From: Pantoea allii
Lineage (GTDB): Bacteria > Pseudomonadota > Gammaproteobacteria > Enterobacterales > Enterobacteriaceae
Assembly (NCBI RefSeq): GCF_002307475.1
Contig: NZ_NTMH01000020.1
Coordinates: 1 to 64,000 of the forward strand
Length of the DNA: 64,000 bases
Direction of reading: 5' to 3'
Shown piece after piece: positions 1 to 64,000 of this stretch. The position numbers and the translations under genes were made by a program. Every line of letters starts with the position of its first letter. The stretch's first letter is position 1. The notes under the pieces were generated by a model, which worked only from the letters and a program-made list of their open reading frames with translations, searched no databases and was not told the DNA's origin.

Positions 1-34
1 CGGGGCTTCTCATCCCCCTCAGCGCAGAATATGC

Positions 35-64
35 AAAAAAAAAGTCCAGAGGTTAGTCTGGACT
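35..64 (-). terminator. Rho-independent terminator of tRNA-Ser
   Basis: On the minus strand an 8-bp perfect stem (AGTCCAGA / TCTGGACT, six-base loop) is followed by a run of nine T residues. It lies 13 bases past the tRNA 3' end, so it closes a monocistronic tRNA transcript. Confidence 0.9.
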
Positions 65-76
65 CTTCTTTGAATG

Positions 77-164
77 TGGCGGTGAGAGGGGGATTCGAAC
101 CCCCGATACGTTGCCGTATACACACTTTCCAGGCGTGCTCCTTCAGCCACTCGGACACCTCACC
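77..164 (-). tRNA. tRNA-Ser, anticodon GGA
   Basis: The minus strand reads as an 88-nt class II (long variable arm) tRNA with an encoded CCA end. It starts GGTGAGGTGTCCGAGTGG and has the T-arm GGTTCGAATCC. The anticodon is GGA, at 128-130 on the plus strand, which decodes UCC/UCU. The sequence is nearly identical to the E. coli tRNA-Ser(GGA) I remember. It has its own strong promoter (203-231) and terminator (35-64). tRNA-Ser genes are common integration sites for islands, but nothing to the right looks integrated; the left side is cut by the window edge. Confidence 0.97.
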
Positions 165-202
165 GCAAATTGTCGCTGACCGCGCTGGGTCAACGGGGCG
201 CT

Positions 203-231
203 ACTATAGGGAGTCGGCCTGAAACGGTCAA
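203..231 (-). promoter_or_regulatory. Sigma-70 promoter of tRNA-Ser
   Basis: On the minus strand TTGACC (226-231) and TATAGT (203-208) are separated by exactly 17 bases. They are followed by the GC-rich discriminator GCGCCCC typical of stable-RNA promoters under stringent control. The start site would fall about 30 bases before the mature tRNA 5' end. Confidence 0.85.
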
Positions 232-370
232 GCACTATTTTTCTCTTTTGTTCTATTCGCTTAAGCTCTGAACGAATCGCATTAAGGCTGCGCAAAAGTC
301 GGTTTTTTAGTGCAAAAAACGCGACAGTGCACAGCGCATTTGTCGGGAAGATTCGCCAGGATGCGTAAGC

Positions 371-910
371 TTACTGCGCGCTTTTTACCCGGTTAGCAAA
401 ACTCTTACGCAGCTTTTGCAGTTTAGGTGGAATCACCGCCATGCAGTAACCGTTGCGCTGACCGGCACCTTCCCAATAATCCTGATGATAACCTTCCGCC
501 GGATACCATGCTTTTAACGGCTCAATGGTTGTCACGATCGGGTCATTGTGATCCTGCTGAGCGCGCGCAATGGCCGCCCGGGCTTCTGCTTCCTGATCCG
601 GCGTCTCAACAAAAATAGCGGAACGGTACTGTGTACCGATGTCATTGCCCTGACGATTAAGCTGGGTCGGATCGTGGGTCGCAAAGCTGATGTCCAGCAA
701 ATCGCCGTAGCTCACCTTCTCAGGATCAAAACCAATACGAATGGCTTCGGCATGGCCGGTGGCACCGCTGCATACCTGCTCATAGGTCGGATTAGGGCGC
801 TCGCCGCCGGTATAACCACTTTCCACTGACTCAACGCCGATCACATCTTTAAATACCGCTTCTGTACACCAGAAACAGCCGCCTGCGATCACTGCATATT
901 CGATAGCCAT
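371..910 (-). CDS. msrA: Peptide methionine sulfoxide reductase MsrA
   Basis: This 179-aa cytoplasmic enzyme should reduce methionine-S-sulfoxide in proteins using thioredoxin. The family signature GCFWCTE is at residues 11-17, with the catalytic cysteine at 12. A further cysteine in the C-terminal NGYCMAVIPP segment is the likely resolving residue. The protein is shorter than E. coli MsrA (212 aa, from memory) because it lacks the N-terminal extension, so it belongs to the compact MsrA form. The ATG has AGGAGTAAC just upstream on the minus strand. It is monocistronic, with the tRNA-Ser unit downstream. Confidence 0.93.
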   Translation of the reverse strand: MAIEYAVIAGGCFWCTEAVFKDVIGVESVESGYTGGERPNPTYEQVCSGATGHAEAIRIGFDPEKVSYGDLLDISFATHDPTQLNRQGNDIGTQYRSAIFVETPDQEAEARAAIARAQQDHNDPIVTTIEPLKAWYPAEGYHQDYWEGAGQRNGYCMAVIPPKLQKLRKSFANRVKSAQ

Positions 911-1090
911 AAAGTTACTCCTGTCTGGTCTGAAGGAAAGAGGTGGGGATGGGATCGATCGTTTTCAACGCCACAAGGCAATTCACTCCGTGTCAGCCTG
1001 TGGCAGGGTCAGGAAATGACGTGAGGCGAATGACTTAGCGTAGCAGGGATTGCTTGCCTGTGCCTGAAGGGAAACCTGAGGGCAGTGCGG

Positions 1091-1107
1091 TTTAATGTTT
1101 CCTTAAT
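1091..1107 (+). promoter_or_regulatory. Probable PmrA (BasR) binding box
   Basis: The sequence TTTAAT-GTTTC-CTTAAT fits the known PmrA half-site repeat (YTTAAK, five bases, YTTAAK) in both halves. The second half-site stands in the -35 position, 17 bases before CATAAA (1125-1130), a 4/6 match to a -10 hexamer, so the layout resembles activator-dependent PmrA promoters. The box faces the small gene at 1149 and lies beside pmrAB. The function is inferred from sequence only. Confidence 0.6.
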
Positions 1108-1148
1108 ATAAGGAAGAGATACTGCATAAAACGTTACCGGAGAGACCA

Positions 1149-1268
1149 ATGAAAACCACTAGCGTATCCGTCAGTTCTGTTTCGTCGCGCAGCAGCAGCG
1201 AATATCTTGCTACCATGATTGCCGTCTGCACAGTGATTGCCTTCCTGGCCTGCTGGTTCAACGGCTAA
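1149..1268 (+). CDS. 39-aa single-span membrane peptide, putative PmrA target
   Basis: The frame starts at ATG 1149 behind a GGAGAG ribosome binding site and encodes 39 residues. A Ser-rich polar N-terminus (MKTTSVSVSS) is followed by one hydrophobic helix at about residues 19-37 with two cysteines (VCTVIAFLACWF). Its stop overlaps the pmrB stop by four bases, tail to tail. A PmrA-box-like promoter lies 42 bases upstream. I do not recognise the sequence. In Salmonella PmrA controls a small membrane peptide, PmrR, that inhibits LpxT; this peptide is a different sequence but could be an analogue. Expression is unproven; the ribosome site, helix and promoter together support a real gene. Confidence 0.55.
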   Translation: MKTTSVSVSSVSSRSSSEYLATMIAVCTVIAFLACWFNG

Positions 1269-2344
1269 AGCACGCCAGCGAAGTTTACCCTGGCGCGGCA
1301 GCCTGAACGGTCAGGGCGATTTTCCAGCAGAAATTTTCCGTTATGCAGTTGGACAATCCGGCTGACAATACTCAATCCTAGCCCGATGCCGCCATAGCGC
1401 GTATCCATGCGCACAAACGCTTTGCTCAGTTCACCGCTCATACTCTCATCAATCCCGGCCCCTTCATCCTCTATAACCAGCGACATGCCGGTGGCGTTTT
1501 CAAGCCGAACCGTAATGTTGCCTTCGGGTGGGCTATAGCGATGGGCGTTCTCGACCAGATTACGCAGCAGCATCCTGAGCAATATGGCATCGCCTTTAAC
1601 CACGAAAGCGTTTTCAACGTCCAGAGTGAGTGTCTGGTTACGCGCCTCAAGCATCGCGCTCAGCTCGGCTTCCATCGGCAGGATCACCTCATCCACCATC
1701 GCGACATTCTGGTAGCTGCCAGAGGTAAACTGCTGACCGGCACGCGTGAGTTGCAGCAACTGGGCGACATTTGCAGTCATCTGATCCAGCCGCTGTAATA
1801 AAGGCTGAGTATCGACCGCCTGATTACGTTGTAACAGCTCAAGATGTAACCGCAGCCCGGCCAAAGGCGTCCGCAGTTCATGGGCAACATCGGCAGTGAA
1901 GAGTCGTTCACGTTCCAGACTGGCGGTTAAGCGCGCGACGAGCCGATTAATAGCCTGCGTCACCGCGTCAATCTCCTGCACCGAGCCTTCAAAGACAATC
2001 GGTTCCAGATTCACTTCACTGCGACTTTCGAGTTCGTGCTGCAGTTGATAAAGCGGGCGCGTAATCCATCTTACCGCCTGATAGCACAGCAGCAGCGTCA
2101 GGGTAATCATCACCAGGCTTGGCAAGGCAAGGCTGACGATGGCTTCGCGCACTTCTTTATTAACGTGCTTATCCATATTGCGGTTATGCAGATGGGCTTC
2201 AACCAAAAACTGTACCTGCTCTTTGCTTTCATGCCAGAGCCACGCAACGCTGATCAACTGAAAAAACAGCATGATCAGTCCAATCGTGAGCATCAGCCGA
2301 AAACGCATCGTGGTGCCAGAGCGATAAGGATTCATGGTTATCAC
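1265..2344 (-). CDS. pmrB: Sensor histidine kinase PmrB (BasS)
   Basis: This inner-membrane kinase should sense ferric iron, aluminium or low pH in the periplasm and phosphorylate PmrA. Residues 16-36 form the first membrane helix. A short periplasmic loop of about 37 residues contains acidic pairs (HESKE and KEVREA, the latter ExxE) like the iron-binding motifs of Salmonella PmrB. The second helix is at about 72-90, a HAMP-like linker follows, and the phosphoacceptor histidine is residue 154 in [12 protein letters not shown] and G boxes ([27 protein letters not shown]) follow. The GTG start overlaps the pmrA stop by four bases; ATG 2335 is an alternative start. It is translationally coupled to pmrA. 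Confidence 0.93.
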
Positions 2345-3018
2345 GACTCTTTTTCTGTACGCGACGGCGATAAGGCATAGCCGAAACCGCGCACTGTACG
2401 GATCATGCTTTTGCCAATCTTGTCACGCAGGTTATGAATATGAACTTCAAGCGTATTGGTGGAAGGTTCATTATCAAAGTTGTAGATGTCCTGATACAGC
2501 AACTCGCGATGAACAGGATGGCCCGCCTTAAGCATCAGGCGGGACAGGATGGAGAACTCTTTTGGTGTGAGGTCCAGTAGCGTATTGTCCAGATGAATCT
2601 GGCGGTGAGTCATATCCAGCGACAGATTACCCACCTCGACGCGGGAGTCACCCTGATTAACGTGACGCCTGATCAGCGCACGAATCCGGGCCAGCAACTC
2701 ATCCAGTGCAAAAGGCTTTATCAAATAGTCATCAGCCCCGGCGTCCAGTCCCGCAATGCGCTCCTCTATGGTATCGCGAGCGGTCAGGATCAACACCGGC
2801 TGCATCTGCTTTTGCCGACGCAAACGTTGCAACAAATGCAGCCCGTCTTCATCTGGTAGGCCGATATCCAGAACCAGCAGGCTATAGAGCCCATTAGCCA
2901 GATGCGCTTCTGCGGAACGCGCCGTCGAAACACCATCACAAACGTAGCCTGCACCTTCCAGCGCCAGTACCAGTCCCTGTAAGAGCAGGGTATCGTCTTC
3001 AACAATCAATATCTTCAT
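2341..3018 (-). CDS. pmrA: Response regulator PmrA (BasR)
   Basis: This 225-aa OmpR/PhoB-type regulator should control lipid A modification genes. The receiver domain spans about residues 1-115, with acidic residues 8-9, phospho-acceptor Asp51 ([13 protein letters not shown]) and the switch lysine in [10 protein letters not shown]. The winged-helix domain (about 130-220) ends with the conserved [13 protein letters not shown] and [10 protein letters not shown] motifs. The protein aligns along its whole length with the E. coli BasR that I recall. In E. coli the operon is eptA-basR-basS; here no eptA precedes it, and the 900 bases upstream are gene-poor. Confidence 0.95.
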
Positions 3019-3924
3019 AATCGTTTTTTGGGGACCTTTACCAACCAGCGCAGGTTATTGGAAGAGAGGTTGCAGCGCCTCCGCCTCAACAGACTCGGAT
3101 TTCTCAGGACATGCATGTTGAGCATTTTGACCGAAAACCAGAAGGCCGCCTATCGAATCCGGGGAAATGCGACTTTTACATCGCACGACGAATATCTGTT
3201 ACAGGCATCCCGTACTCAATGCCTGAATGATACCGCGTTTACGCCGGCGGCCTGCCCGCATTTGCTAAGACCAGAAAGCGCGTTAACGTGCACGTTTATC
3301 GTAAAGCACGCATCCCTTTCGGCAAATACAGCGTTCAGCATTGGTAAAAATAATCTAATCAGTAAAAAAGGACAGTGCGCCAATTTAAAAAGGAATCATC
3401 AGAAAAAGAGGGTAGCCATACGCTATAAGAAAAAACAATTAATCACCCTTATTATCAATTGAGGAATATTCATTTAACCCAGAAGCAAAAGCCGGGATCA
3501 AAATGTCCAGAACAGACAGGACATATTTGCCGACAATAATATTGTCGAGTCTGCCTGTGAAAGATTAGGAAAACCTTAAACAGGTCCATTTATTACATTT
3601 ATGTTTCGTCTGGATTTGCGCAAAAACGATCCAGTAATCGCGAAATGCAAGTGAAATTTTCTACGACCCTGTTAAAGCGAGACGGCTGGCACGGGAAATG
3701 CATATTTCTGGCAGAACAGAAGATAGCGACTACACTTTATGTGGCGACAATGACAGTCAGCGGGTTTATCAGCATTGAAACGCGTTTGTTTTTGGAGATA
3801 ACGTTATAGAATTGCAGGGTTTTACCACGCACTCTCCTTACTTCATATGGCCTTGAGCCAACCTCTTGCTGAAATCCCTCTGCTGTAATGTCCTGATGAT
3901 GAACCTATTTACAGGAGAAGACAC
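3019..3924. other. Gene-poor region between pmrA and otsB
   Basis: This 906-bp divergent intergenic region is AT-rich, especially from 3300 onward. A 144-codon open frame at 3028-3462 has Cys- and Arg-rich composition, no ribosome site and no recognisable domain, so I do not call it. A perfect 17-bp palindrome is at 3531-3547. The region must contain the pmrAB promoter on the left and the otsBA promoter on the right, but I cannot place either with confidence. Confidence 0.6.
3531..3547. repeat. Perfect 17-bp palindrome
   Basis: CGACAATAATATTGTCG reads the same on both strands around a central A/T. Shorter matching arms flank it (ACAGG about 12 bases before, CCTGT about 6 bases after). It could be an operator for a dimeric regulator or an RNA hairpin. 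No regulator is identified. Confidence 0.5.
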
Positions 3925-4713
3925 GTGACCCAGACGGCAGATAGTGATGCCTCATTCCCGTCATTGAGCGGCGGTCTGTATGCCTTCTTTTTTGATGTTG
4001 ATGGCACGCTGGCAGCGATTCAGTCCCAGCCAGATGCCGTTTTCATTCCAGAAAATGTCGTCGCACAACTGCAACGGCTCTCATTTTTATGCCACGGCGC
4101 ACTGGCGCTGGTCTCAGGTCGACCCGTTGAACAACTTGACGCACTGGCGGCTCCTCTGCGTGCACCAGCAGCGGGCGTTCATGGCGCAGAACGGCGCGAT
4201 GCGACAGGCGAGCTGCACCGGGTGACCTTGCCGGACGACGTTGAACGTCCGCTAAAAATCATGCTTGAGAATGCGATGGCGCAGTGGCCCGGCACGCAAC
4301 TTGAAGCCAAAGGCATGGCGTTTGCGCTGCATTTTCGTCGCGCACCGCAGTACGAGCAGGATGTCATGCAGCTGGCAGAGGCGGCAGTCAGCCGTTTTGA
4401 TGGCCTTGCGCTGCAGCCAGGCAAATGCGTCGTTGAAATCAAACCTACCGGTATTGATAAAGGCGCAGCCGTCCATAAATTTATGCAGGAAGCGCCATTC
4501 TCAGGCCGTATCCCCGTATTTATCGGCGACGACCTCACAGATGAAAAAGGATTCGCTGCAGTGAATGCGATGCAGGGGATCTCGATAAAAGTCGGAGAAG
4601 GCCCAAGCGAGGCACGTTATCGTTTACATGACGTTACGGATGTCCATGCCTGGCTTGAAAGAACACGATTACAATTAGAGAAAGACAACGTTGGTAAGGA
4701 GTTTAGGTTATGA
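3925..4713 (+). CDS. otsB: Trehalose-6-phosphate phosphatase
   Basis: This 262-aa cytoplasmic HAD-superfamily phosphatase converts trehalose-6-phosphate to trehalose, the second step of osmoprotectant synthesis. Motif I is FFDVDGTLA at about residues 22-30. Further HAD motifs are LVSGRPVEQLD and the C-terminal FIGDDLTDEKGF with the metal-binding aspartates. The start is GTG, as in E. coli, behind a strong CAGGAGAAG site. It overlaps otsA by four bases (ATGA), so the two genes are coupled. In E. coli the operon is RpoS-dependent and salt-induced; the same is likely here but no promoter was resolved. Confidence 0.95.
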   Translation: MTQTADSDASFPSLSGGLYAFFFDVDGTLAAIQSQPDAVFIPENVVAQLQRLSFLCHGALALVSGRPVEQLDALAAPLRAPAAGVHGAERRDATGELHRVTLPDDVERPLKIMLENAMAQWPGTQLEAKGMAFALHFRRAPQYEQDVMQLAEAAVSRFDGLALQPGKCVVEIKPTGIDKGAAVHKFMQEAPFSGRIPVFIGDDLTDEKGFAAVNAMQGISIKVGEGPSEARYRLHDVTDVHAWLERTRLQLEKDNVGKEFRL

Positions 4714-6146
4714 GTCGTTTAGTGGTTGTATCTAACCGTATCGCCATGCCAAATGGTAACAAAACCAGTGCAGGCGGCCTTGCAGTCGGTATTCTGGATG
4801 CGCTTAAGAGCACTGGCGGACTCTGGTTTGGCTGGAACGGTGAGATTAGTGAGTTTTCAGGCGAGGAAGAAAACCCGGTATCGGTCATGGAGCACGACGG
4901 TATTGAGTACGCTTCTTTCCCTTTGAGCCAGAACGAGTACGATCTCTACTACTGCCAGTTCTCCAACACCGTTATCTGGCCTGCCTTCCATTACCGCCTG
5001 GATTTAGTGCAGTTCCAGCGTGAAGCCTGGGAAGGCTACTGCGAGGTAAATGATGCGGTGGCACAGCGCCTGAAGCCATTGATCCAGCCGGATGACATCT
5101 TGTGGATTCATGATTACCACTTTTTGCCGTTCGCCGCCGCGCTGCGTCGGGCAGGCATCAACAACCGCATCGGTTTCTTCCTGCATATTCCGTTCCCTAC
5201 GCCGGAAATTTTCAATGCGCTGCCTCCGCATCAGGAACTGCTGGAGATGCTGTGCGAATACGATTTACTGGGTTTCCAGACAGAATCAGATCGCGTCGCC
5301 TTTCTCGACAGCGTCAGCCAACTGACCCAGTTGCAGAACAAGGGTGATAAGAAACATCGCGCCTACGGCAACACCTTTATGACGGAGGTTTACCCTATCG
5401 GGATTGAACCAGACAGCATTAAAGAGATGGCAGAAGGGCCATTGCCACCGAAGATGGCCGCGATGAAAAAAGAGCTCGGCGATGCGCGTAATATCATTGC
5501 CTGTGAACGGCTGGATTACTCCAAAGGGCTTCCCGAGCGCTTCCTGGCTTATGAAGCGCTGCTGGAAAACTATCCTCAACATCGGGGTAAAATCCGCTAC
5601 TCGCAGATCGCGCCAACGTCACGTGGTGATGTGCAGGCTTACCAGGACATCCGCCATCAGCTTGAAACCGAAGCAGGGCGCATCAATGGTAAATACGGTA
5701 CGCTGGGCTGGACACCACTCTATTACCTCAACCAGCACTTTGATCGTCGCTTGCTGATGAAAATCTTCCGCCTAACCGACGTCGGTTTGGTCACACCGCT
5801 GCGTGATGGTATGAACCTGGTGGCGAAAGAGTATGTTGCGGCGCAGGACCCGGATGACCCAGGCGTACTGGTGCTGTCCCGTTTTGCCGGTGCAGCTAAT
5901 GAGCTGACCTCGGCATTGATAGTGAATCCTTATGACCGGGATGAAGTGGCCGCAGCGCTGGATAAGGCCATTACCATGCCCCGTACAGAAAGGATTTCAC
6001 GCTATAACGACATGATGGCGGTATTACGCAAAAACGATATCACCGCCTGGCGTGAAAGCTTCTTACGCGATCTGGAAAAGATTGCGCCACGTAGCGCAGA
6101 TCATGGAATAGCGAATAAAGTGGCAACCTTTCCTAAACTCGCCTGA
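4710..6146 (+). CDS. otsA: Trehalose-6-phosphate synthase
   Basis: This 478-aa retaining GT-B glycosyltransferase (family GT20) joins UDP-glucose and glucose-6-phosphate to make trehalose-6-phosphate. The N-terminal glycine loop ([11 protein letters not shown]) that closes over UDP-glucose is at about residues 16-26. Other conserved parts are WIHDYHFLP, the phosphate-binding [13 protein letters not shown] and the C-terminal [12 protein letters not shown] that binds the nucleotide sugar. Length and sequence match E. coli OtsA. It is the last gene of otsBA; a hairpin follows at 6152-6175. Confidence 0.96.
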
Positions 6147-6151
6147 TGCCT

Positions 6152-6175
6152 CAGCAAGCCACGGATGGCTTGCTG
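6152..6175 (+). terminator. Hairpin after otsA
   Basis: A perfect 10-bp stem (CAGCAAGCCA / TGGCTTGCTG) closes a four-base loop just after the otsA stop. Only three T residues follow, so termination may be partial. Confidence 0.6.
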
Positions 6176-6848
6176 TTTGCCGTACTTATCCCTTACCTCG
6201 CAAAACCCTTTCTCACCCCCACAAAACGCGTCTGGCCTCGCCAGTCCCATGACTCAGGTTTCTAATAGGTTATCCTTAACGCAAAGCCTCACCTGACCTG
6301 CGGCTGTACGGTATGACGCCATCCTGACCTCAGGATGAGTAACAAAAATGGCAAAACACTATTTTTACCTGGTTAAGCTAAAGTTCTCTTCAATTCTGCC
6401 GATAGTCTAAGTGCACAAAAGTATCCTGCCTGCAATTCATTCACGTTCTTAATGTAACTCCTTGTTACATCGACGATCGCCTCCTAAACACCTTGCTGTC
6501 GGCCTTTATACCGGATTGTCAGAAAGCGCCTAATCCTTCTGAGCTGCCTTTCATTACTGGTTGTCTTCAGGGGCCAGTAAACGTCTAACTGTCTAATTTG
6601 AATACGAATAATTGTTTCTGGTGACAGAGTATTCCACTGGTTTTATGGTTTTGGCTGGTTCTAAATAGGGCGCAAATTGCATTCGCGAACATAAACGTGA
6701 GCTCAACCACCCTGTTTCAATTCCGTCTTGGTTTTGTTGCCAATTAAGTCCTTGTCAGGACAAATCCCTACAAAAAAAACACGGATTTGTTCAAAAATTA
6801 GCCATGCAAAGTGTGATCATAAAGTATTTCTGAAGAAAATAGGGGCAA
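6176..6848. other. Long AT-rich upstream region of flhDC
   Basis: These 673 bases carry no credible gene on either strand. The base composition falls clearly to AT-rich towards flhD, as is usual for an H-NS-bound, multiply regulated promoter region. A half CRP-like site (AAAGTGTGATCATAAAG) is at about 6808-6824, ahead of the perfect site at 6849. I found no recognisable RNA gene. Confidence 0.55.
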
Positions 6849-6870
6849 AAGTGTGACCTGCGTCACACTT
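6849..6870 (+). promoter_or_regulatory. CRP (cAMP receptor protein) site of flhDC
   Basis: TGTGA (6852-6856), six bases, TCACA (6863-6867) is a perfect match to the CRP core, with symmetrical AAG / CTT flanks. Its centre is about 69 bases before the inferred flhD transcription start, close to the E. coli flhDC arrangement. This implies catabolite-activated motility. Confidence 0.88.
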
Positions 6871-6895
6871 TATCTAAAATTTAACCTAACTGTCG

Positions 6896-6922
6896 TTGTA
6901 TGTGAGGATCAGACGATATAGA
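6896..6922 (+). promoter_or_regulatory. Candidate flhDC promoter
   Basis: TTGTAT (6896-6901) and TATAGA (6917-6922) are separated by 15 bases. This is a weak, activator-dependent-looking promoter that puts the start near 6929. The distances to the CRP site upstream and the Rcs box downstream match the known E. coli layout, which is the main reason for choosing it. The implied 5' leader is about 245 bases. Confidence 0.5.
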
Positions 6923-6934
6923 TTTGCCTTGTTT

Positions 6935-6948
6935 TCGGATTAGTCTTA
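6935..6948 (-). promoter_or_regulatory. RcsAB box in the flhDC leader
   Basis: The minus strand reads TAAGACTAATCCGA, which agrees at 11 of 14 positions with the RcsAB box consensus TAAGAATATTCCTA. It lies just after the inferred transcription start (about +7 to +20), the position of the E. coli flhDC Rcs box where phosphorylated RcsB represses motility under envelope stress. Confidence 0.6.
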
Positions 6949-7174
6949 AAAAATGTGAAAAGACCTCACGGAAGAAGGTTAACGACTTAAGAATAAAGTG
7001 GACTGAAAAATGACTTCTGACCCGGACGTAAAAGGGTCACAAAAAGAAGCAGTGCTCAGAACCATTGGCTGTTTATGATTAATTATTTTGCCATCTTTAG
7101 ATTTACCAACCAGCAGCTCGATACGCAGAGAAGTTATCTGCGGTAAGTTACGTCGCGTCTCTCAGGATGGAAAA

Positions 7175-7525
7175 ATGGGTACATCTGAATTACTAAAACA
7201 TATTTACGATATCAACTTGTCATATTTACTGCTCGCGCAGCGATTAATTAACCAGGAAAAAGCTTCGGCAATGTTTCGCCTCGGGATTGATGAAAAGATG
7301 GCAGACGCATTGTCTGAATTAACCTTACCTGAAATGGTAAAATTAGCTGAGACCAATCAACTTGTGTGTCAGTTTCGTTTTACCGATAGCACCGTTATTA
7401 ATCGCCTGACGCAGGAATCACGCGTGGATGATTTACAACAAATCCACACCGGGATTCTGTTATCCAGCCGTTTACTACGCAGCGCGTCTAAAGACGCCGC
7501 GCCTACTAAAAAGAGGGCGGTATAA
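7175..7525 (+). CDS. flhD: Flagellar master regulator subunit FlhD
   Basis: FlhD joins FlhC in a FlhD4C2 complex that activates class 2 flagellar promoters with sigma-70. The 116-aa product begins [19 protein letters not shown] and keeps the nearly invariant core [14 protein letters not shown] and [14 protein letters not shown] chose ATG 7175, which has GGATGG upstream and matches the start of E. coli FlhD. An upstream in-frame TTG (7088) would add 29 residues not typical of the family. The stop overlaps the flhC start by one base. Confidence 0.96.
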
Positions 7526-8103
7526 TGGGTGAAAAAAGTATTGTTCAGGAAGCACGTGATATTCAGCTCGCGATGGAGTTGATCACACTGGGTGCGCGCT
7601 TACAAATGCTGGAAAGTGAAACCCAGCTTAGCCGCGGTCGCCTGATTAAACTGTATAAAGAGTTGCGTGGTAGTCCGCCACCAAAAGGCATGTTGCCTTT
7701 CTCTACTGACTGGTTCATGACGTGGGAACAGAATATTCACTCTTCCATGTTCTGTAACGCCTGGACTTTCTTACTGAAAACCGGTTTGAGCAAAGGTATT
7801 GATGCGGTAATTAAAGCCTATCGTCTCTATCTTGAGCAGTGCCCGCAATCGGACGAGGGCCCGCTGTTGGCGCTGACACGCGCCTGGACCCTGGTGCGAT
7901 TCGTTGAAAGCGGTATGCTGGAATTATCTGACTGCAAAAGCTGCAATGGTAGCTTTATTAATCATGCACATCAGCCCATTGGCAGTTTTGTTTGCAGCCT
8001 GTGCCAGCCGCCATCACGTGCCGTAAAAAGACGTAAACTTTCTGCAGATACTGCCGATATCTTTCCACAACTGCTGGATGAACAGGTTAAACAAGCCGTT
8101 TAA
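7525..8103 (+). CDS. flhC: Flagellar master regulator subunit FlhC
   Basis: This is the DNA-contacting subunit of FlhD4C2, 192 aa as in E. coli. The zinc-binding cysteines are all present (C137, C140, C157, C160 in CKSC and CSLC). The ATG overlaps the flhD TAA, so the two are translated in a coupled way that helps complex stoichiometry. A sigma-28-like promoter is embedded near the 3' end (8034-8060) and a strong terminator follows the stop. Confidence 0.97.
8034..8060 (+). promoter_or_regulatory. Sigma-28 (FliA) type promoter inside flhC
   Basis: TAAA (8034-8037), 15 bases, GCCGATAT (8053-8060) matches the FliA consensus TAAA-N15-GCCGATAA at every position but the last. It points at motA, 174 bases downstream of the -10. 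The flhC terminator at 8130-8159 lies between, so read-through would be needed for it to serve motA. Confidence 0.6.
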
Positions 8104-8129
8104 ATTTGTTCGCAATGTGGAAGTCATCC

Positions 8130-8159
8130 AGCAGCGGTTAATCCCGCTGCTTTTTTTTT
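8130..8159 (+). terminator. Rho-independent terminator of flhDC
   Basis: An 8-bp perfect stem (AGCAGCGG / CCGCTGCT) with a six-base loop runs directly into nine T residues. It ends the class 1 transcript 27 bases after the flhC stop. Confidence 0.93.
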
Positions 8160-8233
8160 GCCTCCATGTGGTGAATATCACCTGGGTCTCTGGCTTAACG
8201 TCGACCAACACGTTACGGACGTAAGGATTTTTT

Positions 8234-9121
8234 GTGCTGATAATTATAGGTTACATCGTTGTATTAGGTTCCGTGTTGGGCGGATACGCTTTAGTAGGCG
8301 GCCATCTTGGCGCGCTGTACCAGCCTGCTGAACTGTTGATGATCGCCGGTGCAGGTCTGGGTGCTTTTCTGGTGGGGAACAACGGTAAGGCGATTAAAAA
8401 AACGCTGAAAGCCCTGCCGATGCTGTTTCGCGGGTCCAAATACAACAAAGCGGTGTACATGGATTTAATGGCCCTGCTTTACAGGCTAATGGCGAAATCT
8501 CGCCAGCAAGGCATGTTATCGCTGGAGCGCGATATTGAAGATCCTGCGCAGAGCGAAATTTTTGCTAATTATCCCCGCATCTTAGCCGATAAACAGTTAG
8601 TAGATTTCATCACTGATTATTTACGCCTGATGGTCAGCGGCAACATGAATGCGTTTGAGATTGAAGCATTGATGGATGAAGAGATTGAAACCTACGAACA
8701 CGAGTGTGAAGTGCCTGCGCAAAGTATCTCAGCAGTAGGCGATGGCCTGCCAGCCTTCGGTATCGTGGCAGCGGTAATGGGTGTGGTACATGCCCTTGCA
8801 TCCGCCGACCGCCCAGCTGCAGAGTTAGGCGCGCTGGTTGCACATGCGATGGTGGGAACCTTCCTCGGGATTTTGCTGGCATACGGTTTTGTTTCGCCTC
8901 TGGCGTCAGTATTACGTCAGAAATGTGCTGAAACGACCAAAATGATGCAGTGCGTCAAAGTGACATTGCTGTCCAGCCTGAATGGCTACGCACCGCAAAT
9001 CGCCGTCGAGTTTGGTCGTAAAACGCTTTACTCAGCCGAACGTCCTTCGTTCAGCGAACTGGAAGAACACGTTCGCAACGCGAAGAACCCGGCTAAACAG
9101 ACTTCGGATCAGACCTCATGA
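8234..9121 (+). CDS. motA: Flagellar stator subunit MotA
   Basis: MotA forms the proton-driven stator ring with MotB. The 295-aa product has paired N-terminal membrane helices and a second pair at about residues 170-225. A cytoplasmic loop carries the rotor-interacting charges Arg90 and Glu98 ([13 protein letters not shown]), at the E. coli numbering. The conserved [11 protein letters not shown] and [15 protein letters not shown] segments line the channel. The start is GTG, as in E. coli. It overlaps motB by four bases (ATGA). Confidence 0.97.
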
Positions 9122-10380
9122 AACATGGCAATCGCCCAATTGTGCTGATTAGAAAGCGCAAACATAAAAAACATGAAGGAGGACATGGCTCATGGAAAAT
9201 TGCCTATGCCGACTTTATGACGGCGATGATGGCATTTTTTATGGTGATGTGGCTGCTGTCGATCGCCAGTCCACAGCAGTTGATCCAGATAGCGGAATAT
9301 TTTCAGACGCCATTAAAAGTGGCGCTGACGGGTGGACAGCGAAGCAGCGATAGCAGCAGTCCTATCCCCGGCGGCGGTGACGATGCGACCAAGAAGGATG
9401 GCGAAGTTAAAAAGGTTGTGGATATGGATGCGCAGAAACGCAAGCTGGATGAGATTCGCCTCAACCGGTTGCGTGAAAAGCTCGACCAGCTGATTGAAGC
9501 CGACCCACGCCTGAAAGCACTGCGTCCGCATTTGATCATCAATATGGTGGAAGAAGGGCTGCGTATTCAGATTATCGATAGTCAGAATCGCCCAATGTTC
9601 AAAACCGGCAGTGCTGAAGTTGAACCTTATATGCGCGATATTTTGCGTGCGATTGCACCGGTTTTGAATGATATCCCCAACCGAATCAGTATCGCGGGGC
9701 ACACGGATGACATTCAGTATGCCAGGGGCGATAAAGGCTACAGTAACTGGGAGCTGTCGGCTGACCGTGCCAATGCTTCACGTCGTGAGCTGGTGATTGG
9801 TGGCCTGGATGGTGGGAAAATTCTTCGTATCGTCGGCATGGCTGACACGATGAAACTGAAAAACCGCGGTGGTGATGATGCAGTAAACCGCCGTATTAGC
9901 CTGCTGGTCTTGAACCATGATACCGAAGCCGCGATTGAAAAAGAGAACGCTGAAAGTGACGCCGTTCAGGTCAGCGATCCGGCAGCCATTGAAAAGGTGA
10001 CAGCACCCTCAGCTTCAATAGGGAATGCGATAGACAACGTGACGTCTGCGCCTTCATCCGCTGCCACATCCGCGGGTGCGGCTAAATCAGCCACATCCAC
10101 GCCGCCATCATCATCGAGCGGTGCGGTAAAAACAGGAACTTCCACGCAGCCAGCGTCTTCGACGGGTGCGGTGAAAACAGCAACATCCGCACAACCAGCG
10201 TCTTCGACTGGTGCGGTAACCACAGTATCTCCTGCACCGTCAGCTTCGTCGACGAGTGCGGTGATAACAGTAACCTCTGCACCGCCAGCGTCATCGGCTG
10301 GTGCGGGTAAAATAACCTCCGCGCCGCCAGCGTCATCGGCGGGTGCGGTGACTACAGCAGCCCCCTCACAGCAGAGGTGA
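9118..10380 (+). CDS. motB: Flagellar stator subunit MotB with extended repeat tail
   Basis: MotB anchors the stator to peptidoglycan and carries the proton. The proton-binding Asp32 ([13 protein letters not shown]) is in the single N-terminal helix. A plug/linker follows, then an OmpA-like peptidoglycan-binding domain (about residues 150-275, GHTDD and [16 protein letters not shown]). The protein is 420 aa against about 308 in E. coli. The extra 100 residues after about 320 are a Ser/Ala/Thr/Pro-rich periplasmic tail built of 15-residue repeats (10075-10341). The stator parts look fully functional; the role of the tail is unknown. The stop lies eight bases before the chosen cheA GTG. Confidence 0.95.
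10075..10341 (+). repeat. 45-bp tandem repeat array in motB
   Basis: Six in-frame units of 45 bp (the last one 42 bp) encode variants of [15 protein letters not shown], followed by a partial unit. Units 2 and 3 are the most alike; the others have drifted. The number of copies is likely to vary between strains through slippage, always in frame because the unit is a multiple of three. Confidence 0.9.
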
Positions 10381-10385
10381 TTCCC

Positions 10386-12386
10386 GTGAGCATGGACATC
10401 AGCGATTTTTACCAGACGTTTTTTGATGAAGCCGATGAGCTGTTAGCGGATATGGAGCAACACCTGTTGGGACTCGATCCCCAGGAGCCAGACTCTGAAC
10501 AGCTTAACGCCATCTTCCGCGCCGCCCATTCTATTAAAGGCGGAGCCGGAACCTTTGGTTTTACGGTTTTACAGGAAACAACCCATATCCTGGAAAACAT
10601 TCTGGATGGTGCTCGTCGCGGCGAGATGCAGCTCAGCACCGACATCATCAATCTGTTTTTGGAAACTAAAGACATTATGCAGGAACAGCTAGATGCTTAT
10701 AAAACCGCGCAAGAGCCTAACGCGGAAAGCTTCAAGTATATCTGTGAAGCATTACGCCAACTGGCGTTAGAGGCTAAAGGTCTTCCGGTTGCAGCACCGG
10801 TTGTGGTTTCACTTGATGTGCCAGTAAGTCAGGCAGAATCAGCGAAAGCGGGCGCAGACAGCGTCCACCTGCAGCTGGTCGATCTGAAAGAAAAAGACAT
10901 CGACCTGATGCTGGAAGAGCTGGGTAACCTCGGCACGCTCAGCGACGTCAAGAAAGGCTCGACGTCTCTTGAGTGCCACATCACTGGCGTCGGTAAAGAC
11001 GATATTGTTGCCGTACTCTGCTTTGTGATTGATGAAGCACAGATTCGCTTCCCGAGCGCAGACGCCGACGCTGCTGCAGCGGCGGAAAGCGATGCTGAGC
11101 CTGAGGTTGCAGAAGTGCAGACCGCCACCGTCACCGAATTGCCGGTTGCTGCCGTCAAGCGCGAAAGCAAACGTGTTGCCGCACCGGCCAAGACCAGCGA
11201 ATCAAGCAGCATCCGCGTAGCCGTAGAAAAAGTCGATCAGTTGATTAACCTGGTGGGCGAACTGGTGATTACCCAGTCTATGCTGGCGCAGCGTTCAGGT
11301 GAGCTGGACCCGGTTGCCCATGGCGAACTGCTGAACAGCATGGGGCAGTTGGAGCGTAATGCACGCGACCTGCAAGAGTCGGTGATGTCGATTCGTATGA
11401 TGCCGATGGAATATGTGTTCAGCCGCTTCCCGCGTCTGGTTCGCGATTTGGCCAGCAAACTGGGCAAAGAAGTCGAGCTGACCTTACTCGGCAGTTCTAC
11501 CGAACTGGATAAGAGCCTGATCGAACGTATCATCGATCCGTTAACGCATCTGGTGCGTAACAGTCTTGACCACGGTATTGAGTCGCCGGACAAGCGTATT
11601 GCCGCAGGAAAAGTGGCAACGGGCAACCTGACGCTGTCGGCAGAACATCAGGGCGGCAACATCTGTATTGAAGTGTCAGATGATGGTGCGGGCCTTAACC
11701 GTGAACGTATTCTTGCTAAAGCACTCACATCCGGCTTGCCGGTTCACGAAAACATGAGCGACGAAGAAGTTGGCATGTTGATTTTCGCCCCAGGCTTCTC
11801 CACCGCAGAACAGGTAACCGATGTGTCTGGTCGTGGTGTGGGCATGGATGTGGTGAAACGGAACATCCAGGAAATGGGTGGTCACGTTGAAATTGCCTCT
11901 AAACAAGGTAAAGGCACCACGATCCGTATCCTGCTGCCGCTGACGCTGGCCATTCTGGACGGTATGTCAGTGCGCGTAGCCGATGAGGTCTTCATTCTGC
12001 CGCTGAACGCGGTGATGGAATCATTACAGCCTCGCGCAGAAGAGTTAAAACCGCTGGCGGGTGGCGAGTGTGTTCTGGAAGTCCGTGGTGAATATCTGCC
12101 GCTGGTTGAGCTGTGGAACGTCTTTGATGTGAAAGAAGCCAAAACAGAAGCGACGCAAGGCATCGTGGTGATTTTGCAAAGCGCGGGCAAGCGTTACGCG
12201 CTGCTGGTAGACCAGTTAATCGGTCAGCATCAGGTTGTCGTTAAAAACCTGGAAAGCAACTATCGCAAAGTACCAGGTATTTCAGCCGCCACCATCCTCG
12301 GCGATGGCAGCGTGGCGTTGATTGTTGACGTTTCGGCGTTGCAATCACTTAACCGTGAAAAACGTGTGGCCGGCGCTGCCGCCTGA
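10386..12386 (+). CDS. cheA: Chemotaxis histidine kinase CheA
   Basis: CheA receives receptor signals through CheW and phosphorylates CheY and CheB. Domains in order are: HPt P1 with His48 ([14 protein letters not shown]), P2 with an Ala-rich linker (about 155-275), P3 dimerisation ([15 protein letters not shown]), P4 ATP-binding ([30 protein letters not shown]), and P5, CheW-like (about 520-660). I chose GTG 10386 ([10 protein letters not shown]), which matches E. coli; an in-frame GTG at 10377 has no better ribosome site. Met98 (10677), the start of the short CheA(S) form in E. coli, is conserved with its context. Length is about 666 aa. Confidence 0.96.
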
Positions 12387-12409
12387 TTGATAACGAAAAG
12401 GTAAATAAC

Positions 12410-12907
12410 ATGAGTGGAATGGCAACCGTGACAAAAATTGCTGGCGAAACCGTTGGTCAGGAATTCCTGGTGTTCACGCTGGGCGATGAAGAGTACGGCA
12501 TCGATATTCTTAAGGTTCAGGAAATTCGCGGTTACGATCAGGTAACGCGCATTGCTAACACGCCTGACTTTATTCGCGGCGTGACCAACCTGCGTGGCGT
12601 TATCGTGCCCATCATCGATTTGCGTGTGAAGTTTGCACAGGCCGATGTTGAGTACAATGAGAATACGGTCGTAATCGTCCTTAATCTGGAAAACCGCGTA
12701 GTCGGTATCGTGGTTGATGGCGTTTCTGATGTCCTGTCGTTGACGCAGGAACAGATCCGTCCTTCACCAGAGTTTGCGGTGACAATGTCCACCGAGTACC
12801 TGACCGGTCTGGGTGCACTGGGCGACCGCATGTTGATTCTGGTTGACATCGAGAAGCTGCTGAGCAGCGAAGAGATGGCGCTGGTAGACAACCTGCGTAC
12901 TGCCTAA
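12410..12907 (+). CDS. cheW: Chemotaxis coupling protein CheW
   Basis: This 165-aa SH3-like adaptor links CheA to chemoreceptors in the polar arrays. The conserved [36 protein letters not shown] and [12 protein letters not shown] segments are all present. It ends the motAB-cheAW transcription unit, with a 23-bp gap after cheA. A 7-bp hairpin (12912-12931, CCTTCAC / GTGAAGG) follows the stop but has no T run. Confidence 0.97.
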
Positions 12908-13108
12908 TCTTCCTTCACGGGTCAGTGAAGGCTGGCCCGTGTTGATCTCCATAGCTTTCTGCATTCTCGCCTGCTTCAAACGCGTTAACAGCGTTCGCAA
13001 TATGTTAATTCTTCTCGCGTTGTCTGTGATCGTTCCCGCTAAATAACACAATTAACTGATATCAATAATTACAAAAGCCTTAAACGCTGCTTTTTCCTCG
13101 AACTTCAC

Positions 13109-13135
13109 TAAAACATCTCATCTTCCCGCCGATAC
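13109..13135 (+). promoter_or_regulatory. Sigma-28 (FliA) promoter of the receptor-cheRBYZ operon
   Basis: TAAA (13109-13112), 15 bases, GCCGATAC (13128-13135) is a near-perfect FliA promoter. It lies 37 bases before the receptor start codon and marks the start of the class 3 chemotaxis operon, as with tar in E. coli. Confidence 0.9.
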
Positions 13136-13172
13136 AGCCCCTGCACTTTACTTATTACGCTCGGGGAAAACG

Positions 13173-14735
13173 ATGTTAAAACGAATAAAAGTGGTGACCA
13201 GTCTTATTACGGTACTGATGCTTTTCGGTGCCATGCAGCTGCTATCGGGCAGTCTGTTCTGGTCAGCGCTGCACAAAGATAAAGAGGCTTTTGCCCTGTC
13301 GCAAATTTCCACCCGAAATGTTGCGGCGATGACCGATGCTTATATGGCGCTGAATCAGTCACGTACCACGCTCAACCGCGCCATGCTGCGCTTACAAACC
13401 AGCCTGGCGACACAGATGAATGGCGGTCAGCTGGAGAGCCTGACAGATAAAGCCATCAGCGAGGCTAACAAAGGTGAACAGTTCCTGACGGAGTTTAACG
13501 CCATTCCTGAAACGCCAGGGGCCGATACCGAATTGCGCGATCAGCTGCAACACAATTTTGCCGCCTACCTGACCGGACTGCGCGGCATGATCGCCAGCCT
13601 GAAAGCGAAAGACCTGGAAGGCATGTTTAAACAAAACATTGAGCAGAAGCAGCAGGCGATGCAGGCCACCTATTCAACATGGCGCATGAAGCAGAGTGAA
13701 CTGTCTGCGCACGGGGCAGAGCAGAACCAGCAGGCCTTTACCCAGATGATGTGGCTGCTTGGCATGGTTGGCGTACTGGTTATTGTTGTCATCATGGGCT
13801 GTTGGTTTGGACTGCGCCAGCTTCTTATCCATCCTCTGCAACGTCTGCTGGTGGATATTCGGACCATCGCCTCTGGCGACCTGACGCAACCCATTCTGGT
13901 GGAAGGCCGCAATGAGATGAGTCAGCTGGCAGAGGGCATTCATGAGATGCAACGCTCTCTGGTTTCCACGGTGGGTGAGGTGCGCAGTGGATGTGATGCC
14001 ATTTTCACCGGTGCCAGCGAAATCGCCGCTGGAAACAACGATCTTTCTGCCCGTACGGAAGAGCAGGCAGCATCGCTTGAACAAACCGCTGCCAGCATGG
14101 AGCAGTTAACCGCGACGGTGAAACAGAATGCGGATAATGCCCGCCAGGCTTCTCAGCTGGCGCAAACGGCATCGGAAACTGCGCTTCAGGGCGGCAAGGT
14201 AGTGGACGGTGTTGTAACCACCATGAAAGAGATTGCCGGTAGTTCGAAGAAAATTGCTGACATCATTAGCGTGATCGATGGCATTGCTTTCCAGACCAAC
14301 ATTCTGGCGCTTAACGCCGCCGTCGAAGCGGCACGTGCAGGTGAGCAGGGCCGTGGCTTTGCCGTCGTGGCGGGTGAAGTGCGCAATCTGGCGCAGCGCA
14401 GTGCCCAGGCCGCTAAAGAAATTAAAGGCTTGATCGAAGACTCCGTCGCGCGCGTTGACAGCGGTTCGCTCCAGGTTGAAAGCGCAGGCAGCACCATGAA
14501 TAACATCGTTGGCGCTGTAACGCGCGTCACCGACATCATGGGCGAGATTGCGTCTGCCTCTGACGAACAAAGTCGCGGCATCGACCAGGTAGGTCAGGCC
14601 GTAACGGAAATGGATCGCGTGACGCAACAGAACGCCTCACTGGTTGAAGAGTCCGCCGCCGCCGCCGCTGCGCTGGAGCAACAGGCCAGCTCACTGTCAC
14701 AGGCCGTGGCCGTATTTAAAATTTCCCGCTTATAA
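13173..14735 (+). CDS. Methyl-accepting chemotaxis protein, Tar/Tsr-like
   Basis: This is a 520-aa inner-membrane receptor. It has a membrane helix at about residues 7-30, a periplasmic four-helix domain and a second helix at about 188-210. A HAMP domain and the cytoplasmic hairpin with the invariant tip [21 protein letters not shown] (interrupted here) follow. The amino-acid-binding pattern R-x3-NR-x3-R of Tar/Tsr ([11 protein letters not shown]) is kept. The second half of the pocket, FFDQPTQ in Tsr, is replaced by MFKQNIEQ, so the ligand cannot be predicted. The C-terminus stops at VFKISRL and lacks the NWETF tether for CheR/CheB. It occupies the position of tar in E. coli. Confidence 0.92.
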
Positions 14736-14749
14736 GTTTTCCAACACTT

Positions 14750-14789
14750 TTTACGGCCGGCGTGAACCTCTCTTCACGCTGGCCGTAAA
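14750..14789. repeat. 17-bp inverted repeat between the two receptors
   Basis: TTTACGGCCGGCGTGAA (14750-14766) and TTCACGCTGGCCGTAAA (14773-14789) pair with a single G-T wobble around a six-base loop. No T run follows, so it is not a classical terminator. Its right arm ends in the -35 element of the downstream FliA promoter. Confidence 0.85.
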
Positions 14790-14812
14790 GTTCCGCACGT
14801 CCGGGCCGATAA
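14786..14812 (+). promoter_or_regulatory. Sigma-28 (FliA) promoter of tsr
   Basis: TAAA (14786-14789), 15 bases, GCCGATAA (14805-14812) is a perfect match to the FliA consensus. It is 32 bases before the tsr start codon, and its -35 element is the end of the inverted repeat. Confidence 0.9.
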
Positions 14813-14844
14813 ACAGAATCGAATTGCTAATGAATGAGGTTTCT

Positions 14845-16521
14845 ATGTTTAGTCGAGTACGTGTTGTCTCCGGTCTTCTATGTGTATTGGCACTGTTCGC
14901 ATTACTGCAAATTTTTTCAGGTGGTGTGTTTTACAAGACGGTGACGGAAGATAAAGAAAACTTTGCCTATAACCAACGTCTGAGTACTCTTCAACGCGCC
15001 ATGGGCACCTCCTGGGTGGCACTGGTTCAGGCGCGAAATACCTTAAACCGCGCCGGAATTCGTTATTTACAGGACGGACAAATGGCGGGTTCAGGTGCCA
15101 CGGTAAAAGAATTAGTGGCGCTGGCAGATAGCGAATTAAAGCGCGCCGAGGAAGGCTATGCCTTGTTCAACGCGAATCTTTCTGAGAAAGGCAAAAGCGC
15201 AGCTAACGTGCTGACGCTGCAGGCGAACTATAAGCAGTTCCATGACGGGCTCGCTGAACTGATTGTGTTTCTGGGTAACGGTAACTTTAAGGGATTTGTT
15301 GATCAGCCGACGCAGAGCTATCAGGACAAATTCCAGAAAGACTACGATGACTGGCTCAATTATAACCTTAAGCTGAGCCAGCAGGGTGTGGATGCCAATG
15401 ATGCCGCCTATAAGAGCATGATTATGCTGGTGATCGGTACGCTGGCGGTCACGCTGTTAGTGATCGTGCTGGTATGGAACCTGATGCGAAGCCTGCTTAT
15501 TCGCCCGCTTAAACAAAGCATCGAACACATTCAACATATCGCGAATGGCGATCTGACGCAGCCGATTCATATCTCGGTGCGTAACGAAATTGGCGATTTG
15601 CTGACCTCCCTGCAAGACATGCAACAGGCGCTGGTACGTACTGTCAGCACCGTACGTGACGGTGCTGATGCGATTTATACCGGTGCCAGCGAAATTGCTG
15701 TTGGCAATAACGATCTCTCGTCCCGAACGGAACAGCAGGCGGCGTCGCTGGAGCAAACGGCGGCCAGCATGGAGCAGCTTACCGCCACCGTGAAGCAAAA
15801 TGCGGAAAACGCCCGTCAGGCTTCGAAGCTGGCGCTTAACGCCTCTGAAACCGCGCAGCAGGGCGGCAAAGTCGTGGATGGCGTGGTGACAACCATGAAA
15901 GAGATTGCCGGCAGTTCGCGCAAAATTGCCGACATTATCAGCGTGATCGATGGTATCGCTTTCCAGACCAATATTCTGGCGCTTAACGCCGCCGTTGAAG
16001 CCGCGCGCGCAGGCGAACAGGGCCGTGGCTTTGCTGTCGTCGCGGGTGAAGTGCGTAACCTGGCCCAGCGTAGTGCGCAGGCGGCCAAAGAGATTAAAGG
16101 GCTGATTGAAGATTCTGTTGGTCGGGTTAACACCGGCTCAGTCCTGGTCGAAAGCGCGGGCGACACCATGAGTGAAATCGTCAGCGCGGTGACGCGCGTT
16201 ACCGACATCATGGGTGAAATTGCCTCTGCATCCGACGAGCAAAGCCGTGGCATTGACCAGGTGGGCCAGGCGGTGACGGAGATGGATCGCGTGACACAAC
16301 AGAATGCTTCACTGGTTGAAGAGTCTGCTGCAGCCGCGGCTGCACTGGAAGATCAGGCCAGTAACTTAAAACAAGCAGTTTCTGTCTTCAATATTGGTAA
16401 AGAAATTGTCACGCAGGCCGTTAACAAGACTACGGCGGTAAAAAATTTACGTTTAGAAAGTCCGTCAGAAGGTATTCGCCAGCCATCACCACGCGGTGAT
16501 GAGAACTGGGAAACCTTCTAA
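14845..16521 (+). CDS. tsr: Methyl-accepting chemotaxis protein Tsr (serine receptor)
   Basis: This is a 558-aa receptor. The periplasmic domain contains [12 protein letters not shown], which carries the serine-binding Arg64, Asn68, Arg69 and Arg73 equivalents of E. coli Tsr, and [10 protein letters not shown], the other side of the pocket (Phe152 is Val here). HAMP, methylation helices and the conserved tip follow. The C-terminus ends in NWETF, the pentapeptide that tethers CheR and CheB, so this receptor should assist adaptation of the tetherless neighbours. I chose ATG 14845 ([10 protein letters not shown]), which has GAGG upstream; ATG 14830 adds five residues. Confidence 0.95.
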
Positions 16522-16603
16522 TTGCCTGGATGGCCCAACCGCTGATGTGCGGTTGGGCGTAGCAGCAGATGTTCAACAGGTTTAGTTCAGGCCAGGTGCA
16601 AAG

Positions 16604-17476
16604 ATGAAGAAATCGACGTTATTAGATCAACCGGAGGCGACCACGCTGCTGTCACAAATGGTACAGCGCCTGCCCCTCTCCGATACCCATTTTCGCCGTA
16701 TCAGCCAGCTCATTTATCAGCGTGCGGGTATTGTGCTGGCCGATCATAAGCGCGAGATGGTTTACAACCGTCTGGTTCGTCGTCTGCGCACGCTGAATAT
16801 TGATGACTTTGGTCGCTACCTGGCGCTGCTAGAGAATGATCAGAACAGTGCAGAGTGGCAGGCGTTTATTAATGCGTTAACCACCAACCTGACGGCTTTT
16901 TTCCGTGAGGCGCATCATTTTCCAATCCTGGCGGAACATGCACGTAAACGTCAGGGTAATTTTAGCGTCTGGAGTACGGCTGCCTCAACCGGCGAAGAAC
17001 CTTACTCTATCGCGATTACGCTGGCAGAAACATTGGGCGCGGGACCGGGTAAATTCCAGGTTCACGCCAGTGATATCGATACCCAGGTGTTGGAAAAAGC
17101 CGTGGCGGGCGTTTACCGCCAGGAAGAGCTGCGCACGCTGTCGCCTGCACAGTTACAGCGTTTCTTTTTACGTGGCACGGGTCCGCATGCTGGCATGGTT
17201 CGTGTACGTTCCGAACTGGCGAACATGGTGAACTACAGCCAACTTAATTTGCTGGCAAACGACTGGGCCTTACCCGGACCTTTCGATGCGATTTTTTGCC
17301 GCAACGTAATGATCTATTTCGATAAAGAAACACAAGAAAAAATTCTACGCCGTTTTGTTCCACTGCTTAAGCCTGGCGGCATCCTGTTCGCCGGACACTC
17401 AGAGAACTTCAGCCAGATTAGTAAAGAGTTTTGGCTGCGTGGGCAAACCGTGTATGGACTGACGAAGGAAAGATGA
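16604..17476 (+). CDS. cheR: Chemotaxis protein methyltransferase CheR
   Basis: CheR transfers methyl groups from S-adenosylmethionine to receptor glutamates for adaptation. The 290-aa protein has the N-terminal helical domain that meets the receptor (to about residue 90). A Rossmann-type domain follows with [13 protein letters not shown] as the SAM-binding loop, and [14 protein letters not shown]. The beta-subdomain that binds the NWETF pentapeptide is within about residues 180-215. The stop overlaps the cheB start. Confidence 0.96.
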
Positions 17477-18525
17477 TGAGCAAAATTACCGTGATGTGCG
17501 TAGATGACTCTGCGCTGATGCGGCAACTGATGACCGAAATCATCAACAGTCATCCTGATATGGAAATGGTGGCGACTGCCCCCGATCCATTAGTGGCACG
17601 CGATTTAATTAAACAGTTTAATCCGCAGGTGTTAACGCTGGATGTGGAAATGCCGCGCATGGATGGCCTGGATTTTCTTGAAAAACTGATGCGTTTACGG
17701 CCGATGCCCGTCGTTATGGTGTCATCACTGACCGGACAGGGCTCAGAAATCACGTTGCGCGCGCTGGAGTTAGGCGCCATTGATTTCGTCACCAAGCCGC
17801 AGTTGGGTATTCGTGAAGGCATGCTGGCCTACAGCCAGATGATTGGTGACAAAATTCGCGCCGCTGCCCGGGCACGTCTGCATGTGCGTAACGTGATGCC
17901 AGCACCGCTCACGTTGAAAGCCGGCCCGTTGCTGAGTAGTGAAAAGTTGATTGCCATTGGTTCATCAACGGGGGGCACAGAAGCGATTCGTCACGTTTTG
18001 CAACCGTTACCCGCGACCAGCCCGGCGCTGCTGATTACACAACATATGCCGCCAGGTTTTACCCGTTCCTTTGCTGAACGGCTGAATAAGCTGTGCCAGA
18101 TCACGGTGAAGGAAGCGGAAGACGGCGAGCGTATTCTGCCAGGCCATGCCTACATTGCGCCCGGCGCGATGCATATGGAACTGGGCCGTAGCGGTGCCAA
18201 CTACGTGGTGAAACTGAATGAAGGTCCGCCGGTCAACCGGCATAAACCTTCCGTCGATGTCTTATTTAAATCGGTTGCGATCAACGCAGGGCGTAATGCC
18301 GTCGGCGTCATCCTGACCGGTATGGGTAACGATGGGGCTGCAGGCATGCTGGAAATGCATCGCGCCGGCGCCTGGACCATCGCACAAAATGAAGCAAGTT
18401 GTGTCGTTTTTGGCATGCCACGCGAGGCGATAGCCAGCGGTGGCGTGAGCGAAGTAGTGGATTTAAGCAACATCAGCCAGCATATGCTGGCGAAAATTAG
18501 CGCCGGACAGGCATTGCGTATATAA
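17476..18525 (+). CDS. cheB: Chemotaxis methylesterase/deamidase CheB
   Basis: CheB removes methyl groups from receptors when phosphorylated by CheA. The receiver domain has Asp56 ([12 protein letters not shown]). A linker leads to the esterase domain with the serine in [11 protein letters not shown], histidine in TQHMPPGFT and aspartate in [10 protein letters not shown]. The start is one of two adjacent ATG codons (17473 or 17476). I prefer 17476, which has better spacing to GAAGGAAAG and gives MSKI as in E. coli (349 aa). Confidence 0.96.
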
Positions 18526-18564
18526 CAGGCCCGTCCTGCCGGGCGAGATAACACAGGAGTAGAT

Positions 18565-18954
18565 ATGGCTGATAAAAACATGCGCTTTTTGGTAGTGGAC
18601 GACTTCAATACGATGCGTCGTATTGTGCGTAACCTGCTGAAAGAGCTGGGCTTCAATAACGTAGAAGAAGCAGAAGACGGCGTTGATGCGTTAGGCAAAC
18701 TCAAGGCAGGTGGTTTCGATTTCGTGATCTCTGACTGGAACATGCCGAATATGGATGGCCTGCAACTGCTGCAGACCATTCGTGCCGATGCTGCCATGGC
18801 GAGTCTGCCGGTACTTATGGTGACGGCGGAAGCGAAGAAAGAAAACATTATTGCTGCCGCTCAGGCGGGTGCAAGCGGCTACGTAGTTAAGCCGTTTACG
18901 GCCGCCACGCTTGAAGAAAAGCTGGGCAAAATTTTTGAAAAACTGGGTATGTAA
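18565..18954 (+). CDS. cheY: Chemotaxis response regulator CheY
   Basis: Phospho-CheY binds FliM and FliN to switch the motor to clockwise rotation. The single 129-aa receiver domain has Asp12, Asp13, the phosphorylated Asp57 ([11 protein letters not shown]), Thr87 and Lys109, all at E. coli positions. It has an ACAGGAGT ribosome site and sits 39 bp after cheB. Confidence 0.98.
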
Positions 18955-18963
18955 GGAGATGTG

Positions 18964-19605
18964 ATGAGCGACCTTCCGAAATCAGCTGAGCAAGCCGCGG
19001 CACATGATATTATTTCCCGCATCGGTTCACTGACCCGCATGCTGCGTGACAGCCTGCGTGAGCTGGGGCTGGATCAGGCCATTGCAGAAGCTGCTGAAGC
19101 CATTCCTGACGCCCGCGACCGTCTGGACTATGTAGTGCAAAAGACCGCCCAGGCGGCCGACCGGGCGCTGAACAGCGTCGAAGCTGCGCAACCGCACCAG
19201 GATAAAATGGAAGCGGGAGCGGTAGCGCTGAAAGGACGCTGGGATGCGTGGTTTGAAAATCCAATTGAACTTGCCGACGCGCGCGAACTGGTGACGGATA
19301 CGCGTGAGTATTTAGGGGAAGTGCCTGAGCACACCTCTTTTACTAACAAGCAGTTGCTCGACATCATGATGGCGCAGGATTTCCAGGACCTTACCGGTCA
19401 GGTTATCAAGCGCATGATGGATGTGATCCAGGAAATCGAGCGCCAGTTGTTAATGGTGCTGCTGGAAAACATGCCAGAAGTCAGCGCCGAGAAACGTCAG
19501 GTTGGCACCACGCTGCTCAATGGCCCGCAGGTAAACTCTGCTGCGCCAGGCGTTGTGGCTAACCAGGACCAGGTTGATGACCTGTTGGATAGCCTGGGCT
19601 TTTAA
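18964..19605 (+). CDS. cheZ: CheY phosphatase CheZ
   Basis: CheZ speeds dephosphorylation of CheY. The 213-aa product forms a long helical hairpin. The catalytic glutamine region [17 protein letters not shown] is at about residue 140. The C-terminal CheY-binding helix [12 protein letters not shown] matches the E. coli end exactly. The AAGGAG site (18953-18958) is six bases before ATG 18964; a GTG at 18961 is an alternative. It is the last gene of the receptor-cheRBYZ operon. Confidence 0.96.
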
Positions 19606-19619
19606 CCGCCAGCCTGTCT

Positions 19620-19687
19620 GGCGATGGCTGACCCACAACCGGGTCGCCATCGCCCCCTTCTTCAAGATGGCCTGTTTCTGACAGGCC
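19620..19687 (+). terminator. Tandem hairpins after cheZ
   Basis: The first stem, GGCGATGGCTGACCC / GGGTCGCCATCGCC (19620-19634 and 19641-19654), is 14 bp with one bulged T. The second, GGCCTGT / ACAGGCC (19669-19675 and 19681-19687), is followed by a T-rich tract (ACTTCTCTTTTCTC). Together they separate cheZ from flhB. Confidence 0.75.
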
Positions 19688-19807
19688 ACTTCTCTTTTCT
19701 CTTTTGCCATCCGTGAAAGAGCGCGTGTTTTTCACGTTTTATCCACGCTTTAACCAAACCCAAATTTGGCATTCTATGCTCAGAATTCCTGCCAACCGAG
19801 GTGTGTG

Positions 19808-20959
19808 GTGTCAGAAAATAGCGACGAAGACAAAACAGAATCGCCCACGGCCCACCGACTTGAAAAAGCACGTGAAGAAGGCCAGATTCCGCGTTCGCGC
19901 GAACTGACCTCATTGCTGATGCTGTTAGCCGGCATCATGATTTTATGGATTGGCGGCACCATGATGGCTCACCGACTGGGTGCCATGGTGTCAACCGGGT
20001 TACGTTTTGACCACGGCATGGTCACCGATGACAAAATCATTATTGCCCATGTCGGCAATCTGATTATGCAGGCTCTTGGCGCACTGTTGCCGTTACTGGG
20101 TGGACTAGTTCTGGTCGCCATCGCCTCGCCGATGCTACTGGGCGGCGTAGTGATTAGCGGTAAATCCATCAAAGTGGATTTCGGCAAGCTCAATCCGCTG
20201 ACAGGCTTTAAACGTATGTTTGCGGCGCAGGCATGGACCGAACTGTTTAAAGGTATCCTGAAAACTATCCTGGTTGGCTGTGTGGCAGGCTGGTACATCT
20301 GGACGCACTGGCCGGATATGCTGCGTCTGATTGCCGAGTCACCCACAACAGCACTGATTCACGGCATGGATATGATTGCCATCTGCTGTTCGCTGGTCAT
20401 GCTCGGGTTGATCCCCATGGTGGGCTATGACGTTTTCTGGCAGCTGTACAGTCACTTTAAAAAGCTACGCATGTCACGTCAGGAAATTCGCGATGAGCAC
20501 AAGCAGCAAGAGGGTGATCCGCATGTTAAAGGACGCATCCGTCAACAGATGCGTGCCGCAGCCCGGCGTCGCATGATGGCCGATGTCCCCAAAGCGGATG
20601 TGATCGTCACTAACCCGACGCACTATTCGGTTGCTCTGCAATATAACGAGAAAAAGATGAGTGCACCGAAGGTCATCGCCAAGGGCGCAGGGGATATTGC
20701 CTTACGCATTCGTGAACTGGGCGCGGAACACCGTATCCCGGTTCTGGAAGCACCGCCGCTGGCGCGTGCGCTGTACCGACATACTGAAATTGGACAACAC
20801 ATTCCGGGCGCGCTGTATGGCGCTGTGGCAGAAGTGCTGGCCTGGGTCTGGCAGCTACGTCGCTGGAAGCGCGAAGGCGGCCTGATACCCGTAAAACCTA
20901 AAGACCTGCCGGTCCCGGCAGAGATGGACTTTGCAGGAGAGAACAAAAACGATGGCTAA
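19808..20959 (+). CDS. flhB: Flagellar type III export protein FlhB
   Basis: FlhB is the export-gate component that switches substrate specificity from hook to filament proteins. The 383-aa protein begins SENSDEDKTESPTAHRLEKA after the initiator and has four membrane helices between about residues 30 and 210. The cytoplasmic domain contains the autocleavage motif NPTH (VIVTNPTHYSVAL). I chose GTG 19808, five bases after a GAGGT site. An upstream in-frame ATG (19766) would add 14 residues without family support. flhB overlaps flhA by eight bases. Confidence 0.95.
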   Translation: MSENSDEDKTESPTAHRLEKAREEGQIPRSRELTSLLMLLAGIMILWIGGTMMAHRLGAMVSTGLRFDHGMVTDDKIIIAHVGNLIMQALGALLPLLGGLVLVAIASPMLLGGVVISGKSIKVDFGKLNPLTGFKRMFAAQAWTELFKGILKTILVGCVAGWYIWTHWPDMLRLIAESPTTALIHGMDMIAICCSLVMLGLIPMVGYDVFWQLYSHFKKLRMSRQEIRDEHKQQEGDPHVKGRIRQQMRAAARRRMMADVPKADVIVTNPTHYSVALQYNEKKMSAPKVIAKGAGDIALRIRELGAEHRIPVLEAPPLARALYRHTEIGQHIPGALYGAVAEVLAWVWQLRRWKREGGLIPVKPKDLPVPAEMDFAGENKNDG

Positions 20960-23045
20960 TCTGGCCGCTAAACTACGCCTACCGGGCAACTTCAAAGACA
21001 TGCAGTGGCAGGTGCTTGCTGGCCCGGTCCTGATCATCATGATTTTGTCGATGATGGTCCTGCCGTTACCGCCATTCATCCTGGATCTGTTGTTCACCTT
21101 CAACATTGCCTTGTCGATTATGGTGCTGCTGGTCGCGATGTTTACCCAGCGGACGCTGGAATTTGCGGCGTTCCCGACCATTTTGCTGTTTTCGACCTTA
21201 CTGCGCCTGGCGCTGAACGTCGCCTCAACCCGTATCATTTTGCTGGAAGGTCACACGGGTGCGGCCGCAGCCGGACGGGTGGTTGAAGCCTTTGGCCACT
21301 TTCTGGTCGGGGGCAATTTTGCCATCGGTATTGTGGTGTTTATCATCCTGGTGATTATCAACTTTATGGTTATCACCAAAGGTGCTGGCCGTATCGCTGA
21401 AGTGGGCGCGCGTTTTGTGCTTGATGGGATGCCCGGTAAACAGATGGCCATCGACGCCGACCTGAATGCGGGGTTGATTGGTGAAGATGAGGCGAAACGC
21501 CGCCGTGCCGAAGTCACCCAGGAAGCCGACTTTTACGGCTCAATGGACGGTGCCAGTAAGTTTGTGCGTGGTGATGCCATCGCGGGCATTATGATCATGG
21601 TGATCAACGTGATCGGTGGACTGTTGGTCGGTATCGTTCAGCACGGTATGGATGCAGGACATGCAGCAGAGACCTATACGTTGCTGACCATCGGTGACGG
21701 CCTGGTCGCCCAGATCCCGGCGCTGGTTATCTCCACGGCGGCAGGTGTGATTGTGACCCGCGTAGCGACCGACCAGGACGTGGGTGAGCAGATGGTGGGG
21801 CAGCTGTTCAAAGATCCCCGCGTGTTGATGCTGAGTGGCGGGGTGATTGGTTTGCTGGGCTTAGTGCCGGGCATGCCAAACTTTGTTTTCCTGCTGTTCA
21901 CCGCCGCATTGCTGGGCCTGGCATGGTGGTTACGTGGCCGTGAAATGCAGCCTAAAACAAATATCGAATCGCCGGGCAGCCTCACCAAATCCATGGACAC
22001 ACCGGCATCGGCTGAAGCCTCCTGGACCGATGTCCAACTGGAAGATACGCTGGGCATGGAAGTGGGCTACCGCCTGATTCCGATGGTCGATCATAACCAA
22101 AACGGCGAACTGCTCGGTCGTATCCGCAGCATTCGTAAAAAGGTGGCGCAGGACGTCGGGTTCCTGCCTCCGGTGGTGCATATCCGCGACAACATGGAAT
22201 TGCCACCAGCCCGCTATCGTATTCTGATGAAAGGCGTGGAAATTGGTAGTGGTGACGCCTATCCGGGACGTTGGATGGCGATCAACCCAGGCACCGCCGC
22301 AGGGACCTTACCGGGTGAAGCCACGGTGGACCCGGCCTTTGGCCTTGCCGCCGTCTGGATTGATGGCGCGCTGAAAGAACAGGCGCAGATTCAGGGCTTT
22401 ACCGTGGTGGAAGCCAGTACCGTGGTGGCAACCCACCTTAATCATCTCATTGGTCAGTATGCCAGCGAGCTGTTTGGTCGTCAGGAAGCACAGCAACTGC
22501 TGGACCGCGTCTCTTCAGAGATGCCTAAACTGACCGAAGATTTGGTGCCGGGCGTTATCAATCTGACCACCCTGCATAAAGTTCTGCAAAACCTGCTGGT
22601 AGAGCGTGTCTCAATTCGCGATATGCGCACCATTATTGAAACCCTGGCGGAGCACGCCCCGGTACAAAGCGATCCGCAGGAATTAACCAGTGTGGTACGC
22701 GTGGCATTGGGTCGGGCAATTACCCAGCAGTGGTTCCCGGGTAACGGTGAAGTTCAGGTGATTGGACTGGATGCCACACTGGAGCGCCTGTTGCTGCAGG
22801 CCCTGCAGGGCGGTGGCGGACTGGAGCCGGGGCTTGCCGACCGTCTGTTAGCGCAGACGCAAGAAGCATTGCAGCGTCAGGAGATGATGGGCGCACCGCC
22901 GGTATTACTGGTGAATCATCCATTACGTGCCTTACTGGCCCGCTTCCTGCGCCGTAACATGCCGCAGCTGGTGGTGCTGTCAAATATGGAATTAAGCGAT
23001 AATCGCCAGATTCGAATGACCGCCACCATCGGAGGCAAACAATGA
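20952..23045 (+). CDS. flhA: Flagellar type III export protein FlhA
   Basis: FlhA forms the nonameric export gate. The 697-aa product has about eight membrane helices in the first 330 residues, including the conserved cytoplasmic FHIPEP-type loop region (GRIAEVGARFVLDGMPGKQMAID). The large C-terminal cytoplasmic domain docks chaperone-substrate complexes. The start ATG 20952 lies inside the flhB end and gives MANLAAKLRLPG, matching E. coli. The flhE start overlaps its stop. Confidence 0.96.
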   Translation: MANLAAKLRLPGNFKDMQWQVLAGPVLIIMILSMMVLPLPPFILDLLFTFNIALSIMVLLVAMFTQRTLEFAAFPTILLFSTLLRLALNVASTRIILLEGHTGAAAAGRVVEAFGHFLVGGNFAIGIVVFIILVIINFMVITKGAGRIAEVGARFVLDGMPGKQMAIDADLNAGLIGEDEAKRRRAEVTQEADFYGSMDGASKFVRGDAIAGIMIMVINVIGGLLVGIVQHGMDAGHAAETYTLLTIGDGLVAQIPALVISTAAGVIVTRVATDQDVGEQMVGQLFKDPRVLMLSGGVIGLLGLVPGMPNFVFLLFTAALLGLAWWLRGREMQPKTNIESPGSLTKSMDTPASAEASWTDVQLEDTLGMEVGYRLIPMVDHNQNGELLGRIRSIRKKVAQDVGFLPPVVHIRDNMELPPARYRILMKGVEIGSGDAYPGRWMAINPGTAAGTLPGEATVDPAFGLAAVWIDGALKEQAQIQGFTVVEASTVVATHLNHLIGQYASELFGRQEAQQLLDRVSSEMPKLTEDLVPGVINLTTLHKVLQNLLVERVSIRDMRTIIETLAEHAPVQSDPQELTSVVRVALGRAITQQWFPGNGEVQVIGLDATLERLLLQALQGGGGLEPGLADRLLAQTQEALQRQEMMGAPPVLLVNHPLRALLARFLRRNMPQLVVLSNMELSDNRQIRMTATIGGKQ

Positions 23046-23434
23046 GATCGATGATGCTGTTTGCGCTACTGCTGCCGATGTTTGCTCAGGCCGCAGATGG
23101 TGCATGGAGTGCCAGCGCCGCAGGGCCATTGCTGGTCAATCGCGGGAGCTGGCAATCGTCCCAGCCGTTGACGCCGCCGGGAGAGGTCAAAGGGGCAATC
23201 AGCCTCGTAAACTGGCGCTATCAGTTTACCCAGCCTGCGCCGTCAGGCCTGCAGGTTCGGCTTTGTGCTGAGCAGCGTTGTACCGATCTGGAGGGGGCAA
23301 ATGGTGGGACGCGCGGTCTTACCGGGGTTGCCGCAGGTGAAACGTTGCACATGGTGTTTGGTTTCGCCGGCAGCGGAAGCTTACCGCCGGGACTAAAAGT
23401 GGTCAGAACAGAAGTGACGGTCAATTATCACTGA
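23042..23434 (+). CDS. flhE: Flagellar protein FlhE
   Basis: FlhE is a periplasmic protein that in Salmonella helps prevent proton leakage through the export gate. The 130-aa product has a signal peptide (about residues 1-18, ending AQAADG). Two cysteines (VRLCAEQRCTDLEG) are spaced to form a disulfide, as in the E. coli protein. It overlaps flhA by four bases and is the last gene of flhBAE. Confidence 0.93.
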   Translation: MRSMMLFALLLPMFAQAADGAWSASAAGPLLVNRGSWQSSQPLTPPGEVKGAISLVNWRYQFTQPAPSGLQVRLCAEQRCTDLEGANGGTRGLTGVAAGETLHMVFGFAGSGSLPPGLKVVRTEVTVNYH

Positions 23435-23501
23435 GTCGGGCCATCAACCGGCTCATGTCAGACCGACAGCGTGCGATCCTGTTGCCGCTGCCGGTCTGGG
23501 C

Positions 23502-23524
23502 GATGACCCACAGGTTCGGTCATC
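23502..23524. terminator. Hairpin between flhE and aqpZ
   Basis: A 7-bp stem (GATGACC / GGTCATC) with a nine-base loop sits between the convergent genes flhE and aqpZ. It could serve both strands. No T run is present. The stem and its GGCGATG...ACCCACA context resemble the first hairpin after cheZ. Confidence 0.45.
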
Positions 23525-23535
23525 ACCGTCATCCA

Positions 23536-24231
23536 TTAGTCTTTACTTGCCAGCAAATAACGATAGAGCAACCCGCCAGTTACACCGCCCACCAGCGGCA
23601 CCAGCCAGAATACCCACAACTGCTGTAACGCCCAGGTTCCCTGGAATACCGCCATCGCCGTACTGCGCGCCGGATTCACCGACGTATTGGTTACGGGAAT
23701 GCTGATTAAATGAATAAGCGTTAAGGCGAGGCCAATCGCCACCGGCGCGAAACCCGCAGGCGCGCGTTTATCGGTCGCACCCTGAATGATGATCAGAAAA
23801 AAGGCGCTGAGCACCAGCTCAGTCACCACGGCTGCGCACAGTGAATAGCCGCCTGGGGAATGTTCGGCAAAGCCATTGGCAGCGAAACCGCTGGCTGCCA
23901 CATCAAAACCAGCCTGGCCCCGTGCGATCAGATACAGCAGAGCCGCCGCGGCGATACCGCCAGCCACTTGCCCAATCATATAGGGGAAAATAGTCTGATA
24001 TCCGATGCGGCCACCGGCCCACAGCCCCAGAGTGACGGCAGGATTAAAATGCCCGCCTGAGAGATGACCAACAGCAAAGGCCATGGTCAGCACGCAGAGG
24101 CCAAAAGCCAGAGCCACGCCAGCAAAACCAATCCCGGTTTGCGGAAAATTTGCGGCGAAGAGGGCGCTCCCGCAACCCCCCAATACCAGCCAGAATGTAC
24201 CGATGAATTCGGCAAATGTTTTTCTTAACAT
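23536..24231 (-). CDS. aqpZ: Aquaporin Z
   Basis: This is a 231-aa inner-membrane water channel with six helices. The two NPA half-helix motifs are present ([13 protein letters not shown] and [13 protein letters not shown]). The selectivity-filter arginine follows the second NPA, and the E. coli-like histidine is in [12 protein letters not shown] chose the ATG at 24231, which has AAAGGATA upstream and the same length as E. coli AqpZ. The frame stays open a further 58 codons upstream, but that part shows no family similarity. Confidence 0.95.
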
Positions 24232-24518
24232 CGATGGATTATCCTTTCTCGAAACACGTAAAGACCTGATGAAATGCGGGCTTATAGTAGAGTTCGGTAC
24301 TGAGAATGGCATCACGTCATGAGATTTTGCCGATAAACAGGGGATGTAGGTTGTCTGCGCCGATAGGGCTGCCGCCAGGCATGACGATGTCTTGTTTTGA
24401 GGCAATAGTGTGCTGATTTATGTCGTTACCACCTTCAGGTGCGAAGACAGGCATGCAGAGGGGCGCAGAGGAAATCATGAGGCAGCGGGGGATAAGACAA
24501 ATGGGAGGATGACAGACA
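24232..24518. other. Region between aqpZ and argS
   Basis: These roughly 290 bases hold the aqpZ promoter region and the 3' trailer of argS. I see no further gene, and the short frames here lack ribosome sites. Confidence 0.5.
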
Positions 24519-24548
24519 GGCGCTGAGTCAGAGTGAGGACTCAGCGCC
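24519..24548 (-). terminator. Hairpin after argS
   Basis: A perfect 10-bp stem (GGCGCTGAGT / ACTCAGCGCC) with a 10-base loop begins nine bases past the argS stop. It is followed on the minus strand by TGTCTGTC, a weak T-rich tract. Confidence 0.7.
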
Positions 24549-24556
24549 TTAAGCAA

Positions 24557-26287
24557 TTACATGCGATCGACGGTTTTGATACCCAGCGTATCCAGCCCCA
24601 GCTTCAGGGTTTTAGCGGTCAGGGCAGCAATCTGCAAGCGGCTCTGGCGGGTCGCGTCATCCTCTGCCGCCAGAATCGGGCAGTGTTCGTAGAAGCCAGA
24701 AAACAGACCGGCCAGGTCGTAGAGGTAAGCACACATCACATGCGGCGTGCCGTCGCGGGCAACCTGGGTGATGACCTCTTCGAACTGTAGCAGGCGCGTT
24801 GTCAGGAGGGCTTCACGATCGTCGCTCAGGGTGATGTCTGCCTGAATCGTCTCGGCCTCGATGCCCGCTTTGCGGAATACGGACAGCACACGCGTATAAG
24901 CGTACTGCATGTAGGGCGCGGTGTTACCTTCAAACGCCAGCATGTTGTCCCAGTCAAAGATGTAATCCGTGGTACGGCTTTTTGACAGATCAGCATATTT
25001 CACTGCGCTGATGCCCACCACTTCCGCGAGCGAAACTACGTCGTCTTCGCTCATATCCGGGTTTTTTTCGCGCACCAGCGTGTAAGCACGCTGATAGGCT
25101 TCATCCAGCAGATCGGAAAGTTTAATGGTACCGCCACTGCGGGTCTTAAACGGACGACCGTCTTTGCCCAGCATCATGCCAAATGCGTGATGCTCAAGCG
25201 GGACAGATTCAGGTACATAGCCGGCTTTACGCACGATGGTCCATGCCTGCTGCAGATGCTGATGCTGGCGCGAATCGATGTAATAAATTACGCGATCGGC
25301 GTGCAGCGTCTCGTAACGGTATTTCGCACAGGCAATATCGGTTGTGGTGTAAAGATAGCCGCCGTCTTTCTTTTGAATGATGACGCCCATCGGCTCACCT
25401 TCTTTATTCTGGTATTCATCCAGAAAAACGACCGTTGCACCTTCGCTTTCGACCGCTAAGCCTTTTGCTTTCAGGTCGGCGACAATACCGGGCAACATAT
25501 CGTTATAAAGGCTTTCGCCCATGACATCTTTACGGGTGAGGGTGACGTTCAGACGGTTATAAATATGCTGGTTTTGACTCATGGTGATATCAACCAGCTT
25601 TTTCCACATCTGACGGCAGTACTCGTCGCCGCCCTGTAACTTCACCACGTAGCGGCGCGCACGCTCCGCAAAATCAGGGTCTTCATCGTAGGTGCGCTTG
25701 GCTTCACGGTAAAAGCCTTCTAAGTCTGCCAGCGCCATTTCGGCGTGGTTCTCGTTTTGCTGTTTCTCAAGAAAGGCGATCAGCATACCGAACTGCGTGC
25801 CCCAGTCGCCAACGTGGTTGGCGCGGATGACGTTATGTCCCAGAAACTCCAGGGTGCGCACGGCCGCATCACCAATAATGGTGGAGCGTACGTGACCGAC
25901 GTGCATCTCTTTCGCCACGTTCGGCGCAGAGTAATCCACCACCACCGTTTGGGGTTCAACGGTGCTGACACCGAGTCGCGGATGATGCAGTGCTTTTCTG
26001 GCGTTATCTGCCAGCCAGCTGCGATCGAGAAAGATATTAATGAAACCCGGTCCGGCAATCTCAACCTTGCTGGCGATACCGCTAAGGTCCAGATGTTGAA
26101 TGACGGTTTCGGCTAGTTGTCGTGGCGCCTGGCCCAGTTTTTTAGCAACGGCCATAATGCCGTTTGCCTGATAATCACCAAACTGAACTTTGGCCGACTG
26201 GCGAACCTGAGGTTCACAATCGGAGGGAGCACCAGCCAGCACCATAGCCTGACTGACTTTTGCGGAAAGAAGCGCCTGAATATTCAC
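24557..26287 (-). CDS. argS: Arginyl-tRNA synthetase
   Basis: This 576-aa class Ia synthetase charges tRNA-Arg. The N-terminal Add-1 domain ([15 protein letters not shown]) binds the D-loop. The HIGH-type motif is HVGH ([15 protein letters not shown]). The KMSKS loop is degenerate ([12 protein letters not shown]), as in E. coli ArgS. The C-terminal anticodon-binding helical domain ends LGIKTVDRM. It is monocistronic, with a hairpin downstream and the 39-aa peptide gene upstream on the same strand. Confidence 0.96.
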
Positions 26288-26485
26288 CGGATTACCTTAA
26301 ATATGCTGAGAAAAGCACGCTGACAGCGCAGCGAGCTGTCATCATCATTCTGCCGGATGGAGTGAAAAGATCAATCATCAGGCAGAACGGAAAAAATGAG
26401 GGAAAAAGTATACGTGAAATGTCAGCTTGAGTCAGTAACTGGATAAAGGCGGGGGAAACAGGCCCGAAGATGTTTCCCGGCGGCG

Positions 26486-26605
26486 TCAGCGACGGCGTGC
26501 GTGGCGCGCGTTTTTAACACTTTTGTCTTCTCGCACCTTCCAGTGGCGCGCAAGGGCAAATCCCATCAGTGCGATCAATGTTGCAACAACGATGAGCATA
26601 GTCAT
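26486..26605 (-). CDS. 39-aa small membrane protein
   Basis: The minus-strand frame starts at ATG 26605 behind a strong AAGGAAAG site. It encodes a hydrophobic N-terminal helix (MTMLIVVATLIALMGFAL) followed by a very basic tail (RHWKVRE, then KNARHARRR). This is the shape of a small inner-membrane protein with a cytoplasmic basic end. A second ATG at 26599 could also start it. It lies 198 bases upstream of argS, same strand. I do not recognise the family. The ribosome site and regular composition make it likely to be translated. Confidence 0.6.
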   Translation of the reverse strand: MTMLIVVATLIALMGFALARHWKVREDKSVKNARHARRR

Positions 26606-26918
26606 AAAAACTTTCCTTATAATGGTATCAATGCAAATTTATAAGAAAGGCGACGCAGCTGCAATCAGTTCGGGATTAAATGAGACTTATCTTATTGTAT
26701 TAATTATATTCAATAAAAACATTATATTAGCTGGTGTTTATCAACTTAAGAGTGGATCTAAAAAGAAGATAACTCTGAATTAAAAACGTTATTTATTCGC
26801 TTTAGCTGAAAATAATCACCCAAATAAGATGAATCTCACCCTTTTGTCATTTACGATTCAACGTTGACAATGAGTTACGAACCTTAAGTAATTAAATTTG
26901 ATCGGGAGAGAAGTAACA
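26606..26918. other. AT-rich divergent region before yecM
   Basis: About 310 AT-rich bases separate the small membrane protein from yecM and should contain promoters for both. An open frame over part of it (26523-26783, plus strand) has no ribosome site or family and is not called. Confidence 0.5.
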
Positions 26919-27479
26919 GTGAGTACCCCCTTTCCAGCAGAACTGGACGACTTACGCGACGATCTGGCCGCCTTTGAACAACGGTTACAAAAGTTTTCAC
27001 AACGTTTGGGGTTAAAGGGTGACGAACTGCACGTTGATCACGTTGCTGTGCGCTGTCACCAAAATGCCACCGCCGAACGTTGGCAGCGGGGATTGGCACA
27101 AATGGGGCGGCAGTTCTCGGCGGCCATGATTAATGGTCGTCCTGTCTGCCTGTTTAAACTGTATCAACCTCTGGTCATTGCCAGTTGGCACATTGACGTG
27201 ATTGAACTGCCGTGGCCGGGAGAGAAACGTTATCGCCATGAAGGTTGGGAGCATGTGGAAGTGGTATTGAGGGGCGAGCCAGAAACCCTTGGGATGCGTG
27301 CGATGGCGCTACTGTCTGACCACGCGCTCGCACAACCCGGTATTTCTTTTAAAACCAGCTCGCCTAAAGGGGAAAATGAGCGTCTGCCTAATCCGACCCT
27401 GGCGGTGACCGATGGGGAAACCACGATAAAATTTCACCCGTGGAGCCTGGAAGAGATCGTAGCCAGTGAGCAGTCTTAG
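26919..27479 (+). CDS. yecM: VOC-fold protein YecM
   Basis: This 186-aa protein of unknown function belongs to the YecM family, which has a vicinal-oxygen-chelate-like fold and a probable metal site. Conserved parts are LHVDHVAVRCHQNATAERW, MINGRPVCLFKL, ELPWPGEKRYRHEGWEHVEVV and SSPKGENERLPNPTLAVTDG. The histidines and glutamate of these motifs could hold the metal. I chose GTG 26919 after GGGAGAG to match the E. coli length; TTG 26898 is an alternative. It converges with the downstream aminotransferase gene with a four-base overlap. Confidence 0.85.
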   Translation: MSTPFPAELDDLRDDLAAFEQRLQKFSQRLGLKGDELHVDHVAVRCHQNATAERWQRGLAQMGRQFSAAMINGRPVCLFKLYQPLVIASWHIDVIELPWPGEKRYRHEGWEHVEVVLRGEPETLGMRAMALLSDHALAQPGISFKTSSPKGENERLPNPTLAVTDGETTIKFHPWSLEEIVASEQS

Positions 27480-28618
27480 GCGAGAGCCTCGACGGCGCGT
27501 TTAAGCCGTTTGACCGCTTCTTCCAGCAGGGCGCGCGGGCAACCGAAATTAATCCGCACAAAGCGGTCATCGCCAAAATCGCGACCCGGTGAGAATCCCA
27601 GTCCGTGCTTTTCGAAGTAAAGTGCCGGACTGGCCACCGGCAAGGCGCTGGCATCGATCCAGCCAAGATAGCTGCCTTCGGGGGATGTCATTGAGAGCCC
27701 GGGCAGCGCATTCACCTGAGAAACCAGCCAGTCGCGATTACCCCGCAAATATTCAAGCTGTGCATCAAGCCAGTCATCATTGTCGCGCCAGGCAACCTCG
27801 GCAGCGACCAGCGCCAGAATATCCACCGAGGGCACAATGCACTGACGCACGGCGGTAAAACGTGCGCGCAGTTCGGGGTTGGGGATGATGGCGACGGAGG
27901 CGCCCAGGCCCGCAATATTAAAGGTTTTTGAGGGGGACAGCAGCGTGACGCTGCGCTGGGCAGCATCATCGCTCAGCGAGGCAAATGGAATATGCTGCAA
28001 GCCCGGCGTTAACAGCAGATCGCAATGAATTTCATCAGAACACACGAGTAAATCATGCTGTTGGGCAAATGCCAGCTGTGCCTCCAGTTCCTCCCGACGA
28101 TAAACGGTGCCGCCTGGGTTCTGAGGATTACAGAGCATCAACAGCTTTTTGTCCTGCATCTTTCCCTCCGCTGCGCGCAGATCCATCACCCAACGTCCTT
28201 GCTGCAAGGTTAATGGCAGGCTCAGCTGATCGCGCTCTGCCAGTCTGGCGGCCGAACGGAAAGGGGGATAAATCGGTAAGGGGGCAACGGTGCCTTGCTG
28301 TGGCGAGGTAAAGGCCCGAACCGACAGATTTAAGCCGCAGACCACGCCGGGTAAAACCACTATCCATTCGGAATCAACCTGCCAGTGATAGCGCGATGCA
28401 CAACGTGCGATCAGCGCTTTTATCAGGCCGTGAGGCGCATCACCGTAACCAAAAACGCCGTGGTCAACGCGACTTTTAATGGCTTCAATGATCGACTCAG
28501 GCGATCGAAAATCGGTATCGGCGACCCACAGTGGCAGAATATCCTGACCCGCATATTTGTGCCATTTAAGACTATCACTGTGACGGCGGTCTATCCGTTG
28601 GTCAAAATTGAATGTCAT
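27476..28618 (-). CDS. MalY/PatB family C-S lyase (aminotransferase fold)
   Basis: This 380-aa PLP enzyme is of the fold-type I MalY/PatB group, with cystathionine beta-lyase or cysteine desulfhydrase activity in known members. The start MTFNFDQRIDRRHSDSLKWHKY is the family signature. Other features are LPLWVADTDF, the NPQNPGG loop, the SDEIHCDL cofactor aspartate and the Schiff-base lysine in SPSKTFNIAGL. E. coli MalY also represses the maltose regulator MalT; I cannot say whether that applies here. The substrate is not determined by sequence. Confidence 0.85.
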   Translation of the reverse strand: MTFNFDQRIDRRHSDSLKWHKYAGQDILPLWVADTDFRSPESIIEAIKSRVDHGVFGYGDAPHGLIKALIARCASRYHWQVDSEWIVVLPGVVCGLNLSVRAFTSPQQGTVAPLPIYPPFRSAARLAERDQLSLPLTLQQGRWVMDLRAAEGKMQDKKLLMLCNPQNPGGTVYRREELEAQLAFAQQHDLLVCSDEIHCDLLLTPGLQHIPFASLSDDAAQRSVTLLSPSKTFNIAGLGASVAIIPNPELRARFTAVRQCIVPSVDILALVAAEVAWRDNDDWLDAQLEYLRGNRDWLVSQVNALPGLSMTSPEGSYLGWIDASALPVASPALYFEKHGLGFSPGRDFGDDRFVRINFGCPRALLEEAVKRLKRAVEALA

Positions 28619-28704
28619 AGTTAGTTTTCCACGTAAACTGTTCTAAGGGATAAGCATACCTGACGAATTTGGCGTGAACAGGAAGCCATGTAAAGGAGAA
28701 GAGA

Positions 28705-29457
28705 ATGACCACACTGGAAATTTGTTGCTATGGCGTGGATTGTGCATTAACCGCCCAGCAGGCGGGAGCCGATCGCATTGAGCTTTGCGCGGCGCCACGT
28801 GAAGGCGGACTGACGCCTTCTGCAGGCATGCTGGAAGTCGCCCGTCGTGACATTTCTGTTCCGGTGCATCCTATCGTTCGCCCGCGCGGCGGCGACTTTT
28901 GCTATTCCAGCCGTGAATTTGAAACGATGAAGTCAGACGTAGCACGCATCCGTGAACTGGGGTTCCCGGGCATCGTGCTGGGTATGTTGGATGAAGATGC
29001 CAATATCCACGCCAGCCAGATGCGCCAGATTATGGCGCTTTGCGACGGTATGGCGGTGACCTTTCATCGCGCCTTTGATTTGTGCCATCGGCCTAAGCGA
29101 TCGCTTGAGGTGTTGACGGACTTCGGCGTCCGGCGCATCCTGACCTCTGGCCAGCAACAAAGCGCGGAAAACGGAATTGCATTATTGAGGGAACTTAATG
29201 AATACAGCACAGGTCCAATCATTATGGCCGGTGCTGGGGTACGTCTCAGCAACCTGCAAAAGTTTCTTGATGCGGATATCCGCGAGGTACACAGCTCGGC
29301 CAGCCACCTTGTGGCATCGCCGATGCGCTACCGCAAAGCGGGTGTCTCCATGTGTTCCGAAGCCGAAATTGATGAGTTCAGCCGTTACTGCGTCGACAGC
29401 GATGTCGTTGAAGCAATGAAAAGCGTGATGCAGATGAATACCGCCCGAGTGGCCTGA
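28705..29457 (+). CDS. cutC: Copper homeostasis protein CutC
   Basis: This 250-aa cytosolic TIM-barrel protein is historically linked to copper tolerance, though its biochemical role is uncertain. Family segments are [67 protein letters not shown] and [11 protein letters not shown]. It has a GGAGAAGAG ribosome site. It is monocistronic, divergent from the PLP lyase, with a strong terminator at 29519-29546. Confidence 0.93.
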
Positions 29458-29518
29458 CTCACTACCAGTTTTGCCGCGCAGCACGCCGTTTGATGACGTG
29501 ATGTTTGCAAGTACCAAA

Positions 29519-29546
29519 CCCCAGCACATTTGCTGGGGTATTTTTT
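29519..29546 (+). terminator. Rho-independent terminator of cutC
   Basis: The stem CCCCAGCA / TGCTGGGG (8 bp, four-base loop) is followed by TATTTTTT. Confidence 0.92.
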
Positions 29547-29684
29547 GTCCAAAATTCCGTCATGACGCCTCTGGGATGGCCTGTGAGGCAATCGTGCTGT
29601 CAAAATAATTCTGCTTTCCTTCATCAGTCGGTTCCTGCTATTTAAGGTAAACCGTTAACGACATTGACGTCCGAGGCTCATACC

Positions 29685-30527
29685 ATGCGATGCGTTCTGC
29701 TGTCCGCTGTAATCACCCTGATTTCATTCCCCTCTTCATGGGCAGCAGCATGCCAGCCACACAATAAAGCGGTGACCAACAGCAATAACTGGATTCTGCT
29801 GGGCGGTAGCGCAAAGGGTGAGGTACGTCAGGTCATCGCCGGTGAGTTTGGCAAAGACGTTAATTCACAAAAGCGGGTGCTGGGGCAGTTCGACCGCTGT
29901 GGCGATCTGCTGGTGGCCGATATCAGCTACGACAAAAATGAGCGTAATGTCATCCTGAGTATGGAGCAACACCTGGTGCGGGTTCAGGGCGGCTGGGTCG
30001 CGGAATATGCCTATCTGGTTAAAGTGTTAAAGCAGGGTAGCGAAGTGGTGGTGGATAATCGCCAGGGCACGATTAACTGGCAGAAGGGTAAAAACGGCAA
30101 CATCATCAGCGCGTCAGATAAATTTATCAGCATGGGCAAAGACGGTTTTACCGATACGACTTACCGTTATGACAACGGCTTCCGTTTGCTGAAAAGTGTT
30201 GCGCGGGGAACCGATCCCGTCAGTAACGGTGAATACCGTTATCAATGGAATTCGCAAGGTCTGGTAACGCGTTCGACCTCGGCCCGTCGCAAAGATACTT
30301 ACACCTACGACAAGCAGGCGCGGGAACTGCGCCTGAATGGCACCGCGACGACCGACGTCAGCACCTTGCGCTCCGTGGATGAATGCCAGTTTTGGGATGA
30401 AAAGGGCAATTGCACGCTGAGTTATCTGAATGAAACCGAAGTGTTCGAAAAAGGGACCATTCAACGTCACCTCAGCGCGGTCTATAAATACCAGTACTGG
30501 GATAACCCCGCTGAGGCGACGGAATAG
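29685..30527 (+). CDS. Secreted protein, YnfC-like
   Basis: The 280-aa product starts with a signal peptide (MRCVLLSAVITLISFPSSWA) and a cysteine at AAC, a weak lipobox-like site, so it is periplasmic or possibly a lipoprotein. The mature part has paired cysteines and beta-rich stretches with Tyr-Asp repeats (TTYRYDNGFRLLKS, EYRYQWNSQG, DTYTYDKQ). These recall the YnfC/YD-like lipoprotein architecture of enterobacteria. Similarity to YnfC is by eye only. ATG 29685 follows GAGG at nine bases; TTG 29664 is a weaker alternative. It converges on gldA with a three-base gap. Confidence 0.6.
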   Translation: MRCVLLSAVITLISFPSSWAAACQPHNKAVTNSNNWILLGGSAKGEVRQVIAGEFGKDVNSQKRVLGQFDRCGDLLVADISYDKNERNVILSMEQHLVRVQGGWVAEYAYLVKVLKQGSEVVVDNRQGTINWQKGKNGNIISASDKFISMGKDGFTDTTYRYDNGFRLLKSVARGTDPVSNGEYRYQWNSQGLVTRSTSARRKDTYTYDKQARELRLNGTATTDVSTLRSVDECQFWDEKGNCTLSYLNETEVFEKGTIQRHLSAVYKYQYWDNPAEATE

Positions 30528-30530
30528 CGA

Positions 30531-31625
30531 TTATTTTACCGTCTGACTAAAGGCATCCAACCCCAGCAGCGCATGGGCAATCTGCTCCGGTGCCAGGTTG
30601 GGGTTAAGGTTTTTCAGCGTATCGCCTTCACTGTTGGCCAGCGCCCCTATTTTTACCAGATTCTCCCAACTTAACCCGTCCAGATGCATCTCTTTCAGCG
30701 TTGTTGGCATATTGATCGAGCGGTAGAAACGGATGTAGCGGGCAATTTCCTCATCGGGACGCTGCTCCAGTACCATCTGGGTTAAGGTGCCGTAGGCCAC
30801 TTTCTCGCCGTGAGTGAGGTGGTGAATATCGCCTTCGATGGCGGTAAAACCATTGTGAATGGCGTGCGCGCCTGCCAGACCAGCATTCTCAAACCCCAGT
30901 CCTGACAGCAAGGTATTCGCTTCCACCACCGCCTCGACCGCAGGCGTCACGCGTTTTTCTTTAACGGCCACATAGGCGCTGTAGCCCCACGTTAATAAGG
31001 TCTCTTCGCAGGCGCGGGCGATTGCCAGCCCGGCGATGGTCGGATCGCCATTCACCATCGATTTAGCATGGCTACGGGCTACTGCCTGGGCTTCGACCCA
31101 GGTGGCCAGACCATCCGCAATGCCCGAGGCAAATAAGCGAGCAGGCGCGGCGGCGCAGACTGCAGTATCGACCAAAACCAAATCCGGGTTTTTACTGTAG
31201 AAGCGATAGCTTTCAAAGACGCCGCTGTCAGAATAGATCACCGACAGGGCACTACAGGGCGCATCGGTGGAGGCAATCGTCGGGACGATAACCACCGGTT
31301 GCTTGAGTTCATCGGCAACTGCTTTAACGGTATCCAGCGTTTTACCGCCACCCAGCCCAATCACCACGTTACAGCCTTGTTGCTGTGCCTGCTGGCTGAG
31401 GCGGGTGATTTCATTACTGGACGCTTCACCATTGAACTGCTGGCGAATAACCTTCACGCCCGCCTGGGTCAGCGTAGAGTGCGCCCGCTCACCGACCAGT
31501 CCCCAGACGACATCGTCTGCCACCACAAAAGCATGATTACCCAACTCGGCGACATAGTTTCCCAGTTCATCGAGTACGCCAGCACCTTGCACATATTTGC
31601 GGGGTGAAGAGAAAATAAATTTCAT
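30531..31625 (-). CDS. gldA: Glycerol dehydrogenase, GldA family
   Basis: This 364-aa iron/zinc-dependent group III alcohol dehydrogenase oxidises glycerol to dihydroxyacetone with NAD. It has the NAD loop GLGGGKTLDT and the segment PTIASTDAPCSALSVIY. The metal ligands are expected in GIADGLATW, AHAIHNG and HHLTHGEK. The length matches E. coli GldA (367 aa). It is not part of a dihydroxyacetone kinase cluster, so it may act alone; other polyols are possible substrates. It sits between cutC and cmoB, where E. coli has torYZ. Confidence 0.85.
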   Translation of the reverse strand: MKFIFSSPRKYVQGAGVLDELGNYVAELGNHAFVVADDVVWGLVGERAHSTLTQAGVKVIRQQFNGEASSNEITRLSQQAQQQGCNVVIGLGGGKTLDTVKAVADELKQPVVIVPTIASTDAPCSALSVIYSDSGVFESYRFYSKNPDLVLVDTAVCAAAPARLFASGIADGLATWVEAQAVARSHAKSMVNGDPTIAGLAIARACEETLLTWGYSAYVAVKEKRVTPAVEAVVEANTLLSGLGFENAGLAGAHAIHNGFTAIEGDIHHLTHGEKVAYGTLTQMVLEQRPDEEIARYIRFYRSINMPTTLKEMHLDGLSWENLVKIGALANSEGDTLKNLNPNLAPEQIAHALLGLDAFSQTVK

Positions 31626-31772
31626 AAACGTTGCTCCTGGTTACATAAATGAAGGCCGTTACCGGCCCGAAGATAAAGCCCTTAAAAAGAATAGCAGCTA
31701 ATGCTTTTTTGCTGGCTGTACAGACAGAAATGCGCTTGATATCGTGAGTCGGTGTTTATCGGGGATACGCAT

Positions 31773-32396
31773 ATGACGGCTTCTTTACTCTCTTTCCTGT
31801 TTGCTATTGTGATTTTGACCCTGACACCGGGATTTGATACCGCCTTAATCCTGCGGTCGGCAGCGGCACAAGGCTGGCGGCGCGCCAGCGCCACGGCATT
31901 AGGCGTGGCCTCAGGGTGTTTGTTGTGGGGGATAGCGGTGGGGCTGGGATTGGGCGCGCTGCTGCTGGCCTCTGAAATGGCTTATAACCTGTTGAAGTGG
32001 ATAGGTGCGGCCTACTTACTTTATCTGGGCGTCAAGCTGCTGTGGCACCCACGCACCCAGAGCGCGTCGCTGCCTGCTGAAGCCGTGGCTCAGCAAAGCC
32101 ATCTGGTCTGCTTTAGCCGTGGCTTGCTGGGTAATCTGCTGAATCCCAAAGTCGGCGTTTTCTATGTGACATTTTTGCCACAGTTTATTCCGCAGGGTGC
32201 TTCCGTGGCGATCTGGTGCAGCCTGATGGCGTTGACGCATATGCTGGTGGGATTGGCCTGGAGCACGGTGCTGATCGGCAGCAGCCATTATTTTGCTGAG
32301 CAGTTAAAACGGCCTCGGGTACTGAAGGTCATGGACCGTTTAACCGGCTGTGTGTTTATAGGCTTTGCGGCGAAACTGGCGCTGTCTCGCCGCTGA
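31773..32396 (+). CDS. LysE/RhtB family amino-acid exporter
   Basis: The 207-aa inner-membrane protein has about six helices and the family start TASLLSFLFAIVILTLTPGFDTALILRSA. Conserved are GVASGCLLWG and FSRGLLGNLLNPKVGVFYVTFLPQFI. Members export amino acids such as homoserine, threonine, leucine or lysine; the substrate here cannot be read. ATG 31773 follows GGGGA at seven bases; GTG 31752 would add seven residues. It is divergent from gldA and convergent with cmoB (three-base gap). Confidence 0.85.
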   Translation: MTASLLSFLFAIVILTLTPGFDTALILRSAAAQGWRRASATALGVASGCLLWGIAVGLGLGALLLASEMAYNLLKWIGAAYLLYLGVKLLWHPRTQSASLPAEAVAQQSHLVCFSRGLLGNLLNPKVGVFYVTFLPQFIPQGASVAIWCSLMALTHMLVGLAWSTVLIGSSHYFAEQLKRPRVLKVMDRLTGCVFIGFAAKLALSRR

Positions 32397-32399
32397 GGG

Positions 32400-34159
<1,760 letters not shown>

Positions 34160-34173
34160 TTAAGCCGCGAACA

Positions 34174-34569
34174 TTAATGCAGGGTGAGCACCAACTGCCA
34201 GGGCAGATAAATGAGGTTAAAAACCACCATTCCACACAGGGCAAACAGCGTCAGCATCATGCCATATTTGCGGCCGCTCATGGCGTCATTGCGCAACCCA
34301 TAAGCGTGCAGGAAACGGCCAATAAAAAACAGGATGCCCGTCAGGTGAACCATCCAGACATCTGCGCCGTTCATTTCCAGCGTCACGAGTAGCAGCAACG
34401 CCAGGGGAATCGTTTCAATGGCATTGCCGTGAATACGGATAGCCATATTCAGGTCGTGATGGCCGCCATCCCCAAAGGCAACCTTGTGCTGACGCCGAAA
34501 GCGAACGACGTTGAGCGTGAACTTCATTATCAGTAAAGCACCTATAACCACATATAACGCGCTGATCAT
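34174..34569 (-). CDS. yecN: MAPEG-family membrane protein YecN
   Basis: This 131-aa protein has four predicted helices and the MAPEG pattern RIHGNAIETIPLALLLLV, plus NGADVWMVHLTGILFFIGRFLHAYG. The eukaryotic relatives are glutathione-dependent membrane enzymes; the bacterial role is unknown. Two adjacent ATGs (34572 and 34569) follow AAGGAATC. The second gives the E. coli length. It lies between cmoA and yecE on the same strand. Confidence 0.87.
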   Translation of the reverse strand: MISALYVVIGALLIMKFTLNVVRFRRQHKVAFGDGGHHDLNMAIRIHGNAIETIPLALLLLVTLEMNGADVWMVHLTGILFFIGRFLHAYGLRNDAMSGRKYGMMLTLFALCGMVVFNLIYLPWQLVLTLH

Positions 34570-34623
34570 CATTGATTCCTTTTTTATCGATATCACCAGA
34601 GGGGGCGAGGCTGCCCATTGCTA

Positions 34624-35445
34624 TCAGAATAGCGAATCCTGTTGCGGCCAGTCAGGTCCGGGACCGATGCTGGCATCAATTTTTTGGAGTTCAGGCCATA
34701 AAGCCTGCACCAGCGGAAAAACCTGTCCCATATCCGGCGTGTGAATAAACACCAGCGGTTCACTCTGGGTGTGCCATTCCGCCAGCTTTGTCAGCCAGAT
34801 GTGAAACAGTGGCAGGCTTTCTTCCAGATTGTCGCTGCCGACAAAGCGAATCATGGGCCGCGAACCGGTCAACAGCGCGTGCGGCGGAACGCGAGGCTTT
34901 TGCTGACGGGCGTGAAGCGCTGCCGGACTTTGCGAGGTGGAGCTATGGACCGGGCGGCTGTCCAGTACGACGCGATTCACGCCACGCTGCAGCAGACCGC
35001 GGTTCAGGGCGCGTTCTGCCTCACCTTTGGCAAAAAACGCGGCATGACGCACTTCTACGCCATAGGAAAAATGCGCCGGTAAGCTGTCCAGAAAGCGCCA
35101 GAGATCGTTCAACTGGGCGGGCGAAAAGCTGGCAGGCAGCTGTAACCAGTACTGACCAATGCGATCGGCGAGCGGTGTCATCAGGCGAAAAAAGTCGGTG
35201 ACTAAATCGTCAGTATTTTGCAGAGCTGCCTGATGGCTAATGCTGCTGGGAAACTTAAAACAGAAACGAAACTGGTCATGTGTCATATCCCGCCAGCGCA
35301 GGACCGTTTCGGTATCCGGCAGCGCATACAGCGTGGTATTGCCCTCCACCGTGCCGAAATAACGCGCATAGTCAGCCAGGGTTTCGATGCCCCATCGCTT
35401 CCAGTGCGCATGGTGCCATTGTGGCAAACCAATACGAAGTGTCAC
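34624..35445 (-). CDS. yecE: DUF72 family protein YecE
   Basis: This 273-aa TIM-barrel-like protein of unknown function belongs to DUF72. The signature stretches are RIGLPQWHHAHWKRWG, FGTVEGNTTLYALP, FRFCFKFPSSISH, YWLQLPASFSP, GVEVRHAAFF and FIHTPDMGQ. I chose GTG 35445 behind GGGAG, matching the E. coli length. An in-frame ATG 20 codons upstream (35505) gives an atypical Arg/Tyr-rich extension. It is divergent from aspS. Confidence 0.88.
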   Translation of the reverse strand: MTLRIGLPQWHHAHWKRWGIETLADYARYFGTVEGNTTLYALPDTETVLRWRDMTHDQFRFCFKFPSSISHQAALQNTDDLVTDFFRLMTPLADRIGQYWLQLPASFSPAQLNDLWRFLDSLPAHFSYGVEVRHAAFFAKGEAERALNRGLLQRGVNRVVLDSRPVHSSTSQSPAALHARQQKPRVPPHALLTGSRPMIRFVGSDNLEESLPLFHIWLTKLAEWHTQSEPLVFIHTPDMGQVFPLVQALWPELQKIDASIGPGPDWPQQDSLF

Positions 35446-35552
35446 GCCTGACTCCCGCCGTTGAGTGTGATAGTAATTATCCTGTAAGGCAGTATATTGA
35501 CGCAAACCGGTGAAAAGCGAACAGGAAATGCCGCGCTTTAATGTGGCTCCAC

Positions 35553-35581
35553 TTATCCTGTTTGCCTTTTTCCATTATAAT
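35553..35581 (+). promoter_or_regulatory. Candidate aspS promoter
   Basis: TATAAT (35576-35581) is a perfect -10. TTATCC (35553-35558) is a poor -35 at the ideal 17-base spacing. The start would be near 35588, leaving a 78-base leader before aspS. Confidence 0.6.
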
Positions 35582-35665
35582 AGCGGCCTTTTTTACGACA
35601 GCACCTCATCAGGTTACGCGGCCCGGTGCTGTCAGCTGCAGCGGCGAAGTTAAAAGGATAGTGTT

Positions 35666-37444
35666 ATGCGTACAGAGTATTGTGGACAGCTCAATCTGTC
35701 TCATGTAGGTCAGCAAGTCACGCTTTGCGGCTGGGTCAACCGCCGTCGCGATCTGGGAAGCCTGATTTTTATCGATATGCGCGACCGTGAAGGTATTGTG
35801 CAGGTATTTTTTGATCCCGATCGTCAGGATGCATTCAAGCTGGCTTCTGAACTGCGTAACGAATTCTGTATCCAGATCAGCGGAACTGTGCGTGCGCGTG
35901 ACGGGAAAAACAAAAATGCCGATATGGCGACCGGTGAAGTCGAAGTGTTTGCCGAAACGCTGAATATCATTAACCGTTCCGAACCGCTCCCGCTCGATTC
36001 CAATCAGAACAACAGCGAAGAAGCGCGTCTGAAGTACCGCTATCTTGATCTGCGTCGTCCGGAAATGGTTGAGCGCTTAAAGACCCGTGCAAAAATCACC
36101 AGCTTTGTGCGTCGCTTTATGGATGAGGCGGGCTTCCTGGATATTGAAACGCCGATGCTGACGAAGGCTACGCCGGAAGGCGCGCGTGATTACCTGGTGC
36201 CGAGCCGCGTGCACAAAGGGAAGTTCTACGCACTGCCTCAGTCACCGCAGCTGTTTAAGCAGTTGCTGATGATGTCGGGTTTTGACCGCTATTATCAGAT
36301 CGTCAAATGCTTCCGTGATGAAGATTTACGTGCTGACCGCCAGCCTGAATTTACGCAAATCGACGTGGAAACCTCCTTCCTGACCGCGCCGCAGGTGCGT
36401 GAGATTATGGAACGCATGATCCGCGAACTCTGGCAGAGTGTGAAGGGCGTGGATCTCGGTGAGTTTCCGCAGATGACCTTTGCCGAAGCCATGCATCGCT
36501 ACGGGTCTGACAAACCGGACCTGCGTAACCCGATGGAACTGGTGGATGTTGGCGATCTGCTGAAAACAGTGGAATTCCAGGTGTTCTCCGGCCCGGCTAA
36601 CGACGAGAAAGGCCGTGTTGCTGCGCTGCGCGTACCCGGCGGTGCGCAACTGAGCCGTAAACAGATTGATGAATACGGCAAGTTTGTCGAGATCTACGGT
36701 GCCAAAGGTCTGGCGTGGATGAAGGTAAATGAACGCGCGAACGGTCTGGACGGCGTGCAGAGTCCGGTGGCGAAATTCCTTAACGCTGAGATCGTCGAAA
36801 CCGTTCTCAGCCGCACCGGCGCTCAGGATGGCGATATCCTCTTCTTCGGTGCCGACCGTGCCAAAGTGGTGGCGGATGCGTTAGGCGCACTGCGTCTGAA
36901 AGTGGGCCGCGACCTGCAGATCACCGATGAGAAAGCCTGGGCACCGCTGTGGGTTATCGACTTCCCGATGTTTGAAGAAGATGACGAAGGTGGCCTGGCC
37001 GCAATGCACCACCCGTTTACCGCACCGAAAGCGATGAGTGCGGAACAGCTGGCGGCCGATCCTACCCAGGCCGTAGCGAATGCTTACGACATGGTGATCA
37101 ACGGCTATGAAGTGGGCGGCGGTTCTGTGCGTATCCATAACGGTAAAATGCAGCAGACGGTGTTTAGCATTCTGGGCATAGAAGAGCATGAACAGCGTGA
37201 GAAGTTTGGCTTCCTGCTGGATGCACTGAAGTACGGCACGCCGCCGCATGCTGGCCTGGCCTTTGGTCTGGATCGTCTGACCATGCTGTTAACCGGTACC
37301 GATAATATTCGTGACGTTATCGCCTTCCCGAAAACCACGGCAGCGGCCTGTATGATGACTGAAGCGCCAAGCGAAGCCAATCCGGCCTCACTGCTTGAAT
37401 TAGGCATTCAGGTGGTCAAGAAAGATAAGCTTGAGAATAAGTAA
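35666..37444 (+). CDS. aspS: Aspartyl-tRNA synthetase
   Basis: This 592-aa class IIb synthetase charges tRNA-Asp. The N-terminal OB-fold binds the anticodon ([25 protein letters not shown]). Motif 2 is [18 protein letters not shown]. The bacterial GAD insertion domain is in the middle. Motif 3 is [13 protein letters not shown] near the C-terminus. It is a discriminating bacterial type. It overlaps nudB by one base, so aspS-nudB are co-transcribed as in E. coli. Confidence 0.97.
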
Positions 37445-37875
37445 TGCCGTATAAACATCCGGTTTCTGTGTTAGTGGTGATTGTTGCGCAGGACAGTGGC
37501 CGGGTGTTAATGCTGCAGCGCCGTGATGACCCGGACTTTTGGCAATCGGTCACCGGCAGCCTTGAAGCGGATGAAGTGCCGCTTCAGGCGGCTGAGCGCG
37601 AAGTGGGTGAGGAATTAGGCATTGATGTGCAGGCCGAGCAGCTAACGATAGAAGACTGTCAGCGTGAAATCGACTTTGAGATTTTCCCGCACTATCGGCA
37701 TCGTTACGCGCCCGGCACCACGCACAATCGTGAGCACTGGTTCAGGTTGACCTTACCGACTGAGCGCGACCTGCTGCTCACTGAGCATCTTGCCGCGTGC
37801 TGGCTTGAGCCTGCCGCCGCCGCGGCCCTCACTAAGTCCTGGAGTAATCGTCAGGCGATTGAAGAATTTATTTGA
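37444..37875 (+). CDS. nudB: Dihydroneopterin triphosphate diphosphatase NudB
   Basis: This 143-aa Nudix hydrolase releases pyrophosphate from dihydroneopterin triphosphate in folate synthesis. The Nudix box is GSLEADEVPLQAAEREVGEELGI at about residues 38-60, with the REVGEELG metal-binding core. The ATG shares its A with the aspS stop. Confidence 0.92.
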   Translation: MPYKHPVSVLVVIVAQDSGRVLMLQRRDDPDFWQSVTGSLEADEVPLQAAEREVGEELGIDVQAEQLTIEDCQREIDFEIFPHYRHRYAPGTTHNREHWFRLTLPTERDLLLTEHLAACWLEPAAAAALTKSWSNRQAIEEFI

Positions 37876-38177
37876 ATGCTTGCCGCAACGCGTTATTTGC
37901 GCGGCGAATGCATTAAGTTTTATGAAGCGGGTAAGTTGCCACACAACTTCACCAACGCATTGAACAGTCGAGCGTAAACGGCGCAGCGAGGCCGGTTACC
38001 GCCAGCGTACCGCAACCGACGCGTACTTGGGTACGTGAGGATGACGGGTGATGCTCGCCCCTTCGGGGCCGCCTTTTCCGGGCGTTCAGGTTGTCTGCAA
38101 CCTGGGTGAGCACTGGCGGGAGTCGGGGTCGCACGTCAGATAGCTCGGGCGAAATAAAAGATTGGAGAGAAAGTAAG
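37876..38177. repeat. Palindrome-rich intergenic element before yebC
   Basis: This 300-base GC-rich stretch has no gene but several hairpins in a row. CGTAC / GTACG is at 38022-38035. GGGTGA / TCGCCC follows at about 38046, overlapping GCCCC-TTC-GGGGC at 38057-38069. CAGGTTG / CAACCTG with a four-base loop is at 38087-38104. The layout resembles enterobacterial intergenic repeats (ERIC-like) but the sequence is not the ERIC consensus I remember. It may also be the structured leader of yebC. yebC has a GGAGAGAAAG ribosome site at the end. Confidence 0.55.
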
Positions 38178-38921
38178 ATGGCTGGACACAGTAAATGGGC
38201 GAATACCAAGCACCGCAAGGCGGCACAGGATGCCAAACGCGGAAAAATCTTCACCAAAATCATTCGTGAGCTGGTCACGGCGGCCAAACTGGGCGGCGGC
38301 GATCCTGGCTCGAACCCGCGTCTGCGTGCGGCGATGGATAAAGCGCTGTCCAACAACATGACGCGTGACACCATGAACCGGGCGATTGCACGCGGCGTGG
38401 GCGGTGAAGATGATTCCAATATGGAAACCATCATTTATGAAGGTTACGGTCCTGGCGGGTCAGCCGTGATGATTGAGTGCCTGAGTGACAACCGCAACCG
38501 CACCGTTGGTGAAGTGCGTCATGCCTTCACCAAAACCGGCGGCAACCTGGGCACCGACGGCTCCGTGGCCTATCTGTTCAGCAAAAAAGGCGTGATCTCC
38601 TACGCACCGGGACATGACGAAGATGCGGTCATGGAAGCGGCGCTGGAAGCGGGCGCAGAAGATGTGGTCAGTTACGATGACGGTGCCATCGACGTGTTTA
38701 CCGCGTGGGAAGAGATGGGTGCAGTGCGTGATGCGCTGGAAGCGGCTGGCCTGAAAGCCGACACGGCCGAAGTGGCGATGATCCCGTCAACCAAAGCGGA
38801 AATGGATGCGGAAACGGCCCCCAAACTGCTGCGTCTTATCGATATGCTGGAAGACTGTGATGACGTGCAGGAGGTTTACCATAACGGTGAAATCTCCGAC
38901 GAGGTGGCGGAAACGCTTTAA
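38178..38921 (+). CDS. yebC: YebC/TACO1 family protein
   Basis: This 247-aa protein belongs to the widely conserved YebC group, known as transcriptional regulators and, more recently, as ribosome-associated factors for proline-rich stretches. It has the invariant start [27 protein letters not shown] (split here for length), plus [21 protein letters not shown] and [10 protein letters not shown] chose ATG 38178, which follows a purine-rich site. An upstream open extension of 29 codons is not family-like. It precedes ruvC with a 36-bp gap. Confidence 0.93.
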
Positions 38922-38957
38922 TGCTGTACTGCCGCACGCTCAGGCTGGAGACGCGTT

Positions 38958-39485
38958 ATGTCGATTATTTTGGGGATTGACCCCGGCTCACGCGTTACCG
39001 GTTATGGGGTGATTCGTCAGACCGGTCGCCAGCTCACTTATCTGGGCAGCGGCTGTATTCGTACCAACACAACGGAATTACCAGCACGTCTCAAGCTGAT
39101 CTATGCCGGGGTCTGCGAAATCATTACGCAGTTTTCCCCGGATTTTTTCGCGATAGAACAGGTTTTTATGGCGAAGAATGCGGATTCTGCCCTGAAGCTG
39201 GGGCAGGCGCGAGGTGCTGCTATCGTGGCGGCGGTTAACCATGATTTGCCGGTATTCGAATATGCGGCGCGTCAGGTGAAGCAAACGGTGGTGGGCACAG
39301 GCGGTGCGGAAAAAAGCCAGGTTCAACATATGGTCAAATCCCTGCTGAAACTGGCGGCGAATCCGCAGGCCGATGCCGCCGATGCACTGGCAATCGCCAT
39401 CACGCACTGCCACGTTGCACAAAACGCGGCGCGCATGAGTGACAGCAAGCTGGTGCTGAGCCGTGGCAGATTGCGCCAGAGTTAA
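38958..39485 (+). CDS. ruvC: Holliday junction resolvase RuvC
   Basis: RuvC cuts four-way junctions during recombination repair. The 175-aa protein has an RNase H-like fold with catalytic acids in [14 protein letters not shown] (Asp7), [14 protein letters not shown], and near the C-terminus [11 protein letters not shown]. The length is close to E. coli (173 aa). A hairpin/LexA box follows and separates it from ruvAB. E. coli yebB, which lies between, is absent. Confidence 0.96.
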
Positions 39486-39510
39486 CAGCAACCGCAGCGT
39501 AATCGCTATC

Positions 39511-39537
39511 AGGCTGGATATTCATCCAGCCTTTTTT
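39511..39537 (+). promoter_or_regulatory. LexA (SOS) box of ruvAB doubling as ruvC terminator
   Basis: CTG (39514-39516), ten bases, CAG (39527-39529) forms a LexA box, GGCTGGATATTCATCCAGCC, very close to the one before E. coli ruvA. The same bases make a 9-bp stem with a four-base loop followed by six T residues, a Rho-independent terminator for ruvC. The ruvAB promoter should lie just downstream. Confidence 0.85.
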
Positions 39538-39581
39538 ATGGTATAAATTCCGCCACATACTTTGGATAAGGAAGGCATCAG

Positions 39582-40196
39582 GTGATTGGTCGTTTACGGG
39601 GCATTATTCTGGAAAAGCAGCCGCCGCTAGTGCTGCTTGAGGCGCATGGCGTCGGCTATGAAGTACATATGCCAATGACCTGTTTTTATGAGCTGCCTGA
39701 TCTTAATCACGAAGCGGTGATCTTCACCCAATTTGTGGTACGTGAAGATGCGCAACTGCTGTTTGGGTTTAACAGCAAGCAGGAACGCGCGCTGTTCCGC
39801 GAGTTAATTAAAGTGAACGGCGTTGGCCCTAAGCTGGCGCTGGCGATTCTGTCGGGCATGTCGGCACAGCAGTTTGTGACGGCAGTGGAAAAAGAAGAGA
39901 TCGCCGCGCTGGTTAAACTGCCGGGCGTGGGCAAGAAAACCGCTGAACGTCTGGTGGTGGAAATGAAAGATCGCTTTAAAGGCATGCATGGCGATCTGTT
40001 CGGCGGGGATTCGGCCTTTACGCTTACCACGCCTGGCCCGGAGCCGGAGACCAACGACGCAGAAGCGGAAGCGGTTGCAGCGCTGGTTTCCCTGGGTTAT
40101 AAACCGCAGGAAGCGAGCCGTATGATCAGCAAAGTTGGCCGCCCTGATGCGGATTGCGAAACGTTGATCCGTGAAGCGCTCCGCGCCGCTATTTGA
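39582..40196 (+). CDS. ruvA: Holliday junction DNA helicase subunit RuvA
   Basis: RuvA tetramers bind the four-way junction and load RuvB. The 204-aa protein has an N-terminal OB-fold ([28 protein letters not shown]), a central domain with two helix-hairpin-helix motifs ([14 protein letters not shown] and [14 protein letters not shown]), and a C-terminal domain III that meets RuvB ([16 protein letters not shown]). The GTG start follows AAGGAAGG. It is SOS-regulated through the box at 39511-39537. Confidence 0.96.
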
Positions 40197-40204
40197 GGTA
40201 ATTC

Positions 40205-41209
40205 ATGATTGAAGCCGATCGCCTGATCTCCGCTGTCAGCATTAACGAAGAAGAGGGCCTCGACCGCGCTATTCGTCCGAAAATGCTGACCGAATATGTG
40301 GGCCAGCCTCAGGTGCGCGAGCAGATGGAAATTTTCATCAAGGCTGCGCAACTGCGCGGCGATGCGCTGGATCATTTGCTGATTTTTGGTCCGCCCGGAT
40401 TGGGTAAAACCACACTGGCCAATATTGTGGCAAACGAGATGGGCGTTAATCTGCGCACAACCTCTGGCCCGGTGCTGGAGAAAGCGGGCGATCTGGCGGC
40501 GATGCTGACCAACCTCGAACCTCACGATGTGTTGTTTATTGATGAGATCCACCGCCTTTCGCCGGTGGTGGAAGAGGTCCTTTATCCGGCCATGGAAGAT
40601 TACCAACTGGATATTATGATTGGCGAAGGCCCGGCAGCGCGCTCAATCAAACTGGATCTGCCGCCTTTTACCCTGATCGGTGCCACGACGCGGGCTGGCT
40701 CGCTGACCTCGCCCTTGCGCGATCGCTTCGGCATCGTACAGCGTCTGGAGTTTTATCAGGTAAAAGATCTCCAGCATATCGTAGGCCGGAGTGCCGCCTG
40801 CCTTGGCCTGGCGCTGAGCGAAGAAGCCGCGCTGGAAATTGCCCGCCGCTCTCGGGGCACACCACGTATCGCCAATCGCCTGCTGCGTCGGGTACGCGAT
40901 TTTGCGGAGGTGCGTGCAAATGGTCTTCTGAGCGGCGAGGTGTCGGTAACAGCACTCAATATGTTGAATGTGGACAGTGAAGGCTTCGACTATATGGATC
41001 GTAAACTGTTGCTGGCCATTATTGATAAATTCACCGGTGGCCCGGTGGGGCTGGACAACCTGGCGGCGGCGATTGGTGAAGAGCGGGAAACGATCGAAGA
41101 TGTCATCGAGCCATTCTTGATTCAACAGGGCTTTATTCAGCGCACACCGCGCGGCCGGATGGCCACGCAGCATGCCTATCGCCACTTTGGTATCACCAAA
41201 GACGCGTGA
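40205..41209 (+). CDS. ruvB: Holliday junction branch-migration ATPase RuvB
   Basis: This 334-aa AAA+ motor drives branch migration with RuvA. The Walker A is [11 protein letters not shown], Walker B is [10 protein letters not shown], sensor 1 is LIGATTRAG, and the arginine finger is in SPLRDRFG. The C-terminal winged helix ends [17 protein letters not shown]. It follows ruvA by eight bases and converges with znuB, which ends immediately after its stop. Confidence 0.97.
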
Positions 41210-41995
41210 TTACAGCGCCGGTTTGCGCACCATGCTGAGCATAAAAAGTATGGCTGCGCACAGCACCACTGAAGGGCCGGCAGGCGTGTCATAAAATGCC
41301 GAGAAGGTTAATCCACCGGTTACCGCTATGATCCCAATCAGTACGGCGACCGCCGCCATCATTTCAGGTGAACGGGCAAAGCGCCGGGCGGTGGCGGCCG
41401 GAATGATCAGCAGCGATGTGATGATCAGTGCGCCAACAAATTTCATCGCCACACCAATGGTCAATGCGGTTACCAGCATCAGCATCAGTCGGGTGCGTTG
41501 AATATTGACGCCGTCAACCTGAGCCAGCTCCGGGCTGATGGTCATCGACAACAGTGCGCGCCACTGCCAGGCCATCACGGCCAGGACGAACAGCACGCCA
41601 GCCGCCATCGCCCACAGATCGCTGGGCGTTACCGCCAGCAAATCACCAAACAGATAGGCCATCAAATCCACCCGGACATTCGACATCAGGCTTACCACGA
41701 CCAGCCCAAGTGAGAGTGCACTGTGTGCCATAATCCCCAGCAGCGTATCAATCGCCAGATGTGGGCGGCGTTCCAGCCAGACCAAACCCAACGCCAGACA
41801 GACCGTCACCATGATCACGGCGTAATAGGGATTGACGTTGAGCAGTAAACCAAAGGCGACACCGAGCAGTGAGGCATGCGCCAGCGTATCGCCGAAATAG
41901 GACATCTTGCGCCAGACGACAAACGAGCCCAGTGGACCGGCCGCCAGCGCCAGCATCACGCCGCCCAGCCAGCCCGGAAGCAGTAATTCAATCAT
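41210..41995 (-). CDS. znuB: Zinc ABC transporter permease ZnuB
   Basis: This 261-aa inner-membrane permease of the high-affinity zinc importer belongs to the ABC-3 (metal) family. It has about eight helices. The family features [25 protein letters not shown] and [21 protein letters not shown] are clear. It overlaps znuC by four bases (coupled). Confidence 0.95.
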
Positions 41996-42747
41996 GATGG
42001 ACCCGGTCCTTTGCGTAATACGATACGTCCCTGAAGATCGTGACGGTGATTATGATGATGACGATAGATAGCCAGTTCCTGCGCGCCACGCGGTCCAAAC
42101 ATCGCGATAAACTCGGGATGCTGTGACACCGCTTCAGGCGTACCTGAACAGCAAATATGATGGTTAAGACAGAGTACTTCATCCGTTTTTGCCATGACTA
42201 AATGCAAATCATGGGAAACCATCAGCACGGCACAATTCAGTTCATGACGCAGCTGATTGATCAGATCGTAAAGCGCGACTTGCCCGTTAACGTCCACGCC
42301 CTGAGTCGGTTCATCCAGCACCAGCAACTGAGGCTGACTGAGCAGGGCGCGGGCCAGTAACACGCGCTGGGTTTCGCCGCCCGACAGTTTCTGCAACGGT
42401 GATTTCAGCAGGTGTCCGGCCTGAACGCGCTTCAGGGCCGGCAAAATATCCTGATTACGGGCGCCGCGTGACAAACGCATAAACCGCTCGACCGTCACCG
42501 GCAGCGTAGGATCGATATGCAGTTTCTGTGGCACGTAACCGATACGTAAGTCCGCACTTCGGCGAACCTGACCGGACGTGGGCGCAAGCAGGCCAAGTAC
42601 CACCCGAACCAGCGTCGATTTACCCGCGCCGTTAGGACCCAGCAGCGTTAAAATTTTACCAGGATGAAGTTCTAAACTCACGCCAGATAACACCGGGCGA
42701 TGATCAAAACTAATGGATACGTTCTCAAGTGTGACAAGTGATGGCAT
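41992..42747 (-). CDS. znuC: Zinc ABC transporter ATPase ZnuC
   Basis: This 251-aa ATPase powers ZnuABC. Walker A is [14 protein letters not shown], the signature is [15 protein letters not shown], and Walker B is [12 protein letters not shown]. The C-terminal His-rich [21 protein letters not shown] is as in E. coli. I chose ATG 42747 ([10 protein letters not shown]); an in-frame ATG at 42765 adds six residues. It is divergent from znuA over a shared Zur box. Confidence 0.95.
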
Positions 42748-42773
42748 AAGATTTACAGGTTGCACAGAATTTC

Positions 42774-42793
42774 GAATGTTATAATATCACATC
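42774..42793. promoter_or_regulatory. Zur (zinc uptake regulator) box
   Basis: GAATGTTATAATATCACATC matches the Zur operator of enterobacterial znuA-znuC, a dyad around TTATAATAT. It contains TATAAT, so bound Zur would cover the -10 region. It lies between divergent znuC and znuA and should repress both when zinc is plentiful. Confidence 0.85.
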
Positions 42794-42824
42794 CAATCTG
42801 TTGATGACGAAGGAATGACGCATT

Positions 42825-43772
42825 ATGTTACATAATAAAAAAGGGGTATTTTTTACCCTGACTGCGATGGCTTTTGCGACCTCTGCTGCCTTACCCGCGC
42901 ATGCCAATATCGTGGCCTCAATTAAGCCCGTGGGGTTTATCGCCTCGGCCATTGCTGATGGCGTGACGCCCGTGGACGTTTTGCTGCCTGATGGGGCATC
43001 CGAACACGATTATGCCTTGCGTCCCTCTGACGTAAAACGCTTACAAAACGCGGAGTTAGTTGTTTGGGTTGGTCCTGAAATGGAAGCTTTCATGACCAAA
43101 TCGGCCGCAGCACTGCCCGAGAAAAAGAATCTTGAGATAGTGCAAATTTCCGGCGTAAAACCGATGCTGCTCCGCGGTGGTGAAGACGATGATCATCATG
43201 ACCACGACGATACTGAGCACGATCACGATGCAGAGCATCACCATCATCATGGTGAGTTTAATATGCACTTGTGGATGTCACCAGAGATAGCGAAAAAAAC
43301 CGCGGTTGCAATCCATGGCAAATTATTGGAACTTATGCCGCAGGATAAAGCCAAACTTGACGCCAACCTGCAGCACTTTGAGGCAGAATTAGCGAACACA
43401 GATAAGCGCATTATCTCACAGCTTGCTCCGGTTAAAGATAAAGGGTATTTCGTTTTTCACGACGCTTACACGTACTTTGAAAAACACTACGGTCTCTCGC
43501 CCACAGGGCATTTTACCGTTAACCCAGAAATTCAGCCTGGAGCACAGCGCTTACATCAAATTCGAACACAGTTGGTTGAGAAAAAGGCCGTTTGCGTCTT
43601 TGCTGAGCCACAATTCAGGCCGGCGGTCATCGATGCTGTTGCCCGTGGAACCCAGGTGCGAAAAGGCACGCTCGATCCACTGGGCACAGACATCAGCTTA
43701 GGAAAAGACAGCTATGTGAAATTCCTCTCACAGTTGTCGAGCCAGTATGAGACCTGCCTGAAAGGAGCATAG
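42825..43772 (+). CDS. znuA: Zinc-binding periplasmic protein ZnuA
   Basis: ZnuA is the 315-aa substrate-binding protein of the zinc importer. A signal peptide covers residues 1-27 (ending AHA). Zinc ligands are expected at His61 ([10 protein letters not shown]), His in NMHLWMSP, and His in [16 protein letters not shown] charged His/Asp-rich loop at residues 120-143, typical of ZnuA, may act as a zinc sensor or reservoir. The final cysteines ([16 protein letters not shown]) likely form a disulfide. mepM follows by 14 bases. Confidence 0.96.
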
Positions 43773-43786
43773 AGGAATAGTTCAAC

Positions 43787-45118
43787 GTGCAGCAGATAGC
43801 CCGCTCTGTCGCCCTCGCATTTAATAATTTGCCGCGCCCCCACCGCGTTATGCTGGGATCGTTAACCGTTGTCACTTTGGCCGTCGCAGTCTGGCGGCCT
43901 TACGTCTACCACCCCAGTAACGATGTGACCCCCATCGTCAAAACCATCGAACTGGACAAAAACGAATTTCGGACACTGCTTCCTGAAGCCAGTGAACCCA
44001 TCGATCAAAGCACCCCTGAACCGGATGAAGAGCTTCCTGCGGATGATGTCGATCAGGATGTCGCAGACAGCGCTGGTACGCATGAATACACGGTTTCTTC
44101 TGGTGACACGCTCAGTAGTGCATTGAATCAGTACGGTATCGACATGGGCGATATTAACGCCCTGGCCTCCAGCGATCGTGATCTGCGTAATTTGCAGGTC
44201 GGTCAGCAGCTTAGCTGGACGTTAAACGACGACGGCGCACTGAACACCTTTACCTGGGAAATTTCGCGTCGGGAAACCCGCACCTATGAGCGCATCGATA
44301 ACGGTGGCTTTAAAATGCAGTCGCAGATGCAGCAGGGCGAATGGCGCAATAGCGTGATGCAGGGTGAGGTACACGGCAGCTTTGCCGCCAGTGCCCGCCG
44401 TGCCGGCCTGACCAGTGGTGAAGCCAGCAGCGTCATCAAAGCGATGCAGTGGCAAATGGACTTTCGTAAGCTGCGTGCAGGCGATAAGTTTAGCGTGCTG
44501 ATGTCACGTGAAATGATGGACGGCAAGAGTGCTCAAAGCCAACTGCTGGGTGTGCGTTTACGCAGTGGGGGTAAAGATTACTACGCCTTCCGTGCGGATG
44601 ACGGCAAGTTCTATGACCGCAGTGGCGCAGGCCTGGCTCGTGGCTTTATGCGCTTCCCGACCGTCAAGCAGTACCGCGTGTCGTCTAATTTTAATCCCCG
44701 TCGCCTTAATCCGGTAACGGGACGCATTGCGCCTCATAAAGGCGTCGATTTCGCCTTACCGATCGGTACCCCTGTTCTGGCGGTTGGCGATGGTGAAGTC
44801 GTGGTGGCCAAAAATGGCGGCGCAGCCGGTAACTATGTTGCCATTCGGCACGGGCGTCAGTATATGACGCGCTATATGCACCTCAAAAAAGTGCTGGTGA
44901 AACCGGGGCAAAAAGTGAAGCGTGGCGATCGTATTGCGATCTCTGGCAACACCGGCCGTTCAACCGGTCCACACCTGCATTTCGAGATCTGGATTAATAA
45001 CCAGGCTGTGAACCCCTTAACGGCCAAGCTGCCGCGTATGGAAGGGCTGGCGGGTAAAGAACGAACACAGTATCTTGCTCAGGTGAAAGGCTGGCTACCC
45101 CAGTTGGGACTGAAGTAA
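43787..45118 (+). CDS. mepM: Murein DD-endopeptidase MepM
   Basis: This 443-aa periplasmic enzyme cuts peptidoglycan cross-links to let the wall expand. It has one N-terminal membrane anchor (about residues 20-37), a LysM domain (HEYTVSSGDTLSSALNQYGI) and an OapA-like region. The M23 peptidase domain carries the zinc motifs HKGVDFALP and HLHFEIW. The start is GTG, 14 bases after znuA, suggesting partial read-through, as in E. coli. A strong terminator follows. Confidence 0.94.
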   Translation: MQQIARSVALAFNNLPRPHRVMLGSLTVVTLAVAVWRPYVYHPSNDVTPIVKTIELDKNEFRTLLPEASEPIDQSTPEPDEELPADDVDQDVADSAGTHEYTVSSGDTLSSALNQYGIDMGDINALASSDRDLRNLQVGQQLSWTLNDDGALNTFTWEISRRETRTYERIDNGGFKMQSQMQQGEWRNSVMQGEVHGSFAASARRAGLTSGEASSVIKAMQWQMDFRKLRAGDKFSVLMSREMMDGKSAQSQLLGVRLRSGGKDYYAFRADDGKFYDRSGAGLARGFMRFPTVKQYRVSSNFNPRRLNPVTGRIAPHKGVDFALPIGTPVLAVGDGEVVVAKNGGAAGNYVAIRHGRQYMTRYMHLKKVLVKPGQKVKRGDRIAISGNTGRSTGPHLHFEIWINNQAVNPLTAKLPRMEGLAGKERTQYLAQVKGWLPQLGLK

Positions 45119-45128
45119 GTTTTTGATA

Positions 45129-45158
45129 AAGTCGACGGTATTGCCGTCGACTTTTTTT
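45129..45158 (+). terminator. Rho-independent terminator of mepM
   Basis: A perfect 10-bp stem (AAGTCGACGG / CCGTCGACTT) with a five-base loop is followed by a T run. Confidence 0.93.
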
Positions 45159-45231
45159 ATCTCTGGCGCAGGATGATTGCAAATTTACTCGTCGCCACTA
45201 TCATTAGCCCGTCATTGATTGAGGCGAGTGC

Positions 45232-46206
45232 ATGGAAACCCGTAAAAAAAATAACAGTGAATTTATTCCCGTTTTTGAACGTTCTTTTTTAAAACCAAAA
45301 TACTGGGGCAGTTGGCTGGGCATTGGTGCGCTGGCTGGCATTGCGTTAGTACCGGCAAAAATGCGCGATCCGCTTCTGGGGCGGCTGGGTAAATTTGCCG
45401 GAAAGCTGGCGAAAGGGGCGCGTCGCCGTGCGCTGATTAATCTCTACTATTGCCTGCCTGAACTCAGTGAATCTCAGCGTGAAGCGATCGTGGATCAGAT
45501 GTTTGCGACTGCGCCACAGGCCATGGCAATGATGGCGGAACTGGGCATGCGCGATCCGGCTCAGGTGCGAAAACGCGTTGAGTGGCACGGTCGTGAAATT
45601 ATCGATCAGATGCTCGCCGAAAAGGAGAACGTGATTTTCCTGGTGCCGCATGGCTGGGCCATCGATATTCCCGCCATGCTGCTGGCGTCAGAAGGGCAAA
45701 GCATTGCTGCGATGTTCCATCACCAGAGCGACCCGCTGTTGGATTATGTCTGGAACCGCGCCCGACGCCGCTTTGGTGGACGTATGCATGCGCGCGAAAA
45801 CGGCATTAAACCCTTTATCAGCTCGATCCGTCAGGGATACTGGGGCTATTATTTGCCCGATCAGGACCATGGCCCTGAACATAGTGAGTTTGTGGATTTC
45901 TTTGCGACCTATAAAGCCACGTTGCCTGCCGTTGGCCGGTTGATGAAAGTCTGCCGTGCGCGGGTTATACCGATGTTTCCGGTTTATAATGCCGAAAGCC
46001 ACAAGCTGGACATTTATGTCCGTCCGCCGATGGACGATTTAGTGGAAGCCGATGACCGTCAGTTGGCTCGCCGGATGAATGAAGAAGTGGAAGTGTTTGT
46101 GCGCCCTCATCCGGAACAATATACCTGGATATTAAAGCTGCTTAAAACACGCAAAGCGGGAGACAAAGAACCCTATTCGCGTGACGAGCTGTATCCACGC
46201 AAATAA
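45232..46206 (+). CDS. lpxM: Lipid A myristoyltransferase LpxM
   Basis: LpxM adds the last secondary acyl chain to Kdo2-lipid A, giving hexa-acylated endotoxin. The 324-aa inner-membrane protein has an N-terminal anchor helix ([17 protein letters not shown]), the HX4D catalytic motif HGWAID and the downstream [19 protein letters not shown] segment. It forms a monocistronic unit with a hairpin downstream. It is functionally related to pmrAB in this window, since both affect polymyxin resistance through lipid A. Confidence 0.95.
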
Positions 46207-46233
46207 CATGCAGGCCGCAAGGCGGCCTGCATG
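46207..46233. terminator. Hairpin between lpxM and the convergent MFS gene
   Basis: A perfect 12-bp stem (CATGCAGGCCGC / GCGGCCTGCATG) has a three-base loop. It lies between two convergent stop codons and probably stops transcription from both sides. Confidence 0.8.
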
Positions 46234-46235
46234 AT

Positions 46236-47468
46236 TTAAAGTGGCGTCACTTTTGCGTGGCGCTTACGTTCGCGCAGAAACATCAGCACCAAACCAAACC
46301 ACAGTATGCCGCTGATAAAGTTAATCAGGCTAAACCCGATCACCCCGCTGTTAAAATAAAAATGCTTAGCCAGTTCAATGCCCGTGGCCAGCGTCATAAT
46401 GCTGACCATGCCCAGCATCGCCGCTACGCTGCCTTTGCCCTCATCGCTGGCATACAGCGTCAGACGATAAAGACCGGCATTGACCATTCCGCCGCCAAAC
46501 GCATACAAACTGAGCCCCGCCGTAATAAACAGGTAGCTGTGCGCGTTAAGCAGTGTGGCTAACAGGGCGAGGCTCAGGCCCAGCAGTATCGGCCATGCCG
46601 CAAACCTGACGGGTTGTTCAATCGGCATCCGGCCTACCAGCTTACTCAACGTCACGTTGCCGGCGATCATCGCCAGAAAAACCGGGAGCTGGAGCAGGGC
46701 GTACTGCATACGGGAAAGCCCTTCATCCCGCATTAAAATCACCGGGGACAGCGCAACCCAGGTCAGGATGGGGATAAACACCAGCCCAATAGCGAAAGAG
46801 CCAAACATCACCTGACGATCTTTGAGAAGACGGCCGTAGTTGCGTGCCAGCACAGGCAGCGCAACAGACTGGGTGCGATCCCCGGCGGTTTCAGGCATGA
46901 CGCGCCATAAAACGATAAATGCCACAGCGCTACAGGCGGCGAACAGCCAAAACATACTGCGCCAGCTTCCCACTGTCAGCCAGGCTGCGCCCGCCAGCGG
47001 GCCGGCAAGGGGAGCCAGTAAGGCCACGTTTGCCATCAGCGCCATGATGCGCACCGCTAAGGCTTCGTCAAAAGCTTCCTGGATGGCCGCATAACCTACC
47101 GCGCCAATAAAACACAAGCTGATGCCCTGGACGAAACGCAGGCTGACAAACTCCTGAATATCACTGACCCAGGTGGTCAGAATGCAGGCGGCAGCGAAAA
47201 ACAGAATCCCAAACAGCAATACTGGCCTACGGCCATATTTATCTGACAGCGGGCCAAGTAACCACTGCAGCACAACGCCGCCCAGTAAATAGGCTGTGAG
47301 AGAGGTGGATACCCATTCTGCGCCTACATCGAATTCGGCAGTCACCAGCAACATGCCGGGTTGAATCATATCGTGAGCAATATAGGTCGCAAATTCGTAC
47401 AGCACCATCGCCAGCGGAAACAGCATCATGCGACCAGTGAGCTGGCTGATGGGTTGGTAACGGGCCAT
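46236..47468 (-). CDS. MdfA/MdtM-type multidrug efflux transporter
   Basis: This is a 410-aa major facilitator with 12 helices (DHA1 family). The first helix holds LYEFATYIAHDMIQPG, with Glu and Asp at the MdfA Glu26 and Asp34 positions that govern drug and proton recognition. Motif A is GPLSDKYGRRPV, and helix 4 carries RFVQGISLCFIGAVGYAAIQE as in MdfA. Which of MdfA or MdtM it corresponds to cannot be settled by eye. Members export chloramphenicol, cationic dyes and other drugs. Confidence 0.85.
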   Translation of the reverse strand: MARYQPISQLTGRMMLFPLAMVLYEFATYIAHDMIQPGMLLVTAEFDVGAEWVSTSLTAYLLGGVVLQWLLGPLSDKYGRRPVLLFGILFFAAACILTTWVSDIQEFVSLRFVQGISLCFIGAVGYAAIQEAFDEALAVRIMALMANVALLAPLAGPLAGAAWLTVGSWRSMFWLFAACSAVAFIVLWRVMPETAGDRTQSVALPVLARNYGRLLKDRQVMFGSFAIGLVFIPILTWVALSPVILMRDEGLSRMQYALLQLPVFLAMIAGNVTLSKLVGRMPIEQPVRFAAWPILLGLSLALLATLLNAHSYLFITAGLSLYAFGGGMVNAGLYRLTLYASDEGKGSVAAMLGMVSIMTLATGIELAKHFYFNSGVIGFSLINFISGILWFGLVLMFLRERKRHAKVTPL

Positions 47469-47553
47469 CCGGCCTCCTTGTCAAAAAACAAAAACGCGAC
47501 TGCAGGGCAGTCGCGTTTCCAATGGTAATACAGGTGAGGCTAAAAAGGCGGAA

Positions 47554-48996
47554 TTAATCGACGCGCAGCACACGACCTGTATTGGTTGTGCCGGTGGCAC
47601 CCATGACGTCACCCTGGGTTACTACAACCAGATCGCCAGACACCAGGAAGCCCTTGTCGCGCAGCAGATTTACGGCATCATGGGCGTTAGCCACGCCTTC
47701 ATTGTTGCTGTCAAAGAACACCGGTGTGACACCACGGAATAAGGCCGTGATGTTCAGCGTGCGCTCATGACGAGACATGGCGAAGATGGGCAAGCCAGAG
47801 GTAATGCGCGAAGTCATCAGGGGCGTACGACCGGATTCCGTCATGGTGATAATCGCGGTTACGCCCTGCAGGTGGTTGGCGGTATACATCGCCGACATAG
47901 CGATAGCTTCTTCGATATTGTCAAACTGTACGTCCAGACGGTGTTTGGAGACGTTAACGCTTGGGATTTTTTCTGCACCCAGACAGACTTTTGCCATGGC
48001 AGCCACCGTTTCAGCAGGATACTGGCCTGCGGCGGTTTCAGCTGACAGCATTACGGCATCCGTCCCATCCAGCACGGCGTTGGCCACATCCATGACTTCT
48101 GCACGGGTTGGCATTGGGTTTGTGATCATCGATTCCATCATCTGGGTCGCGGTGATGATGGTACGGTTAAGCTGGCGGGCGCGGCGGATCAGCGCTTTCT
48201 GGATACCGACCAGTTCAGGATCGCCAATCTCGACGCCAAGGTCACCACGGGCGACCATAACAACGTCTGAGGCCAGAATGATGTCGTCCATGGCTTCCTG
48301 AGAGGCAACCGCTTCAGCACGTTCCACCTTGGCGACCATCAGGGCATCACAGCCGGCATCACGCGCCAGACGACGTGCATAGTGCATGTCTTCGCCGCAG
48401 CGCGGGAAGGAAACGGCCAGGTAATCAACGTTAATTTTTGCCGCAGTAAGGATGTCTGCTTTGTCTTTCTCGGTCAGCGCTTCGGCCGACAGACCGCCAC
48501 CCAGTTTGTTAATGCCTTTATTGTTAGAGAGCGGGCCACCAACGGTGACTTCGGTAAAGACTTTTACGCCCTGAACTTCCAGCACCTTTAACTGTACGCG
48601 CCCATCATCCAGCAGCAGGATATCGCCAGGCACCACGTCTTCAGGCAGACCTTTATAGTCGATGCCCACGCGCTCTTTATCGCCTTCACCTTTCCCCATT
48701 GATGCATCCAGCAGGAAAGGGTCACCGACGTTCAGGAAGACTTTGCCTTCTTTAAAGGTTGAAACGCGGATTTTAGGCCCTTGCAAGTCGCCAAGAATGG
48801 CAACATGCCGCCCCAGTTTTGCCGCAATCTGGCGCACTTTGTCAGCACGTAGTTGGTGATCTTCAGCGGTGCCGTGGGAAAAGTTAAGACGCACGACGTT
48901 AGCGCCAGCAGCAATGATTTTTTCGAGGTTATTGTCGCGGTCAGTGGCTGGGCCGAGGGTGGTTACGATCTTGGTTCTTCTTAAACGTCGGGACAT
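47554..48996 (-). CDS. pykA: Pyruvate kinase II
   Basis: This enzyme converts phosphoenolpyruvate and ADP to pyruvate and ATP. The 480-aa length is that of E. coli PykA, the AMP-activated isozyme. Conserved parts are [21 protein letters not shown], the active site [34 protein letters not shown] and [16 protein letters not shown]. It is divergently related to no close gene; hexR lies upstream on the same strand, 293 bases away. Confidence 0.96.
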
Positions 48997-49289
48997 AGGG
49001 ATTCCTTTGGAGGTTGGAACTGAGCTGAATCATTACATTTTAAGGGGTTAACCTATCAGATCATGCTTACCACACAGAGGTATTATTATACATTCGAGTG
49101 TGTCAGAACTGTGGCACCGGGCCTTAACGAAGTAAAGTAAAGGCATTTTTCTTAGATACAATACTGAGACTCACCAAGGAAGTCATCCCCTGGACGGCTT
49201 TAGCGAAAGCTTAATTGACCAGACGCAAGCCAGGTCGCTTTTTCGCACAGGCTACGCGCCAGCCAGATGCTGCCCGACCAGCCGGTGAA
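48997..49289. other. Region between hexR and pykA
   Basis: The 293 bases contain the pykA promoter and leader, with AT-rich blocks near 49080-49170. I see no gene or confident operator. The hexR stop is at its right edge, with no clear T-run terminator. Confidence 0.45.
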
Positions 49290-50153
49290 TCAGGAGATAT
49301 CGTTATCGGCGATAGCGGTTTTGTCGTAGCGCGAGGCCTTCAGGGCTTCTTTAACCCGCTTCAGGTTCTGCCGGAAGGATGGCCCCCGTTCCAGCGTAAA
49401 TCCGGTAGCCAGCAGATCGATCACGGTGAGTTGAGCCAGTCGCGAGACCATTGGCAGATAGATATCGGTGTCCTCCGGCACATCGACGAGCAGCGCCAGC
49501 GTGGCGTTAAGCGCCAGCGGCGAGCCTGCTGACGTGATGGCGATAACGGTAGAACCGTTGGCGCGCGCGAGCTGCGCCAGCTCGACCATATTGCGGGTGC
49601 GCCCGGTATGGGAGATCAAAACAAACACCTCGTTGTCGCGGCTGTTGATACAGCTCATGCGTTGCATCACCACATCGTCTGACCAGATAACCGGCAGGTT
49701 AAACCGCAAAAACTTGTTGAAGGCGTCATGCGCTACCACGGCGGACGCACCTAAACCAAAGAAGGTAATTTTATCGGTACGCGTTAAATAAACCACGGCC
49801 TGTTGCAGGGCAGCAAGATCGAGGCTGTCCCGTACCCGCTGAAGACCGGCCAGGGCGGAATCGAAGATTTTCTCGCTGTAGCGCTCAACGCTGTCATCTT
49901 CCTGCACATCCCGACTCAGCCAGTTAGGTGACTTCACCAGGGCCTGGGCAAGCTGAAGTTTAAAGTCGGGGAAACCCGCCGTGCCCAGGTGTCGGCAAAA
50001 GCGGTTTACCGTGGGCTCACTGACCTCGGCTGCCCGAGCCAGCGTGGCAATACTGGAATGTATCGCTTGCTCAGGTGCGGCGAGAATATGGTGTGCCACT
50101 TTACGTTCTGACTTACTGAGCACAGTCATCTGCGCACGAATTTTATCCAACAT
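49290..50153 (-). CDS. hexR: Transcriptional repressor HexR
   Basis: HexR represses zwf, eda and related genes and is released by 2-keto-3-deoxy-6-phosphogluconate (KDPG). The 287-aa protein has an N-terminal RpiR-type helix-turn-helix (AAEVSEPTVNRFCRHLGTAGFPDFK). A SIS sugar-phosphate domain (about 125-250; FGLGASAVVAHDAFNKF, VLISHTGRTRNMVELAQLA) follows. It is divergent from zwf, its main target. Confidence 0.95.
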   Translation of the reverse strand: MLDKIRAQMTVLSKSERKVAHHILAAPEQAIHSSIATLARAAEVSEPTVNRFCRHLGTAGFPDFKLQLAQALVKSPNWLSRDVQEDDSVERYSEKIFDSALAGLQRVRDSLDLAALQQAVVYLTRTDKITFFGLGASAVVAHDAFNKFLRFNLPVIWSDDVVMQRMSCINSRDNEVFVLISHTGRTRNMVELAQLARANGSTVIAITSAGSPLALNATLALLVDVPEDTDIYLPMVSRLAQLTVIDLLATGFTLERGPSFRQNLKRVKEALKASRYDKTAIADNDIS

Positions 50154-50523
50154 AGTCCTGACCTGCTAAGCATGGCGTATCTGTTAAAATGAATAATTGC
50201 TGTTGTTACAGTTAATTAACAGAGAATATACCCTGCCTGACCGACAGGGGCGCAAGGTCTGATAAGTCTGCAGCACTTTTTTTTGCGATAATCAGGCCCA
50301 CGCTGGATTTTTGCCAGACAATATTTGACACAGAAAAATAGAGGAAAGCGCACGGGTCAACCTACCTCAGATGCTAATTGGGTGCAGAGTTAGCGTCGTG
50401 ACGCCGCTGGCTGGTTTACCTGGCCTGGGGAAAAAAGTACATTGTGCTGAAAGAACATGACAACGTGGACCCGGTGCTCAGGACGCAACGCCACCGGGAC
50501 AATCCTGCAACGAGGAGAGGAAA
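50154..50523. promoter_or_regulatory. Divergent hexR-zwf control region
   Basis: These 370 bases hold both promoters. A perfect 10-bp palindrome GTTAATTAAC (50211-50220) with flanking TACA / AGAG lies near hexR and loosely resembles HexR operators. I could not align it well to the known 15-bp consensus. zwf is preceded by GAGGAGAGG. Confidence 0.4.
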
Positions 50524-51999
50524 ATGGCGGTAACACAAATAGCCCAGGCATGCGATCTGGTAATTTTCGGCGCCAAAGGCGATCTCGCCCGTCGTAAACT
50601 ATTGCCCTCGCTGTATCAGTTAGAAAAAGCGGGCCAGATTCATGAAGAAACCCGAATCATCGGTGTGGGCCGGGCTGAGTGGGATAAAGCTGAATACACC
50701 AAAGTGGTGCGTGAAGCGTTAGAAACCTTCATGAAGGAAAAGATTGATGAAGCGCTCTGGGACAAGCTCAGCAGCCGTCTCGACTTCTGTAATCTTGATG
50801 TGAATGATACCTCGCATTTCCCACGACTGGGTAAGATGCTGGATCAGAAAAACCGTACCACCATCAACTATTTTGCCATGCCGCCAAGCACCTTTGGTGC
50901 CATTTGTCAGGGACTGGGCAAGGCGAAGCTGAATGACAAGCCGGCGCGTGTCGTGATGGAGAAACCGCTGGGCACCTCGCTGGAAACGTCAAAAGAAATT
51001 AACGACAGCGTGGGCGAATATTTCGACGAGAGCCAGGTTTTCCGCATCGACCACTATCTGGGCAAAGAAACGGTGCTGAACCTGTTAGCCCTGCGATTTG
51101 CCAATGCCATCTTTGTGAATAACTGGGATAACCGCACGATCGATCACGTGCAAATTACCGTGGCCGAAGAAGTCGGTATCGAAGGCCGTTGGGGCTATTT
51201 TGATAAAGCTGGGCAGATGCGCGATATGATCCAGAACCATTTGTTACAGGTTCTGACGATGATCGCCATGTCTCCGCCTTCCGATCTCAGTGCCGACAGT
51301 ATTCGCGATGAGAAAGTGAAAGTGCTGCGCTCGTTGCGTCCAATCGATCAAACCAACGTCCGCGAAAAAACGGTGCGCGGTCAGTACACGTCTGGCTTTG
51401 TGCAGGGCAAGAAGGTACCAGGCTACCTGGAAGAAGAAGGCGCGAATAAAACCAGCGCTACTGAAACCTTTGTGGCTATCCGCGTGGATATCGATAACTG
51501 GCGTTGGGCAGGCGTACCTTTCTACCTGCGTACCGGTAAACGTCTCCCGACAAAGTGTTCAGAAGTTGTGGTGTATTTCAAAAACCCTGAGATGAACCTG
51601 TTCAAAGATTCCTACTCTCAGTTACCACAGAATAAACTCACTATTCGTCTGCAGCCTGACGAAGGTGTTGATATCGAGATCCTGAACAAAGTGCCAGGCC
51701 TGGATCATAAACATAAACTGCAAACCACTAAGCTGGATCTGAGCTACTCAGAAACCTTCAACCAGTCTCATCTGGCGGATGCCTACGAGCGCCTGTTGCT
51801 GGAATCCATGCGCGGTATTCAGGCGCTGTTTGTGCGTCGCGATGAAGTGGAAGCCGCCTGGACGTATGTGGATTCGATTATCGATGCATGGGCCGCAGAT
51901 GGCGATTCATCCAAGCCTTATCAGGCAGGGACGTGGGGGCCGGTTGCCTCCGTCGCCATGATTACCCGTGATGGTCGTTCCTGGAACGAATTTGAATAA
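50524..51999 (+). CDS. zwf: Glucose-6-phosphate 1-dehydrogenase
   Basis: This is the first enzyme of the oxidative pentose phosphate and Entner-Doudoroff routes. It makes 6-phosphogluconolactone and NADPH. The 491-aa protein has the dinucleotide motif [17 protein letters not shown] and the active-site signature RIDHYLGKE with its catalytic histidine region. E. coli zwf is also induced by SoxS/MarA; I did not identify that site here. A strong terminator follows. Confidence 0.97.
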
Positions 52000-52006
52000 A
52001 TGTCTC

Positions 52007-52032
52007 AGCCCGCCGCGTGCGGGCTTTTTTTT
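52007..52032 (+). terminator. Rho-independent terminator of zwf
   Basis: The stem AGCCCGC / GCGGGCT (7 bp, five-base loop) runs into eight T residues. eda must therefore use its own promoter. Confidence 0.93.
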
Positions 52033-52186
52033 GCACTCACTCTCAAAAATGAACTGCCGTTTTAAAAATCTCAACTGGCAATAGACGGATAAACCGTGAA
52101 TCCTGTATGGTAGTAGCGCTGTTAACAGGGCTGACGCTGTGTTTTCTCCGGCGTGCCGCTCCCAATGTTATGCATCAGGGGATGTG

Positions 52187-52825
52187 ATGAAAAACTGGAA
52201 AACGAGTGCCGAACAGATTCTGAAAACCGGACCGGTCGTGCCGGTAATTGTGGTTAATAAACTGGAACATGCGGTTCCTATGGCGCAGGCGCTGGTCGCA
52301 GGCGGCGTCAAGGTGCTTGAGGTGACGTTACGCACCCCCGTGGCGATGGAGGCACTGCGTGCCATTATCAAACATGTGCCTGACGCCATTGTAGGGGCCG
52401 GCACCGTGCTTAACCCTCAACAGCTGCAGGAAGTCACAGACGCGGGTGCTCAGTTTGTGATCAGTCCGGGTATTACTGAGCCGTTGCTCAAGGCTGCGGT
52501 GGAAGGCCCGATCCCGCTGATTCCTGGTATTAGCACGGTGTCAGAATTAATGACGGGTATGGATTATGGTTTGCGGGAATTCAAATTTTTCCCGGCGGAG
52601 GCCAACGGCGGGGTAAAAGCGCTGCAGGCTATCGGCGGGCCTTTCCCTCAGGTCCGTTTCTGTCCGACGGGCGGTATCTCACCAGCGAATTACCGTGACT
52701 ATCTGGCGCTGAAAAGCGTGCTTTGCATCGGCGGCTCCTGGCTGGTGCCCAACGATGCACTGGAAGCGGGTGACTGGCAACGCATTACCCAACTGGCGCG
52801 TGACGCCGTCGCTGGCGCGAAGTAA
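52187..52825 (+). CDS. eda: KDPG/KHG aldolase
   Basis: Eda splits 2-keto-3-deoxy-6-phosphogluconate to pyruvate and glyceraldehyde-3-phosphate, and also acts on 2-keto-4-hydroxyglutarate. The 212-aa class I aldolase has the catalytic glutamate region [13 protein letters not shown] and the Schiff-base lysine in [16 protein letters not shown] 52187 ([12 protein letters not shown]) follows AGGGGATG; upstream in-frame codons are not family-like. edd, which normally sits between zwf and eda in E. coli, is absent. Confidence 0.95.
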
Positions 52826-52840
52826 AGCAAGTCAAAAGTG

Positions 52841-52865
52841 TGCGGTGAGTCCTGGACTCACCGCA
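52841..52865. terminator. Hairpin between eda and purT
   Basis: A perfect 11-bp stem (TGCGGTGAGTC / GACTCACCGCA) with a three-base loop separates the convergent genes, probably acting on both strands. No strong T run is present. Confidence 0.75.
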
Positions 52866-52872
52866 AACGGTA

Positions 52873-54051
52873 TTAACCCTGAACGCTGACTGCTGCCGCG
52901 CTGGCGACCGCGCGCGCAACGGCTTCTTCGGTTGTATCAGCACAGGCCAGGGCGACGCCTAAACGGCGCTGGCCCTCAATGTCCGGTTTGCCAAACAGGC
53001 GCAACTGTAAACCTGCACCCAGCGCGGCTTCCACATTCACGAACTGCACATTCTGGCTGGTTAACTGCGGCAGGATCACGGCTGATGCAGAAGGGCCGTA
53101 CTGACGAATGGCACCAATGGGCAGACCAAGAAAAGCACGAACGTGAAGGGCGAACTCAGACAGGTCCTGTGATATCAGCGTCACCATACCGGTATCGTGC
53201 GGCCGGGGTGAGACTTCACTGAATACCACGTCATCGCCACAGACAAACAGCTCCACGCCGAACAGTCCATAGCCACCTAAGGCTTTTACCACGGTTTCAG
53301 CGATATGCTGAGCACGTTGCAGTGCCAGTTCGCTCATCTGTTGAGGCTGCCAGGATTCGCGGTAATCGCCGTCTTCCTGACGATGGCCAATGGGCGCACA
53401 AAAATGAATGCCGTCAACGGCACTGATGGTCAGCAACGTGATCTCAAAATCAAACTTCACCACGCCTTCGACGATAACGCGTCCTGCGCCCGCACGGCCA
53501 CCTTGCTGGGCATAGTCCCAGGCTTTTTCCAGCTGGCTGGCATCCCGGATAAAGCTCTGACCTTTACCTGAAGAGCTCATCACCGGTTTAACGATGCATG
53601 GAAACCCTATCTCGGCGGCGGCAGACACAAAATTATCTTTACTGTCGGCAAAACGGTAGCTGGAGGTAGGAAGCACCAGCTCCTCTGCCGCCAGACGACG
53701 AATGCCCTCGCGGTTCATGGTCAGGCGCGCGGCGCGTGCGGTGGGCACCACGTGCTGGCCTTGCTGCTCCAGCTCCAGAAGCTTATCGGTCGCGATAGCT
53801 TCAATTTCGGGCACGACAAAGTGAGGCTTTTCCTGCGCGATAACGGCGGCCAGTGCATCGCCATCCAGCATGTTAATCACATGGCTGCGATGGGCAACAT
53901 GCATCGCAGGCGCATCGGCATAGCGGTCAACCGCGATCACTTCCACACCCAGACGCTGACATTCCAGCGCAACTTCTTTGCCCAGTTCACCTGAGCCCAA
54001 CAGCATAACGCGCGTTGCGGCAGGGCGCAGCGCAGTTCCGAGAGTCGTCAT
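52873..54051 (-). CDS. purT: Formate-dependent GAR transformylase PurT
   Basis: PurT uses ATP and formate to formylate glycinamide ribonucleotide in purine synthesis, an alternative to folate-dependent PurN. The 392-aa ATP-grasp protein has [28 protein letters not shown] at the N-terminus (read in parts), the P-loop-like MSSSGKGQS, and [15 protein letters not shown] at the metal site. I chose ATG 54051; an in-frame ATG at 54078 adds nine residues. A PurR box lies upstream. Confidence 0.95.
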
Positions 54052-54089
54052 AAATCCACCTAAAATCAAAGCAGTCAAAATGCGCGCGC

Positions 54090-54112
54090 AGTATATACGA
54101 AAACGTTTGCGT
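54090..54112 (-). promoter_or_regulatory. PurR box and -10 of purT
   Basis: The minus strand has ACGCAAACGTTTTCGT (54097-54112), a full match to the PurR operator consensus. It is followed at once by TATACT (54090-54095), a good -10. PurR with bound hypoxanthine or guanine would block this promoter. Confidence 0.88.
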
Positions 54113-54222
54113 TCTCACCCCTTCTGCTTTTGAGGCAGGGTTTGCGCTACTTTTCCTGCTCTGACGTTTCCTGACATCTTTTTGGTAATGATGATGTTTC
54201 CGAATGGTAAAGGGAGTGAACG

Positions 54223-54867
54223 ATGAATAACTGGCTGCAACAGATTCAATCGCTGCTGGCTAAAAAAAGCAGCGATGGCAAATCCAGCGGTGGATTGAGC
54301 GATATGTTGGCTCCGGGTGCACTGGGTGGGCTGGCAGGCATGCTGGTGGCCAGCAAATCATCCCGGAAGTTGTTAACCCGCTACGGCGGCAAAGCATTGA
54401 TTATCGGCGGCGGTGCAGCAGCAGGGGCTGTACTGTGGAACAAATACAAACAACGGGTGCGGGAAACCCATCAGAATGACCCCGGCTTTGGCGAATGGCA
54501 AACGCCTGTGGATCAGCGGGCAGAACGTCTGGTAACCGCTCTGGTCTTTGCCGCCAAAAGTGATGGTCATATCGACGATCGGGAACGCGCAGCGATTGAG
54601 CAAAATATTCATCAGGCAGGCTACGGTCAGGATGCCGAAACGCTCATCCAGCAGGCTATGCAGCGACCGCTGGACCCTGAGTGGCTCGCCGCTGATGTCA
54701 AAAATGAAGAAGAGGCACTTGAACTCTATTTTCTGAGCTGTGCCGCCATTGATGTGGACCATTTTATGGAGCGCAGCTATCTATCGGCACTGGGCGATGC
54801 GTTAAAAATCCCACAGGATGTCCGTGATGGCATTCAGCAAGATATCCTCCAGCAGAAAGCCAGCTAA
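54223..54867 (+). CDS. yebE: DUF533 inner-membrane protein YebE
   Basis: This 214-aa protein of unknown biochemical role is part of the Cpx envelope-stress regulon in E. coli. It has a glycine-rich N-terminal half ([16 protein letters not shown]) with one hydrophobic segment (about residues 62-72). The C-terminal TerB-like helical domain has [22 protein letters not shown]. The ribosome site is AAGGGAG. A hairpin (54875-54895, CAGGGCC / GGCCCTG) follows the stop. Confidence 0.87.
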
Positions 54868-54983
54868 TCCCGTACAGGGCCGCCACATGGCCCTGAATTA
54901 ATTAACAATGTTCGTACTTAACTTGGCATCTGATTACATTAGTGCCACGCTTAGTGTTCATTACATTCAGCGGGACGGATGAC

Positions 54984-57056
54984 ATGAAAGCACCGAGCGC
55001 AAAAAAAATACCTTATGAACTCTCGTTGCATGGCGAGACGCGCGTTGATAATTATTACTGGTTGCGTGATGACAGACGTGAAGACAGCGACGTACTGGAC
55101 TATTTGCGCGCTGAGAACAATTACGGCCAAAAAATCATGGGTTCACAGCAGCCCTTACAGCATCGTATTCTGCATGAAATTATCGACCGCCTGCCACCGC
55201 AGGATCACTCCGTACCTTACGTGAAAAATGGCTATCGCTATCAAAGCCGGTATGAAAGCGGCAATGAATACGCTGCCTATTACCGACAGCCAGCCGCCAG
55301 CGAGGAGAGCGAGGCGTGGACGTTGCTGCTGGATGCGAATCTGCGTGCGTCGCACAGTGATTTTTACACCATGGGCGCGCTGCACATCAGCCCGGATAAC
55401 CGGGTAATGGCGCTGGCAGAAGACTTCCTTTCCCGGCGTCAGTACGGTATCCGCTTTCGCAATCTGGATAACGGCAGTTGGTATCCAGAGGTGCTCAACG
55501 ATGCGTCCTCCAGCTTCGCGTGGGCCAGCGATTCGCGCACGCTCTATTACGTACGTAAACATCCGCAAACCCTGTTGCCTTACCAGCTCTGGCAACATGA
55601 GTTGGGCACGCCGCAGAGCGACGACCGGTTAGTGTACGAAGAAAAAGACGATACCTATCACCTCAGCATCCATAAAACCACATCGAAACAATTCATCCTG
55701 GTCGTGCTGTACAGCACCAGCAGCAGTGAAATTCAGCTGATTGATGCCAATTTCCCGGACGCTATTCCACAGGTTTTTTTGCCCAGACGGCGCGATCACG
55801 AATACAGTCTCGATCATTATGACCATACGTTTTTTATACGCTCGAATCGCGATGGGAAAAATTTCGGCCTGTATCGCAGCCGCTATCTGGAGGAGTCACG
55901 TTGGGAAACCGTGATCCCGGCGCGCGACCATATTGTGATGGAAGACTTTCAGCTCTTCCGTGACTGGCTGGTGGTGGAAGAGCGCCAGCGTGGGCTGACC
56001 AGCCTGCGGCAAATCAACTGGCAAACGGGAGAAACCAGCGGCATTGCGTTTGACGATCCCACCTACGTCACCTGGCTGGCATACAACCCCACGACCCGCA
56101 CCAGCAAGCTGCGCTATGGTTATTCGTCAATGACCACGCCCGCCACGTTGTTTGAACTGGATATGGACACGGGCGAGCGCCGCATTTTGAAACAGAGTGC
56201 GGTAAAAGACTTTAATCCGGATGATTACAAAAGCGAGCACCATTGGATCACCGTCTCTGACGGGACAGAAGTACCGGTCTCGCTGGTGTACAACCGCAAG
56301 TATTTCCAGAAGGGGCAAAACCCGATGCTGGTTTACGGTTACGGCGCCTATGGCAGTAGCATGGACGCTGATTTTAGCGTCAGTCGCCTCAGTCTGCTGG
56401 ATCGGGGTTTTGTCTATGCACTGGTGCATGTGCGAGGCGGCGGGGAGATGGGACAGCAGTGGTATGACGGTGGTCGACTGCTGAATAAAATGAACAGCTT
56501 CACCGATTTTATCGATGTGACGAATGCGCTCGTGGCTCGCGGATTCGGTCATTCAGACCGGCTTTACGCGATGGGCGGAAGTGCGGGGGGATTACTGATG
56601 GGCGCGATCATTAATCTGGCCCCAACGCTTTATCATGGCGTGGTCGCACAGGTGCCTTTTGTCGATGTGTTAACCACCATGCTGGACGAGTCTATTCCTC
56701 TGACGACCGGAGAATATGAGGAGTGGGGGAATCCCAATGAGGCGGAATACTACCGCTATATCCGGCAATACAGTCCTTATGACAATGTTGAAGCAAAAAC
56801 CTGTCCCCACCTGCTGGTGACAACCGGATTGCATGATTCACAGGTGCAATACTGGGAACCGGCTAAGTGGGTGGCAAAACTGCGGGAGCATAAAACGGAT
56901 GACAATCTGCTGCTGCTCTGTACCGACATGGACTCAGGGCACGGCGGCAAGTCCGGTCGATATAAGGCTTATGAAGGCGTAGCCCTTGAGCTCACCTTCA
57001 TTGTCGCCCTTGCGCAGGGCAGCCTGCCACCGGCAGATCTTACGGAAGCTGACTAA
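54984..57056 (+). CDS. ptrB: Oligopeptidase B (protease II)
   Basis: This 690-aa cytoplasmic S9 serine peptidase cuts short peptides after Lys and Arg. The N-terminal beta-propeller region runs to about residue 410. The alpha/beta hydrolase domain has GGSAGG with the catalytic serine, the aspartate in [17 protein letters not shown] and the histidine in [11 protein letters not shown] chose ATG 54984 ([13 protein letters not shown]) as in E. coli; ATG 54942 adds 14 residues. Its 3' end overlaps exoX by 17 bases, convergently. Confidence 0.95.
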
Positions 57057-57711
57057 GACACTTACGCAGCGCCTGCCGCAATGGTGGGCGCAAATCTTTT
57101 ACGTTATCCAGCATCCATTTCAAATAACCCGGATCTTTACGGGCAATCACGACCAACGCCTGACCACGATACTTGCCAAATGGCAGCACATCATCACGTT
57201 GAGCGGCAGGCTGCGAGCGTTGACACATTTCTTCCGCATTCCAGCCGGAGATTTCCATAATCCTGATGAGCAGGGCGGCCGTGACATAGCAGTCGTAAAG
57301 TGCCCGGTGGGCATGTAACTCCGCAGGCGGGGTAACTTCCAGCTTAAGGCTATGGCGCAGCGCCTGATTGCCATATTTGATGCCCGGCCACAGCTGACGT
57401 GCCAGCGTCATCGTGCAGATCCACTCGCCGTGCATTTCCGGCAACATCCGGCGATCGAAACTGGCGTTATGTGCCACATAAAAGGCACTGCCGTGATAGC
57501 GGGCGACGGCCTCTTCAATCGGCGGTTTGCCGATGACCATGGCTTCCGTAATGCGGTGCACGGCCATGGCCTGGCGACTGATTGGCCGGTCAGGTGACAC
57601 AAGATCGCTCATTGGATTGACGATCTGGCCGTCAACCACATCGACCGAGGCAACCTCCACCACGCCGCCTTGCAGCCCGCAGGTTTCTGTATCAATTACG
57701 CGTAGCATCAT
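57040..57711 (-). CDS. exoX: Exodeoxyribonuclease X
   Basis: ExoX is a DEDD-type 3'-5' DNA exonuclease that contributes to mismatch repair and UV repair. The 223-aa protein has motif Exo [13 protein letters not shown], Exo [14 protein letters not shown] and Exo [17 protein letters not shown]. The C-terminal [24 protein letters not shown] segment is a DUF3820-type domain. Two adjacent ATGs (57711, 57708) are possible. The first overlaps the holE stop by one base. Confidence 0.94.
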
Positions 57712-57941
57712 TATTTCTGTTTAGGCTCGTAGGGCAGGCGTGACAAGTTGAGAGAGGCCTGACGGTAATGCATTAAACGCTGACGAAACCAGTCGCGCAG
57801 GGCTTCTGGTTGTTCATTCGCGACCATTTCAGCCACGACAGGCATGTTATAGCGCTCTTTAAACGCAACGCCTGCCGCCGCCAGATCGACATTAACTTTG
57901 TCTTTCTCTTCCTGCGACAGCAAGGCAAGGTTATGACTCAT
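57711..57941 (-). CDS. holE: DNA polymerase III theta subunit
   Basis: HolE (theta) binds the epsilon proofreading subunit of Pol III and stabilises it. The 76-aa protein carries [25 protein letters not shown] (in parts) and ends [10 protein letters not shown], as in E. coli. I chose ATG 57941, which has GGGAGAAC upstream. It is co-transcribed with exoX. Confidence 0.95.
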
Positions 57942-58091
57942 GATGTTCTCCCGATAAACGTGGCCAAACGGAATGTTTTCCTCCGCATAGCGCAAGGTAC
58001 AGGATAGCATTGCTGGCCTCGACAGTTAAATCGCTGCGGCGTATTCTTGCGCCACGCTCGTGGCCTTAACGACAGCTAACAGGATGATGTG

Positions 58092-58466
58092 ATGAACAAA
58101 ACAGCGATTTCTCGTGTGGTAATCGGCCTGGTTGCCACTGGCACCCTGGCTTTTAGCCAGTTCGCGCTGGCCCATGCGCATCTGCAGTCTTCGACGCCTG
58201 CAGCCAACGCGGCGGTTTCACCCGCCCCACAGAACATTACGCTGACCTTTACAGAAGATGTGGAAGCGGCATTCAGTGGCGTTGAAGTAACCAATGCACA
58301 GCATAAAGCCGTAGGCGAAAAGGCCCGGCTGGATGGCAAGCAGCACAACCGCCTGCTGGTGGATTTTGCCCAACCGCTGGCGCAGGGCAGTTATCAGGTC
58401 AACTGGCACGTGCTGTCCGTGGATGGGCATAAGACGCACGGACGTTACGCTTTTACCGTGAAATAA
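58092..58466 (+). CDS. yobA: CopC domain protein YobA
   Basis: This 124-aa periplasmic copper-binding protein has a signal peptide (residues 1-27, ending LAHA). The mature N-terminus HAHLQSSTPAANAAV carries the histidine of the copper(II) site. The C-terminus has WHVLSVDGHKTHGRYAFTVK with a second ligand set. It is followed by yebZ (copD) with a four-base gap, so the pair probably works in copper uptake. ATG 58092 has AGGATG upstream. Confidence 0.92.
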   Translation: MNKTAISRVVIGLVATGTLAFSQFALAHAHLQSSTPAANAAVSPAPQNITLTFTEDVEAAFSGVEVTNAQHKAVGEKARLDGKQHNRLLVDFAQPLAQGSYQVNWHVLSVDGHKTHGRYAFTVK

Positions 58467-58470
58467 ATCT

Positions 58471-59346
58471 GTGACCCTGTTGTGGCTGGTGCTGCGCGCG
58501 CTGCATTTCACGGCGTTGATATTGCTGGTGGGAAGCACCTTTTATACCACGCTGCTGGCACCTGCTGCGTTTCGGCCATCACTGGCAACCCGTCTGTTTC
58601 CCTTGCTGAAGGCAAGCGCCTGGCTGGCGCTGTTAACGGCGTTGGGGATGCTGGCCACGCAAAATGTGCTGATGAGCGGCGACTGGCACAATCTGTCAGA
58701 CATGTCTGTCTGGTTGGCGGTGTTCTCAACCCGCTGGGGATCGGTATGGCAATGGCAGCTACTGTTTGCGCTGTGCGGCCTGGCCGCGATAAGCCTGCGC
58801 GGGCGGCTACGTCAGCAGGTCTGGTTGTTGTCTGGCCTGCTGCAGACCGGCTCCCTGGCGCTCACCGGCCATGCCGCAATGCGCGAAGGTATAACCGGAC
58901 TGCTGCAACAAGGTAACCACGCAGTACATTTAGTCGCCGCCGCCTTCTGGGCGGGCGGGTTAGTGCCGATACTGGTGCTGATGCGAGTGGCACGTAATAT
59001 TGAATTCCGGACTGATGCCATCCGAACCATGATGCGTTTTTCCCGTTATGGTCACATTGCTGTAGCCTTAACGATCGTCACCGGTGTGATTAACAGCCTG
59101 CTGATTGCCGGGTCGCCAGTAGACTGGCATCTCAATGATTATGTTGTACTGTTGTTGTGCAAGGCAGGGCTGGTGTCACTTATGGTGCTGATTGCGCTCT
59201 GGAACCGTTACTGGCTGGTCCCGCGCTTTCATGTTGCGGGCCTTGCTGCGCAACGTCTGTTTATTCGTATGACTCAGCTGGAAATTGTGCTGGCATGCGG
59301 CGTAGTGGGGTTGGTCAGCGTGTTCGCCACGTTGTCGCCAACCTGA
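58471..59346 (+). CDS. yebZ: CopD-type copper transport membrane protein YebZ
   Basis: This 291-aa inner-membrane protein has about eight helices and belongs to the CopD family. Histidines at RALHFTALILLVGS, LTGHAAMREG and NHAVHLVAAAFWAGGL are probably involved in copper handling. The start is GTG four bases after the yobA stop. yebY follows by 27 bases. Confidence 0.9.
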   Translation: MTLLWLVLRALHFTALILLVGSTFYTTLLAPAAFRPSLATRLFPLLKASAWLALLTALGMLATQNVLMSGDWHNLSDMSVWLAVFSTRWGSVWQWQLLFALCGLAAISLRGRLRQQVWLLSGLLQTGSLALTGHAAMREGITGLLQQGNHAVHLVAAAFWAGGLVPILVLMRVARNIEFRTDAIRTMMRFSRYGHIAVALTIVTGVINSLLIAGSPVDWHLNDYVVLLLCKAGLVSLMVLIALWNRYWLVPRFHVAGLAAQRLFIRMTQLEIVLACGVVGLVSVFATLSPT

Positions 59347-59373
59347 TTGATAAGAACCCGATAAAGGTAAGTT

Positions 59374-59721
59374 ATGTTGCTGAAGAGAGCGATCCCCACA
59401 CTGCTGTTATTAACGCTGGCTGGTCAGGCGCTGGCGGCGCAAATCATCACCGTCAGCCGTTTTGAAATTGGCAAAGACAAATGGCCATTTAATCGTGAAG
59501 AGGTGATGTTAACCTGCGAGAAAGACGGATCGCTGTTTGCCATCAATCCCAGTACTCTGATGCAGTATCCGCTCAATGATAAAGCGGATGCCCAGCTCAA
59601 TGCTAAGCGGGTGACAGCGCAGCCCATCAGTGTGATTCAGGCACCCGATAAAGCACATCCGGGTCAGATGATGAGTCTGCAACCGATTGTTGAACGCGCC
59701 CAGGCGCTCTGCACCCAATAA
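59374..59721 (+). CDS. yebY: DUF2511 periplasmic protein YebY
   Basis: This 115-aa secreted protein has a signal peptide (residues 1-20, ending ALAAQ). Two cysteines ([16 protein letters not shown]) probably form a disulfide. It is co-transcribed with yobA-yebZ; YebY has been linked with CopC/CopD handling of copper. A hairpin (59728-59745, GGGCACG / CGTGCCC) follows the stop. Confidence 0.88.
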
Positions 59722-59847
59722 GACTCAGGGCACGGTGACGTGCCCGAATCACCGCAAATTTGTCTTACCGGTCACAAACCTGTCGGGTTTATGGACTGAG
59801 CCGCTGCGCTGGCTGGAAAATCTACAGGGTTGTCCTACGCTTTATTA

Positions 59848-59945
59848 GCAAGGCGAGAGCCTCTATCAATACCAACTTTTAGCGCACGGCTCCTTGAGAG
59901 CCATTTCCCTGGACCGAATACAGGAATCGTGTTCGGTCTTTTTTT
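59848..59945 (+). ncRNA. sdsR: SdsR (RyeB) small RNA
   Basis: This 98-nt sequence follows the E. coli/Salmonella SdsR closely. It begins GCAAGGCGA, has the central ACTTTTAGCGCACGGCTC and the segment GAGCCATTTCCCTGGACC. It ends in a 10-bp stem GACCGAATAC / GTGTTCGGTC followed by seven T residues. The location downstream of yebY is also that of E. coli. A sigma-S type -10 (CCTACGCTT, about 59834-59842) is just before the start. SdsR is RpoS-dependent, Hfq-bound and regulates porin and mismatch repair mRNAs in known hosts. Confidence 0.93.
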
Positions 59946-60006
59946 GCCTTTCTGCACGCTACATGACGGCGCAGATTGTCTGATATGTTATCCACCCGAC
60001 AGCACC

Positions 60007-60055
60007 CGGCCCCCGCAACCGGAGGGCCGAAACGTAACCGGCGCGGTCACGTTTC
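60007..60055 (-). terminator. Double hairpin after the third chemoreceptor
   Basis: On the minus strand GAAACGT / ACGTTTC (60029-60035 and 60049-60055), with an inner extension of four pairs, is followed by CGGCCC / GGGCCG (60007-60012 and 60024-60029). No T run is present, so transcripts may leak through towards SdsR. Confidence 0.4.
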
Positions 60056-60076
60056 ATTGCCTTGTGCTAAAGGGCG

Positions 60077-61621
60077 TTACACCTGGAACGCTGCAACCAT
60101 GCCGCGCAGGGCGTGTGCCTGTTCAGAAAGTGACTGTGATGCCGAGGAGGACTCCTCAACCAGTGCGGCGTTGTTTTGGGTAACGCTGTCCATCTGACTC
60201 ACGGCGATGCTGACCTGCGAAATCCCCTGCATCTGTTCGGACGAGGCCAGAGAGATCTCATCCATTGCCGTTGCCAGTTCACCCACCATGTTAACAATCT
60301 TCAGAATACTTTGACCGGTTCCACTCGCGACTGTCACACCGTCTGCAACCTGTTGAACGGCCTGTTCAATCAGCGTTTTTATTTCCTTGGCGGCGATAGC
60401 ACTACGCTGGGCCAGATTTCGGACTTCCCCTGCCACTACGGCAAAACCGCGACCCTGCTCTCCGGCCCGCGCGGCTTCAACGGCGGCATTAAGCGCCAGA
60501 ATATTGGTCTGAAAAGCAATGCCTTCAATGACGCCGGTGATATCACGGATCTTTGTCGCACTGTCTGAAATCTCTTTCATGGTTTCCGACATCCGTTGCA
60601 TATCTGCCTCGCCACGCTGAGCCAGATTGGCTGTCTCGCGCGCTGATGTCGCTGTGTGCTGTGCCCCAGAGGTATTGCTCTTCACTGTCGCGGTTAACTG
60701 CTCCATGCTGGCAGCGGTTTCCTGTAAGGCGGCAGCCTGCTCTTCAGTACGGGAAGAGAGTTCGGTATTGCCTTGTGCGATTTCATCGGCGGCCAGCGCG
60801 ACGTTAGCGGAAGAGCTTTTGATCTCTGAAACCAGGCTGCGGAGCCTGGCCTGCATACCGTCAAGGGAGGCCAACAGGCTTGAAGTATCGTTACGACGCA
60901 GTAGCACTGCGGAGGTCAAATCACCGTTGGCAATCGCAGCCGCAATAGACTGGGCCTGAGCAGGCTCGCCCCCTAACTGACGCATCAGCACACGGGTGAT
61001 AATAAATCCGGTGACGACTGAAAACACGATGGAAAGCAGGCCCAGGATAACCAAAATGAGCGTTGAGGTTCGGGTTGAACGACTGTTATCTTCGACTGAT
61101 TTACGGCTGTTATTCAACTGAACGGTAGTCATTTCGCTAAGAGAACTGAGAAGTGCACGTTGAGCAGGACGCACCGTTACCATCAGGTAATTTATGGCTT
61201 CTTGTGAACGGTTATCCAGACCAAACTGACCGGCCTTTTCCAGACCTGAGAGCACCTGATCTTCATTGACCTGAAGTTTTTCCAGCGCGGCACGCCCGGC
61301 GGCCGTGGAGTCCGTACGCATGATGGTTTCAAGGGCTTCACGATTTTTTAAATAAGCCGCTTTTTGCAGTTTCAGCCGCTCCCACTCAGGCTGCATTGCT
61401 TTGATATCGGTAAGAAGCGCGAGGTTTCTCGCTGCAATAGCCATATCTCTCAGTTCATCTCGCATATCAACGGCGAGTTGATATTTGCGCATCTTAACAT
61501 TGACCGCATCATCCATACCGGCACTGGCGGAATTAAGGGCTTTGAAAGAAATAACAATACAAATAATAAAAAGCAGAATTAACAGGCCAAAACCTATTGC
61601 CAGACGCGTTGAGATTTTCAT
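60077..61621 (-). CDS. Methyl-accepting chemotaxis protein, 4HB type
   Basis: This is a 514-aa receptor with a membrane helix at about residues 8-29, a periplasmic four-helix-bundle domain (4HB_MCP type, 30-185), a second helix at about 186-210, HAMP and a signalling hairpin with the invariant tip [20 protein letters not shown]. The class has 36 heptads by its TEEQAA and VEESS regions. The C-terminus (RGMVAAFQV) has no NWETF tether. The ligand is unknown. It sits where E. coli has pphA, and it faces SdsR. A FliA-type -10 lies before it. Confidence 0.92.
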
Positions 61622-62098
61622 CGTAGAATTCCTGAAAGTTAAGTTCAGGGTTCTTATCGGCAGAAAATATATAAAAAATTAATAAAAATGCACATTTTTG
61701 AAATAATAAAATCTGTATGTAGGGTGAAAGTTTCTGGGGGAATGGTCCTTTAAAAGGACTTATAAATTTAATTAACCAATTGAACGTGGCTGATGATAGG
61801 GAGGAGGATAATTTTTACAAAGCTATTATGCAGCACAGCAGTGGATCGCTAAAGATGTGCCACGAGGAAAGAACTGCATTTTCCTTAATTTGAAATAAGT
61901 GCCCCCATTTTCCTTATGCGTGACGCTTTTGTTAAATTAACAGACAAGTTTATCCGATCGCCTGCTACATTAAATTTAACGACATTTTAAAATGTGTTAA
62001 CGAAACTCTGTCTCAAAAACTAAACTGCGATTCGAACCGGTGATTTTCTTTCACGGGAGTGAAGCACGCTCGCGCCTTGATGAAGACTGCTGATAGCT
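61622..62098. other. Region between GntR regulator and chemoreceptor
   Basis: This 477-base AT-rich region carries the chemoreceptor promoter near its left end. The only short frames lack ribosome sites. I see no RNA gene or repeat. Confidence 0.5.
61654..61682 (-). promoter_or_regulatory. Possible sigma-28 promoter of third chemoreceptor
   Basis: On the minus strand GCCGATAA (61654-61661) is a perfect FliA -10. The -35 is weak: TTAATT ends 15 bases before it, where TAAA is expected. It is 33 bases before the start codon, so motility-linked expression is likely. Confidence 0.5.
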
Positions 62099-62812
62099 TT
62101 AGTCACTCAACCCGGTGCGTCGTAAATGATAGTTAACCTGGTAATCGTAGGTGTTTCTGTACATCACTGCATAGTTGATAAATGCGCCCGTATTGCTGTA
62201 TGAAAGCGAATCGACTCTGAGTAGCAGTGTTTTCTCAGCGATATTCATGAGGTGCGACAGGCGCTTATCTGATAAAACCGGGCTCAAAGATTCGTAATTG
62301 CCCTCTAAAACAATGCCACATTCCTGCTCGATATAGTCAAATTTAGATTTTTCCAGATGGGCCAGGGTAAGATCAGGAAATGTTTTAACTGGCATATAAC
62401 TTTCTTCAAGCATCAGCAGCTTTTCATCAACATATCGTAACCGACGTGAGAAAAAGAGGCGTTCACCACTGTTTATGCGTAACTGACTGGCTACGGCGGG
62501 AGGCGCGGCGATTAATTCAAATGCCAGAACTTTACTAATAACCTCCTTTCCCTGCAGACGTAATACCTCAGCCAGCCCGGTGAGCGAACTGGTTTCATGA
62601 CAAATATCCTTTCCTGAAACGTAGGTTCCGCTGCCATGTCGTCGCTCCAGCAACCCTTCACTGACCAGCAAATCTATTGCCTTACGTAGGGTCATTCTCG
62701 CCACGCCAAATTCTGTGGCGAGCACTTTTTCAGCCGGTATAACACTACCGACTGCCACGTAGGGTGAATTTAACCGGAGACGAAGTTTGTCAGCAATACA
62801 TTTATAGATCAC
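62099..62812 (-). CDS. GntR/HutC family regulator, YidP (GlvR)-like
   Basis: This 237-aa regulator has an N-terminal winged helix-turn-helix (VARMTLRKAIDLLVSEGLLERRHGSGTYV) and a UTRA effector domain (about residues 80-230). The whole sequence follows the E. coli YidP protein I remember, including LMLEESYMPVKTFPDL and FDYIEQECGIVLEGNYESL. It is divergent from an alpha-glucoside PTS gene, as yidP is near the glv genes in E. coli, so it should repress that gene in the absence of sugar. Confidence 0.85.
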   Translation of the reverse strand: MIYKCIADKLRLRLNSPYVAVGSVIPAEKVLATEFGVARMTLRKAIDLLVSEGLLERRHGSGTYVSGKDICHETSSLTGLAEVLRLQGKEVISKVLAFELIAAPPAVASQLRINSGERLFFSRRLRYVDEKLLMLEESYMPVKTFPDLTLAHLEKSKFDYIEQECGIVLEGNYESLSPVLSDKRLSHLMNIAEKTLLLRVDSLSYSNTGAFINYAVMYRNTYDYQVNYHLRRTGLSD

Positions 62813-63093
62813 TTCTGTACCTCCTGGAATGGCGACATAACCGCCAACATACGTAGCATAACGTTAAGGCGTGCAGGGGTTATAAATAAACTCAATTTTT
62901 ATTTTTTTTAACCGCACGGCAAGATGTCTGGTTATTACCATGAAAATAGACATCATGATTAAAAAATAAAACCATGAGGGTGCTCACAAATTCGCCAGTG
63001 ACCACGTATGTCAGGTGAGCTATTGCCTTATTTTGACTGCGGTTACATTGACTATAACGATATATTCTTAGAGTCGTTGCGTGAGGAACTAAA
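62813..63093. promoter_or_regulatory. Divergent promoter region of the PTS gene and regulator
   Basis: The 281 AT-rich bases should hold the regulator's operators. The PTS gene has GTGAGGAAC before its ATG. A 66-codon open frame at 63008-63208 overlaps the true gene in another frame and is spurious. I could not identify a clear dyad operator. Confidence 0.45.
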
Positions 63094-64000
63094 ATGCTCA
63101 GTCAAATACAGCGTTTTGGCGGCGCCATGTTTACCCCAGTATTGTTATTTCCCTTTGCCGGCATCATCGTTGGCCTTTCAATTATGTTACGCAATCCTTT
63201 ATTTGTAGGGGAAGCACTAACGCATCCAGATAGTTTATTTAATCAAATAGTGTTCATTATTGAAGAAGGCGGCTGGACGGTTTTTAGAAATATGCCGTTA
63301 ATTTTTGCGGTTGGCTTGCCGGTGGGGTTGGCAAAACAGGCTCAGGGACGTGCCTGCCTGGCCGTTGTCGTCAGTTTTTTAACCTGGAATTACCTGATTA
63401 ATGCCATGGGCAGCACCTGGGGCGATTTTTTTTCCGTCGATTTTTCCAAAGGCACTGAAGCCGGAAGCGGACTGGCCATGATCGCCGGGATAAAAACGCT
63501 GGATACCAGCATCATCGGTGCCATCGTCATCGCCGGTCTGGTGACGGCGCTACACAATCGTTATTTTGATAAACCCCTGCCGGTGTTTCTGGGTATTTTT
63601 CAGGGCTCATCATTTGTGGTCATTGTTGCCTTCTTAGCGATGATTCCCTGCGCCTGGTTAACGCTGTTTGGCTGGCCCAAAATTCAAATGGGCATTGAGT
63701 CGCTTCAACAGTTTTTACGCGATGCGGGCGCTGTTGGCGTGTGGGTTTATACCTTTCTTGAACGCATTCTGATCCCCACCGGACTGCACCATTTTATTTA
63801 TGGACCTTTCATCTTTGGCCCGGCAGTGGTTGAAGGTGGCATCCAGGTTTACTGGGCCGAGCATCTGCAGGCGTTCAGCCAGAGCACGCAACCCCTCAAA
63901 CAACTGTTTCCTCAAGGCGGTTTCGCCCTTCATGGCAATGCCAAAGTGTTTGGCGCAGTGGGGATTGCGTTGGCGATCTATTCGACAGCCTCACCGCTTC
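63094..64000 (+). CDS. glvC: PTS alpha-glucoside permease EIIC (GlvC-like), partial
   Basis: The open frame from ATG 63094 continues past the window end. About 302 residues are visible and none is a stop. It starts MLSQIQRFGGAMFTPVLLFP, followed by NMPLIFAVGLPVGLAKQAQG, GLAMIAGIKTLDTSIIGAI, LERILIPTGLHHFIYGPF and GGFALHGNAKVFGA. This is the EIIC part of the alpha-glucoside/maltose (GlvC/AglA/MalX) family. The histidine/glutamate signature region is intact. The EIIB domain should follow beyond the window. The likely sugar is an alpha-glucoside such as maltose-related or sucrose isomer, imported as a 6-phosphate. Confidence 0.92.
   Translation, partial: MLSQIQRFGGAMFTPVLLFPFAGIIVGLSIMLRNPLFVGEALTHPDSLFNQIVFIIEEGGWTVFRNMPLIFAVGLPVGLAKQAQGRACLAVVVSFLTWNYLINAMGSTWGDFFSVDFSKGTEAGSGLAMIAGIKTLDTSIIGAIVIAGLVTALHNRYFDKPLPVFLGIFQGSSFVVIVAFLAMIPCAWLTLFGWPKIQMGIESLQQFLRDAGAVGVWVYTFLERILIPTGLHHFIYGPFIFGPAVVEGGIQVYWAEHLQAFSQSTQPLKQLFPQGGFALHGNAKVFGAVGIALAIYSTASPL

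Follow-up and report, generated by a model that had tools for sequence, protein, structure and literature searches.

A divergent PmrR-like gene in Pantoea and its persistence in lineages without EptA

The pmrAB locus and the small gene opposite pmrB

The window is the whole 64-kb stretch of Pantoea allii DNA that was analyzed here. The sensor kinase gene pmrB (1265-2344, minus strand) and the response regulator gene pmrA (2341-3018, minus strand) were identified by their matches to the NCBIfam PmrB and PmrA equivalog models, at 549 bits (cut-off 314) and 368 bits (cut-off 330), respectively. Pantoea ananatis LMG 2665 has the closest named pmrB (90% identical) among the best 80 of 115 relatives. 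Many members of the genus carry a PmrA/PmrB pair that is just 55-58% and 47-50% identical, respectively, to that of the window (L171-L183), and in genomes G005 and G033 such a distant PmrB is found next to a closer one.

On the opposite strand, an open reading frame of 39 codons (1149-1268, plus strand) begins with ATG 4 nt after a ribosome binding site that was read from the sequence as GGAGAG (1139-1144, plus strand). Residues 19-37 of the encoded peptide are hydrophobic (Kyte-Doolittle mean of 2.16) and make up its one predicted membrane helix, as would be expected of a short single-helix peptide of the PmrR kind. The gene lies tail to tail with pmrB and shares four bases with it (1265-1268), a position by which pmrR genes are recognized. 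The original prediction, made for this DNA, had described a 39-codon gene with a good ribosome site, a single hydrophobic helix and a four-base overlap with the end of pmrB, and each of these features was recovered.

The consensus sequence of the PmrA box is YTTAAK-N5-YTTAAK. Four sites in the 64-kb window match this consensus with at most one mismatch, and the sole perfect match on either strand, TTTAATGTTTCCTTAAT at positions 1091-1107 of the plus strand, is the putative PmrA box of the pmrR promoter. Its half-sites, TTTAAT and CTTAAT, are separated by GTTTC and are those named in the prediction. The -10 element GATACT (1118-1123, plus strand) starts 10 nt after the box. Both the hexamer and its spacing are shared by 10 of the 11 named Pantoea loci, the eleventh (L082) having GAAAAT at this position, and E. 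coli MG1655 has CATACT at the same distance of 10 nt past its pmrR box. The spacing from box to -10 element differs at L081, L093, L094, and L097. The -10-like CATAAA that had been proposed is present at 1125-1130 but is not conserved: of the regions compared, just those of the window and P. ananatis have it 3' of the box. The conserved -10 element is GATACT. The end of the box and the start codon are separated by 41 nt in the window and by 44 nt in E. coli. At 44 of the 45 named loci with both box and peptide (among the best 80 of 115 pmrB relatives), the start codon lies 38-46 nt past the box. At L099 the first ATG is 28 nt past the box, and a second in-frame ATG lies behind it.

A second PmrA-box-like site, TTTAAGGTTTTCCTAAT, with one mismatch to the consensus, is located at 3564-3580 on the minus strand, 545 nt ahead of pmrA. 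A site of the same kind precedes eptA in relatives, and the site at 3564-3580 appears to be an eptA-type promoter that has been left without eptA. A tblastn search of positions 3000-5000 of the window found no remnant of EptA, the matches being at chance level only (best E value of 0.13). The same arrangement, a box in front of pmrA with eptA missing, occurs in P. ananatis, P. stewartii, Klebsiella indica, three Tatumella genomes, and Izhakiella.

The codons of the peptide are under purifying selection. Twelve Pantoea sequences of equal length were compared, and over the 53 of 66 pairs that were used (13 pairs with a pS of at least 0.7 were excluded) the mean pN/pS for the peptide gene was 0.39. 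Between the window and P. ananatis the dN/dS is 0.50, a value obtained from a short sequence. In an alignment of 34 peptides W36 is invariant, and a phenylalanine precedes it by four residues in 30. Two checks had been proposed with the prediction, conservation of the frame beyond the closest strains and the ratio of synonymous to nonsynonymous change. The frame is conserved well past those strains, both in the genomes of relatives and at named pmrB loci, and the ratio speaks in favor of a real gene. The 39-codon open reading frame is a real gene that encodes a conserved predicted membrane peptide.

No Pfam or NCBIfam family covers the peptide; a match to the Pfam family DUF2649 was discarded at 14.9 bits against a cut-off of 25. 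An Rfam search of positions 1-4000 with E values of up to 1 likewise gave no match over the peptide. The same search returned a tRNA at 80-164 and three other matches that are far below their gathering scores.

Relationship to PmrR and distribution among relatives

In excerpts of PMC8129183, pmrR is described as lying opposite eptA-pmrAB, overlapping pmrB at its 3' end, being transcribed from a promoter with a PmrA box, and encoding an inhibitor of LpxT. PmrR was described in Salmonella, and the content of that description is taken second-hand from parts of PMC8129183 and PMC8004244. In E. coli MG1655, pmrR (b4703, 29 aa) occupies 4332116-4332205 of the plus strand and basS occupies 4332181-4333272 of the minus strand, with an overlap of 25 bases; the pmrR box is CTTAAGGTTCACTTAAT. 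A placement of E. coli pmrR beside eptC/ppc was considered and rejected, since the gene adjoins basS.

A profile was built from 27 non-Erwiniaceae peptides at the pmrR position (E. coli, Klebsiella, Kluyvera, and others). It matches the window peptide with 24.8 bits and an E value of 3.4e-6, ahead of every non-member among 4,274 small open reading frames; two unlabelled frames that outscored it (L090 and L198) both lie at pmrB and were counted as members. None of the 2,944 scored shuffles (of 3,000) reached the score of the window peptide, the best having 13.5 bits. The reverse profile, from 22 Erwiniaceae peptides, finds E. coli PmrR with an E value of 6e-4 (Z of 4274) and 12 of the 27 non-Erwiniaceae peptides at E values below 0.01; two of the 27 were missed even at an E value of 10. 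The window peptide and E. coli PmrR are identical at 11 of 28 aligned residues (39%).

The curated NCBIfam model for PmrR, the equivalog NF033224, does not match the window peptide, and none of the 60 relatives has a match above its cut-off, which is an operational rather than a biological criterion. At E values of up to 10 the model matches 13 of the 34 members of the alignment; a search of the relatives at the same limit also matched unrelated control genomes and was excluded from the presence counts. Because the model is unmatched, we claim the window peptide as a divergent orthologue and not as an NF033224 equivalog. Judged from sequence, the gene is best described as a divergent pmrR of a Pantoea close to P. 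ananatis.

This description departs from the original prediction, which had held the peptide to be different from PmrR. The synteny with E. coli pmrR (place, orientation, overlap, and box) and the profile homology contradict that claim. What stands is that the gene is real and conserved, encodes a membrane peptide, carries a PmrA box, and plausibly feeds back on the PmrAB pathway; what falls is its distinctness from PmrR. A literature search for PmrR in Pantoea or Erwinia found no paper in a collection with thin coverage of subscription journals, so prior publication is possible. A literature match for LpxT together with Pantoea was a review that, from the portion available, concerns the small RNA MicA.

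A search with the window peptide alone matches 37 of 60 relatives at E values of up to 1, many of them weakly. The 34-row alignment as query matches 35 of the 60 at E values of up to 0.01, including 34 of the 36 genomes of the genus (all but G006 and G013), and 29 of these 36 match at E values below 1e-9. Of 392 genomes drawn from the wider family, 94 match. The neighborhood of pmrB was scanned in the best 80 of 115 relatives, of which one (L128, at a contig end) was dropped to leave 79 named loci. Loci were scored, on the strand opposite pmrB, for a box with no more than one mismatch and for a peptide of 26-45 residues that ends in an aromatic-x3-W motif. The pair of box and peptide is found beside pmrB at 45 of these 79 loci and is absent as a pair at 34. 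A box with at most one mismatch is present at 46 of the 79 loci and a perfect box at 38, against 1.4% and 0.05%, respectively, of base shuffles; L142 is the only one of the 79 with a box and no peptide. Many genera preserve the tail-to-tail placement of the gene and pmrB.

Among the 29 strongly matching genomes of the genus, the peptide gene is at pmrB in 17 and elsewhere in 12. These 12 have kept the frame together with a box-like site that has one mismatch (5 genomes) or two (7 genomes). In G022, G027, and G031 (L186, L187, and L188) the gene lies away from pmrAB and directly upstream of eptA on the same strand, which ties it to the modification of lipid A and argues against a purely antisense role. 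Additional PmrR-like peptides were also encountered. Genome G022, which has the copy upstream of eptA, carries a second one with a perfect PmrA box on contig C10 (L207, 3977-4063, minus strand), and weaker matches of a second class occur in G005, G017, G018, G021, G029, G033, and G034. The peptides at L208 (3335-3421, plus strand) and L210 (5611-5691, minus strand) lack a good PmrA box and stand directly ahead of another eptA copy, whose product is 66% identical to E. coli EptA.

LpxT, EptA, and the proposed function

The inhibition of LpxT by PmrR is known from E. coli and Salmonella. In the window genome (G000) LpxT is encoded at G000:C9:246225-246911 and is 59% identical to that of E. coli. 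LpxT is present in all 36 genomes of the genus and, among the best 80 of 115 relatives, in 45 of the 45 named genomes with PmrR at pmrB and in 21 of the 34 without box and peptide; PmrR thus implies LpxT, and not the reverse. The 13 genomes of this set that have no LpxT are 12 from Gilliamella/Frischella and one Pluralibacter MAG, and the co-occurrence is therefore confounded by ancestry. It is consistent with a functional link, as judged from genome content, and is no proof of one. The Kluyvera genomosp. 3 genome G525 (L124) was counted as LpxT-bearing with its LpxT in three pieces, one with a stop; LpxT is broken there, yet PmrR and box are intact. The distant genome G045 has a weak peptide match (E value of 0.0065) and no LpxT. 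ArnT is also present in the window genome. The arnT region is found twice, on contigs C29 and C30 (L184 and L185), with 4,620 identical bases, and this looks like an assembly duplication.

We observe the gene, its box, the geometry of the promoter, the homology, the position, and the presence of LpxT, and we consider it likely that the open reading frame is the Pantoea orthologue of pmrR, controlled by PmrA and inhibiting LpxT. In the proposed mechanism, phosphorylated PmrA would bind the box at 1091-1107 and start transcription at the GATACT promoter. The 39-residue single-helix peptide would then be made and would presumably insert in the inner membrane, where, by analogy with the known systems, it would inhibit LpxT, which attaches a second phosphate group to lipid A at position 1. 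The surface would become less negative as a consequence, and the PmrB signal would be damped.

The excerpts of PMC8129183 describe EptA as a competitor of LpxT for position 1 of lipid A. A search of the window genome found no EptA, the best match being 30% identical. The lone EptA-like protein of this genome is 27-30% identical to EptA and more weakly similar to EptC, and was taken for another phosphoethanolamine transferase. Within the genus, 33 of 36 genomes have EptA at 47-71% identity (in two pieces in G001, and as a fragment with stops in G013). A genome-wide search for EptA was made in nine of the 80 named genomes, namely seven without eptA next to pmrA and two controls; 11 Gilliamella/Frischella loci without eptA beside pmrA, which also have neither box nor peptide, were left out. 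In the controls, Tatumella morbirosei and K. pneumoniae, an EptA of 70-71% identity was found. The best EptA match is only 28-30% identical in P. ananatis, P. stewartii, Klebsiella indica, Tatumella ptyseos, and Tatumella JGM91 and JGM118, all of which have kept the peptide and the box. Izhakiella australiensis is without EptA and without the peptide at pmrB. The EptA-less genomes that keep PmrR and its box belong to three genera (the P. ananatis group, Klebsiella indica, and Tatumella) and all keep LpxT; the independence of the losses was judged by genus alone, and gaps in draft assemblies may mimic absence.

That PmrR is retained where EptA is missing suggests that it has a use other than vacating position 1 for EptA. 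Since the window genome has no EptA, the peptide hardly acts there by clearing this position for it. The role that is left is to reduce the 1-diphosphate as such or to open a place for L-Ara4N. We give about even chances to the broader statement that the selected role of PmrR is independent of EptA, in that it lowers the 1-diphosphate itself, favors L-Ara4N, or damps PmrB.

Alternative explanations and known systems

A homologue of PmrR by descent might act on another membrane partner, either PmrB itself, as MgrB does on PhoQ, or ArnT. The moderate identity to E. coli PmrR (39% over 28 residues), the retention of the peptide despite the missing EptA, and an N-terminal extension that is exclusive to the Pantoea group of the window among 61 aligned peptides would fit this reading. 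We hold it to be unlikely, however, as LpxT accompanies the peptide at pmrB in every one of the 45 genomes tested among the best 80 of 115 and occurs in all 36 of the genus, and as the C-terminal part of the peptide is better conserved than the N-terminal part (nonsynonymous change of 0.19 versus 0.31 per site). The gene might instead be a functionless leftover that is decaying in lineages without EptA, such as that of the window. The dN/dS of 0.50 against P. ananatis, from a short sequence, points in this direction, as do the single mismatches in the boxes of P. ananatis, P. stewartii, and Tatumella JGM91 and the joint absence of EptA and peptide at pmrB in Izhakiella australiensis. Decay is nevertheless improbable when the frame and a box with at most one mismatch persist in the window, P. 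ananatis, P. stewartii, Klebsiella indica, and three Tatumella genomes, all of them EptA-less.

The main product of the locus could also be an RNA, with read-through from the box promoter running antisense into pmrB and lowering its expression. No intrinsic-terminator-like site was found at 880-1500, the tail-to-tail arrangement is preserved across many genera, and in the excerpts of PMC8004244 the region 3' of pmrB affects the level of pmrB mRNA in E. coli BL21. The idea applies beyond the window genome, given the 25-base overlap of pmrR and basS in E. coli. The end-points in the BL21 study were 86, 103, and 126 bases (PMC8004244, in part). In E. coli MG1655 (L062, 1556-1617) the pmrR box lies 110-126 bases and its -10 element 94-99 bases beyond the basS stop; the end-points bracket both, and therefore the reported effect may reflect the pmrR promoter. 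The purifying selection on codons, together with the 12 of 29 strongly matching genomes of the genus in which frame and box-like site are kept away from pmrB, which an antisense role leaves unexplained, makes an RNA as the main product very improbable. That the frame arose by chance could be argued from its shortness and from the lack of a Pfam or NCBIfam family over it, but conservation already refutes this, and with the profile, synteny, box, and selection evidence the chance is negligible.

A PmrA-controlled PmrR that inhibits LpxT remains our preferred reading. PmrR itself is of an already known kind, and what is new is its retention in several lineages that have lost EptA, the enzyme that PmrR had been supposed to assist. 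PmrR is hereby extended from E. coli-like bacteria to the plant-associated Pantoea, Erwinia, and Tatumella, and the signature of box plus peptide can be used to find it where the curated NCBI model misses its cut-off, as it did in all 60 relatives searched. On the EptA-independent reading, the EptA-less species offer natural tests for telling apart the two uses proposed for LpxT inhibition. These lineages pose a testable question: whether LpxT is inhibited to make room for EptA, or to alter surface charge and iron binding directly.

The closest known system is PmrR of E. coli K-12 (b4703; NF033224, LpxT activity modulator). Both genes lie on the strand opposite pmrB and overlap it at the 3' end, both follow a PmrA box with a 10-nt spacing to the -10 element, and both encode a short peptide that has a single helix and, close to its C-terminus, F-x3-W. 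The window peptide is ten residues longer (39 versus 29), its gene overlaps pmrB by 4 rather than 25 bases, and the next gene is msrA in the window whereas it is proP in E. coli; the window also differs in having no eptA upstream of pmrA and no match to the NCBI model. MgrB, a PhoP-regulated peptide of 47 aa that inhibits PhoQ (PMC8404706, in the part available), is likewise a small membrane peptide of a two-component regulon that feeds back on its own system, but its regulator and its target are different.
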